Origin: Methylomonas sp.
GTDB lineage: Bacteria; Pseudomonadota; Gammaproteobacteria; Methylococcales; Methylomonadaceae
Direction: 5' to 3'
Length of the DNA: 43,677 nucleotides
Assembly: GCA_026989395.1 (NCBI GenBank)
Contig: JALSJK010000157.1
Coordinates: forward strand, 1 to 43,677
Shown piece by piece: positions 1-43,677 of this stretch. Below the pieces are notes generated by a model. The model was not told where the DNA came from. It saw only the letters and a list, made by a program, of their open reading frames with translations, and made no database searches. The position numbers were made by a program, and so were the translations under genes. How positions within the stretch are numbered: position 1 is the first letter of the stretch; each line of letters starts with the position of its first letter.

Positions 1-1
1 A

Positions 2-109
2 CAGGCTTGTACAAACTTCTTCGACAACCTCGATGAGCATCATGCTCCTTTGCGTGCATTGTTGAATGAAAAGTTTCAGATTATTGAGGGCAAAGCCGGG
101 TATTCTTGA
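2..109 (+). other. C-terminal tail of an unidentified reading frame (partial)
   Basis: An open frame enters from the left edge and stops with TGA at 107-109, giving about 35 residues that include FFDNLDEHHAPLRALLNE and end in KAGYS. The composition looks like protein, but I do not recognise the family. It is not the part of GcvP that should precede the gcvP-like frame starting at 120, so the two are probably unrelated and joined by a deletion or rearrangement. It could also be a chance open frame, as so little of it is visible. Confidence 0.35.
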
Positions 110-119
110 TCGTGGATAG

Positions 120-572
120 TATATTATAGATTTACGGGCTATAAAAAAATCATGCGGAATTACGGTTGATGATGTGGCAAAAAGACTGATTGATTATGGT
201 TTTCATGCGCCAACGGTGTCATTTCCAGTTCACGATACCATGATGATTGAACCGACTGAAAGTGAAAACAAACGTGAAATAGATCGGTTTTGTGATGCGA
301 TGATCGCCATACGTCAAGAAATCAGAGTTGTTGAAAACGGTATTGTAGATCCTGAAAATAATTTACTGAGAAATGCGCCTCATACCCATGATTTATTGTT
401 GAACGACGAATGGTTATTTCCATACACCCGCCAACAAGCATTTCACCCGCTTGAAAATGAGTTTCGAAGTGATAAGTACTGGCCGCCAATAGCAAGAATT
501 GATAATGTTTATGGCGACAGACATTTGGTTTGTTCTTGTGCGCCAATAAGTGCTTATAAGGAAAGCCAATAA
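120..572 (+). pseudogene. gcvP: Glycine dehydrogenase (GcvP) C-terminal remnant
   Basis: The frame from 120 to 572 reads as about 150 residues matching the C-terminal end of the P protein of the glycine cleavage system, the PLP-dependent glycine decarboxylase. Visible family landmarks are [66 protein letters not shown] and the terminal CSCAPISAY. The family is about 950 residues long, so more than 80 percent is missing, including the PLP-lysine domain. Homology starts abruptly after a TAG stop at 117-119, directly behind an unrelated frame. The only start-like codon inside is GTG at 174, in the middle of a conserved helix. This is best read as a truncated relic whose stop is still in place. 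Split-gene function is very unlikely. The remnant call is inferred from known family length. Confidence 0.8.
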
Positions 573-652
573 GTGTATATTTAATTTGTCGCGCCCCAGC
601 CCTGCCTTATCCTTCAAGAGAAGGCAAGTATAAGAGCTTAGTGGCGTTGGTG

Positions 653-1066
653 CTATTCAAGAACCAGGGGTAATTCGGAGAAAGAATTATCCGCTATTTT
701 AAAGCAGCGCAGTTCTAACACGCCCTTGGTATTTAAAGAAATTATTAAATACAGAGCGTCAGGATAAGAAGCCATATCTATATCCGATTTGGAAGGAATT
801 GCCGGCGCATCGGGGTGTGAATGATATATTGCAAACAGATCTTCGTTGCGTTCCCGCATTTTTGACATCGCAGCAATTTGTTGTTCGGGGTCAAGCAAAA
901 ATTGCCGTTCTGGTTGTTCAGCAATGTTGTCGATAGGATAACAGTGAAAAGGAATGCCGCTTTTGCTGCCAATTAAACCACATATTTCCTTGTTTGGAGA
1001 TATTTGAGCCTGATGAAGTAATTGGTTGGTGATTTTTCTGGGAATGGTGATTTCTTGTAAGCTCAT
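653..1066 (-). CDS. M67-family JAMM/MPN metallopeptidase
   Basis: A 137-residue protein with the JAMM zinc-protease signature: a glutamate near residue 27 (KEICGLIG) followed by YHSHPDAPAIPSKSDID, which supplies the two histidines and the aspartate. Bacterial M67 proteins of this size cleave C-terminal extensions from ubiquitin-like sulfur carriers (ThiS/MoaD type) or act in cysteine and thiamin-related metabolism. No sulfur-carrier gene is nearby, so the substrate is unknown. The ATG at 1066 overlaps the prmC stop as ATGA, which favours translational coupling. An upstream in-frame ATG at 1075 has AGGA only 2 nt away and is less likely. It is the last gene of the leftward hemA-prfA-prmC operon. 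The fold and catalytic class are clear; the biological substrate is not. Confidence 0.8.
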   Translation of the reverse strand: MSLQEITIPRKITNQLLHQAQISPNKEICGLIGSKSGIPFHCYPIDNIAEQPERQFLLDPEQQIAAMSKMRERNEDLFAIYHSHPDAPAIPSKSDIDMASYPDALYLIISLNTKGVLELRCFKIADNSFSELPLVLE

Positions 1067-1905
1067 GGGTGCCATTGTCCTAAGGTTATTCTTGGTTGAC
1101 CGGCTAGATCGTAATGACTAGCAATATTGGTGTATTTAAATTTTTCGTAAATGGATTGTACTTGCTGCTTTTGATTATAGCCATGCTCAATTAGCAGGTA
1201 GCCACCGTCATAAAGAAAATTTTTTGCCGTTTCAACAATTTCAAAAATATCTTCAAGGCCTTGCTTGTTAGCTATTAGAGCGCTATTTGGCTCAAATCTT
1301 AGATCACCTTGCTGTAAATGGGGGTCTGCTGGGTCAATATAAGGTGGGTTGCTTACAATTAAATGATGCTTTTCGTTAGCTAATTGCTTCAGCCAATGAC
1401 TAGGCCTGAATGTAATGTTGAAAGCGTTATGTTTTTTTGCGTTGGTTTTTGCAACTTCTAAAGCTTGAATACTTATGTCAGTTGCAATGACCTTGGTTGT
1501 TGGGCGCTCCATCGCCAGGGTAATGCCGATTGCACCGCTTCCGGTTCCAAGGTCTAAAATTGATTTGAATTGGTTGTCAGGAATCAGATCAAGGGCTAAT
1601 TCAATTAATAATTCAGTTTCAGGGCGCGGAATTAATACGTGCTGGTTAACATTGAATTCTCTTGACCAAAATTCTTTGCTACCGACGATATAAGCGATTG
1701 GAACGCCGGTTTGACGTCTCTTAACTAGCGCCAGAAATTTTTCTTTTTGCCGTGGGTTTAATTGTTTATCCGGCCATGCTCTAAGAAAAGCCCGGTTTTT
1801 TTCTAATACATGACAAAGCAAGATTTCGGAATCAAGTTTTGCGGAGTCTGATATGGCTTGTAAAGTTTCATAAGCATTTTCCAGACTTGATTGAATGTCA
1901 TTCAT
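1063..1905 (-). CDS. prmC: Peptide chain release factor N5-glutamine methyltransferase
   Basis: A 280-residue class I SAM-dependent methyltransferase that methylates the glutamine of the GGQ motif in release factors RF1 and RF2, raising termination efficiency in the cytosol. The N-terminal helical domain (about 1-85) is followed by the Rossmann core with the SAM loop [16 protein letters not shown] (about residues 117-132). The diagnostic catalytic NPPY motif appears as [15 protein letters not shown]. Length is normal for the family. It lies directly downstream of prfA, its substrate gene, and overlaps it by 8 bp; its own stop overlaps the JAMM peptidase start. This is the conserved hemA-prfA-prmC arrangement of gammaproteobacteria. 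Nothing unusual is visible. Confidence 0.96.
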
Positions 1906-2983
1906 CGCTTAACTGAGTTAATAACTCCGCCTGATGCTCGTGAATAAGCGGTTGAATGACGTGCTCCAGGCCGCCTTGCATAATTTCTTCGAGTTTATAT
2001 AAAGTCAGATTAATGCGGTGGTCTGTAATTCGACCTTGAGGATAATTATAGGTCCGGATACGTTCTGAGCGGTCGCCGCTGCCAACTTGTAATTTTCGGT
2101 TGGCTGCTTGTTCGGCATTTTGTTTTTCTTGTTCTGCGGCAAGTAAGCGTGATTGCAGCAGGGACATGGCTCTGGCTCGATTCTTGTGCTGTGAACGTTC
2201 GTCCTGACATTCGACAACAACCCCCGTTGGTAAGTGAGTTATTCGAATCGCAGAGTCAGTTTTGTTCACATGCTGGCCGCCAGCGCCTGAAGCGCGAAAA
2301 GTATCTATTCGTAAATCGGCAGGATTAATTTCGATCTCATCAACATTTTCAATTTCCGGCATCACTGCAACGGTACATGCAGAAGTATGAACTCTGCCTT
2401 GAGATTCGGTTTCTGGAACTCGCTGAACCCGGTGAGCACCTGATTCAAACTTTAATTGTGAGTACACGTTTTGGCCGGTGACGCGCAAGATAATTTCTTT
2501 ATAGCCTCCATGTTCCCCTCGGTTTTCATTGATAATTTCAATGTTCCAGCCTTGTTTTTCGGCATATCGTTGATACATTTTGGCTAAATCACCAGAAAAA
2601 ATAGCCGCTTCATCACCTCCTGTTCCTGCCCGAATTTCCAAAAAGATATTGCTGTTATCATTAGGATCTTTAGGTAGCAGCAGTATTTGTAATTGAGTTT
2701 GTAATTGTTCTTTGGACTGTTCGGCTTCTACAAGTTCTTGTTTAGCTAACTCGCGAATATCAGAATCCTCATCTTTGGCCATTTCTTTGGCCGACTCGAT
2801 TATCTGCTGAATATTTTTGTATTCGTTATAACAGTCGACGATAGGGTTTATTTGTGCGTATTCCTGGCTGAGGGAGCGGAATTTATTTTGATCATTTTGA
2901 ACTTCAGGTTCAGAAAGTAATGCGGCAATTTCGTGAAAACGATCATGTAGATTATCCAGTTTATTTTGTATGCTTGCTTTCAT
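1898..2983 (-). CDS. prfA: Peptide chain release factor 1
   Basis: A 361-residue class I release factor that reads UAA and UAG stop codons in the ribosomal A site. The stop-codon reading tripeptide of the PxT type appears as PET in [14 protein letters not shown], which marks it as RF1 rather than RF2 (SPF). The peptidyl-tRNA hydrolysis loop is [16 protein letters not shown], with GGQ as the target of PrmC methylation. The N-terminal coiled domain (about 1-110) has the usual length. The start overlaps the end of hemA by 23 bp and the end overlaps prmC, so the three genes are translationally packed in one leftward operon. Confidence 0.97.
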
Positions 2984-4238
2984 CAGTGTTATCTAATTTA
3001 AAAATTTCTCTGGCAGCGGCTACAAGATCATGTCTGTCGTTGGCGCCGGCTTGTCTGATTTGACTACTTGGGGTATGGATCAGTTTATTGGTTAAGGTAT
3101 GCGCCAAATAGGTTGCTACTTGTTGAGCAGATGCGCCGTTTGCCAACTTGGAAAGTGCTTTTTGTAACGTTTCTTCGCGAATTACGTCAGCTTGATAGCG
3201 AAAATCCCTGATAGTGGCATGTGCACCTTGAGAGCGTAACCAGGAGAGGAAATGTTCGGTTTTGGTTGCAATGATTTCCTCGGCTTTTTCAGCCGCCTGA
3301 CGTCGTGAATCCATGTTCTCATTAATGGTGTTTTGTAAGTCATCAACGGTATAAAGATAAACATCATTTAATTGCTCAACCTCTGGCTCAATATCTCGCG
3401 GAACAGCCAGGTCAACCATAAAAATTGGTTTGTGTTTGCGTTTTTTGATTGCACTTTCTACAAGACCCTTGCCAAGAATAGGTAATTGGCTGGCAGTAGA
3501 GGAAATTACAATATCCGCTTCAGGTAGGTGTTTTGGAAGTTCCGACAAGGCGATAGCGTAACCATTAAATTGGCTGGCAAGTGAGTGGGCTTTGTCAAAC
3601 GTACGGTTGGCGATAATGATATTACCAATTTGTTGCTGATAGAGATGGCGAGCTGTTAATTCAATGGTTTCCCCAGCCCCAATTAGAATAGCTGTTTGTT
3701 CACTTAGCGTATTGAAAATCTGTTGCGCCAGTCTGACAGATGCAAAGGCTATAGATACCGGGCTAGAACCAATTTCTGTATCTGTTCTTACTTTTTTGGC
3801 GGTGGCAAAAGTATGTTGGAATAATTTGCCTAAATGCTTACCGATTGTTCCCGCTTCACAGGCTGTTTGGTAAGCGGTTTTCATTTGTCCCAGGATTTGC
3901 GGTTCCCCCAGGATCATAGAATCAAGGCCGCAAGCGACTCTAAACATATGTCGAATTAATTGGCTGTCATAATGTGTATAAAGATAAGGTGCGAAATCTT
4001 CAGCTTTGATTTTTCTGCTATCGGCTATCCAGTCTATTAAAATTTGCTGGTCTTTGGATTCAAGATCACAATAAAATTCAGTCCTGTTGCAAGTGGAAAG
4101 AATTGCGGCTTCATTTATTTCTTTTCTTTGCCATAATTCTTGAAGGCAGGGAGAAAGAATTTCCGCAGGGAATGCTAAGCGTTCGCGTATCGAAACCGGG
4201 GCAGTGTTATAATTGATGCCAACGCTGAGTAGAGTCAT
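2961..4238 (-). CDS. hemA: Glutamyl-tRNA reductase
   Basis: A 425-residue NADPH-dependent reductase that converts glutamyl-tRNA(Glu) to glutamate-1-semialdehyde, the first committed step of C5 tetrapyrrole synthesis. The N-terminal catalytic domain has the conserved start [19 protein letters not shown] and the nucleophilic cysteine in [12 protein letters not shown] (about residue 50). The NADPH-binding Rossmann segment reads [17 protein letters not shown] (about 185-200), and the C-terminal dimerisation helix follows. Length fits the family. It is the first gene of the leftward hemA-prfA-prmC operon and divergent from the TPR lipoprotein gene, as in Pseudomonas. The upstream region carries a 14-bp palindrome (4313-4326) that may matter for its control. 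Confidence 0.97.
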
Positions 4239-4669
4239 GTCCTGAATGTTTCGATGAGTTCTTGAATTTAAAAAGTTCTGTTATTATCTATTAAGGTTTA
4301 GATATGGTAACGCCAATTATAATTGGTAACAGTAGTTTGTTGGGTTAATATTAAGCCATTGAAAATATTCGCCGTTCGTTTTCGGAAATACCCATTTAAC
4401 CAGTATGCGGTTAATTGAAAGTGATTGGAGTAATTGTGCTTTTGGTGTGAGTGTGTTTGAGTTGTGAGCGAGGAATTGATGGCAAAAAAGGCGTTTTTAA
4501 GCGAAAAGGGATATAACGTTGGTTGATTTCGGTTAATTTTAGTCTGCATGAACTTATTTTATGCGAAATTTTAGGGTAATCCAAATTAACAGCAAACTAT
4601 TGCTGGAAACGGTTTGTAATTGTTTTAAAGACACATTGATTTGTATTGTTTAAGGAATATCATTTATTT
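4239..4669. promoter_or_regulatory. Divergent hemA / lbcA-like intergenic region
   Basis: A gap of about 430 bp separates the divergent hemA and TPR lipoprotein genes, so promoters for both operons must lie here. The clearest structure is the perfect palindrome CCAATTATAATTGG at 4313-4326, placed 75-88 bp upstream of the hemA start and flanked by direct GGTAAC repeats. AT-rich hexamers resembling -10 boxes are present, but no pair with a convincing -35 stands out. A leftward open frame at 4298-4549 has low-complexity, non-protein-like composition and is not called. The rest shows nothing I can assign. Confidence 0.45.
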
Positions 4670-6421
4670 ATGATTAAAGTAATTGTTGCGATTAGCATGC
4701 TGTTGTTAGTGGGGTGCTCAGGGACGTTGCCGAAAAAGGCCGAAAAAGAGTTGCAAGAGGAAACTTCAACAGAAGTTAAGGCAACAGAAATTAAAATCAA
4801 AAAAGTTGACAAAGCAAAAGAGGCTGAAACTAAAATTGATCCGGAAGTTCTTTATCTCTTGATGACTGCAGAAATTGCAGGTCAACGGGGGCAGTATAAT
4901 GTGGCGCTTGAAGGATATTTACAAGCGGCAAGAAAAGTTAAAGATAGTCAAATTGCAGAAAGGGCGGCAAAAATTGCTTTATATTTGAAGGATACTGAAA
5001 AAACCAAGGAGGCAGTGTCATTATGGTTAGGGCAGGATCCTGATAATTTAGTCGCTAGAAAAATTGCGGCTTTATCGTCAGTTAGAGCCAATGATAAAAA
5101 TTTGGCTGTAAAAAACCTTAGTTATATTTTAGAGCATGACCCGGCAGGATTTGAGGCTACCCTAATGGAGCTTGTCAAAGTATTAGGTAAGGAGGGTAAG
5201 GGAGATTTTCTTTTGGAGGTGTTTGATGAGCTTGGAGATGAGAATCCAAACGTAGCGACAATCTTTTTCGCAAAGGCGTTTCTGGCAATGCACCTGAAAA
5301 ACAATGAGCTAGCTAACGCGAATATTGAAAAAGCCTTGGAAATTCAGCCAGGCTGGACAAAAGCGCAATTACTTCAAGTTCAGTTAGCCGTGCTTGATCA
5401 GGATTTTGATAAAGCCAAGGTAATTTTGCTAAAGGCATTAGAGAAGGAGCCAGCTAACAAACAGTTTAATACCATGCTGGCTAAACTGTATATCCAAACG
5501 GCTGAATATGAAAAGGCTGCGGAAGTCTATGAGAAATTAGTTGAGCTTGATCCGGGCAATACCGAAGCACAGTTTTCTTTGGCGTTGGTTTATTTGCAAT
5601 TGGAAGAGGACGATGAAGCAAGGAAGTTATTTGAAAAGCTAGTAGAGCATCCGCGGTGGCAGGCACAAGCCAGTTTGTACATGGGTAGAATTGAAGCTAA
5701 ACAGAAGCATATTGATGATGCGTTAGTTTGGTTTGACCGGATCACTACAGATCCTTTGGTTTTGGAAGCGGGAATTAGTGCTGTTTCACTGTTAATGAAT
5801 GAAGGGCGTTACGATGAAGCTGAAGCTCGATTAATGAAGCTGAGAGAAAAATTCCCTAATCAAGAATTAAGGCTTTTGCTGCTACAGGCGGAGTTATTTA
5901 ATAAGCAAAAGCAATACCAAAAAGCGTTTGATTTATTGACAACAGCATTATTGGAGCATCCGAATCAAAAAGACTTGCTCTATACGCGAGCATTGATTGC
6001 AGAGCGTTTGGATATGTTGGATGTTGTGGAGTCTGATTTAAAATTTATTTTAGAAAAATATCCTAACGATGCCAATGCTTTAAATGCCTTGGGTTATACA
6101 CTTGTTGACCGGACAGATCGCTATGATGAAGCGGCTGATTACCTGGAAAAGGCGATTAAATTACAACCAGATGAGCCTGTGATTCAGGATAGCTACGGAT
6201 GGTTGCTGTATAAGCAGGGGAATCCGGAAAAAGCATTAGAATATTTGGTGCGAGCTTATAAGAAGTTTAAAGGCGAAGAGATTGCCGCTCATTTGGTTGA
6301 GGTTTACTGGGTATTAGGTGAAAAACAAAAGGCAAAAGATTTGTTTGAAAAGGCAATTGAGAAAAGTCCGGATAATGAATATTTGCGCGAAGTTTCACAA
6401 CGTATTCCTGAGCTAAAGTAA
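4670..6421 (+). CDS. lbcA: Outer-membrane TPR lipoprotein, LbcA-like
   Basis: A 583-residue lipoprotein made almost entirely of tetratricopeptide repeats. Starting at ATG 4670 gives a signal peptide with lipobox LLVGC (MIKVIVAISMLLLVGCSG), so the mature protein should be lipidated at Cys16. AAGGA lies about 13 nt upstream; a TTG start at 4646 would add eight residues and spoil the signal peptide. After a charged Lys/Glu linker the TPR helices run from about residue 55 to the end (for example PANKQFNTMLAKLYIQTAEY and PGNTEAQFSLALVYLQLEED). Length, architecture and position upstream of lolB-ispE-prs and divergent from hemA match Pseudomonas aeruginosa PA4667 (LbcA), the outer-membrane partner that activates the periplasmic protease CtpA against peptidoglycan hydrolases. 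Function is inferred from synteny and architecture; no ctpA gene is in the window. Confidence 0.8.
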   Translation: MIKVIVAISMLLLVGCSGTLPKKAEKELQEETSTEVKATEIKIKKVDKAKEAETKIDPEVLYLLMTAEIAGQRGQYNVALEGYLQAARKVKDSQIAERAAKIALYLKDTEKTKEAVSLWLGQDPDNLVARKIAALSSVRANDKNLAVKNLSYILEHDPAGFEATLMELVKVLGKEGKGDFLLEVFDELGDENPNVATIFFAKAFLAMHLKNNELANANIEKALEIQPGWTKAQLLQVQLAVLDQDFDKAKVILLKALEKEPANKQFNTMLAKLYIQTAEYEKAAEVYEKLVELDPGNTEAQFSLALVYLQLEEDDEARKLFEKLVEHPRWQAQASLYMGRIEAKQKHIDDALVWFDRITTDPLVLEAGISAVSLLMNEGRYDEAEARLMKLREKFPNQELRLLLLQAELFNKQKQYQKAFDLLTTALLEHPNQKDLLYTRALIAERLDMLDVVESDLKFILEKYPNDANALNALGYTLVDRTDRYDEAADYLEKAIKLQPDEPVIQDSYGWLLYKQGNPEKALEYLVRAYKKFKGEEIAAHLVEVYWVLGEKQKAKDLFEKAIEKSPDNEYLREVSQRIPELK

Positions 6422-6423
6422 AC

Positions 6424-7005
6424 TTGTTCAGGCGATTTCTGCATTTTTATATATTTCTGGCAATTGCCTTTTTTTTAGGAGGCTGTTCGACGCGTCCTAT
6501 TGAGAAATCCCAATATTTGCCAACACAGAATCAGCATCTTTATAATCTTGAGAGTTGGCGCTTAAAAGGCAGGTTGGCCATGAGCGATGCTCGTGATTCG
6601 TGGTCAGCTGATATCGAATGGGTGCATGCAATAAATAAGGAAAGCATCAGCTTATCTGGGCCGCTGGGGCAAGGAGCAGCTAAAATTGTTTTACTCCCGG
6701 GTCTAATTGTAATAGACCGCGGGGATGGGAAAATTGGCTATTCTACAGATATTGACTTATATGTTGAGCAGCAGCTGGGCTTCGTTGTGCCAGTGACAGT
6801 GTTGCGTTTTTGGGTGTTGGGTTTGCCAGCGCCAGATCAAGATTATGTCAGGCTGAAAGATGGTTTTGAGCAGTCATCATGGAAAATTCATTTTTTAAAT
6901 TATATTTCAGTGGGCGATGTTTTAATGCCGCGCAAAATTGTTATCGAAAAAGCGTCAGCTAAATTAAAACTGGTCGTCGATCAATGGGTGCTTAATGTTA
7001 AATAA
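6424..7005 (+). CDS. lolB: Outer-membrane lipoprotein receptor LolB
   Basis: A 193-residue lipoprotein that receives lipoproteins from the periplasmic chaperone LolA and inserts them into the outer membrane. The signal peptide ends in FFLGGCSTR, giving lipidation at about Cys21. The body shows the LolB pattern LESWRLKGRLAMSDARDSWSADIEWVH followed by SLSGPLGQGAAKIVL. The start is TTG at 6424, two bases after the stop of the TPR gene and without a strong ribosome-binding site, so translational coupling is likely. No ATG in this frame would leave a signal peptide. The 3' end overlaps ispE by 11 bp. Size and the lolB-ispE pairing are typical of gammaproteobacteria. Confidence 0.93.
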   Translation: MFRRFLHFYIFLAIAFFLGGCSTRPIEKSQYLPTQNQHLYNLESWRLKGRLAMSDARDSWSADIEWVHAINKESISLSGPLGQGAAKIVLLPGLIVIDRGDGKIGYSTDIDLYVEQQLGFVVPVTVLRFWVLGLPAPDQDYVRLKDGFEQSSWKIHFLNYISVGDVLMPRKIVIEKASAKLKLVVDQWVLNVK

Positions 7006-7870
7006 AAATGAGACTTTAGAAGGTTCGCCTTGGAATTGGTGGTGGCCTGCACCTGCAAAATTGAATTTAATGCTGAGGATTACGGGTCGAAGAAATGATG
7101 GCTATCATTTGTTGCAGACGGTATTTCAAATCATTGATCTTTGTGATTGGTTGAAATTCCATGAAAATGATAGTGACCAGATCACTTTATTACAGGATAT
7201 TGCAGATGTAGCAACTGAGGATAATTTGGTTGTTCGGGCAGCCAAACTTTTAAAAAAAGAAGCCGGTTATAATGGCGGCGTTACCATTGAAATTGAAAAA
7301 AAATTACCAATGGGCGGTGGTTTGGGTGGTGGCAGTTCAGATGCAGCTACTACTTTGGTGGCATTAAATAAGCTTTGGCAATTAGGATTTAGTGAGCGAC
7401 AATTAATAGAGCTTGGGGTCAGTTTAGGGGCGGATGTTCCTGTGTTTATTCATGGATACACGGCGTGGGCCGAAGGTGTGGGAGAGCATTTACAAAAAAT
7501 AGATGTACCACAAAAGTATTTTTTGGTTATCAGGCCCGATATTCATGTCAGTACCAAAGATGTTTTTTTATCTGAGGCATTGACACGAGACAGTAAATCT
7601 ATCACAATAGCCGACTTTCTTGCCGGCCAGCAGCAAAATGACTGTCAGGATGTCGTCAAGAAACAATACCCGATTGTTGATAAAGCGTTGAAAGTTATTG
7701 GTGTTTATGGTGACGCAAAGTTGACGGGGACAGGAAGTTGTGTGTTTGTTCAATTTGATGATGAGCAAAGCGGAAAGAGTGCGTTTGAAGATATTAGAAC
7801 GGATTGGGAAGCGTATTTTGTAAAAGGATTACAAGTTTCGCCTTTAATTCAGATGCTCAGGAGTAACTAA
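6995..7870 (+). CDS. ispE: 4-diphosphocytidyl-2-C-methyl-D-erythritol kinase
   Basis: A 291-residue GHMP-superfamily kinase of the MEP isoprenoid pathway that phosphorylates the 2-hydroxyl of CDP-methylerythritol. Evidence includes the N-terminal WPAPAKLNLMLRITGRRNDGYH segment and the ATP-binding glycine loop PMGGGLGGGSSDAATTL (about residues 104-120). The C-terminal GHMP motif is KLTGTGSCVFVQF. The ATG at 6995 overlaps lolB by 11 bp. The start extends about 17 residues before the conserved core; a Trp-rich segment (WNWWWPAPAK) sits at the boundary. The next feature is tRNA-Gln followed by prs, the conserved order. Confidence 0.96.
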   Translation: MLNKNETLEGSPWNWWWPAPAKLNLMLRITGRRNDGYHLLQTVFQIIDLCDWLKFHENDSDQITLLQDIADVATEDNLVVRAAKLLKKEAGYNGGVTIEIEKKLPMGGGLGGGSSDAATTLVALNKLWQLGFSERQLIELGVSLGADVPVFIHGYTAWAEGVGEHLQKIDVPQKYFLVIRPDIHVSTKDVFLSEALTRDSKSITIADFLAGQQQNDCQDVVKKQYPIVDKALKVIGVYGDAKLTGTGSCVFVQFDDEQSGKSAFEDIRTDWEAYFVKGLQVSPLIQMLRSN

Positions 7871-8001
7871 GTTTAGCGATGAAGTTTCTGGACTGTTGAA
7901 ATGAAAGTGGTCTGCTATACTTTTGTGCGTATGGAAAGAGGGCGAAGAAGCAGAAGGCTGTTTTGAATAGTAATATTTTATGAGTCAGTAATTTTCTTAA
8001 A

Positions 8002-8076
8002 TGGGCCGTCGCCAAGCGGTAAGGCACGGGGTTTTGATCCCCGCATACCCAGGTTCGAATCCTGGCGGCCCAGCCA
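8002..8076 (+). tRNA. tRNA-Gln (anticodon TTG)
   Basis: A complete cloverleaf is visible. The acceptor stem pairs TGGGCCG (8002-8008) with CGGCCCA (8066-8072). The D arm has GCC/GGC, and the anticodon stem CGGGG/CCCCG encloses loop TTTTGAT with anticodon TTG at 8034-8036. The T arm is CCAGG-TTCGAAT-CCTGG. The discriminator G is followed by an encoded CCA. It reads CAA codons, and CAG by wobble. A TATACT hexamer at 7916-7921 could be a -10 box but lacks a good -35. Its position between ispE and prs is conserved in gammaproteobacteria. Confidence 0.97.
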
Positions 8077-8198
8077 TTTCGATTAAGATTTATGATCAAA
8101 AGCTAATGCTATTTTGTGCAAAAACTCATGTATCTTTACGCCTTCCTTTTAACTTCTTTACTTAACCTCATCCCGTCATGTTGTTTAGGAGACCTGGA

Positions 8199-9152
8199 AT
8201 GAACGATGCTCCGATAATGGTGTTTACGGGTAATGCTAATCCCGAATTATCAAAAGGAGTGGTCAAGAAACTGGGCCTTCGCATGGGAATGGCATCGGTT
8301 GGAAGGTTCAGTGATGCCGAGGTGGCGGTTGAAATTGAGGAAAATGTAAGAGATAAGGATGTTTTTGTAATCCAGCCAACTTGTTCCCCAGCAAATGAAA
8401 ATTTGATGGAGTTATTGGTTATGATCGATGCCTTAAAAAGAGCATCGGCACTAAGAGTTACTGCAGTAATGCCTTATTATGGGTATTCGAGACAAGACAG
8501 GAGAACTCGTTCCGCACGCGTTCCAATTACTGCAAAACTAGTTGCAAAAATGATTGGAAATGCAGGAGCAGATCGGGTGTTAACCGTGGATTTGCATGCA
8601 GATCAAATTCAAGGTTTTTTTGATATTCCTGTAGATAATGTATATGCATCGCCACTATTATTAGGCGATTTGTGGCGACAAAAATATGATGATTTAATTG
8701 TTGTATCACCTGATGTGGGTGGGGTTGTCCGGGCAAGGGCTTTGGCCAAACGAATGGACGATGCGGATTTGGCTATTATTGACAAACGCCGCCCAAAAGC
8801 AAATGTAGCGCAGGTTATGCATATAATTGGAGATGTTGCCGATAAAACCTGTGTTATGGTCGATGATTTGGTTGATACCGCGGGGACGCTATGTAGCGCT
8901 GCCCTGGCGTTAAAAGAACACGGTGCAAAAAAAGTATTGGCGTATTGTACGCATCCAGTACTTTCCGGTAATGCAGTAGAAAATATTCGAAATTCTGAAT
9001 TAGACGAATTGGTGGTCACTGATACTATTCCGTTAAATGCAGAATGTTTGAAACTAGAAAAAATTAGACAGTTGAGTGTCGCTGAAATGTTAGCCGAAAC
9101 AATCAGAAGGATTGCTGCTGGCGAATCAGTAAGCTCACTGTATGTCGATTAG
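8199..9152 (+). CDS. prs: Ribose-phosphate pyrophosphokinase
   Basis: A 317-residue PRPP synthetase, transferring pyrophosphate from ATP to ribose 5-phosphate for nucleotide, histidine and tryptophan synthesis. ATG at 8199 is chosen because AGGAG at 8187-8191 lies 7 nt upstream; an in-frame ATG at 8178 would put that site inside the gene. Landmarks are [11 protein letters not shown] at the N-terminus, the flexible-loop region [12 protein letters not shown], the ribose-5-phosphate/metal segment [11 protein letters not shown], and the PRPP-binding loop [13 protein letters not shown] (about residues 220-232). Length is normal. It is followed by rplY and pth, the usual order. Confidence 0.97.
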
Positions 9153-9216
9153 AACTATCCTTGTATATAATCAGGGATAGAAAAGATTTATTTGATACAG
9201 AATTTGGAGATACAAG

Positions 9217-9861
9217 ATGTCTGACGTTTTTGAATTTTTAGCAGAAACCCGTACGGAATCAGGAAGTGGGGCGGCAAGGAGGTTGCGTAGACAACACAAA
9301 ATTCCAGCAATTCTGTATGGAGGAAATCAGAGTCCCGTCAATTTGACTCTGGATCACAATGATGTTCTTAAGCACTTGGATCATGAAGCTGTCTATTCGC
9401 ATATTCTTGATCTCAAGGTTGATGGCAAGACAGAAAAAGCTATATTGAAAGATGTCCAAAGACACCCAGCTAAACGCAAGGTTTTTCATCTGGATTTTTT
9501 GAGAGTAAGTGCCAATGAAAAAATTCGTGTTCATGTGCCTTTACATTTTCTTAATGAAGAGACTTCTGTTGGAGCAAAAAAAGGTGGGGTAACAACCCAT
9601 AATTTGGTTGATATTGAAATCGCATGTTTGCCTGGAGCGCTTCCTGAATATATTGAAGTTGATTTGGCTGATCTCGATGTAGGTGAGTCAGTTCATTTGA
9701 CCGATATTCAATTACCAGAAGGTGTTGAAATTATCACGTTGTTGCAGGAAGGCGATCACGATTTGTCAGTAGTATCGATAGCTGCTGCTAAAGGTGGTGG
9801 CGATGATGATGAAGAGGCTGCTTCAGAAGAAGGCTCTGATGATGAAGCAGAAGCTGAATGA
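9217..9861 (+). CDS. rplY: 50S ribosomal protein L25 (general stress Ctc/TL5 type)
   Basis: A 214-residue L25 of the long TL5/Ctc type that binds 5S rRNA. The N-terminal L25 domain (about 1-95) shows [26 protein letters not shown]-terminal beta domain follows (about 100-185, with [22 protein letters not shown]). The protein ends in a strongly acidic tail rich in Asp and Glu, common in this long form and absent from the 94-residue enterobacterial L25. A GGAG site lies 8 nt before the ATG. It lies between prs and pth, probably co-transcribed with both. Confidence 0.95.
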
Positions 9862-9870
9862 TAGTTTTGT

Positions 9871-10452
9871 ATGATTAAATTGATTGTTGGTCTGGGAAAC
9901 CCCGGGCGACAATATGAAAAAACCCGGCACAATGCCGGGTTTTGGTTTTTAGAGGGTTTGGGTAATAGTTTTTCTGCCTCATGGAGTTTTGAATCCCGCT
10001 TTGAAGGGGAGGTTGGCAATATCTTAGTGGCGACTGATAAGGTAATGTTATTAAAGCCACAAGCCTTTATGAATCTGAGTGGTCGTTCGGTTGGTAAGCT
10101 GTGTCGCTACTATAAAATCGAAGTAGAAGAGATGCTTGTCGTCCATGATGAGCTGGATTTTGATCCTGGTATTGTCAGGCTAAAAAAATCAGGAGGTCAT
10201 GCGGGACACAATGGTTTGCGAGATATTATTGCAAACCTGGGAAGCAAGGATTTTTATCGTTTACGTGTAGGTATTGGTCGTCCTCCAGGACAGCAAAAAG
10301 TTGCTGATTATGTTTTGTCAGAACCCTCCAGCGAAGATAAAAATAAAATATTGAACAGTTTTGTTCCAGTTTATTCCGAAATCAAGTCGATAGTGGAAGC
10401 TGATTTTGAAAAGGTCATGTCAAAGTTACATGACCCAGGCGCTTTACAATAG
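9871..10452 (+). CDS. pth: Peptidyl-tRNA hydrolase
   Basis: A 193-residue cytosolic hydrolase that releases peptides from prematurely dropped peptidyl-tRNA so the tRNA can be reused. Family motifs are GLGNPGRQYEKTRHNAGFW, with the catalytic histidine in RHN (about residue 20), LLKPQAFMNLSG, and VVHDELDFDPGIVRLKKSGGHAGHNGLRDI, which carries the conserved aspartate and substrate-binding residues. Only nine bases separate it from rplY. It converges on the hydrolase gene at 10468 with a 15-bp gap. Usually ychF follows; here it does not. Confidence 0.96.
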   Translation: MIKLIVGLGNPGRQYEKTRHNAGFWFLEGLGNSFSASWSFESRFEGEVGNILVATDKVMLLKPQAFMNLSGRSVGKLCRYYKIEVEEMLVVHDELDFDPGIVRLKKSGGHAGHNGLRDIIANLGSKDFYRLRVGIGRPPGQQKVADYVLSEPSSEDKNKILNSFVPVYSEIKSIVEADFEKVMSKLHDPGALQ

Positions 10453-10467
10453 ACAAATTGATGTCTT

Positions 10468-11133
10468 TTAATCTTCCTTCAAAAAATCAACAATAATTTT
10501 CGTCAAATTTTTTGCCTGAGCGGTTTTGAAAATATGTTGGGCATGTGCAGATCCTTCAATTTCAACAAGGATTTTTGGGTCCGGTGTTTTTTTAAATTGT
10601 TGTTTAATTGTTTTTGCAATCGATTCTTTTTTACTGACGATGTATAAGATATTGCCTTTGAGTTTTTCCGGGTTACTAACGGGCATTGGCGAAAGCAGTA
10701 TTAATTTGCTGATGTCGCCAGCTTTTGAGTGTATTGATGCTTTGGCGGCTGCTCCGCCTCCCATGCTGGCACCGAGCACAGAAATTTTTGTAATATCTGG
10801 CTGTGTTTGTAAATAATTGATTGCACCGAGAATATCAAGGTATTTTCCATTCGATTTGTTTCCTGCTGTTGACTGCCCATAGCCTCTGAAATCTATAGCG
10901 AAAACACTCAAGCCATTATCAGTTAATTCCCGGCTTAATTTTTCCCAGCTTTCTTTGTTAAAAATGGCTCCGTGTGCCAAGATCACAACATGATTGCCTG
11001 ATGGATAATAATTTGCGAAGATTGTTGCACCATCATTTGTTGCAAATGAAACTGATTGAAAAGGTTTTGCATTTGCCAATGAAAGGCTGCATACAAAAAA
11101 TATTGTTACTAATTTTTTTATTGAAGGAAGCAT
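10468..11133 (-). CDS. Secreted alpha/beta hydrolase
   Basis: A 221-residue serine hydrolase with an apparent Sec signal peptide (KKLVTIFFVCSLSLANA, cleavage near residue 22). The alpha/beta hydrolase fold is supported by the oxyanion strand VVILAHGAIFNKESW, the strand FAIDFRGYGQS, the nucleophile elbow LGASMGGGAAAKA (Ser about 122) and a late histidine in EGSAHAQHIF. This resembles small dienelactone-hydrolase-like and lysophospholipase-like proteins; the substrate cannot be read from the sequence. It follows murU by 40 bp on the same strand and may be its operon partner, though no functional link to muropeptide recycling is established. Confidence 0.8.
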   Translation of the reverse strand: MLPSIKKLVTIFFVCSLSLANAKPFQSVSFATNDGATIFANYYPSGNHVVILAHGAIFNKESWEKLSRELTDNGLSVFAIDFRGYGQSTAGNKSNGKYLDILGAINYLQTQPDITKISVLGASMGGGAAAKASIHSKAGDISKLILLSPMPVSNPEKLKGNILYIVSKKESIAKTIKQQFKKTPDPKILVEIEGSAHAQHIFKTAQAKNLTKIIVDFLKED

Positions 11134-11173
11134 AATAAATAATTTTCGAAAGTTTAGCTTTTATACGGGTTCT

Positions 11174-11842
11174 TTAGGTAAGCTGATTATAATATTTTTC
11201 AAGATCAGTAAGTCTTTCAGGTGTGCCAATATCCATCCAGAAACCACAATGAATTTCTCCGCTAACTTGGTTTTTCTGGGCTGCATATCGAAGTAATGGT
11301 GCTAGTTTGGATTTTCCTGGAGGTGTGTTAGCAAACAGTTCTGGGCTATAAATGCCAATTCCACTAAAGGTAAATTTTTCTGTGGCCTGCGTTTTGATGG
11401 TGTTGTTTTCCAAGCCAAAATCTCCTCCAGGGTGATGTTTTGGGTTTTTAATGAGTACCAAATGCGCTAAATCAATTTTTTTGTCAGTGAGGCGGGATAA
11501 AGGGAAGTCGCAGGCAATATCAGCATTAATAGCCAGAAACGGGGCGTTGCCGAGGAGTGGGAGTGCATGGATAATACCGCCAGCTGTTTCCAGCGCATTC
11601 TGACCCTCTCTCGAGTATGTGATATTGGCATTAAATCGAGAGCCATTACCAAGCGTATTTTCAATTTGTGCGCCCAAATAAGCTAGGTTGATAACCAGAT
11701 CTGTAATGCCGGCAGCCACAAGAGATTCGATAGTGTAAACAATGAGTGGCTTACCATTCACTAGAAGCAAGGGTTTTGGGGTGGTATCAGTAAGCGGCTT
11801 CATTCGTTCGCCTCTGCCGGCTGCTAAGATAAGGGCTTTCAT
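11174..11842 (-). CDS. murU: N-acetylmuramate alpha-1-phosphate uridylyltransferase
   Basis: A 222-residue nucleotidyltransferase that makes UDP-MurNAc from MurNAc-1-phosphate in the peptidoglycan recycling bypass that avoids de novo, fosfomycin-sensitive MurA synthesis. The N-terminal signature is MKALILAAGRGERMKPLTDTTPKPLL, followed by NADIACDFPL (metal-binding region) and a C-terminal CGFWMDIGTPERLTDLEKYY. ATG at 11842 is chosen because it overlaps the amgK stop as ATGA; an ATG four codons upstream is less plausible. The adjacent amgK and the divergent lptD-surA reproduce the Pseudomonas arrangement, which distinguishes it from other sugar nucleotidyltransferases. Confidence 0.92.
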   Translation of the reverse strand: MKALILAAGRGERMKPLTDTTPKPLLLVNGKPLIVYTIESLVAAGITDLVINLAYLGAQIENTLGNGSRFNANITYSREGQNALETAGGIIHALPLLGNAPFLAINADIACDFPLSRLTDKKIDLAHLVLIKNPKHHPGGDFGLENNTIKTQATEKFTFSGIGIYSPELFANTPPGKSKLAPLLRYAAQKNQVSGEIHCGFWMDIGTPERLTDLEKYYNQLT

Positions 11843-12840
11843 TTTAGCTGCCAAGCGGGCATGACTGTGTTTTGTAAAAAAATATTGAAGGCATTTAATT
11901 CCGGGTATTTGGCGCTAGTGTTAATGATATAGTTAATAGTTCTTGGAATGTCATGTAAATAATCTGACTTATTATCCCGTAAATGAAGTCTCGCAAAAAT
12001 ACCAATGGCTTTTAGATGCCTTTGAATGCCCATTAGGTCAAACCAATAGTTAAAAGTATCATAATTGCAATTGATGTGCCCAGCGTCTTTGAGGTGCAGG
12101 AAGTATTTATTTAGCCATTGATCAATCATCTGTTCAGGCCATTCAATATAGCAATCTTTAAGCAGTGATGCCAGGTCATAGGTAACAGGACCAACAACGG
12201 CATCTTGAAAATCAATAATGCCGGGGTTGTTTGTTGATGTTACCATTAAATTTCTTGAGTGATAGTCCCGGTGAACACATGTTTTGGATTGTTCTAATGC
12301 AGATTTGACAAGTAGGTGTTTGGTTTTTTCTAGGGTTTTTTGTTGACCGAAATTGGCTTTGATGTTTAATTTTTTTTCAAGAAACCATTCACTAAAAATA
12401 TCAATCTCTTTGCTTAATAGCTGAAAATCATATAAAGGTAATTTACAATTCATACAATCAATATTTGACTGAAGTTTGAATAGGCTATCAAGTGCTTGTT
12501 CATAGAGGCTATTAGCATTTTCTTGATTTAATAAATCCAGATAGCATTGATTACCAAAGTCTTCTAGTAATAGAAAGCCTTGCTCCCGGTTGATTTGATA
12601 TATCTTTGGGATGTTTATTCCAGTAGAGGCAAATAAACCAGCCACTTCAATGAAAGCTTTAATGTTTTCTTTTTCAGGTGGCGCATCCATGACTATATAG
12701 GTTTGACTATTACAAGATACCCGAAAATAACGACGGAAACTGGCATCGCTGGATGCAGGAGCAAAAAAATCAATAGACATTTTGAGCTCATTTTCTAACC
12801 ATGATTGAATGGCTGTTTTTCTGATATCTTGTTTTTGCAT
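11839..12840 (-). CDS. amgK: N-acetylmuramate/N-acetylglucosamine anomeric kinase
   Basis: A 333-residue kinase of the aminoglycoside-phosphotransferase fold that phosphorylates the anomeric carbon of MurNAc (and GlcNAc), feeding MurU. The N-lobe reads FFAPASSDASFRRYFRVSC and YIVMDAPPEKENIKAF. The catalytic loop is CVHRDYHSRNLMV (about residues 190-202) and the metal-binding segment is GIIDFQDAVVGPVTYDLASLLKDCY. The length fits AmgK. It is four bases overlapped with murU and separated by 96 bp from divergent lptD. It could be mistaken for an aminoglycoside resistance kinase, but the context strongly favours cell-wall recycling. Confidence 0.92.
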   Translation of the reverse strand: MQKQDIRKTAIQSWLENELKMSIDFFAPASSDASFRRYFRVSCNSQTYIVMDAPPEKENIKAFIEVAGLFASTGINIPKIYQINREQGFLLLEDFGNQCYLDLLNQENANSLYEQALDSLFKLQSNIDCMNCKLPLYDFQLLSKEIDIFSEWFLEKKLNIKANFGQQKTLEKTKHLLVKSALEQSKTCVHRDYHSRNLMVTSTNNPGIIDFQDAVVGPVTYDLASLLKDCYIEWPEQMIDQWLNKYFLHLKDAGHINCNYDTFNYWFDLMGIQRHLKAIGIFARLHLRDNKSDYLHDIPRTINYIINTSAKYPELNAFNIFLQNTVMPAWQLK

Positions 12841-12936
12841 ATAAGATTCTTTTTAAAAGACTTTAGTAAATTCAGGTAAAATATTCGGCTGCATTCAGTT
12901 TTTTATCTACAGTTTAAATAATACCTTTCATTTTCA

Positions 12937-15879
12937 ATGTTTGTGCGTTTTGTTACAGGGATCTTTTTTTTATTGTATACCGTTTTAGTTGGTGCGGATG
13001 AGTCGTTAACCGGCTGGAATTGCGAACAAACAACAGAAAACAAGGAATGGCGGTGCGTCAGTCAAAAAAAAATCGAACCTGCCGATTCATCTTCTGCAAC
13101 GCAACCTGTTGCCGAACAGGAAATCAATGGTAACAATGCTGAAATTAATGATATTCCAGAATCTCCTGCTTCCTCTGTTGATCTCAATACCCCATTATCG
13201 GTGCCGACTGCGACGGCATTTGAACCGCCCCGAACCGAAAATCTACAAACTGGCTGGCATTGCAAGGCCAATCCTGAAAAAGGCACATGGGATTGTAATC
13301 TAGTTGGGCCAGATCCCCAAAGCCAGCCACAATTAATGGCCGAAGAGGATTATTCAATTATAGGTGTTATTGGCAAACCTACCTATGATCAAAGGGAAGA
13401 GAATATTTTTCTAACTTTGATGAACGAGTTCAAAACCAACCCCTGGGGAGCTTGTGTTGGTAGCAAGAAAGCCGCTCCTCCCCAATTTTTGACCGAAATG
13501 GGGCTTAGGGAAACTACTCCAATGGAAATTATTTCTGACTATTCTGAAATTTTTGATGAAGAAATCAGTAGTTTTATGGGAAATGTTGATTTGCGGCGAG
13601 CAGATCAACATATGATGGCAGGTATGGCGACTTACGATTCTGTTGCTGAAACGATGGATTTACAAGGTCATGTTTTATACAGCGAAAATGGTTTAGCGCT
13701 TTTTAGTGATTCCGCATTTTTAAAACTGGCTGATGACAAGGCTAGATTAAGAAATGTTTTGTTTATTACTCCCGAGGCGCCATTAAGAGGTCAGGCTAAG
13801 GTCGCTTATCGGGATTCAGCAACTTTTTCCTATTATAAAGAGGCAAATTTCACTAGTTGTCCGCCTGGCAATCAGGATTGGATTATGCATGCTTCACGGC
13901 TAAAACTGAATAAAAAAACGGGTAAAGGGTCTGCAAAACATGCGTGGCTTGAGTTTAAAGGGATTCCTTTTTTATATTCCCCATACATATCTTTTCCTCT
14001 TGATAATCGTAGGCTAACTGGGTTTTTAACGCCAAGCTGGGATAATACTGACCGAAGTGGTTTTGGGGTTCACATTCCTTTTTACTGGAATATTGCACCA
14101 AATTATGATGCATTATTCTGGGCACGGTATTACAGTAAACGCGGCTTTGCTTTTGGTTCGCAGTTCAGATATTTGACTGAATCATCCGAAGGGTCTTTTG
14201 AATTTGAGCTCTTGCCAAATGATGATTTGGCGGGAGAAAGTAGAGGCGGTTTGTTTGATGATAACGGCAATCAGGTTGCGCTTGACGATGGTACGTTAGA
14301 CCAGTTTGCAACGACAAAATCTTTTCGTGGAGCTGCTCGTTTCAAGAATACAACGCGATTTAACGACACCTTAAGTTCAGATATGGATTTGAATTATGTT
14401 TCTGATCCTTATTATTTTGATGACTTAGGAAACAGCTTGCGTATTTCAACTGCTTCCTATTTGCATAGTTTCGCAAATTTTTCTTATAACGATCAATTTG
14501 GGAATAAGGATGAAGAGCAAACGGAGGTCGCATTTAAAGCTCAGGTGGAAAATTACCAGAATATCGATATCAGACAAACCAGTTTGCCTTATCAGAGATT
14601 ACCGCAAGTAACGTTTGATATTGACAGGGATTTTGACTTTATGCCGCTATCTTTGGGGCTGGAGACTGAATATGTTTATTTTCATAAAAAGAATATTGAT
14701 GATTTTTTTGGCATTGAACTGGATGATTATCGCTCGCCATCGATTATTAAAGCTGAACAAGACAGGATCAGCAGGGGAGAAAATGTTGATCCTCTGATTG
14801 GTCAGCGCTTTGATATCAAGCCTACAGTCAGCTTTCCCTATGAAACAGCCAGTTTTTTTATTACTCCCAAGGTTTCCTTGCAGCATACCCAGTATTGGTT
14901 GAAGAATCAGCAAACAGATAAGCCAAGCAGAACTTCCAGAACCTTGCCAATTGCATCGCTTGATACAGGTTTGTTTTTTGAGCGTGAATTTGGGGATCAG
15001 GATTCAGGTTTTATTCATACCATCGAACCGCGTTTATTTTATGTTTATATCCCATATAAGGATCAGGATGATATTCCGTTATTTGATACGGGAGAGTTTG
15101 ATTTCACCGGCAGCCAGCTTTTTAGAGAAAATCGTTTCAGTGGTAGTGACAGAATACAAGACACCAATCAGTTAACATACGCTTTGACGTCCCGATTATT
15201 GGAATCAGATAGTGGAAGGGAATTATTGAATTTTACAGTGGGTCAGATTGTCTATTTTCAGGATAGGAAAGTGACGCTGACTGAAAATGACGATCCTGAA
15301 ACCCATACATTGTCAAATCTCGTCGTTGGTTTAAGTGGCAGAATAACTGACCATTTAACATTTTCTTCTGGAGTGCAGTGGAATCCTGATACTAGTTATT
15401 TTGATCGTTATCAGGCAGCATTACGTTACCGTGGACCAAATAGACAATTACTGAATATTGGTTATCGTTTCAGAAGAAGTGAGTTTCAGGTTGATAAGAA
15501 TACTGGGCTGGTAAGACGCGACCCGGTAACAAATAAAGAATTATTCAAGAAAAAAGGTATCGATCAGTTTGATGTTTCTTTTTTGTGGCCAGTGTACGAG
15601 GGCTGGAGTGTAATTGGTCGATGGCAATACTCCTTTCTCGATAAGGTTACTCTGGATAGTTTTTTGGGAGTGGAATTGGATAATTGCTGTTGGCGTTTTC
15701 GTATTCTTGGAAGATATTTTGTTAGTAATCTTGATAGCAATACAATAAGCGACAATATTGAGCCTGAAACTGCTATTTTCTTCCAGTTTGAACTTAAAGG
15801 CTTAAGTAGTTTTGGCGAAGACTTGGATATTTTCCTTGAAAGGCAGATAAATGGTTATCGAAGATACCTTGATGAGTAA
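12937..15879 (+). CDS. lptD: LPS-assembly outer-membrane protein LptD
   Basis: A 980-residue outer-membrane beta-barrel that, with LptE, inserts lipopolysaccharide into the outer leaflet. A signal peptide (FVTGIFFLLYTVLVGADE) is followed by a linker holding two short Trp-Cys modules, GWNCEQTTENKEWRC and GWHCKANPEKGTWDC. The OstA/LptA-like beta-taco domain spans roughly residues 200-330 (with ANFTSCPPGNQDWIMHASRLKL), and the barrel spans about 340-980. The Cys pair in LDNCCWRFRILGRYF matches the C-terminal CC used for LptD disulfides. The length exceeds E. coli LptD (about 784) because of the N-terminal linker and larger barrel loops. It is divergent from amgK and overlaps surA by one base. 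Confidence 0.96.
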   Translation: MFVRFVTGIFFLLYTVLVGADESLTGWNCEQTTENKEWRCVSQKKIEPADSSSATQPVAEQEINGNNAEINDIPESPASSVDLNTPLSVPTATAFEPPRTENLQTGWHCKANPEKGTWDCNLVGPDPQSQPQLMAEEDYSIIGVIGKPTYDQREENIFLTLMNEFKTNPWGACVGSKKAAPPQFLTEMGLRETTPMEIISDYSEIFDEEISSFMGNVDLRRADQHMMAGMATYDSVAETMDLQGHVLYSENGLALFSDSAFLKLADDKARLRNVLFITPEAPLRGQAKVAYRDSATFSYYKEANFTSCPPGNQDWIMHASRLKLNKKTGKGSAKHAWLEFKGIPFLYSPYISFPLDNRRLTGFLTPSWDNTDRSGFGVHIPFYWNIAPNYDALFWARYYSKRGFAFGSQFRYLTESSEGSFEFELLPNDDLAGESRGGLFDDNGNQVALDDGTLDQFATTKSFRGAARFKNTTRFNDTLSSDMDLNYVSDPYYFDDLGNSLRISTASYLHSFANFSYNDQFGNKDEEQTEVAFKAQVENYQNIDIRQTSLPYQRLPQVTFDIDRDFDFMPLSLGLETEYVYFHKKNIDDFFGIELDDYRSPSIIKAEQDRISRGENVDPLIGQRFDIKPTVSFPYETASFFITPKVSLQHTQYWLKNQQTDKPSRTSRTLPIASLDTGLFFEREFGDQDSGFIHTIEPRLFYVYIPYKDQDDIPLFDTGEFDFTGSQLFRENRFSGSDRIQDTNQLTYALTSRLLESDSGRELLNFTVGQIVYFQDRKVTLTENDDPETHTLSNLVVGLSGRITDHLTFSSGVQWNPDTSYFDRYQAALRYRGPNRQLLNIGYRFRRSEFQVDKNTGLVRRDPVTNKELFKKKGIDQFDVSFLWPVYEGWSVIGRWQYSFLDKVTLDSFLGVELDNCCWRFRILGRYFVSNLDSNTISDNIEPETAIFFQFELKGLSSFGEDLDIFLERQINGYRRYLDE

Positions 15880-17189
15880 TGATGGTGAAAATTAGAATTA
15901 AGTGGTGGGTGGCTGTTATTTTGGCTGGAAAGCTAATGTCAACGGGTTCTATGGTATATGCAGAATATCTGGACCGTATTGTTGCGGTTGTTGAAGATGA
16001 CGTAATTCTGGATAGTGAGTTATATAGGGAAGTAGCTGCCATTACTGAAAAGCTGAAGGCCTCCAAAACCATGATGCCACCAGCTTATGTGGTGCGCAGA
16101 CAGGTGCTGGAGAGATTGATTATTGATAAGCTACAGAGGTTGGTGGCTGAGAAATCTGGTATCAGGGTTACCGATGAGATGTTAAGAGGTTCAGTGACTG
16201 ATATCGCCAGGCAAAATGGCATGAATCTGCAGCAATTTAGAGCCGAGCTGGAAAAGCAGGGCATGTCTTATGATAGCTTTGTGGAGAGTGTTAGGAACGA
16301 AATTATTATAAATCAGCTGCGTGGACGAGAGATTGGTAGCCGCATTAAAGTTACTGACCGGGAAATTGATCATTATTTGGAAACTCAGGGGCAGGCTGGC
16401 GCAGATAAAATTAAGTACCGATTAGGGCATATCCTGATTGCTGTTCCCGAGGGTGCTTCTGCAACCAAAATACAGAAGGCCAGAGCTAAAGCTGAAGCGA
16501 TTATAAAAGACTTAAGAGCGGGTGCAGATTTTAAACGGAGAGCAATTTCTGTTTCTGCGGGGGGTCAAGCTTTAAAAGGCGGAGATTTAGGGTGGCGAAC
16601 AATAGGTCAAATTCCTACTTTGTTTGTGGATTACGTCAAGGATTTACGTGCTGGGGATGTGTCTGAACCGATTAGAAGTCCGAGTGGTTTTCATATTATT
16701 AAATTGCTCGAAGCCAAGGGTTTAAGTGACGATGTTCATATCATCACCCAAACCAGGGCGCGTCATATATTGATAAAAACTGATGAATTGACTAATGATG
16801 CAGAGGCAAAAAGGCGGTTGCTTGATATCAAGGAAAGAATTGCCAATGGCGAAAGTTTTGAAACTTTGGCCAAATCTAATTCTGACGATACCGTGACTGC
16901 CCTGAAAGGTGGTGATTTAGGCTGGGTTGAGCCTAGGGCTCTTGTCCCCCCTTTTGAGAAAGCCATGAAAGCCTTGGCTATCAATGAAATTAGCGAACCA
17001 GTACAAACCCAGTTTGGTTGGCATATTATTCAAGTACTGGACCGAAAGGAAAAGGATAATAGCGAAGAATTTAAAAGAAACCAGATTAAGGAAGAGATCA
17101 GAAAGCGTAAAATTGAAGAAGAAACCGAGCTTTGGTTGAGGCGGTTGCGTGATGAAGCCTATGTTGAAATTCATATGGATGCAATGTAG
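15879..17189 (+). CDS. surA: Periplasmic chaperone / peptidyl-prolyl isomerase SurA
   Basis: A 436-residue periplasmic chaperone for outer-membrane proteins, including LptD. The signal peptide IKWWVAVILAGKLMSTGSMVYA is followed by the N-terminal chaperone domain (LDRIVAVVEDDVILDSEL, about 30-170). Two parvulin domains follow: about 175-275 (YRLGHILIAVPEG to GFHIIKLLEA) and about 288-385 (TRARHILIKTDEL to GWHIIQVLDRK). The C-terminal helix has IKEEIRKRKIEEETELWLRRLRDEAYVEI. The lptD stop and surA start overlap as TAATG; an immediately following ATG at 15882 would also serve. The usual downstream pdxA and rsmA are absent; a different gene follows directly. Confidence 0.95.
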   Translation: MMVKIRIKWWVAVILAGKLMSTGSMVYAEYLDRIVAVVEDDVILDSELYREVAAITEKLKASKTMMPPAYVVRRQVLERLIIDKLQRLVAEKSGIRVTDEMLRGSVTDIARQNGMNLQQFRAELEKQGMSYDSFVESVRNEIIINQLRGREIGSRIKVTDREIDHYLETQGQAGADKIKYRLGHILIAVPEGASATKIQKARAKAEAIIKDLRAGADFKRRAISVSAGGQALKGGDLGWRTIGQIPTLFVDYVKDLRAGDVSEPIRSPSGFHIIKLLEAKGLSDDVHIITQTRARHILIKTDELTNDAEAKRRLLDIKERIANGESFETLAKSNSDDTVTALKGGDLGWVEPRALVPPFEKAMKALAINEISEPVQTQFGWHIIQVLDRKEKDNSEEFKRNQIKEEIRKRKIEEETELWLRRLRDEAYVEIHMDAM

Positions 17190-17210
17190 TTGGTAGACCA
17201 AAACAGCAGT

Positions 17211-17762
17211 ATGAAAAAAGATGTTCAGTTCCAAAAGCTATTGAAAGATAGAATAAAGAAACTTGTTAAGGATAAAGATTTAACTGAATATATTGTTTCG
17301 CAAAAACAAATATTGTCAGAATTGGATATTGATCCGATTGTCGGTGCAGCGGCGCTGAATTTTTTATTGCAGGAACAATTTTATAGAGCCGAAGAAGAAA
17401 AAAAATTTAAAGCTGAACGGAGTCAAGCTTGTGCTTTACAAAATATGCGAATGTTTTGGTATCGTATCGAGGTTGGAAATGAACACAGGATTTCGGTCGA
17501 AATATTAAAACAAGTTTTGGTCGAAGAGGCTGGTGTTGAAAGGCGTTTTATTGGGCGCATTGATATTCGCGATCAATATACATTGATTCAACTGCCAAAT
17601 GGAATGCCGACCGAACTTTTACAGCATTTGAAAACAGTTACTATAAATCAGAAGCAACTAGCCATTCAGCGGTTAAAAAAAAGGCCAGGAAAAAAACACC
17701 GGAGAAAAAAACCATCAGCCAGCCACAAAAGGGTTGCTGCGCATCTCCTCGCCAAAAGTTGA
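17211..17762 (+). CDS. Stand-alone DeaD/CsdA-type RNA-binding domain protein
   Basis: About 183 residues from ATG 17211; a TTG at 17190, directly after the surA stop, would add seven. No helicase core is present. Residues about 1-75 are a charged helical region ending in LSELDIDPIVGAAALNFLLQEQF, resembling the segment after the helicase core of DeaD. Residues about 85-160 match the DbpA/CsdA C-terminal RRM-like domain: MRMFWYRIEVGNEHRIS, EEAGVERRFIGRIDIRDQYTLIQLP and NGMPTELLQHLKTV. The tail is very basic (KKRPGKKHRRKKPSASHKR), as expected for RNA contact. The 3' end overlaps the convergent hydrolase gene by 48 bp. Probable role: RNA or ribosome-assembly binding. That is an inference from the domain; the partner is unknown. 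Confidence 0.8.
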   Translation: MKKDVQFQKLLKDRIKKLVKDKDLTEYIVSQKQILSELDIDPIVGAAALNFLLQEQFYRAEEEKKFKAERSQACALQNMRMFWYRIEVGNEHRISVEILKQVLVEEAGVERRFIGRIDIRDQYTLIQLPNGMPTELLQHLKTVTINQKQLAIQRLKKRPGKKHRRKKPSASHKRVAAHLLAKS

Positions 17763-18347
17763 CATGGGTCCATGGCCAGGTATAAAAGCAACTTCCTTAC
17801 CCAAAGGCCATAGTTTATCCTTGATGGAGTGGATTAGTGTATGGAAGTCGCCTTTTGGGAAGTCTGTCCGGCCAATGGAGCCATTAAATAGTACATCGCC
17901 AACCCAAGCCAGTTTTTCCTTGGGATTAAAGAAAACAATATGGCCCGGCGTATGGCCTGGGCAATGGATGACATCAAGCTTGATTTCGCCGAATTCAACC
18001 TTATCTCCATCTTTGAGCCAACAGTCCGGGGAGAACGCATCGACTGCTGGAAAACCAAATGATGCGCATTGAGAAGGAAGTGCTTCCAGCCAAAATTGAT
18101 CATCATGATGAGGGCCTTCGACGGGTACAGAAAACATTGATGTTAGTTCTGGAGTGGCGCCTACATGATCCAGGTGTCCGTGAGTGAGAAAAATTTTTTC
18201 GAGTTCAGCCTGCTGTTTATCCAGCGCAGACAGAATTAAATCTACATCACCACCCGGATCCACCAAGGCAGCTTTGTTGGTTTTTTCACAAATCAGTAAA
18301 GAACAATTCTGCTGGTATGGAGTTACCGGGATAATGATGTATTTCAT
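17715..18347 (-). CDS. MBL-fold metallohydrolase, GloB/YcbL type
   Basis: A 210-residue metallo-beta-lactamase-fold hydrolase. The metal-binding signature THGHLDHVGAT (about residues 55-65) is followed by the further ligands CPGHTPGH (His about 132), GDVLF (Asp about 151) and a late PGHGP (His about 193), so a full binuclear site is present. Length and the YQQNCSLLIC start resemble YcbL-like type II glyoxalases, which hydrolyse thioesters such as S-lactoylglutathione, but it lacks the long C-terminal substrate domain of GloB. The exact substrate is unknown. It is transcribed towards the RNA-binding protein gene with a 48-bp coding overlap, and is divergent from rnd with a 65-bp gap. Confidence 0.87.
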   Translation of the reverse strand: MKYIIIPVTPYQQNCSLLICEKTNKAALVDPGGDVDLILSALDKQQAELEKIFLTHGHLDHVGATPELTSMFSVPVEGPHHDDQFWLEALPSQCASFGFPAVDAFSPDCWLKDGDKVEFGEIKLDVIHCPGHTPGHIVFFNPKEKLAWVGDVLFNGSIGRTDFPKGDFHTLIHSIKDKLWPLGKEVAFIPGHGPMSTFGEEMRSNPFVAG

Positions 18348-18412
18348 AGCCGTATTTATAAAAATCAGAAATTTATTTTACCATTCAATCACTAAGCTTT
18401 TAACAATAATTT

Positions 18413-19564
18413 ATGCAAGCCATTCAATATATCGATACACCAGAAAAACTAGAGCAATTATGCAGCAAAATCCAACAAGAAAAATGGCTGGCTCTTGATA
18501 CAGAATTCCTTCGGGAAAAGACCTATTATCCAAAGTTTTGCCTTTTGCAGATAGCCACTTTGGAATGGGTGGCTTGTGTTGATCCTTTGGTTTTACCTTC
18601 TCTGGACTTGCTTTTTGAAGTGCTTAACAGTCATGATATTGTTAAGGTTTTACATTCTTGTCAGCAAGACTTTGAAATTTTTTATCATTTAACCGGGAAA
18701 ATTCTTGAGCCTGTATTCGATACCCAGCTGGCAGCTCCAGTTTTAGGCATTCAGGATAATCCCGGTTACGCAATGCTGGTATCAACATACTTAAATATTA
18801 ATTTGGACAAAGCGCACACTAGGACCGATTGGAGTATTCGTCCTTTAAGTGAAGAGCAGCTTAAATATGCGGCGGATGATGTGATTTATTTGGCGAAGAT
18901 ATATCAGATCATGATTAAAAAATTAGCTGATATGGGGAGATCAGACTGGTTAAAAGAAGATTTTGCCAAGCTTTTGCAAGCTGATTTGTATGATATTCCG
19001 GTAGAAAATGCTTGGTTAAAAATCCGGGGGAAAAATAAATTAACCGGGAAGCAGTTATCTGTCCTTCAGCATTTGGCTGAGTGGCGGGAAAGAAACGCGA
19101 AACAGGAAAATAAACCGAGAGGGTGGTTGCTTAAAGATGATCTATTACTGGATATAGCCCGATTGCAGCCGACGTCGATGCCTGAATTTTTTAAAATAAG
19201 AAATATGAATATGCGTACTGCCAAACAACATGGCAGGCAGTTGTGTGAGCTCATTAAAAAGGCACAAAATCAGGCGCCGAAAAAATTACACGAGCATGGA
19301 AAATCCGCAAAAAAAACACCACAACAAGAAGCAATAATTGATGTTTTGGGTGCGATTGTGCGTGTCAGGGCAGATCAAAACTCATTGAATCCTTCAATTC
19401 TCGCAACTCGTAAGGATATTGAAAGGCTTTTGCTTGAGGATCAAAACAGTCCGCTCTTAAAAGGTTGGCGTTATGAGATGGCGGGAAAGGAGCTAAGCCA
19501 GATGCTACAAGGGATGGCTTTACTGAAAATTACAGAGAGAGGGGTTATTGTCGAAAATAATTAA
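18413..19564 (+). CDS. rnd: Ribonuclease D
   Basis: A 383-residue DEDD-family 3'-5' exoribonuclease that trims tRNA and other small RNA precursors. Exonuclease motifs are LALDTEFLREKTYYPKFCLLQIA (DxE, about residues 25-45), VLHSCQQDFEIF (about 80-92) and YAADDVIYLAKIY (about 150-163). The HRDC domain follows (about 205-285, with LTGKQLSVLQHLAEWRERNAKQENKPRGWLLKDD). The C-terminal extension has normal length. The gene is divergent from the MBL hydrolase and converges on the TolC-family gene at 19607, where a 10-bp perfect inverted repeat lies between the stops. Confidence 0.95.
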   Translation: MQAIQYIDTPEKLEQLCSKIQQEKWLALDTEFLREKTYYPKFCLLQIATLEWVACVDPLVLPSLDLLFEVLNSHDIVKVLHSCQQDFEIFYHLTGKILEPVFDTQLAAPVLGIQDNPGYAMLVSTYLNINLDKAHTRTDWSIRPLSEEQLKYAADDVIYLAKIYQIMIKKLADMGRSDWLKEDFAKLLQADLYDIPVENAWLKIRGKNKLTGKQLSVLQHLAEWRERNAKQENKPRGWLLKDDLLLDIARLQPTSMPEFFKIRNMNMRTAKQHGRQLCELIKKAQNQAPKKLHEHGKSAKKTPQQEAIIDVLGAIVRVRADQNSLNPSILATRKDIERLLLEDQNSPLLKGWRYEMAGKELSQMLQGMALLKITERGVIVENN

Positions 19565-19570
19565 ATTATT

Positions 19571-19599
19571 GTTGTTGGAATAATATTTTTTCCAACAAC
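19571..19599. terminator. Convergent rnd / TolC hairpin
   Basis: GTTGTTGGAA (19571-19580) pairs perfectly with TTCCAACAAC (19590-19599) around a 9-nt AT-rich loop, between the two convergent stops. There is no long T run on either side, so it is a weak intrinsic terminator or an mRNA 3'-end stabiliser for both transcripts. Confidence 0.5.
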
Positions 19600-19606
19600 G
19601 CAAAAG

Positions 19607-20944
19607 CTAGTTTTTAATGGGCAAGGTTTCTTCAGGTAATTGGGTGCCCAGGAATTGATTTAGCATACCTTTACTTGTCAAGATGCGATACATGGCAAAC
19701 TGCTGATCATACAGGGCATTAACATAAGCGCTTTTTGCCAAATACATTTCATTCGCGGAATCAAGTAAATCCAACAAGGTGCGCTGACCAATATTAAATT
19801 GTTTTTGATAGGCCTGGTGCGTTTTGATGCTGGCATCACTGTGGCGTTTGAAGAAGACCATCTGGTTTTTAACTGTTTGATAAGCAGTCCAGGATAATCT
19901 CATGCTTTCAACAACCAGGCGGTAGGTGTTATCTCGTATGTTTTTTGCTTCGGTAATCCGGTAGGCTGTTTCATTCCGTCTGGCGATATCTTTGCCCCCA
20001 TTAAAAACATTCCATTGCATTCTGACCATGGCTGTGAGGTCTTCATTTTTGTAAGGAACGCCGTCCAGATTATTATTCCAGGAATAGCCAGCCTCAAAAT
20101 CTACTCTTGGGTAATAGCTCGAGGCCGCGGTTTTGTGTTGAGCAAATGCAGATTCAATATCAGAATTAGCAGATTTTAAGATTGGATGGTTAGCAATTGC
20201 TTCTTCAATGGCTGCATCGACACTTTCCGGGATGCTGTCGATTGGATCGGGTGCTGGTTCCAAATCTTTGGGTAATACTCCGATAACACGCTGAAAAGCT
20301 GTTTCAGTATCGTATAAATTTCCTTCCTCGGATTTCACATTACTTTCAGCTAAAGCCAAGCGTCCTAGAGATTGCTGGGCATCAGCTTTTTTTCCAACGC
20401 CCCTTTCTGCACGCAGTAATATTTGATCATTCGTGCGTTGGTGAATTTCCAGGTTTTCTTTGGCAAGTTGTAGTAAGTCCTTGCGGCGTAATACATTCAG
20501 ATAAGCTTCGACAGCATCAAGTGCAGTAATTTCAGCCTGGCCAAAAACACTGTAAGCGCGAGCATCGGTTCTGGCTTTTTGACGTTTAACTTCGCTAGGT
20601 GTGGCAAAGCCATCAAACAGCATTTGTCTTAGGCTTGCAGAAAGTTCGGTGCGATCATAATCAACGTTTCTTTTTTTTCCGTCAGGATTGCCGCGCCGTG
20701 TGACAGGGTTATTACTTCTTTCATAACCATAGCCGGCATGTAAATCAACAGATGGAAAATAACTGGATTTTGCTTGACTGATTTCTTGTTCTACGGCCAG
20801 GCGCTCGGCTCTAGCACGTTGAATTTCCGGGTTTTCGTCGATTGTTAGCTGCACAGCATCCTGTAAATTTTGTGCATAGGCATTAGCTGATAGAGTGATG
20901 CTGGCGGCGAGACAGCCTATAATATAAAAAAGTGATACTCGCAT
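19607..20944 (-). CDS. TolC-family outer-membrane channel of a type I secretion system
   Basis: A 445-residue outer-membrane efflux/secretion channel. The signal peptide ends near ANAYAQ (about residue 24). The mature protein starts LQDAVQLTIDENPEIQRARAERLAVEQEI and repeats the pattern at midpoint (VDAAIEEAIANHPILKSANSDIESAFAQHK), the internal duplication typical of TolC trimers forming an alpha-barrel tunnel. A C-terminal segment includes SAYVNALYDQQFAMYRIL. Its position beside the LapB/LapC-type genes indicates the outer-membrane component for adhesin export (LapE-like). A gap of 125 bp and a good promoter (21018-21047) separate it from the regulator gene, so it can be expressed on its own. 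Confidence 0.9.
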   Translation of the reverse strand: MRVSLFYIIGCLAASITLSANAYAQNLQDAVQLTIDENPEIQRARAERLAVEQEISQAKSSYFPSVDLHAGYGYERSNNPVTRRGNPDGKKRNVDYDRTELSASLRQMLFDGFATPSEVKRQKARTDARAYSVFGQAEITALDAVEAYLNVLRRKDLLQLAKENLEIHQRTNDQILLRAERGVGKKADAQQSLGRLALAESNVKSEEGNLYDTETAFQRVIGVLPKDLEPAPDPIDSIPESVDAAIEEAIANHPILKSANSDIESAFAQHKTAASSYYPRVDFEAGYSWNNNLDGVPYKNEDLTAMVRMQWNVFNGGKDIARRNETAYRITEAKNIRDNTYRLVVESMRLSWTAYQTVKNQMVFFKRHSDASIKTHQAYQKQFNIGQRTLLDLLDSANEMYLAKSAYVNALYDQQFAMYRILTSKGMLNQFLGTQLPEETLPIKN

Positions 20945-21017
20945 GGTTTTCTCTGTTTTTTAAGTTTGAGAGTTTAGATGATCGGCTTAGGAATGCGAAA
21001 ATTACCCTGTTGCGAGT

Positions 21018-21047
21018 ATTATATTAGAAATCAACAGAATATCACAA
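21018..21047 (-). promoter_or_regulatory. Predicted sigma70 promoter for the TolC-family gene
   Basis: On the minus strand TTGTGA (21047-21042) and a perfect TATAAT (21023-21018) are separated by 18 nt. They lie about 75 bp upstream of the TolC-family start, in the only sizeable gap of this gene set. The -10 matches the consensus fully; the -35 matches four of six bases. Confidence 0.6.
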
Positions 21048-21069
21048 GTTTATGATGTATTAAGATTGT

Positions 21070-21720
21070 TTACATACTATTGTGGTTTGAATTAATTTCG
21101 GAAATAGAAATTGCTAAATGGAGGCGATCAGGAATGTGAAGTTTTTTATAGATTGAAGTTAAGTGGGCTTTCACAGTCCGTTCAGAAATGTCTAACGATG
21201 AAGCTATAACCTTATTGGTTTTCCCATCTCCAATCATTTTTGCGACATCAAGTTCCCGATTTGATAGCTCTTTCAATAATTGTTCATATTTTTTGTTTTT
21301 GTCAATTTTGATATTATTTTTTGGTATTTTGGCAAAAGCTCCGATAACTTTTGGGAGTAGGTGGCGCTGTAGCCATATTTCACCAGCCAGAACACTTTTA
21401 ACGGCTTTGAGAAACAGCGAGTCTGGATAGCCATTTTCACAGTAGCCGGAAGCTCCAGAGGCAATGGCTTGAATTTGGGCATTTTCGGGGTATTGATCCC
21501 CCATGATCAAGACTTTAGCAGGAAATTTTTCTAAATAACTAAACTCAATGATGTTTTCAATGAAAAATGAAGTATCAAGGATGATGAGCGATTCGGGTTT
21601 GATGTTAGCGGGTATATCAAACACGTCGGTTGTATATTGAACTGTATAGGAATCACTCAGCGCATTTTTCCATTTTTTTAACAGGCGCGGGCTTTTTGTG
21701 AAAATAAAAATATTGCTCAT
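21070..21720 (-). CDS. LuxR-family regulator with degenerate receiver domain
   Basis: A 216-residue protein with the layout of a NarL/FixJ response regulator. The C-terminal HTH (about 148-205) reads LSNRELDVAKMIGDGKTNKVIASSLDISERTVKAHLTSIYKKL and is intact. The N-terminal domain (about 1-125) has the receiver pattern with a candidate phospho-acceptor Asp in LIILDTSFF and a late ALA-like GASGYCENGYPDSLFLKAVKSVLAG segment. However, the acidic pair normally found at the end of strand 1 is replaced (MSNIFIFTKSPRLL), and the strand-4 Thr/Ser appears as Gly (KVLIMGD). It may therefore be an atypical, phosphorylation-independent receiver. It sits between the HlyD-type adaptor (20-bp gap) and the TolC gene, suggesting control of adhesin secretion. 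No cognate histidine kinase is near. Confidence 0.85.
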   Translation of the reverse strand: MSNIFIFTKSPRLLKKWKNALSDSYTVQYTTDVFDIPANIKPESLIILDTSFFIENIIEFSYLEKFPAKVLIMGDQYPENAQIQAIASGASGYCENGYPDSLFLKAVKSVLAGEIWLQRHLLPKVIGAFAKIPKNNIKIDKNKKYEQLLKELSNRELDVAKMIGDGKTNKVIASSLDISERTVKAHLTSIYKKLHIPDRLHLAISISEINSNHNSM

Positions 21721-21740
21721 ATTATGGGAAAAAAATTCAG

Positions 21741-23096
21741 CTATCTTTCTTTTAAAGCATTCGCTTTAGCTTTGAGTATTGGTTTTAATATATAGTCCAG
21801 TACTGATTTTTTTCCAGTTAAGATGTCAATATCTGCGGTCATGCCCGCAATTATTTCCAGTTTTTCACCACTTTTTTGTAAATAGTTTTTTTCTGTACGA
21901 AGGCGAATCAAAAAATAGCTTTGCCCGTCATTTTCATCAATAATGCTGTCTGCGCTGATGTGTTCCAAGATTGCTGGTAAGCCGCCATAAATAGAGAAAT
22001 CATAGGCAGTCAGTTTTACCATTGCCTTTTGGCCGGGGTGTAGAAACGCAATATCAGCCGGGCGGATTTTTGCTTCTACCAATAATTGATCTTCAACGGG
22101 AACAATTTCCAGCAAATCCATCCCTGGTTGGATGACGCCGCCAAGTGTATTGATTTTTAATTGTTTGACAACTCCTTTCACTGGGGAAGTGACCAATGTT
22201 CTGTTGACCCGGTCTTTCAGAGCAAGGCTGGTTTCCGAAGATCTTTTGAGTTCGGCTTTGTTTTTGTTAAGTTCTTCGAGTGCTTTGGTTTGAAAATGAG
22301 CTTTTTGTTCCTTGATTTTTTGTTCTGCCTCGTTGATGGCCGATTGAATTCTTGGCATAGCCAGCTTAGTTGAAGTTAGCTCGCCATAAAGGTCGTTAGC
22401 ATTTCTCCGCAAACGTAAAATTTCAACTTCCGACATCGCTCCCTGGGCAACTAAGGGTTCAGACATTTTCAATTCTTTACTGAGAAGGCGATAACTTCTT
22501 GATATCCTGTTTTTTTTTGCTTTAAGTTCTAATAATTCCTGCTGTTTTTGTGCTAATTGATGTTGCAGCGTTTCGATATTAGCATTGAGTTCGGAAATTT
22601 CAGACTCATACAGTGATTTGGTGTTTTTAGCTAGCTCCGGGAACTTTTCGGTGACTTCTTTCGGCATTTTTAATGGTTGTTGATAAGCTTCGGCAGTAAG
22701 TCTGGCAATATTGGCGAGTAGCTCATAGTAATTGATTTGACTTTCATTAAGAGACGACGCGAAGCGGATATCATCAAGACGCAGCAATGGTTGGCCTTTT
22801 TTGACTAGGTCGCCTTCTTTAACCATGATTTCGGCAAGAATTCCACCCTCCAGGTTTTGAATAACCTGGATTTGGCTGGAAGGAATGATTTTGCCTCTAC
22901 CCCGGGTGACTTCATCAAGCTTGGCATAATTTGCCCAGATTAAAGCAATAATGACAAAAAAAAAGCTTATCCATAGCAGGATATGAGTTTTCAGTGGCGC
23001 GACATAAAGACTGGTGTTTTGGGTGTTGGTTATAAAGTCTTGATCTTGTTCTTGAATTTGATTCTTGACTTTTAATTCGATAATTTTATTGAGCAT
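21741..23096 (-). CDS. HlyD/LapC-type type I secretion membrane-fusion protein
   Basis: A 451-residue periplasmic adaptor that bridges the inner-membrane ABC exporter and the TolC channel. A short cytosolic N-terminus precedes one membrane helix (ILLWISFFFVIIALIWANY, about 34-53). The beta-barrel/lipoyl start is VTRGRGKIIPSSQIQVIQNLEGGILAEIMVKEGDLVKKGQPLLRLD (about 63-108). A long coiled-coil hairpin spans about 115-285. The second lipoyl half and the barrel follow (VTSPVKGVVKQLKINTLGGVIQPGMDLLEIVP and HPGQKAMVKLTAYDFSIYGGLPAILEHISAD). It starts 14 bp after the ABC exporter gene, in one operon with it. The class is that of LapC-type adaptors for giant adhesins. Confidence 0.92.
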   Translation of the reverse strand: MLNKIIELKVKNQIQEQDQDFITNTQNTSLYVAPLKTHILLWISFFFVIIALIWANYAKLDEVTRGRGKIIPSSQIQVIQNLEGGILAEIMVKEGDLVKKGQPLLRLDDIRFASSLNESQINYYELLANIARLTAEAYQQPLKMPKEVTEKFPELAKNTKSLYESEISELNANIETLQHQLAQKQQELLELKAKKNRISRSYRLLSKELKMSEPLVAQGAMSEVEILRLRRNANDLYGELTSTKLAMPRIQSAINEAEQKIKEQKAHFQTKALEELNKNKAELKRSSETSLALKDRVNRTLVTSPVKGVVKQLKINTLGGVIQPGMDLLEIVPVEDQLLVEAKIRPADIAFLHPGQKAMVKLTAYDFSIYGGLPAILEHISADSIIDENDGQSYFLIRLRTEKNYLQKSGEKLEIIAGMTADIDILTGKKSVLDYILKPILKAKANALKER

Positions 23097-23110
23097 GGTC
23101 GTCGTTTCAG

Positions 23111-25276
23111 TTAAACAGAAGCAGAAATTCTGCCGTGTTTCAGGGCGTCCAGGACTTGCTGTTTAGCGCCATCGGCAACTATTTTTCCATTATCAAGAAC
23201 GATGATTCTGTCGACAAGAGTCAGTAGTGATGCGCGATGTGTTATTAAAATAAGCGTTTGGTTTTCTTGAAGGTGGTTTGCAAAGCGTTGTTTGAAAGTT
23301 TCCTCGCTACGACTGTCCATGGCATTGGTTGGTTCATCCAAAATATAGATGGGGGGGTTATGTAATAAAGCTCTGGCAAGGGCGATACTTTGTTTTTGGC
23401 CGCCAGATAAGGCCGCGCCTCTTTCGCCAACCTGAATATCCAGCCCAAGCGCATTTTGGTTGGTAAAATCACTTACCCCGGCAATTTTTGCAGCTTTGGA
23501 AATGCTATGTTCATCTACATATTTACCGCCAAAAATAATATTGTCATAAATTGTGCCTCGCATCAGAGAAATATCTTGAGGGACATAACCAATTTGTCGT
23601 CTAACTGTGGCCGGATAGATTTGCTTGATTTCGGTGCCGTCGATGAGAATTGATCCTTCTTGCGGTTCGTATAAAGCCAGGATCAATTTTTCTAGCGTGC
23701 TTTTTCCAGAACCAATGCGTCCGAGAATCGCTATTTTTTCACCGGCTTTTATTTTAAAAGAAACTTGATTAAGTGTCTTCTGCGGTTGGTCAGGGTAGCT
23801 GAAGGATACATTTTTAAATTCTATGTTTCCTGTTGAAGCGGGGCGCGTAAGAGGTTTCTTGTTGGTTCGTTCGCCGGGTAAATTCATCAGTTCATTCAAT
23901 GAACCCAGTGACGCTTTAGCCTGATGGTAACGAGTCAGCAACGAAGCTACCTGTGACATGGGAGCCAGGCATCTGCCGGTCAAAATGGTGCAGGCAATTA
24001 GGCCGCCAGTCGTAAGGTCGCCATCAGCAATTTTATACACGCCAAAAATCACCACGCTAATTGAGGCGATTTGTTGGAAAAAGAGTGAAACATGAATAGC
24101 AATTGAAGCCAAAAATCGTGATTTCATGCCAAGTTTGGCAATTTCCCCAATATTTTCTTCCCATTGTTTTTGTAGTTGTCCTTCGGCATTGACGGTTTTT
24201 ATTGGCTCCAGATTGCCGAGCGCTTCAATCAGAGTGGCGCTTTTTGCGGCTGACAGCCCGAATAGTTTTTGGATCGTACTTTTTAAGGGTTTTTGAATGA
24301 TAAGCCCGGCGGCCAAAGCTAACGGAATCGCAATTAATGGAATGGTTACCAGGCTTTCCCCAATCAGCCAGATGATAGCCAGGAAAAATATTAAAAAAGG
24401 CAGGTCTATTAATGTAGCGAGTGTGGCTGAGGTTAAAAAGTCCCGAAATGATTCAAATTCATGCAGGTTATTGGCAAAAGCACCTGTCGAAGCAGGTTTG
24501 ACGGCCATACGAATGCCGAGTATTTTTTCAAAGATTGTGGATGACAAAATGATGTCAGCCCGCTTTCCTGCGGCATCAATGAAATAACCCCGCAATATCT
24601 TCATTAACAAGTCAAATGAGAAAACAATGAAAACCCCTGCGGCTAACACCCAAAGTGTTTCGATTGCCTGATTTGGAACAACGCGATCATAAACGTTCAT
24701 AATGAACAAGGGAGATGCCAGCGCAAAAAGGTTAATCAAAATAGAGGCAATAAGTACCTCGCTATAAACAGGCCAGGATTGGAAAATAACATCCCAGAAC
24801 CAGTGTTTCGGAGTGGATGCCTGACCAGTATTCATAGAATCATCAAATTGATACTGAGGTTGAACAAAAATAGCAAAACCGGAATAGTATTCTTGCAGAT
24901 CCTCGGGATCGATGATTTTTTCTCCCGTTTGAGTTTCTGGAATGACGACATGGATCTGATGTTTTTCTTTTCTGGTCAGAATGCAGGTTTGTTGGTTATT
25001 GAGAATCAAAATGGCTGGAAGCACCAAGCTGGAGATTTGCTCAAGCGGTCTTTGTATAAGCGATGCAGATAATCCTGCTCGTTCGGCAGCTCTAATGAAT
25101 AATGCTGGTGTGAGTTTGCGGTCTTCTAATGGTAATCCGGCAATCAAAAAATCAGCTGATTGAGGGCGTTTATAGAGCTTGCAAATTGCAAGCAATGCAA
25201 GAAGTAGCGGGTCATCTTGATTTGTCGCGGGATCAAATAATTGGCCGTGATGAATTTTTGGGTCGCTGGTTTCCAT
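23111..25276 (-). CDS. LapB/LssB-type type I secretion permease/ATPase
   Basis: A 721-residue ABC exporter half-transporter. Residues about 1-140 form a C39-peptidase-like domain without a recognisable catalytic Cys/His arrangement, as usual in exporters of RTX adhesins. The ABC transmembrane domain spans about 165-450 (LIASILINLFALASPLFIMNVYDRVVPNQAIETL and later helices). The nucleotide-binding domain spans about 485-715, with Walker A GRIGSGKST, Q-loop GYVPQD, signature LSGGQKQSIALARALL, Walker B IYILDEPT and switch histidine in LITHRAS. Followed by the HlyD-type adaptor, it belongs to the LapB family that exports large biofilm adhesins. No large RTX adhesin gene, lapD or lapG lies in the window, so the cargo is inferred only by family. 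Confidence 0.93.
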   Translation of the reverse strand: METSDPKIHHGQLFDPATNQDDPLLLALLAICKLYKRPQSADFLIAGLPLEDRKLTPALFIRAAERAGLSASLIQRPLEQISSLVLPAILILNNQQTCILTRKEKHQIHVVIPETQTGEKIIDPEDLQEYYSGFAIFVQPQYQFDDSMNTGQASTPKHWFWDVIFQSWPVYSEVLIASILINLFALASPLFIMNVYDRVVPNQAIETLWVLAAGVFIVFSFDLLMKILRGYFIDAAGKRADIILSSTIFEKILGIRMAVKPASTGAFANNLHEFESFRDFLTSATLATLIDLPFLIFFLAIIWLIGESLVTIPLIAIPLALAAGLIIQKPLKSTIQKLFGLSAAKSATLIEALGNLEPIKTVNAEGQLQKQWEENIGEIAKLGMKSRFLASIAIHVSLFFQQIASISVVIFGVYKIADGDLTTGGLIACTILTGRCLAPMSQVASLLTRYHQAKASLGSLNELMNLPGERTNKKPLTRPASTGNIEFKNVSFSYPDQPQKTLNQVSFKIKAGEKIAILGRIGSGKSTLEKLILALYEPQEGSILIDGTEIKQIYPATVRRQIGYVPQDISLMRGTIYDNIIFGGKYVDEHSISKAAKIAGVSDFTNQNALGLDIQVGERGAALSGGQKQSIALARALLHNPPIYILDEPTNAMDSRSEETFKQRFANHLQENQTLILITHRASLLTLVDRIIVLDNGKIVADGAKQQVLDALKHGRISASV

Positions 25277-25571
25277 TGATTAAAAAACAATGTTGATTTT
25301 GACGGTTATACTAGCCAATAGAAAATTGGTCTTTTGACGATCTTTTTCGTTATGGAATGTCATTATGTGTTTCAAAAGGCAAAAATTTCCGCTCAATTTT
25401 CCGCTCATCCTGTTACGAGCCCCATATTCTGATTATTTCTTGGGAAAATAAACAATTAGCATTTTGCTTTTAAAAAGCATAACACAGAATTTTTTGAAGA
25501 AATCTTAATTTGCGCACATGTAGCGTATAATACTAACTGGTTTTAACTTTATATAATTTAGATACAAAATA
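25277..25571. promoter_or_regulatory. Divergent exporter / ribH promoter region
   Basis: This 295-bp gap separates the leftward secretion operon and rightward ribH. For ribH a perfect TATAAT sits at 25526-25531, 40 bp before the start, without a clear -35. Two direct copies of TTTCCGCTCA lie at 25386-25395 and 25398-25407, and an A/T palindrome GCTTTT-AAAAAGC lies near 25465-25480. These are candidate control sites for the exporter side. There is no G-rich conserved core typical of an FMN riboswitch, so ribH does not seem riboswitch-controlled here. Confidence 0.5.
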
Positions 25572-26051
25572 ATGACAGTTATCAATACTTACGAAGGAAG
25601 TTTTTTAGTCCAAGGGAGCGCATTTGCTATTGTTGCGTCTCGCTTCAATAGTTTTATAGTTGAGCAGTTGGAAAATGGTGCCATTGATGCGCTGGTCAGA
25701 CATGGAGCCAACAAAAAAGATATTGATATTGTCAGAGCGCCTGGCGCATTTGAGTTGCCGATGGTTGTTCAGCGGGTAGCTGCATCAAAAAAATACGATG
25801 CAATTATTGCTTTAGGAGCCGTAATTCGTGGTGGTACACCACATTTTGAATATGTGGCAGGAGAATGTGTTAAGGGTATTGCTACTATATCTCTAAAATA
25901 TGATGTTCCGGTGAGTTTTGGAGTGTTGACCGTCGATACCATCGAGCAGGCTATTGAAAGAGCCGGTACCAAAGCTGGAAATAAAGGTGCTGAAGCCGCA
26001 CTATCAGCAATAGAAATGGTGAGTTTATTTAACAATCTGGAAGCTGAATGA
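25572..26051 (+). CDS. ribH: 6,7-dimethyl-8-ribityllumazine synthase
   Basis: A 159-residue lumazine synthase, joining 5-amino-6-ribitylaminouracil and dihydroxybutanone phosphate in the penultimate riboflavin step; the family forms icosahedral or pentameric shells. Landmarks are [25 protein letters not shown], the substrate loop [33 protein letters not shown] with the catalytic His, and [31 protein letters not shown]. Length is standard. The start of nusB overlaps its stop as ATGA. The other riboflavin genes usually upstream (ribD, ribE, ribAB) are absent, so the cluster here begins with ribH. Confidence 0.97.
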
Positions 26052-26491
26052 GCCAGGCAAAAACCAGGGCAAGAAAGTGTGCAGTTCAAGCGTTATATCA
26101 ATGGCAGGTAACGGGGCAAAATCTTAGCGCTATAGAGCAGCAGTTTATTGACGAGGACAGATTAAAAAATGCCCAGAAAAATTATTTTTTTGAACTGATT
26201 CATGGAATCCCAGAGCAACTCAATGAAATTGATACGGCGTTAACTGAATTTATTGATCGGCCGCTGGATAAAATCAATCTTGTTGAACGTGCCGTTTTAA
26301 GAATAGGCGCTTATGAATTACTCAAACGTCCGGAAATTCCTTATCGGGTCATTCTCAATGAAAGCATTGATCTTGCGAAATGTTTCGGTGCTGAAGGGAG
26401 TCATAAGTATATCAACGGAATTCTGGATAAAATTGCCGAAAAGAATCGTGCTGTAGAGATTGAAATGAAAAGCAAGCAGCGCAGCGGGTGA
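26048..26491 (+). CDS. nusB: Transcription antitermination factor NusB
   Basis: A 147-residue all-helical RNA-binding protein that pairs with NusE (S10) on boxA for rRNA antitermination. Recognisable segments are [19 protein letters not shown] at the N-terminus (arginine-rich boxA-binding helix), [21 protein letters not shown], and [33 protein letters not shown]. The ribH stop and nusB start overlap by four bases (ATGA), and thiL follows six bases after the stop. The ribH-nusB-thiL-pgpA order is a well-known gammaproteobacterial operon. Confidence 0.97.
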
Positions 26492-26497
26492 CAGCAA

Positions 26498-27439
26498 TTG
26501 CCGCTTTCAGAGTTTACCTTAATTGATCGATTTTTTGCGGGTCATAAAAATCTAAATTCCCAAGTAAAACTAGGTGTTGGAGATGACTGCGCGTTACTCG
26601 AAGTGCCAGTAGGTTATGAGTTAGCAGTGACCATGGATACCATGGTAGAGGGCGTGCATTTTTTTTCTGATGTTGCCCCGGAGGATTTAGCTTATAAGTT
26701 GTTGGCGGTAAATTTAAGCGATTTGGCGAGCATGGGTGCGCAGCCTATTGCGGTGTCTTTGGCCTTGACAATGCCAGAAATTGAGGGTGTTTGGCTGCAG
26801 CAATTTGCAATTGCCTTCATCAAATTTTCCAAACAATTTGGCGTTGATTTAATTGGCGGGGACACCACGAAAGGAACCTTAACACTGAGTTTGCAAGCGA
26901 TGGGCTTGGTGCCTGTTGGGCGTGCATTAAAGCGATCAGCTGCACAGGTAGGTGATCTGATTTTTGTGACCCATAAAATAGGTGATGCAGGTCTTGGATT
27001 AAAGATTTTAAAGGAAGAGTATGATGCTGGGATTGAGGCTGAACAAGTGAAAAGTCGATTAATTCGTCCTACTCCCAGAGTAAATGAAGGAATTCAACTT
27101 CGTAATTATGCTAATTCATGCATTGATGTTTCTGATGGTTTATTTGCTGATCTCACGCATATTTTGGAAGCAAGTCGGGTGGGTGCCAGTATCGATTGGG
27201 AAAAAATCCCCTTGTCTGACGCAGTGAAAAAATATATTGCCGAAACTGGGGATTGGCAAATGCCGCTTAATGCGGGTGATGACTATGAGTTGTGTTTTAC
27301 GGTTAGCAGTCAAAAGCTTTCAAGCCTTAATATTCAATGTAGTTGTATCGGGAAAGTTGAGTCAAATTTGGGATTAAGAATCAATAAAGCTGGAGTAACT
27401 CAGGAAATTAGTCGTTATGGATTTGAGCATTTTTCTTAA
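26498..27439 (+). CDS. thiL: Thiamine-monophosphate kinase
   Basis: A 313-residue kinase of the PurM/AIRS fold that phosphorylates thiamine monophosphate to the diphosphate cofactor. The N-terminus has SEFTLIDRFFAG and GVGDDCALL, with Mg-binding aspartates. TMVEGVHFF and YKLLAVNLSDLASMGAQPIAVSLALTMP follow, then DLIGGDTTKGTLTLSLQAMGLVP and CIDVSDGLFADL. The frame begins at TTG 26498, preceded by GGGTGA; no ATG would keep the conserved SEFTLI segment, so TTG is the probable start. It overlaps pgpA by 23 bp. Confidence 0.94.
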   Translation: MPLSEFTLIDRFFAGHKNLNSQVKLGVGDDCALLEVPVGYELAVTMDTMVEGVHFFSDVAPEDLAYKLLAVNLSDLASMGAQPIAVSLALTMPEIEGVWLQQFAIAFIKFSKQFGVDLIGGDTTKGTLTLSLQAMGLVPVGRALKRSAAQVGDLIFVTHKIGDAGLGLKILKEEYDAGIEAEQVKSRLIRPTPRVNEGIQLRNYANSCIDVSDGLFADLTHILEASRVGASIDWEKIPLSDAVKKYIAETGDWQMPLNAGDDYELCFTVSSQKLSSLNIQCSCIGKVESNLGLRINKAGVTQEISRYGFEHFS

Positions 27440-27935
27440 TAAATCACTAGGCAAGGCGCAATTATCACCCCGGCAGATTTTGACGGATCCAGTGATGCTA
27501 TTGGCGTTTGGTTTTGGTTCGGGGTTGTCGAAATATGCCCCTGGGACTATGGGAACTTTAGTGGCGGTGCCATTATATTTGTTATTAATTAAAGCCGGAT
27601 TTGTTGTTTTTTTAGCAGTTACGTTGTCAACTTGTTTATTAGGCATCTGGATTTGTTCAATTGCAGCAAATCGCTTAGGCGAGCATGATTTTTCGGGGAT
27701 TGTCTGGGATGAGGTGGCTGGTTATCTTGTGACAATGAGTTTCGTGCCTTTTTCCTGGCCAGCAGTGGCGTTTGGTTTTGTGCTATTTCGTTTTTTCGAT
27801 ATAGTGAAGCCATGGCCGATAAAATGGCTTGATCGACATATATCTGGAGGTATCGGAATTATGATTGATGATATTGTTGCCGGGATCGTAGCGGGCGCTA
27901 TTTTATTGGGGATTAGTCATTGGGATATGCTTTAA
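27417..27935 (+). CDS. pgpA: Phosphatidylglycerophosphatase A
   Basis: A 172-residue inner-membrane phosphatase that removes phosphate from phosphatidylglycerophosphate, completing the step begun by PgsA (encoded at 39377). The motifs are LAFGFGSGLSKYAPGTMGTLVAVPLY, DFSGIVWDEVAGYLVTM and FVLFRFFDIVKPWPIKWLDRHISGGIGIMIDDIVAG, with conserved acidic residues for metal. Three to four hydrophobic segments are visible. The ATG at 27417 is preceded by AGGAAA and overlaps thiL by 23 bp. It ends the ribH-nusB-thiL-pgpA operon, 48 bp before tRNA-fMet. Confidence 0.95.
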   Translation: MDLSIFLNKSLGKAQLSPRQILTDPVMLLAFGFGSGLSKYAPGTMGTLVAVPLYLLLIKAGFVVFLAVTLSTCLLGIWICSIAANRLGEHDFSGIVWDEVAGYLVTMSFVPFSWPAVAFGFVLFRFFDIVKPWPIKWLDRHISGGIGIMIDDIVAGIVAGAILLGISHWDML

Positions 27936-27942
27936 AAAATGA

Positions 27943-27970
27943 TTGATTAATTTTAATAAACCCTTATAAT
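27943..27970 (+). promoter_or_regulatory. Promoter of tRNA-fMet
   Basis: TTGATT (27943-27948) and a perfect TATAAT (27965-27970) are spaced by 16 nt, ending 13 bp before the mature tRNA 5' end. This is a convincing sigma70 promoter for the tRNA and probably for the rimP-nusA operon by readthrough. Confidence 0.75.
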
Positions 27971-27983
27971 GGTAAAGATCAAT

Positions 27984-28060
<77 letters not shown>

Positions 28061-28070
28061 AATAATAATA

Positions 28071-28089
28071 ACCCCGGTACGGGGTTTTT
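28071..28089 (+). terminator. Hairpin after tRNA-fMet
   Basis: ACCCCG (28071-28076) pairs with CGGGGT (28080-28085) around a 3-nt loop and is followed by a T run (28085-28089). This is an intrinsic terminator just behind the tRNA, and some readthrough would be needed to reach rimP. Confidence 0.75.
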
Positions 28090-28207
28090 GTGTTTTTAGG
28101 CCGTTAAAATTTTTGGTGGGATGGCATTGTCCAGCTTTCGCCAATTAAGAAACGATGGCCAGAAAAATAATAGTATTAGTCGTACTTGAATAAAAGTATT
28201 TTTCTGG

Positions 28208-28231
28208 AAGGGCCTGTGGCTCTTTTTTTTT
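28208..28231 (+). terminator. Attenuator-like terminator ahead of rimP
   Basis: AAGGGCC (28208-28214) pairs with GGCTCTT (28218-28224) through one G-T wobble around a TGT loop, followed by seven more Ts (28225-28231). It lies only 23 bp before the rimP ATG, so it can cut transcription into the operon unless antitermination occurs. Since NusA acts at such hairpins, feedback attenuation of its own operon is plausible. Confidence 0.65.
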
Positions 28232-28253
28232 GCGTGCTCGCTGGTGACGAATC

Positions 28254-28745
28254 ATGAAACAAGCTCCTGAACATTTGGTGAGGCTAATTGAACCAATTGT
28301 TGAAGGTTTAGGGTATGAGTGTGTTGGTGTTGAATATAACCCTCACCCCAAAAATGGATTATTAAGGGTTTATATTGACCAGCAGCAAGGCATCGATATT
28401 GATGATTGTTCAAAAGTCAGTCATCAAATTAGTGGCATGCTTGATGTAGAGGATCCGATTCAAGGAAATTATAACCTTGAGGTTTCATCGCCTGGCCTGG
28501 ATAGGCCGATTTTTAAGCTGGATCAGTTTGAGCAATTTATTGGAAGTGTGGTTAAAATTAATTTGTATAAACCTGTTGAAAATCGCAGAAAAATGATGGG
28601 CAAAATTCTGAATGTTGAGGGTGAGAATATTCAGTTGGATGTTGATGGTCAGAAACTTGAAATTCCATTTCAGTCAATAAGCAAGGCGAATCTGGGGTCA
28701 GAGTACGATATTGAAGATGGAGGGCGCGATGCCAAAAAAAGGTAA
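28254..28745 (+). CDS. rimP: Ribosome maturation factor RimP
   Basis: A 163-residue cytosolic assembly factor for the 30S subunit. The N-terminal domain (about 1-85) includes IEPIVEGLGYECVGVEYN and LLRVYIDQQQGIDIDDCSKVSHQISGMLDVEDPI; NYNLEVSSPGLDRPIFKLDQF is the most conserved stretch; a C-terminal SH3-like domain follows. The start is ATG 28254. Its end overlaps the nusA ribosome-binding site and start region by 17 bp. It is the first protein gene of the rimP-nusA-infB-rbfA-truB-rpsO-pnp operon. Confidence 0.95.
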   Translation: MKQAPEHLVRLIEPIVEGLGYECVGVEYNPHPKNGLLRVYIDQQQGIDIDDCSKVSHQISGMLDVEDPIQGNYNLEVSSPGLDRPIFKLDQFEQFIGSVVKINLYKPVENRRKMMGKILNVEGENIQLDVDGQKLEIPFQSISKANLGSEYDIEDGGRDAKKR

Positions 28746-30261
28746 AGATATTTTGTTGATGGTTGATGTTTTTTCTAATGAAAAAGATATCGAAAAAGAA
28801 ATCGTTTTTCAAGCAGTAGAATCTGCATTAGAAGCAGCAACGATAAAGCTGGATAAGAAGCCTATATTGGTTCGGGTCAGTATTGACAGAAAAACAGGTG
28901 AGTATGAAACCTTTCGGCGCTGGGAGGTTGTTGAGCCTAATGACGAATTCGAAAATGGTTTGGAATTCCCTGATTCCCAGATTTTACTGGAGGATGCAAA
29001 GAAGAAAAACCCCGACATTCAGGTTGGGGATTTTGTAGAGGAACTAATTGAGTCAGTTGATTTTGGCCGAATTGGTGCACAATCAGCAAAACAGGTCATC
29101 ATTCAAAAAATTCGCCAGGCGGAACGCAAAAAAATCGTTGAGGCCTATGAAGACAGAGTGGGGGATCTGATCGCCGGGGTCGTTAAACGTGTAGAAAAAG
29201 GCAATGTTTATTTAGATCTGGGTGGGAATGTTGAGGCATTGATTCCGCGGGAAGAAATGATACCAGGAGAATCGGTCAGAATTGGCGATAGAATTCGAGG
29301 TTATTTGAAAGAAGTTCGCTCCGAGGCAAGAGGCCCTCAGCTTTTTGTGAGTCGTACCGCACCTGAATTATTATTGGCATTGTTCCGGCTTGAAGTGCCT
29401 GAAGTGGGCGAAGGATTGATTGATGTGTTGAGTGCGGCAAGAGATCCTGGCTCAAGAGCCAAGATTGCCGTAAAAAGTAATGACCCGAGACTGGACCCTG
29501 TCGGTGCTTGTGTGGGAATGCGAGGCTCGCGTGTACAGTCGGTATCTAATGAATTGAATGGTGAACGGGTCGATATCATACTATGGAATGAAAATGATGC
29601 TCAGTTTGTCATCAATGCTATGTCGCCGGCTGATGTGGAATCCATTGTTGTTGATGAAGATAAGCATTTTATGGATGTCGGCGTGTCATCGGAAAGTTTG
29701 TCCCAAGCCATTGGCAGAGGAGGGCAAAATGTTCGTTTAGCCTCTGAGCTGACTGGTTGGGAATTGAATGTTCTTGATGCGGCAAAGGCAGAGCAAGAAA
29801 GTGAAGCCGAACTGGAGAAAATCAAACAGCTTTTCAAGGAGCAATTGGATGTTGATGAAGAAATTGCAGGCATCCTGGCAGAGGTGGGTTTCAGTACCAT
29901 TGAAGAACTGGCCTATGTGCCGATCAGTGAGATGCTGCAGATTGGTGAGTTTGATGAGGAACTGATCGAAGAGTTAAAAAGCAGGGCAAAAGATGCATTG
30001 TTAATCAGTGCAATTTCAACGGAAGAACAAATAGAAACAGCAGAGCCAGCTCAGGATCTTCTGGAAATGGAAGGGATGACAAAAGAATTGGCCGTGGAAA
30101 TGGCGCAACAAGGTATCATTACCATGGAGGATTTAGCAGAGCAGGCAGTTGATGATATTTTGGATTTTACAGGTATGGATGAAGAACGGGCTGCCCAGTT
30201 AATATTGAAGGCACGTGAACCGTGGTTTGCTGAACAAAACAACGGTACAGTTGAAGGGTAG
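28729..30261 (+). CDS. nusA: Transcription termination/antitermination factor NusA
   Basis: A 510-residue RNA polymerase-binding factor. ATG 28729 is chosen since GGAGGG at 28719-28724 precedes it by 4 nt; a TTG at 28711 would lie before that site. Domains in order are the N-terminal polymerase-binding domain (about 1-125) and the S1 domain (about 130-200, [32 protein letters not shown]). KH1 and KH2 follow (about 230-345, including [26 protein letters not shown] and [17 protein letters not shown]). Two C-terminal acidic repeats AR1 and AR2 follow (about 360-430 and 440-505), which in E. coli bind the alpha subunit. The length is comparable to E. coli NusA (495). Confidence 0.96.
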
Positions 30262-30268
30262 GTGGGGT

Positions 30269-32815
30269 ATGAGCGGAAAAACAGTACAAGAATTATCGGA
30301 ATTGGTTAATATTCCGTTGGAAAAGTTGTTGGAGCAGCTTAAAGCAGCAGATATTACAGCCCACACAGCTGATGATGTAATTAGTGAAGAAGAAAAACTA
30401 AAATTGCTAACACATCTTCGTCAACGGCATGGTAAATCCTCTACCGAGGATACTGATGCTGCACCCAAACGCGTTACGTTGAAAAGGCGGACTGTGAATG
30501 AACTTCGCCAATCAAAAAGTCCTGGTCAAGTTGCAAAAACAGTCAGTGTAGAAGTCCGTAAAAAAAGGACTTATATTAAACGCAGCGAGTCTGCACAGGC
30601 AGAAGAAATCAAAGAGCTGGAACAGGCAAAGAAAGCGCTCGAGGAACAACAAAGGCAAATTACTGAAGAACGGCTTGCCAGGGAGAAGCGCGAAGAGGAG
30701 AAGCGACTCGCTGAAGAAAAACTGCGTGCGGAACAAGCAAAAAAAGAAGAAGAATTAAAGCAAAAACGTACAGCTGAAGAGCAAGAGCGGATAGAGCGTG
30801 AAAGAAAAGAACAAGAAGCAGCTGAAGCTGAGAGAAAAGCGAAAGAAGCAGAAGCCAATAGAATTGCTGCTATCGAAAGAAATGCAGAGAAGGTAAAGAA
30901 ACAGGCAGAATCCAAGCAAAAAACACTTCATAAAAAAGCTTCATCCGGGGCTGATCAAACCCGCAAAGGAAAAAAGAGAAAGGCTAGAGGATCTGCAGCT
31001 TCAAACAAAATTATTAAAAGTGATAGCAAACATCAATTTGAGAAACCGGTTACTCCAATCACTAAGGAGATTGCTATTCCTGAAAGCATTATTGTCTCTG
31101 ATCTTGCTCAAAAATTGAGTATAAAGGCGGCAGAGATAATCAAGCATCTTATGAAGCTTGGTATTATGGCAACGATTAATCAAAGTATTGACCAGGAAAC
31201 AGCAATTATTTTGGTTGAAGAGCTTGGGCATAAGGCCGTTGCTCAGAGTGATGATGATCTGGAATCAGAAATTCTGTCTAAATTACAGGAAGGCGATTTT
31301 GAAGCCAAACCAAGGGCGCCCATTGTTACAATTATGGGGCATGTTGATCACGGTAAGACTTCACTACTTGATTATATTCGTGAAACCCGCGTAGCAGCAG
31401 GAGAGGCGGGTGGTATTACGCAGCATATCGGTGCCTATAAAGTGGTGACCGATCACGGTTCCGTAACATTTCTCGATACGCCGGGTCATGCTGCGTTCAC
31501 AGCTATGCGAGCTCGCGGCGCTCAGGTGACTGATGTTGTAATTGTCGTTGTTGCTGCCGATGATGGCGTTATGCCTCAAACAAAAGAAGCCGTTGAGCAT
31601 GCGCGTGCTGCAGAAGTGCCAATGATTGTAGCAATCAATAAAATTGACAAGCCGGAAGCTAACCCCGATAAGGTTATGCAAGAGTTAGCTGCAATAGATG
31701 TGGTCCCGGAAGAATGGGGCGGCGATGTCCAGTTTCTTAAAGTATCTGCTAAAACTGGTGAAGGCATTGATGATTTGATTGAAGCCTTGATTTTACAGGC
31801 GGAAATTCTAGAACTGAAAGCACCTGAAGAAGGGCCTGCATCGGGAATCGTTATTGAATCACGTCTAGATAAAGGGCGAGGTCCAGTGGCAACAGTTCTG
31901 GTACAGCGTGGAACGCTGAATAAATCCGATATCGTATTGTGCGGCAAGGAATTTGGTCGTGTAAGGGCGATGCATAACGAAAATGCTCAAGCAGTTAATA
32001 CTGCTGGTCCAAGCTCTCCGGTAGAGTTGGTTGGTCTTTCTGGTACGCCGGATGCGGGAGAAGATTTTGTTGTGGTACAAAATGAGCGGACTGCTCGCGA
32101 GTTGGCGGAACATCGTTTGGAACGCAGTCGATCCAGCCAAATAGCTGCGCAACAGGCGACCAAGCTTGATGAGGTTTTCTCAAAAATGTCTGCGGGTGAA
32201 GTAGCTACGTTAAATCTAGTTATTAAAACTGATGTTCGTGGTAGCCTTGAGGCTTTGCGGGATTCATTGGTCAAGCTATCCAATGACGAAGTTCAAGTGA
32301 AGGCGGTTTATGGTGGAGTCGGAGGAATTAATGAAGGGGATGCCAACCTGGCTTTGGCTTCAGATGCTATTATTATCGGTTTTAATGTCCGTGCAGATGC
32401 AACAGCACGAAAACTGATTGAAGAGAAAGAAATAGATTTGCATTATTACAGCGTTATCTATGATGCAATTGATGAAGTTAAAAAATCAATTTCAGGTATG
32501 TTGCAACCTGATATCAAGGAGCAGATTGTTGGGCTGGCGGAAGTGCGAGATGTTTTCCGGTCACCAAAATTTGGTGCTATAGCTGGTTGCATGGTCATTG
32601 AAGGCATTGTGAAAAGAAATTTGCCAATTCGGGTATTGCGTGACAATGTCGTTATCTATGAAGGTCAACTTGAGTCGTTAAGGCGTTTTAAAGACGATGT
32701 AGCAGAAGTCAAAATGGGTATGGAATGTGGCATTGGTGTGAAAAATTACAATGATGTTAAGGTTGGCGATCAAATTGAGGTATTTGAACGCATTGAAGTT
32801 AAACGTGAATTATAA
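30269..32815 (+). CDS. infB: Translation initiation factor IF-2
   Basis: An 848-residue GTPase that positions initiator tRNA-fMet on the 30S subunit. ATG 30269 follows GGTGGGG directly upstream and seven bases after the nusA stop. Domains: an N-terminal IF2-N helix ([24 protein letters not shown], about 5-50); a long Lys/Glu/Arg-rich linker (about 100-240); a second IF2-N (about 290-340); and the G domain (about 350-515) with [17 protein letters not shown] and NKID. C-terminal domains II-IV follow, ending [12 protein letters not shown]. The length sits between E. coli (890) and shorter forms. Downstream rbfA starts five bases later. Confidence 0.97.
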
Positions 32816-32820
32816 GATAA

Positions 32821-33195
32821 ATGGCCAGAGAATTTAGTCGAAGCGCCAGGGTTTCGTCACAAATTCAGAAAGAACTCGCATTGATTCTGCAGCGTGGCAT
32901 TAAAGACCCGCGCCTGGGCTTTATTACTGTCAATGAGGTGAAGGTCAGTAAAGACCTTGCCATTGCGAAAGTGTACATAACCGTGCTTAATGCCGATGAT
33001 CAAGCGAAACAGGATAATGTGACATGGTTAAATGAATCTGCACCCATTATCCGTTCTCAGCTGGCCGCTATTATGCGACTGCGCCATATTCCAGAATTAC
33101 GTTTTTTTTATGATGATTCCTTTGATATAGGTATGCGGGTAGCGCAGTTGTTACGTGAAGATCAGGATGATTCGGATAGTTCTGATAAGGGTTAG
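32821..33195 (+). CDS. rbfA: 30S ribosome-binding factor A
   Basis: A 124-residue KH-fold factor that binds the 30S subunit near helix 1 of 16S rRNA, needed for maturation and cold adaptation. The family pattern is REFSRSARVSSQIQKELALILQRGIKDPRLGFITVNEVKVSKDLAIAKVYITVL, and RLRHIPELRFFYDDSFDIGMRVAQLL is near the end. The short acidic tail is normal. It is packed between infB (5-bp gap) and truB (2-bp gap). Confidence 0.95.
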   Translation: MAREFSRSARVSSQIQKELALILQRGIKDPRLGFITVNEVKVSKDLAIAKVYITVLNADDQAKQDNVTWLNESAPIIRSQLAAIMRLRHIPELRFFYDDSFDIGMRVAQLLREDQDDSDSSDKG

Positions 33196-33197
33196 GC

Positions 33198-34100
33198 GTG
33201 GCTAAAAAAAAGTCAGGTTCTGATGTTCACGGTATATTCTTGCTGGATAAACGACTGGGTATATCATCCAACCGTGCTTTACAGGAAGTTAAGCGGTTGT
33301 TTAATGCAAAAAAAGCCGGCCATACCGGGAGTCTCGATCCTTTGGCAAGTGGATTGTTGCCCGTATGTTTGGGAGAAGCGACCAAAACTTCGGCGTATTT
33401 ACTGAATGAAAGAAAACGATATCAAGTTGAAATACAACTGGGAATTGTTACTAATACAGGTGATGCTGAAGGTACGGTGATACAGGAAAGTCCAGTTCCT
33501 GAATTGAGTCAGAAACAATTGGACGATTGCCTGAATAATTTTGTTGGCAGTTATGATCAGGTTCCGCCAATGTTTTCGGCATTAAAGTATAATGGCAAGA
33601 AATTATACGAACTGGCAAGAGAGGGTAAAACCGTAGAGAGGAAGCCAAGACGAATTACTATTTATAAATTGCAATTTATTGATTATCAACAGCAACAATT
33701 AACAATAAATGTTCATTGCTCCAAGGGAACTTATATCCGGTCATTAGCAGAAGATATTGGTAAGTTTCTAGGTTGTGGCGGCACAGTAACGAAACTTAGA
33801 CGTTTAGCAGTTGGGGGTTTCACCATTGACCGATGCTATACCATAGAGCAATTGCAAGCAATGTCATCCGAACAGTTGAAAGATGTATTAATTGCCGTTG
33901 ACGAACCGTTAATATCAATGCCTGCAGTGAATGTTACAGATGAGCAGGCACAAGCAATTAGACATGGCCAGGTGTTACAAATTGATGAGACAACAGAAGG
34001 CTTGGTTAGGATTTATTCAAGACAAATTTTTTTAGGCTTGGGTGAAATGATTATGGGTGGTAAACTTGCCCCAAAAAAATTATATCATTTGCAGTCATAG
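33198..34100 (+). CDS. truB: tRNA pseudouridine(55) synthase
   Basis: A 300-residue enzyme that isomerises U55 in the T loop of tRNAs. The GTG start at 33198 is two bases after the rbfA stop. Catalytic motif II with the key Asp is AGHTGSLDPLASGLLPVCLGEATKTSAYLL (Asp about residue 43). Other family landmarks are KRYQVEIQLGIVTNTGDAEG, PPMFSALKYNGKKLYELAREG and CSKGTYIRSLAEDIG. The C-terminal PUA-like segment (ITDEQAQAIRHGQVL-type) is present. It lies before rpsO, as usual, with a hairpin in the gap. Confidence 0.95.
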   Translation: MAKKKSGSDVHGIFLLDKRLGISSNRALQEVKRLFNAKKAGHTGSLDPLASGLLPVCLGEATKTSAYLLNERKRYQVEIQLGIVTNTGDAEGTVIQESPVPELSQKQLDDCLNNFVGSYDQVPPMFSALKYNGKKLYELAREGKTVERKPRRITIYKLQFIDYQQQQLTINVHCSKGTYIRSLAEDIGKFLGCGGTVTKLRRLAVGGFTIDRCYTIEQLQAMSSEQLKDVLIAVDEPLISMPAVNVTDEQAQAIRHGQVLQIDETTEGLVRIYSRQIFLGLGEMIMGGKLAPKKLYHLQS

Positions 34101-34151
34101 CCATAAGGAACTCATAATTTCTGCACCCTATCGCGGAAATTGAAGAGCCAC

Positions 34152-34172
34152 TTCAGGTAAAAGTTATCTGAA
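34152..34172 (+). promoter_or_regulatory. Hairpin in the truB-rpsO gap
   Basis: TTCAGGTAA (34152-34160) pairs with TTATCTGAA (34164-34172) with one G-T wobble and an AAG loop, followed by TTTATTATTTAC. It could act as a leaky terminator or processing site before rpsO, or form part of a leader for S15 autoregulation. The sequence alone does not decide between these. Confidence 0.5.
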
Positions 34173-34212
34173 TTTATTATTTACATTCATAAAATATAGG
34201 GGATTATTAGAT

Positions 34213-34482
34213 ATGCCATTTACAACACAGCAGAAACAAGCGGTTATTGAAGAATATCGTTTATCGGAAACTGATACAGGTTCTCCAGAAGTGCAAGTCG
34301 CACTATTGACAGCCCATATTACTCATTTAGCGCCCCATTTTGCAGAACATAAAAAAGATAATCATTCACGCCGAGGTTTGTTACGGATGGTTAATCAACG
34401 CCGCAAATTACTGGATTATCTAAAAAACAAAGATGTTGATCGTTACCGTTCGCTGATTAAACGTTTGGGCTTACGTAAATAA
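34213..34482 (+). CDS. rpsO: 30S ribosomal protein S15
   Basis: An 89-residue primary 16S rRNA-binding protein of the small subunit, exactly the family length. Recognisable segments are [58 protein letters not shown] and [17 protein letters not shown] precedes the ATG by about nine bases. Together with pnp it forms the conserved rpsO-pnp pair. Confidence 0.97.
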
Positions 34483-34499
34483 TTCTACGATCAATAGAG

Positions 34500-34525
34500 A
34501 GTCATTCTGTTTTTGAGGAATGACT
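34500..34525 (+). promoter_or_regulatory. Stem-loop in the rpsO-pnp leader
   Basis: AGTCATTC (34500-34507) pairs with GAATGACT (34518-34525) around a 10-nt loop, 17 bp behind rpsO. In E. coli a stem in this gap is cut by RNase III to start PNPase autoregulation. This shorter stem may do the same or may serve as the rpsO terminator; the function is inferred. Confidence 0.5.
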
Positions 34526-34562
34526 TAATAATTTACTTTTCAAAAACGCAGGAAACTTACTC

Positions 34563-36650
34563 GTGAATCCAATCAGGAAAGAATTTCAATACGGCGATTC
34601 CCTTGTTTCTCTTGAGACAGGGGAAATTGCTCGTCAAGCCGATGGCGCTGTCATTATTGATATGGAGGGTACATCTCTTCTGGTCACTGTGGTTGCCAAA
34701 AAAGAACCGTCAGGAGGAGACTTTTTTCCCTTGACTGTTAATTATCAGGAAAAGGCCTATGCAGCCGGAAAAATTCCCGGTGGTTTTTTTAAACGTGAAG
34801 GGCGACCGAGTGAGCAGGAAACATTAACCTCCAGATTGATTGATCGACCGATCAGACCTCTTTTTCCAGAAGGTTATACCAACGAAGTGCAAATTATCGC
34901 GACGGTAATTTCACTTAATCCAGAAATTGATCCTGAAATTCCTGCACTTTTAGGTTCTTCAGCCGCATTAGCTGTTTCCGGTTTGCCGTTTAATGGTCCG
35001 GTTGGAGCGGCACGCGTAGGTTATAAAGATGGTGAATATTTATTAAATCCATCTGTCACGGCAATTAAGGATTCCCAGCTTGAATTGGTTGTTGCAGGTA
35101 CTCAGCAAGCGGTACTGATGGTTGAATCAGAAGCGGACAGGCTATCTGAGGAAGTGATGTTGGGTTCAGTTTTGTTTGGTCACGAGCAAATGCAAATTGC
35201 CATTCAAGCTATTAAGGAATTTGCTGAGCAAGTAAATCCTACTTCAATTGAATGGGCGGCACCAGAGGTTGATTCTGAATTGCAAAAGCTGGTTAGTGAA
35301 GAAGTTGAAACTAAGATTGCTGAAGCTTATCAAATTGCCGAGAAATTGGTCCGTCAAGAAACCCTAAAGGAAATCAGAAATTCAGTTGTTGAAAAATTAA
35401 CGGCTGATGAACAGTATGAAGAGAGCGATATTAGAGGAATTATCGAAAATCTTGAGAAAAAAATTGTTCGTGGCTCAATTTTAACTGATAAGAAGCGAAT
35501 TGATGGTCGAGATCTGGATACTGTCAGACCCATAAGCATCAGAACGGGGGTGGTATCCAGAGCACACGGTTCAGCACTGTTTACGCGTGGTGAAACGCAA
35601 GCCCTGGTTGTTGCTACGCTGGGTACTGAGCGTGATGCCCAGGTGATTGACGCTTTGGCAGGAGAATATAGAGAGCCTTTTATGCTGCACTATAATTTTC
35701 CTCCATTTTGTGTTGGTGAAACAGGTTTTGTTGGTTCACCCAAGCGTCGCGAAATTGGCCATGGCCGTTTGGCTAAGCGAGGCGTTAAAGCGGTGCTTCC
35801 AAATATGGAAGAATTTCCTTATGTTGTTCGTGTGGTTTCAGAAATTACTGAATCGAATGGTTCAAGCTCAATGGCCTCGGTATGTGGCACCAGTTTGGCA
35901 TTAATGGATGCCGGTGTGCCAGTTAAAGCGCCAGTTGCGGGTATTGCCATGGGATTGATTAAGGAAAATGAAGAGTTTGCTGTTTTGTCTGACATTATGG
36001 GTGACGAAGATCATCTCGGTGATATGGACTTTAAAGTAGCGGGTACTGAAGAAGGGATTACCGCGCTTCAAATGGATATCAAAATTGAAGGGATTACTTC
36101 TGAAATTATGGAAAAAGCGTTGCAGCAAGCCAAAGCAGGTCGATTACATATTCTTGGAGAAATGAACAAATCGTTACCGGTTACACGGTTAGAAATGTCA
36201 GATTTTGCACCAAGGATTATCACCATAAAAATTGATCCCAGTAAGATTCGCGAGGTTATCGGTAAAGGCGGAGCCACCATTCGTGGAATTACCGAACAAA
36301 CTGGCGCCAGTGTTGATTTGACTGATGACGGAATAGTAAAAATAGCTTCGGTTGATAAGGCTGCTGGTGAAGAAGCCAAACGAATTATTGAAGAAATTAC
36401 CGCTGAAGTTGAAGTAGGTAAAACCTATGAAGGTAAAGTTGTCAGGCTAATGGATTTCGGTGCATTTGTGACCATTTTGCCAGGCAAGGATGGTTTGGTT
36501 CATATATCCCAGATTTCTGATGAGCGTGTTGAAAAAGTCAGCGACAAACTTTCTGAAGGAGATGTTGTTAAAGTGAAAGTTCTGGAAATTGATCGTCAGG
36601 GAAGGGTCAGATTGAGTATGAAAGCGACTGAAGAGGGAAAGCAAGAATAA
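34563..36650 (+). CDS. pnp: Polyribonucleotide nucleotidyltransferase (PNPase)
   Basis: A 695-residue phosphorolytic 3'-5' exoribonuclease and degradosome component. It starts at GTG 34563, after AGGAAA. Domains: the first RNase PH-like domain (about 1-215), the helical linker, the second RNase PH domain (about 310-540, with [22 protein letters not shown] and the active-site region [20 protein letters not shown]), a KH domain (about 553-612, [21 protein letters not shown]) and an S1 domain (about 620-690, [29 protein letters not shown]). Length is standard. A strong terminator follows at 36677-36702, ending the operon. Confidence 0.97.
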
Positions 36651-36676
36651 CTTTGTTCGTATTAATTTATATTGTC

Positions 36677-36702
36677 AAAAAGGGCCAATTGGCCCTTTTT
36701 TT
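36677..36702 (+). terminator. Intrinsic terminator after pnp
   Basis: AGGGCC (36681-36686) pairs with GGCCCT (36691-36696) around AATT, preceded by an A run and followed by TTTTTTT. This is a strong canonical terminator closing the rimP-pnp operon, and is fairly symmetrical in both directions. Confidence 0.9.
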
Positions 36703-36727
36703 ATGAGGGCTTTTTCTGAAAAATAAG

Positions 36728-37402
36728 ATGGATATAAAATCTATGTTTGATCCGGGATGTGTGCAGTGTTCCCGGTTACACGACTTTCTTTTGGATGTTA
36801 AAGAAAAATATCCTGAATACCATGCAAGACCAGTTGCTCCATTTGGCGCTGAAAACCCTGAGCTGTTGATTGTAGGTTTGGCTCCAGGAATGCATGGCGC
36901 CAATGCCACTGGGCGACCGTTTACTGGTGATTACGCTGGAATTTTACTGTATCAGGCTTTATATGATTTCGGTTACAGCAATAAGGCTCAATCGGAATCA
37001 TCAAGTGATGATTTGCAGCTGAATAATTGCCGAATTACCAATGCAGTTAAATGTTTGCCTCCCCAGAATAAGCCAACCGGCGAGGAGATTAGAACTTGTA
37101 ATCAATTTTTGAGCGTTGAATTGGGACAGCTACCGGAACATGCCATTATTTTAGCGCTTGGTAATATAGCTCATCAGGCGGTTTTAAAGGCGTATCAGTT
37201 AAAATTAAATAGCGCTATTTTTGGTCATAATGTGGTGCATGAATTGCCTGATGGTCGTTTATTGGTTGATTCTTATCACTGTAGCCGCTATAACGTACAA
37301 ACCAAGCGTTTGACCAAAGAAATGTTTGATGATGTTTTTTCAAATATTGCCAGATTAATGCATGAAAGACGAAACGGTTCAGCAAAAAACACAACAATTT
37401 GA
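36728..37402 (+). CDS. Family 5 uracil-DNA glycosylase (UDGb type)
   Basis: A 224-residue iron-sulfur uracil/hypoxanthine-DNA glycosylase for base excision repair. The diagnostic segment LLIVGLAPGMHGANATGRPFTGDYAG (about residues 48-73) is the family 5 form, lacking the polar catalytic residue of other families. The [4Fe-4S] cysteines are likely CVQC (about 12-15), VKCLPP and RTCNQFL. The second active-site motif is VDSYHCSRYN near residue 180. The gene starts 25 bp after the pnp terminator and its last 41 bp overlap uvrC, so both repair genes are probably co-expressed. Confidence 0.9.
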   Translation: MDIKSMFDPGCVQCSRLHDFLLDVKEKYPEYHARPVAPFGAENPELLIVGLAPGMHGANATGRPFTGDYAGILLYQALYDFGYSNKAQSESSSDDLQLNNCRITNAVKCLPPQNKPTGEEIRTCNQFLSVELGQLPEHAIILALGNIAHQAVLKAYQLKLNSAIFGHNVVHELPDGRLLVDSYHCSRYNVQTKRLTKEMFDDVFSNIARLMHERRNGSAKNTTI

Positions 37403-39212
37403 TGCGAAAGCTTTTTTAAAGACACTAACCAAGCGGCCCGGTATTTATAAAATGCTTAATGCCGATGGTGAAGTGCTTTACATTGGCAAAGCAAAAAATC
37501 TTAAAAACAGGGTTTCAAGCTACTTTAACAAACAAAACTGCTCACCCAAACAACAAGTCATGGTAGCAAGGATTGCTTCGATTGATGTCACGGTGACACA
37601 TACTGAAGGTGAGGCTTTGTTGCTGGAAAGTCAGCAAATCAAGCGCTATAAACCTCGCTACAATATTTGTTTAAGAGACGATAAATCTTACCCCTTTATT
37701 TATATTTCCAGTCATCACGATTTTCCCCGTATAACCTTTCATCGCGGAGCAAAAAAGCGGCCAGGTAAATACTTTGGTCCCTATCCCAGTGCGGGTGCAG
37801 TTAGGGAGACGTTAAAACTATTGCAAAAAATTTTCCCGGTACGTCAATGTGAAGATTCCTATTATCAAAATCGTTCCAGGCCTTGTTTGCAATATCAAAT
37901 AGAAAGATGCACGGCGCCTTGCGTTAACTTGGTCAGCAAAACTGATTATGCTCAAGATGTAGAAAACACCTTGTTATTTCTGGAAGGAAAAAGCGATCAG
38001 TTAATCAATCAATTGATCGAAAAAATGGAGCAGGCCGCTGCTGAACTGGCATTTGAAAAGGCTGCCGGTTACCGAGACCAGATTGGCAAAATTCGAAGTG
38101 TTCTGGAAAAGCATTTTGTACATGGTGAAAAAGGTGATGTTGATATTATTGTTTGTGCAGTCAAGGCAGGGCTTGCTTGTGTTCAGGTGTTTTTTATCCG
38201 CAATGGTCAACATTTGGGAAATAAAACTTTTTTTCCTGCGACCGTAGAAGAATATTCTCCCGATAATATTTTGCAGGCTTTTATTCCACAATATTATCTT
38301 GAAAAGCAAGTGCCTTATGAATTGATAGTAAGTCATGATCTTGAGGAACGAGAACTGCTGCAACAAGTACTGAGCCATCAGGCGGGGCATCAAGTAATAA
38401 TTTCGCCCAAGGTGCGGAGTGAGCGTTTGAAATGGTTACAGCTTGCTCAAACCAATGTTGAAAATGCATTACTCAGTAAACTTTCTGATCGGCAAGGGTT
38501 GTATGCCAGATTTCTAAATTTGCAGGAAGAATTAGGTTGTGATGAAACGCCAAAGCGTTTGGAGTGTTTCGATATTAGCCATATTCAAGGGGATCAGACC
38601 GTCGCATCCTGTGTCGTATTTGATAGGGAAGGCCCGGTAAAATCAGCCTATCGTCGTTTTAATATCGAAGGCATTACCAAAGGTGACGATTATGCAGCCA
38701 TTCATCAGGCGGTTTCACGGCGTTTTACCAGGCTGAAAAAAGGCGAGCATGAAGCGCCGGATATCTTGTTTATTGATGGCGGCAAAGGTCAGGTGCATCA
38801 GGCAGAAAAGGCTTTAGCGGAATTAGATGTAAAAAATGTTATGATAGTGGGTGTTTCCAAGGGGCCAGACAGAAAACCTGGGATGGAAAAGATCATTTTA
38901 CCTAGTGAAGATCAACCACTTGATTTTACGCCGGGAGCAAGTGCTTTGCTATTAATTCAGCATATCAGGGATGAGGCGCATCGGTTTGCAATTACTGGTC
39001 ACAGGCAACGTAGAAATAAAGCAAAAAGGCAATCTGCCCTGGAAGGAATTGCGGGTCTGGGGCCAAAAAGAAGACAATTATTATTAAAACAGTTTGGGGG
39101 AATGCAGGGGGTTTCACGTGCGGGGGTTGATGCACTTTGTAGCATTGATGGTATTAGCAGGCAATTGGCGCAACGTATTTATGATACGTTCCACTTGCAG
39201 CAAGATATTTGA
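37362..39212 (+). CDS. uvrC: UvrABC system protein C
   Basis: A 616-residue excinuclease subunit that makes the 3' and 5' incisions in nucleotide excision repair. The GIY-YIG nuclease domain is at the N-terminus (about 24-102, PGIYKMLNADGEVLYIGKAKNLKNRVSSYF). The UvrB-binding UVR helix pair spans about 205-240. The RNase H-like 5' nuclease domain spans about 390-540 (CFDISHIQGDQTVASCVVFD, DILFIDGGKGQVHQAE). Tandem helix-hairpin-helix motifs are C-terminal (LEGIAGLGPKRRQLLLKQFGG). ATG 37362 lies within the UDG gene. pgsA follows 164 bp later, as in E. coli. Confidence 0.96.
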   Translation: MKDETVQQKTQQFDAKAFLKTLTKRPGIYKMLNADGEVLYIGKAKNLKNRVSSYFNKQNCSPKQQVMVARIASIDVTVTHTEGEALLLESQQIKRYKPRYNICLRDDKSYPFIYISSHHDFPRITFHRGAKKRPGKYFGPYPSAGAVRETLKLLQKIFPVRQCEDSYYQNRSRPCLQYQIERCTAPCVNLVSKTDYAQDVENTLLFLEGKSDQLINQLIEKMEQAAAELAFEKAAGYRDQIGKIRSVLEKHFVHGEKGDVDIIVCAVKAGLACVQVFFIRNGQHLGNKTFFPATVEEYSPDNILQAFIPQYYLEKQVPYELIVSHDLEERELLQQVLSHQAGHQVIISPKVRSERLKWLQLAQTNVENALLSKLSDRQGLYARFLNLQEELGCDETPKRLECFDISHIQGDQTVASCVVFDREGPVKSAYRRFNIEGITKGDDYAAIHQAVSRRFTRLKKGEHEAPDILFIDGGKGQVHQAEKALAELDVKNVMIVGVSKGPDRKPGMEKIILPSEDQPLDFTPGASALLLIQHIRDEAHRFAITGHRQRRNKAKRQSALEGIAGLGPKRRQLLLKQFGGMQGVSRAGVDALCSIDGISRQLAQRIYDTFHLQQDI

Positions 39213-39376
39213 TCACCGTTTTGATGCTGAAAATACTTGTAGCAATTTCATATCTGTTTGCCATTGTAATAAATCTTTTGTAGTGGAAGTTAACAGGGCA
39301 GGTAGATTTAAAAGGCCAAATTTTGATGTGTAAAATCCTTAAAAATCCGGACGGTGAAAAGTAAAGCAGGACAATA

Positions 39377-39937
39377 ATGCTCGTATACAATCTGCCAACC
39401 ATCCTTACATTACTGAGAATTGCTTCAATACCGCTGTTGGTGGTGGTGTACTATCTACCGTGGCAATATTCTAATATAGCTTGTACAATTATTTTTATAT
39501 TAGCTGCATTAACGGATTGGTTGGACGGTTATCTTGCCCGGAAAATGGGGCAGGAAACAGCATTTGGTGCTTTTCTGGACCCAGTGGCGGATAAATTGAT
39601 GGTCGCCATTGTTCTGGTTTTGATAGTGCAGAGTGAAGCCAGCATGGCGATTGCAATTCCAGCCGCTGTGATTATTGGCAGGGAAATTACCATTGCTTCT
39701 TTGCGTGAGTGGATGGCAGAAATTGGTCAGCGTAGGCATGTAGCCGTGTCGCAAATTGGAAAATGGAAAACAACGGCACAAATGGTTGCGATTATTTGTC
39801 TGCTATATAGTTCTGATTTATTTAATTTACCGATCAAGGATATTGGTTATGCATTACTTTATTTGGCTGCTGTGTTAACGCTCTGGTCGATGATCAGCTA
39901 TTTATCTGTCGCATTGAAAACCATCAATGAAAAATAG
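39377..39937 (+). CDS. pgsA: CDP-diacylglycerol-glycerol-3-phosphate 3-phosphatidyltransferase
   Basis: A 186-residue inner-membrane enzyme that makes phosphatidylglycerophosphate, the substrate of PgpA (encoded at 27417). The CDP-alcohol phosphatidyltransferase signature appears as LTDWLDGYLARKMGQETAFGAFLDPVADKLM (DGx2ARx8Gx3Dx3D, about residues 53-79). Four hydrophobic stretches are visible, starting LPTILTLLRIASIPLLVVVYYLPW. Length is normal. It lies downstream of uvrC. The 164-bp gap between them has a TAAAAT hexamer near 39330 but no clear complete promoter. Confidence 0.95.
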   Translation: MLVYNLPTILTLLRIASIPLLVVVYYLPWQYSNIACTIIFILAALTDWLDGYLARKMGQETAFGAFLDPVADKLMVAIVLVLIVQSEASMAIAIPAAVIIGREITIASLREWMAEIGQRRHVAVSQIGKWKTTAQMVAIICLLYSSDLFNLPIKDIGYALLYLAAVLTLWSMISYLSVALKTINEK

Positions 39938-40009
39938 CAACTTACTTATATCTTAAAAAATTGTCGATACCTAAAACAAGGATTCGATACAAAATGTAAT
40001 AAAACAGAC

Positions 40010-40603
40010 ATGGAAAAGGAAAAAGAAAAAAAACAGCTTACCGAAATCAAGGATGAGATTCTCGTGGCAGCCTTAAAATTATTTGCCGAAAAGGGTTATT
40101 TTAATACTTCCCTCACTGATATTAAGGATCAGATTGGCGCCAAAACAACCAGCCCAATTACTCGTCAATTCAAGACCAAGCAAACGATAGCGAGTGAGCT
40201 GTACCATGTTATTCTTGACAACCTCAATATTTCAATAGACGATATTCGCAGACGCAATAAAAAAGTTGTTGATCAATTGCGGGAGATTGTTGATTTACTG
40301 TTTACATTAACGGTCGATGCGCCGGAAATCATGCGCTTTTTGTTGATATTGAATGTTACCGAATTCCTGCCAGAGGAAAAGTCACTTTATGAGTCAAAAC
40401 CATTCCAAAAAATTCAAAAAATATTCGAGGCTGGCGTCAAATCTGGAGAAATACGCGAACTTGATCCAGTGATGATTTATTGTCAGTTTTTCGGGATTAT
40501 TTTTCAGGTAATCACTATGATTCTCAATGGCGTTAATGGTAAAAAAATTAGTGTTTATCAGTCATCCGCATGGATGGCAGCTTGGAAAAGTATTGCAAAA
40601 TAA
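40010..40603 (+). CDS. TetR/AcrR-family transcriptional regulator
   Basis: A 197-residue repressor-like protein. After a Lys/Glu-rich start, the TetR helix-turn-helix is at about residues 12-58 (EILVAALKLFAEKGYFNTSLTDIKDQIGA, ITRQFKTKQTIASELYHVIL). The C-terminal all-helical ligand domain (about 60-197) is too divergent to name a ligand. Two direct TCGATAC copies (39964-39970, 39984-39990), 20 bp apart, lie 20-46 bp before the start and are candidate operator half-sites. No co-transcribed target is evident downstream, where only a remnant frame and a palindromic element are found. Confidence 0.87.
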   Translation: MEKEKEKKQLTEIKDEILVAALKLFAEKGYFNTSLTDIKDQIGAKTTSPITRQFKTKQTIASELYHVILDNLNISIDDIRRRNKKVVDQLREIVDLLFTLTVDAPEIMRFLLILNVTEFLPEEKSLYESKPFQKIQKIFEAGVKSGEIRELDPVMIYCQFFGIIFQVITMILNGVNGKKISVYQSSAWMAAWKSIAK

Positions 40604-40625
40604 CTGGTTGCGCCAAACGAAATAA

Positions 40626-40730
40626 TATTTCGTTAATACTTCAAAAGGAGATGATACCAATAAACCTTCTGCTGATGGAGAAAGTCTTGATGAGGAGAGT
40701 TTTAAGAATAAGTTATTGGGATTAGCATGA
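40626..40730 (+). pseudogene. Coding-like C-terminal remnant, unidentified
   Basis: Between TAA at 40623-40625 and TGA at 40728-40730 the frame reads about 34 residues, including GDDTNKPSADGESLDEESFKN and ending LLGLA. The composition looks like the charged tail of a real protein, but there is no ATG, GTG or TTG positioned to start it sensibly, and I do not recognise the family. It may be what is left of a gene damaged when the adjacent palindromic element arrived, or a chance frame. Confidence is low. Confidence 0.3.
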
Positions 40731-40742
40731 TCTAGAAGATAA

Positions 40743-40888
40743 GGGACGAACATGAAATAACTTTTACAACTGGCTTGTCTTTGTATCCGTCTTCTGCGTT
40801 GTAAAAATAGTTACATAGCTGGCTTTCTACGCCTTGAATACGAATAAAAATACAGCGCCAGTTGCCAAACTTATTCCGTGCTCGTCCC
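40743..40888. repeat. Palindromic MITE-like element
   Basis: The outer 31 bp at 40743-40773 (starting GGGACGA) and 40858-40888 (ending TCGTCCC) are inverted repeats matching at 25 of 31 positions. The complementarity continues inward with more mismatches, so the whole 146 bp can fold as one long imperfect hairpin. Both ends are flanked by TAA, which may be a target duplication or chance. There is no coding capacity. These traits fit a non-autonomous miniature inverted-repeat element; no parent transposase is seen in the window. Confidence 0.7.
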
Positions 40889-40992
40889 TAAGCATTGCCA
40901 GATTTGCTGATTGTTTGTAACTTTGTCACTGATAATCAAAGCCAGACTGATTATAATGCCTACTTCTGAAAATAATAACAGAGGAGCAGATT

Positions 40993-41190
40993 ATGAAAGC
41001 AAATGTTGGTGGTATTGATAAGATTTTGCGGATTGTTGTCGGCTTGGCAATTATTGGATGGGGCGTGATGGAAAAAAACTGGTTAGGGGCGATTGGTATC
41101 GTGCCGCTGGCAACTGCCTTAATTAATTTTTGTCCCGTATATTCCTTGATAGGCTTTAATACTAGTAAGGAAAAAGAAGAGGCTGGATAA
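40993..41190 (+). CDS. DUF2892 (YgaP-like) small inner-membrane protein
   Basis: A 65-residue membrane protein of the DUF2892 family. The pattern KANVGGIDKILRIVVGLAIIGWGVM is followed by a second hydrophobic stretch, LGAIGIVPLATALINFCPVYSLIGF, the two-helix hairpin seen fused to rhodanese in YgaP or as a single small protein. The Cys in NFCPVY is conserved in the family. GAGGAG lies 6 nt before the ATG. The function of stand-alone members is unknown; a link to sulfur or thiosulfate handling is only suggested by the YgaP fusion. It converges on the small membrane protein gene at 41278 across a large hairpin. Confidence 0.85.
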   Translation: MKANVGGIDKILRIVVGLAIIGWGVMEKNWLGAIGIVPLATALINFCPVYSLIGFNTSKEKEEAG

Positions 41191-41217
41191 TCTGGCTGCC
41201 TTTAAATTATTCTACGC

Positions 41218-41273
41218 ACACCAATTCCGATAAGTTCTTAATTCTGAGTAAAGAAAGTTGTCGGGATTGGTGT
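41218..41273. terminator. Long hairpin between convergent small genes
   Basis: ACACCAATTCCGATAA (41218-41233) pairs with TTGTCGGGATTGGTGT (41258-41273) with two G-T wobbles. The stem extends inward through TTCTT/AAGAA. It sits between the DUF2892 stop and the stop of the leftward 63-residue gene, and may serve as a two-way terminator, but lacks a T run and could instead be a small palindromic repeat. Confidence 0.55.
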
Positions 41274-41277
41274 TTAC

Positions 41278-41469
41278 CTACGCCAGAAATTTATTCTTAT
41301 CTTTGACAGTTTGAGCCTTCCTTTTCCGTTCTTCACGGATAGGCAGCATAATGAAGTAAAAAGCCAAACCGGATAAAATCACGTACTTAACCTTGAATGC
41401 AAAAGCTAATGTTGCCAAGGCACTCGGATGCGTGCTCAAGTAAAAATTAATCTGATCAAATATTTCCAT
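41278..41469 (-). CDS. Small single-span membrane protein
   Basis: A 63-residue protein of no recognised family. A hydrophobic region (ALATLAFAFKVKYVILSGLAFYFIMLPI, about 17-44) is followed by a strongly basic tail (REERKRKAQTVKDKNKF), predicting a cytosolic C-terminus. The ribosome-binding site TAGGAGA lies 4 nt before the ATG and overlaps the stop of the Crp-like gene, so it is translated from the same mRNA. The good ribosome-binding site, coupling and clear topology argue that it is real. Its function is unknown; co-expression with the regulator suggests a partner or target. Confidence 0.7.
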   Translation of the reverse strand: MEIFDQINFYLSTHPSALATLAFAFKVKYVILSGLAFYFIMLPIREERKRKAQTVKDKNKFLA

Positions 41470-41477
41470 AATATCTC

Positions 41478-42143
41478 CTACCAGGAAGCAGGTAATTTCT
41501 TTTCTATCGTTAAAGTATTATCTTTGATGGCAATATATTCGCCTTTGGTTAGTTCTTTCATGATTTTATTAACCATTTCTCTGGATGCTCCAACCATATT
41601 AGCCAATTCCTGTTGCGTGGGTCTTTCAGGAATAATGGCAACGCCATCTTTTACAATCGCCAGATCCAGCAAGGTTCTGATGGTGCGTTCATAAACATTG
41701 AGCAATGCCAGTTGCTTGATTTTACCACTGACCTGAACCACTTTGTGTGATAAATCATGAATTAAATTAAAAGCCACATCGGGATGTTTGGCCAGCCAGG
41801 CTTTAAAGTCGAGTTTTGAAACAACGCCACATGTGGTTTTTTCCACCGTAACAACTGAAGCAGAACGCGGTTCATCGCCCAATAACGCCAGTTCTCCAAA
41901 ATAAGAGCCGTCCTCCTGGGTAAACAAAGTCACTTCCTTGCCATCATCATCACTGGAGAATACTCGGACCTTTCCGGAAATCAGAATGTAGAGACAATTT
42001 GTTTCATCGCCTTCAGTAATAATAAAGGTTCGTTTATGAAAAACACTCAAATTTGCATGTTCTGCCAACTCTTTAATCGCATCGTCAGAAACATGCGCCA
42101 AAAACGGGATTTTTTTCAGCCCTACAAATATTTCATTTTTCAT
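41478..42143 (-). CDS. Crp/Fnr-family transcriptional regulator
   Basis: A 221-residue regulator. The N-terminal cyclic-nucleotide-binding fold (about 12-125) includes ETNCLYILISGKVRVFSSDDDGKEVTLFTQEDGSYFGELALLGDEPRSASVVTVEKT. The GELALLGDEPRSASV segment resembles the phosphate-binding cassette of true cNMP binders (FGELAL, RSAS), so cAMP or a related ligand is plausible. The C-terminal winged HTH is PTQQELANMVGASREMVNKIMKELTKGEYI, with SREMVNK as the recognition helix. It lacks the N-terminal cysteine cluster of oxygen-sensing Fnr. A perfect 7-bp inverted repeat (42171-42196) stands just upstream of its start. It is the first gene of a two-gene unit with the small membrane protein. Confidence 0.92.
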   Translation of the reverse strand: MKNEIFVGLKKIPFLAHVSDDAIKELAEHANLSVFHKRTFIITEGDETNCLYILISGKVRVFSSDDDGKEVTLFTQEDGSYFGELALLGDEPRSASVVTVEKTTCGVVSKLDFKAWLAKHPDVAFNLIHDLSHKVVQVSGKIKQLALLNVYERTIRTLLDLAIVKDGVAIIPERPTQQELANMVGASREMVNKIMKELTKGEYIAIKDNTLTIEKKLPASW

Positions 42144-42170
42144 GGCTTACCTACCTATAAATCTTAGCGG

Positions 42171-42196
42171 GGTGGACTTATTCCTTTTTGTCCACC
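42171..42196. promoter_or_regulatory. Inverted repeat upstream of the Crp-like gene
   Basis: GGTGGAC (42171-42177) and GTCCACC (42190-42196) are perfect inverted repeats with a 12-nt AT-rich spacer, 28 bp upstream of the regulator start. It may be an operator for autoregulation or the hairpin of a terminator for the DUF302 gene. For a minus-strand terminator the T run is missing. Confidence 0.45.
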
Positions 42197-42249
42197 AAGT
42201 TACATAAACCTTTTCGTTATCTAAAAAAACGGAGAAGGTAAAAAATAAA

Positions 42250-43098
42250 TTATTTTGTTCCTTCCTTAGCTAATGTACCTAATCGATTACCAATTTTCCC
42301 CAGCATCACATTCAGTCCCTGCAACCCATGTCGTTTGCCGATAAACAAAGGATCATTATAAGTAACATGAACCTGACCATCCCGATCTTCCCAAACCAGA
42401 AATTTTTGCGGTAAATCAATGCCGATAGATTGCTGGTTTTGCATTAAAGGTGTTCCTACTTTAGGGTTGCCGAAAACAATCAATTGTGCAGGCCGCTTAA
42501 AATGCCAGAAACCGGATTTTCTTGTAAAATCAAAAGTAAAAGGAATAAAAAAACCGTTATTCAATAAAACCTCTTTCAACTTTTCGACCGTTTCATCCAC
42601 AGATTGTTCAGTATCAATAGTAACCAAGCCGTTTTCCAATTGGCCAAATTGTTTAAGTCTTTTATTCAACCGGTATTGCAAGGGATCCCATGAATAAATA
42701 TCGTGCCGGTCAGATAAATAACCGGAGCCATTATAAAGAAGTTTGATTTCACCCGTATCGGCATCCTCCCAAACCAGTATTTTTAAGGGTAAATCGATTG
42801 CAACAGTTGCGCTTCTTCGCAGCAATTTTTTCTCTAATCGGCGATCCCGGAACAAAATTAATTGTGTAGGCGCTAATTCCAGGTCTACTTTTTTAGCATT
42901 AGCGGCATGGTCGAGCACGCCAACAATTTCCAAACCCTGATCTTCCAGCATGGCTTTGATTTCCGTCACTGCTTCCGGAACCGACGCAAAATCGCTTATG
43001 GAAAAATCATTGCCATCTTGATAATGCCAGTTTCTTGCCAGGCTAACTGTCGTCCAGCTCAGCAAAAAACTTAAAAATACAAGTTGTAGTTTTTTCAT
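42250..43098 (-). CDS. Periplasmic protein with two DUF302 domains
   Basis: A 282-residue secreted protein. ATG 43098 is used, as GGAAG lies 8 nt upstream; a TTG two codons earlier is weaker. The signal peptide KKLQLVFLSFLLSWTTVSLA is cleaved near residue 21. Two DUF302 repeats follow: about 35-150 (VPEAVTEIKAMLEDQGLEIVGVLDHAANAK, LILFRDRRLEKKLLRRSATVAIDLPLKILVWED) and about 160-270 (VDETVEKLKEVLLNNGFFI, LIVFGNPKVGTPLMQNQQSIGIDLPQKFLVWED). The duplicated IDLP-K-LVWED strands are an obvious internal repeat. DUF302 has no settled biochemical role. Its position next to the Crp-like regulator may be functional. Confidence 0.85.
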   Translation of the reverse strand: MKKLQLVFLSFLLSWTTVSLARNWHYQDGNDFSISDFASVPEAVTEIKAMLEDQGLEIVGVLDHAANAKKVDLELAPTQLILFRDRRLEKKLLRRSATVAIDLPLKILVWEDADTGEIKLLYNGSGYLSDRHDIYSWDPLQYRLNKRLKQFGQLENGLVTIDTEQSVDETVEKLKEVLLNNGFFIPFTFDFTRKSGFWHFKRPAQLIVFGNPKVGTPLMQNQQSIGIDLPQKFLVWEDRDGQVHVTYNDPLFIGKRHGLQGLNVMLGKIGNRLGTLAKEGTK

Positions 43099-43181
43099 GG
43101 TCAAGCTTCCTGTTAAAAGTAAATAGGGAAGGCCAGTTTAATCAAATAAGGATTAAACCCCTCTTAAACCTTGGGTAAAAA

Positions 43182-43246
43182 TGTAGGAGATGCTTTAGCT
43201 GCGACAGCGACAGTGGCCAGACATCGCGGCTAAAGCCGCTCCTACA
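43182..43246. repeat. REP-type palindromic repeat pair
   Basis: The left arm begins TGTAGGAG and continues GCTTTAGCTGCGACA (43182-43206). The right arm contains TCGCGGCTAAAGCCGC and ends CTCCTACA (43222-43246). The arms are mutually inverted, and each contains the small internal palindrome GCTTTAGC or GGCTAAAGCC. This matches the TAGGAGCGGCTTTAGCCGCGA-type REP sequences common in gammaproteobacteria. The left copy has diverged (GATGCTTTAGC). It lies next to a transposase of the class that mobilises REPs. Confidence 0.75.
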
Positions 43247-43299
43247 AAAAGTAGTCATGTTTCACAGGATAAAATAAACAATATTCAACAATTTTATCC

Positions 43300-43638
43300 T
43301 TTGGTCATCATGATTACATATTCCCAAAAACGGCGTTGCCTAATTCCATGTTCTCCACGTTTAATACGAACCTTAGTGCGCTTCACCGTTTTTCAAAATT
43401 CCTGGAAAAATAGGTTGTAATTATTTTCCAACAATTAGAATAATCATTATCACTGGCGGGTAATGTCCCATGTGATCCGGCAACACCACCCACGCATCAA
43501 TACGAAACGGACGTTTTTGTTTACACAATCGTACGGCCTCCCGTAGCAAATCAATCTGTTCGATCAGCAGTGTTATTTCTTTTCAGCAGTTAGACCGTAA
43601 AGAAATAACAACCACCCTGTATTCGATAGCAAAGACAT
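43300..43638 (-). pseudogene. REP-associated tyrosine transposase (RAYT) remnant
   Basis: Read on the minus strand in shifting frames, the DNA gives GGCYFFTV then a TAA stop, LLIEQIDLLREAVRLC, RPFRIDAWVVLPDH, then after a frame change SDNDYSNCWKIITTYFSRNFEKR, then after another VKRTKVRIKRGEHGIRQRRFWEYVI. These are the consecutive conserved blocks of Y1/IS200-like REP-associated transposases (N-terminal GG-YFFTV, DAWVVLPDH before the metal-binding HxH, RGERGIWQRRFWE). At least two frameshifts and one stop break it. The second histidine of the HxH motif is replaced (DHMGH), and the C-terminal part after RFWE is missing. It is inactive, presumably the source of, or partner to, the adjacent REP palindrome. 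Confidence 0.8.
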
Positions 43639-43677
43639 TTTGGTATGTGTAAAGTATATGTTGTGCCTTAAATCTTG

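Follow-up and report, generated by a model that had tools for sequence, protein, structure and literature searches.

The window, a 43,677-nucleotide stretch of DNA, contains a gene for a helicase-free DeaD-like RNA-binding protein directly downstream of surA (15879–17189, +), which in turn follows lptD (12937–15879, +); both neighbors were identified with Pfam and NCBIfam models, the NCBIfam scores being under cut-off. The open reading frame spans 17190–17762 (+) and opens with a TTG directly after the surA stop codon, giving 190 aa. An in-frame ATG at 17211 is the likelier start, since the same ATG is present in one congener (G001) and the first start codon in another (G002) is an ATG 20 nt past surA; the resulting protein (17211–17762, +) has 183 aa, a mass of 21.5 kDa, and a pI of 10.0. 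Judging from the spacing, the gene is probably co-transcribed with lptD and surA. Its 3′ end overlaps by 48 nt (17715–17762) that of a convergent gene (17715–18347, −) encoding a metallo-beta-lactamase-fold hydrolase (Pfam and NCBIfam; GloB-like, under the NCBIfam cut-off). The C-termini of the protein in three members of the genus are alike (LAKS), perhaps because the two coding strands share this stretch.

The hydrolase gene is followed by rnd, encoding RNase D (18413–19564, +; TIGR01388, 355 bits against a cut-off of 298.95), and by genes for TolC-like, LuxR-type regulatory, HlyD-like, and C39-peptidase ABC transporter proteins in a row (19607–25276), which may form a cluster for type I secretion or peptide export. 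Divergent from lptD are a phosphotransferase (APH) and a nucleotidyltransferase gene (11174–12840), which we take to resemble the AmgK/MurU cell-wall recycling pair.

The encoded protein consists of a three-helix N-terminal domain (17214–17405, +), a CsdA/DbpA-type RNA-binding domain (RBD) with an RRM fold (17457–17669, +), and a basic C-terminal tail (17673–17759, +). PF03880, the DbpA RNA-binding domain, is matched over residues 90–160 with 62.8 bits (cut-off 25.6), and the tail (residues 162–190) contains 12 K/R and no D/E, for a charge of +12. Pfam matched no helicase-core family (DEAD, Helicase_C) in the window protein, four helicase motif strings are present in none of 36 free-standing homologs (hereafter members), and the two RecA domains with helicase motifs that define a DEAD-box helicase are missing. 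NCBIfam returned weak matches to the C-terminal part of the DeaD (PRK11634; 45 bits, cut-off 989) and DbpA (16.2 bits, cut-off 524) models. An earlier note, made from the sequence without database searches, had described a post-helicase helical segment, a CsdA/DbpA RBD, and a basic tail with no DEAD-box core, and the PF03880 match and the DeaD profile match described below agree with it. The protein combines known parts in a new way, and its gene is real and conserved; conservation throughout the family makes a chance open reading frame untenable.

The N-terminal domain was assigned by several approaches. PF25399 (DeaD_dimer) aligns with residues 18–63 of the window protein at 18 bits, under the curated cut-off of 23, and reaches E 0.01 or better in 32 of the 36 members. 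In profile-profile comparison, an N-terminal profile built from residues 1–65 of the window row matched the part of DeaD that follows RecA2 (96.5%, E 7.5e-10), and seven control DeaD segments, six from the helicase core and one from a linker, scored 0.1–1.8% against the same profile. The AlphaFold2 model of the whole protein (mean pLDDT 78.5, pTM 0.45) consists of three helices and an RRM followed by a tail with little order; that of the N-terminal domain alone has a pLDDT of 91.1. This domain model superposes on residues 372–424 of CshA (VIA; 52 residues, rmsd 1.8) with a Z of 6.1, a value common among helical bundles and weak when taken alone, and Foldseek with the domain alone placed 5ivl (CshA) first of two matches at a weak E of 3.2. 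Based on these comparisons, we identify the helical segment as a homolog of the dimerization domain of DeaD. Dimeric DEAD-box helicases with a small helical domain of this kind include Hera, CshA, CsdA, and DDX21, as named in PMC7721647. Alignment A4 comprises 32 of the 36 members and omits L017, L025, and L032, which have long linkers, and L037, which lacks the domain.

The RBD is the most conserved part of the protein, with a mean column entropy of 1.30 bits compared to 2.22 for the helices, 2.63 for the tail, and 3.27 for the linker; nine columns are invariant over the 36 members. PF03880 is found in all members at E 0.01 or better, the RBD profile matches that of DeaD at 99.7% (E 2.8e-26), and the best PDB sequence match is 5b88, the RBD of Escherichia coli DeaD (E 2.3e-9). 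With the whole-protein model, Foldseek likewise returned 5b88 (1.9e-5) and 3moj (7.0e-5); the leading rows from Foldseek and VIA, with 3moj, 7pli, and 7pmq among the matches, cover the RBD part only. The net charge of the tail is positive in every member (+2 to +12), and is +6 to +14 in 18 DeaDs. Together, the fold and the basic tail suggest that the window protein binds RNA. The residue equivalent to K427 of YxiN, placed by way of a marginal match (2g0c, E 0.075), is E in 23 members, D in 6, N, S, and Q in 2 each, and a gap in 1, and is N in all 18 aligned DeaDs, while the I436-equivalent is I in all 36 members. With E or D at the K427-equivalent in 29 of the 36, YxiN-like recognition of 23S hairpin 92 is not expected and no target can be named. 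Pfam matches to T3SS_needle_reg and FrhB_FdhB_C, each confined to a single member, were taken as spurious. In alignment A1, L029 carries a masked stretch.

In all 36 family genomes examined, surA is the immediate upstream neighbor on the same strand, with the first start codon of the gene −8 to 155 nt away from the stop codon of surA, so the linkage that the earlier note proposed to check is conserved. Of 80 named loci, 78 show the same linkage; pooling the two sets, which overlap, gives 114 of 116. The two exceptions are L142, where the contig ends, and L099, whose 4 kb of upstream DNA lacks surA. In the latter (Methylobacter sp. KS41), a DDE transposase gene is located upstream (L099 1871–2986) and the surA linkage is broken. 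The same note placed the gene where pdxA and rsmA usually follow surA, and 10 of 12 outgroup genomes from the order indeed show this arrangement, the exceptions being G046 and G057. Within the DNA examined for 20 long family loci there were no matches to pdxA or rsmA, and in the window's own genome the two are side by side on another contig. The pdxA-rsmA pair has been parted from lptD-surA, and the window gene thus occupies its place in these genomes.

The host genome carries pmoA, and the family of the host genomes is presumably of the Methylomonadaceae type. Among 61 genomes (its own and 60 relatives), a free-standing ORF of 164–238 aa is present in 36 of the 37 family genomes; of the 24 non-family genomes of the order in this search, 18 gave matches, all in frames of at least 549 aa, and 6 gave none. 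A broader profile search, extending the homolog search that had been suggested for the two-part architecture, found the gene in 223 of 237 family genomes, with best E values no higher than 1.8e-47, and scored it as absent in 14 (best E 2.1e-18 to 5.2e-31); the 223 include a short form in genus g15, of which 20 were seen directly and two (G089, G091) were counted on profile score. The 74 other genomes of the order contained no member by the same search (best score 1.7e-33, never more than one match), with frame lengths available for 18 (549–1076 aa) and the remainder judged by score alone. Across 323 genomes of the class, the only free-standing matches among those listed come from the two sampled genomes that belong to the family. 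The one short frame outside the family among the matches listed (G480, 264 aa) is a DeaD truncated where its contig begins.

Named records encoding a relative (the best 80 of 184; 212 pattern matches) belong to Methylobacter, Methylomonas, Crenothrix, Methylovulum, Methylomicrobium, Methylocucumis, and unnamed Methylococcales; two metagenome-assembled genomes that encode one bear other labels (Geobacteraceae, proteobacterium). A tblastn search of a phage collection gave one match, a DeaD in a Salmonella record, and PHROGs gave none at E 0.01, so a phage origin was dismissed. We could not find a description of the gene in CC-licensed PMC papers, a scope outside which subscription papers fall, and as far as that literature reaches the gene appears to be undescribed.

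Comparison with the full DeaD of the genome, also called for in the earlier note, revealed two PF03880 proteins above cut-off, the window protein and a DeaD of 571 aa that is retained beside it. The aligned DeaDs (18, of which 16 are from the family) keep both domains, and we therefore rejected the idea that the window protein is one half of a split DeaD. These 18 are drawn from 21 references (alignment A2), after omission of L058, which was inadvertent, of L053, which is cut by its contig, and of L002, which represents the same gene as L052. The DeaDs of the window's genus (L052, L053, and L054, from G000, G001, and G002) are poorer matches to the free-standing protein (E 5.5e-7 to 4.1e-6) than those of the other matching family genomes (E 5.9e-9 to 1.2e-16).

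In a 69-row tree, the 36 free-standing proteins form a single clan, separated from 33 DeaDs by a branch with 100/100 support (the tree is unrooted and some branches are long), which points to a single origin at or before the base of the family. The dN/dS values are 0.072 and 0.205 between the window genome and its two congeners (dS >1 in both) and 0.199 and 0.286 in two other pairs; SurA and the neighboring genes are more constrained where they can be compared. These values, well below 1, and the presence of the gene in most of the family rule out a recent truncation of deaD in one strain, the outcome that would have undone the earlier proposal. Divergence of the free-standing protein tracks that of SurA (Mantel r 0.78, 0 of 2000 permutations), as vertical inheritance alone would produce, at a mean p-distance of 0.615 versus 0.377 for SurA.

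The gene is not uniform throughout the family. In genus g15, the dimerization domain has been lost in 20 of 21 genomes searched (23 g15 genomes are in the family set) and the RBD and tail have been kept: frames in the interval from the surA stop codon to the RBD score at most −0.5 bits for the dimerization domain, compared to 54–80 bits for 13 controls; of these controls, 12 are among the 35 rows that built the model and one (G081, L192) is independent. The RBD of the short form (L193–L212) scores 118–134 bits, surA is directly upstream in all 19 with enough flank, and the RBD and tail evolve with a dN/dS of 0.05–0.25 (median 0.14) over 108 of 190 pairs. Because g15 dropped the dimerization domain and retained the remainder, the RBD and tail look like the lasting core of the protein, with RNA binding as its apparent conserved function; dimerization, predicted to be kept by most members, cannot be part of the function of every member insofar as it depends on the N-terminal domain. 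In three genomes of genus g8 (G009, G259, G260), surA is intact and followed by other genes, and DeaD is the sole match; these were counted as losses, which indicates that the gene is not needed everywhere. In G009, a short PLD-like ORF (PF13091; L076 4730–5119) comes after surA. Among the other genomes scored as absent, G096 and G228 have a contig end at the site and are not established losses, and in G165 one of the two matches may be fragmentary.

We lean toward the interpretation that the protein is a free-standing C-terminal half of DeaD, of single origin, that binds or chaperones RNA independently of ATP, usually as a dimer. A free copy of the C-terminal half of DeaD/CsdA would have become established behind surA once, at or before the base of the methanotroph family. 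The RBD would grip a single-stranded or loop RNA element, the basic tail would hold the adjoining duplex, as in Hera, and the helical domain would form a bivalent homodimer in most members. As there is no ATPase core, its action should be ATP-independent. The protein would then probably chaperone or protect structured RNAs (rRNA precursors, mRNA, or both), partly by sharing or masking the targets of DeaD. The three parts are the same as those of a helicase extension composed of dimerization domain, RBD, and tail, which makes an RNA clamp that is bivalent and works without ATP the simplest interpretation. On this reading, the accessory half of a DEAD-box helicase lives as a gene of its own that is near-universal in one methanotroph family.

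Alternatively, the window protein may be a partner of DeaD itself, forming mixed dimers through the shared dimerization domain that combine one motor with two RBDs and tune the activity or targeting of the helicase. Homology of the two dimerization domains, the dimeric helicases known to carry such a domain (PMC7721647), and the retention of a full DeaD in the same genome speak for this, but over the 51 aligned columns the domain of the window protein is only 24% identical to that of its DeaD counterpart, and the loss of the domain in g15 argues against recruitment of DeaD by this route as an obligate function. Partnership through the shared domain is possible for the long forms and excluded for the short ones, and overall we regard it as rather unlikely. 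A bolder version, to which we assign a still lower probability, is that this helicase-free paralog acts in trans on its parent DeaD, through mixed dimers and shared RNA sites, and that the lptD-surA operon thereby sets DeaD activity, with only competition for RNA left to the g15 proteins. If this hypothesis is correct, a trans-acting paralog would link outer-membrane biogenesis to RNA remodeling.

The position of the gene raises another possibility, that the protein is an autoregulator that binds its own lptD-surA transcript and couples outer-membrane biogenesis genes to the state of RNA. The near-invariant placement behind surA would fit, as would the divergence that follows SurA, for which vertical descent alone suffices. 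However, Rfam gave no match at gathering threshold in 12500–18700, promoter- and terminator-like sites in 15700–18500 are no more frequent than in shuffled sequences, and L099 keeps the gene without surA in the 4 kb upstream; we therefore doubt this explanation. That the protein is a decaying or accidental DeaD fragment without function is highly improbable: it evolves faster than SurA and has been lost in some genomes, but its occurrence across the family, dN/dS, and invariant columns are not those of a relic. For the preferred ATP-independent RNA binder, the genomes offer a natural deletion series (with the dimerization domain, without it, and with the gene lost) in which the dimerization and RNA-binding roles are separately testable.

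Several known systems invite comparison. RraA of E. coli, which binds DEAD-box helicases, is comparable only if the window protein is a DeaD partner and is described as trimeric (PMC3814787). TPANIC_1029 of Treponema pallidum, a "DbpA RNA binding domain protein" listed separately from a DEAD/DEAH helicase (PMC8525777), has the same domain annotation; the likeness is one of annotation alone and implies no orthology. Among the functions suggested in the earlier note were also a ribosome-assembly factor and a cold-adaptation factor; the present evidence speaks neither for nor against the latter, and a paper on methanotrophs and temperature mentions rhlB and rhlE (PMC10030640). The RBD has the RRM fold of YxiN/DbpA and the isoleucine equivalent to I436, and differs in the acidic residue that most members have in place of K427. 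The C-terminal extension of Hera from Thermus thermophilus, likened here by description rather than by sequence, also combines a dimerization domain, an RBD, and a basic tail with five arginines (PMC3695512), although it belongs to a helicase. With gammaproteobacterial DeaD/CsdA, the window protein shares the dimerization domain, the CsdA-type RBD, and the basic tail in the same order; it differs in having no helicase core, in being encoded by its own gene beside a retained DeaD, and in lying on its own side of the 100/100 branch.
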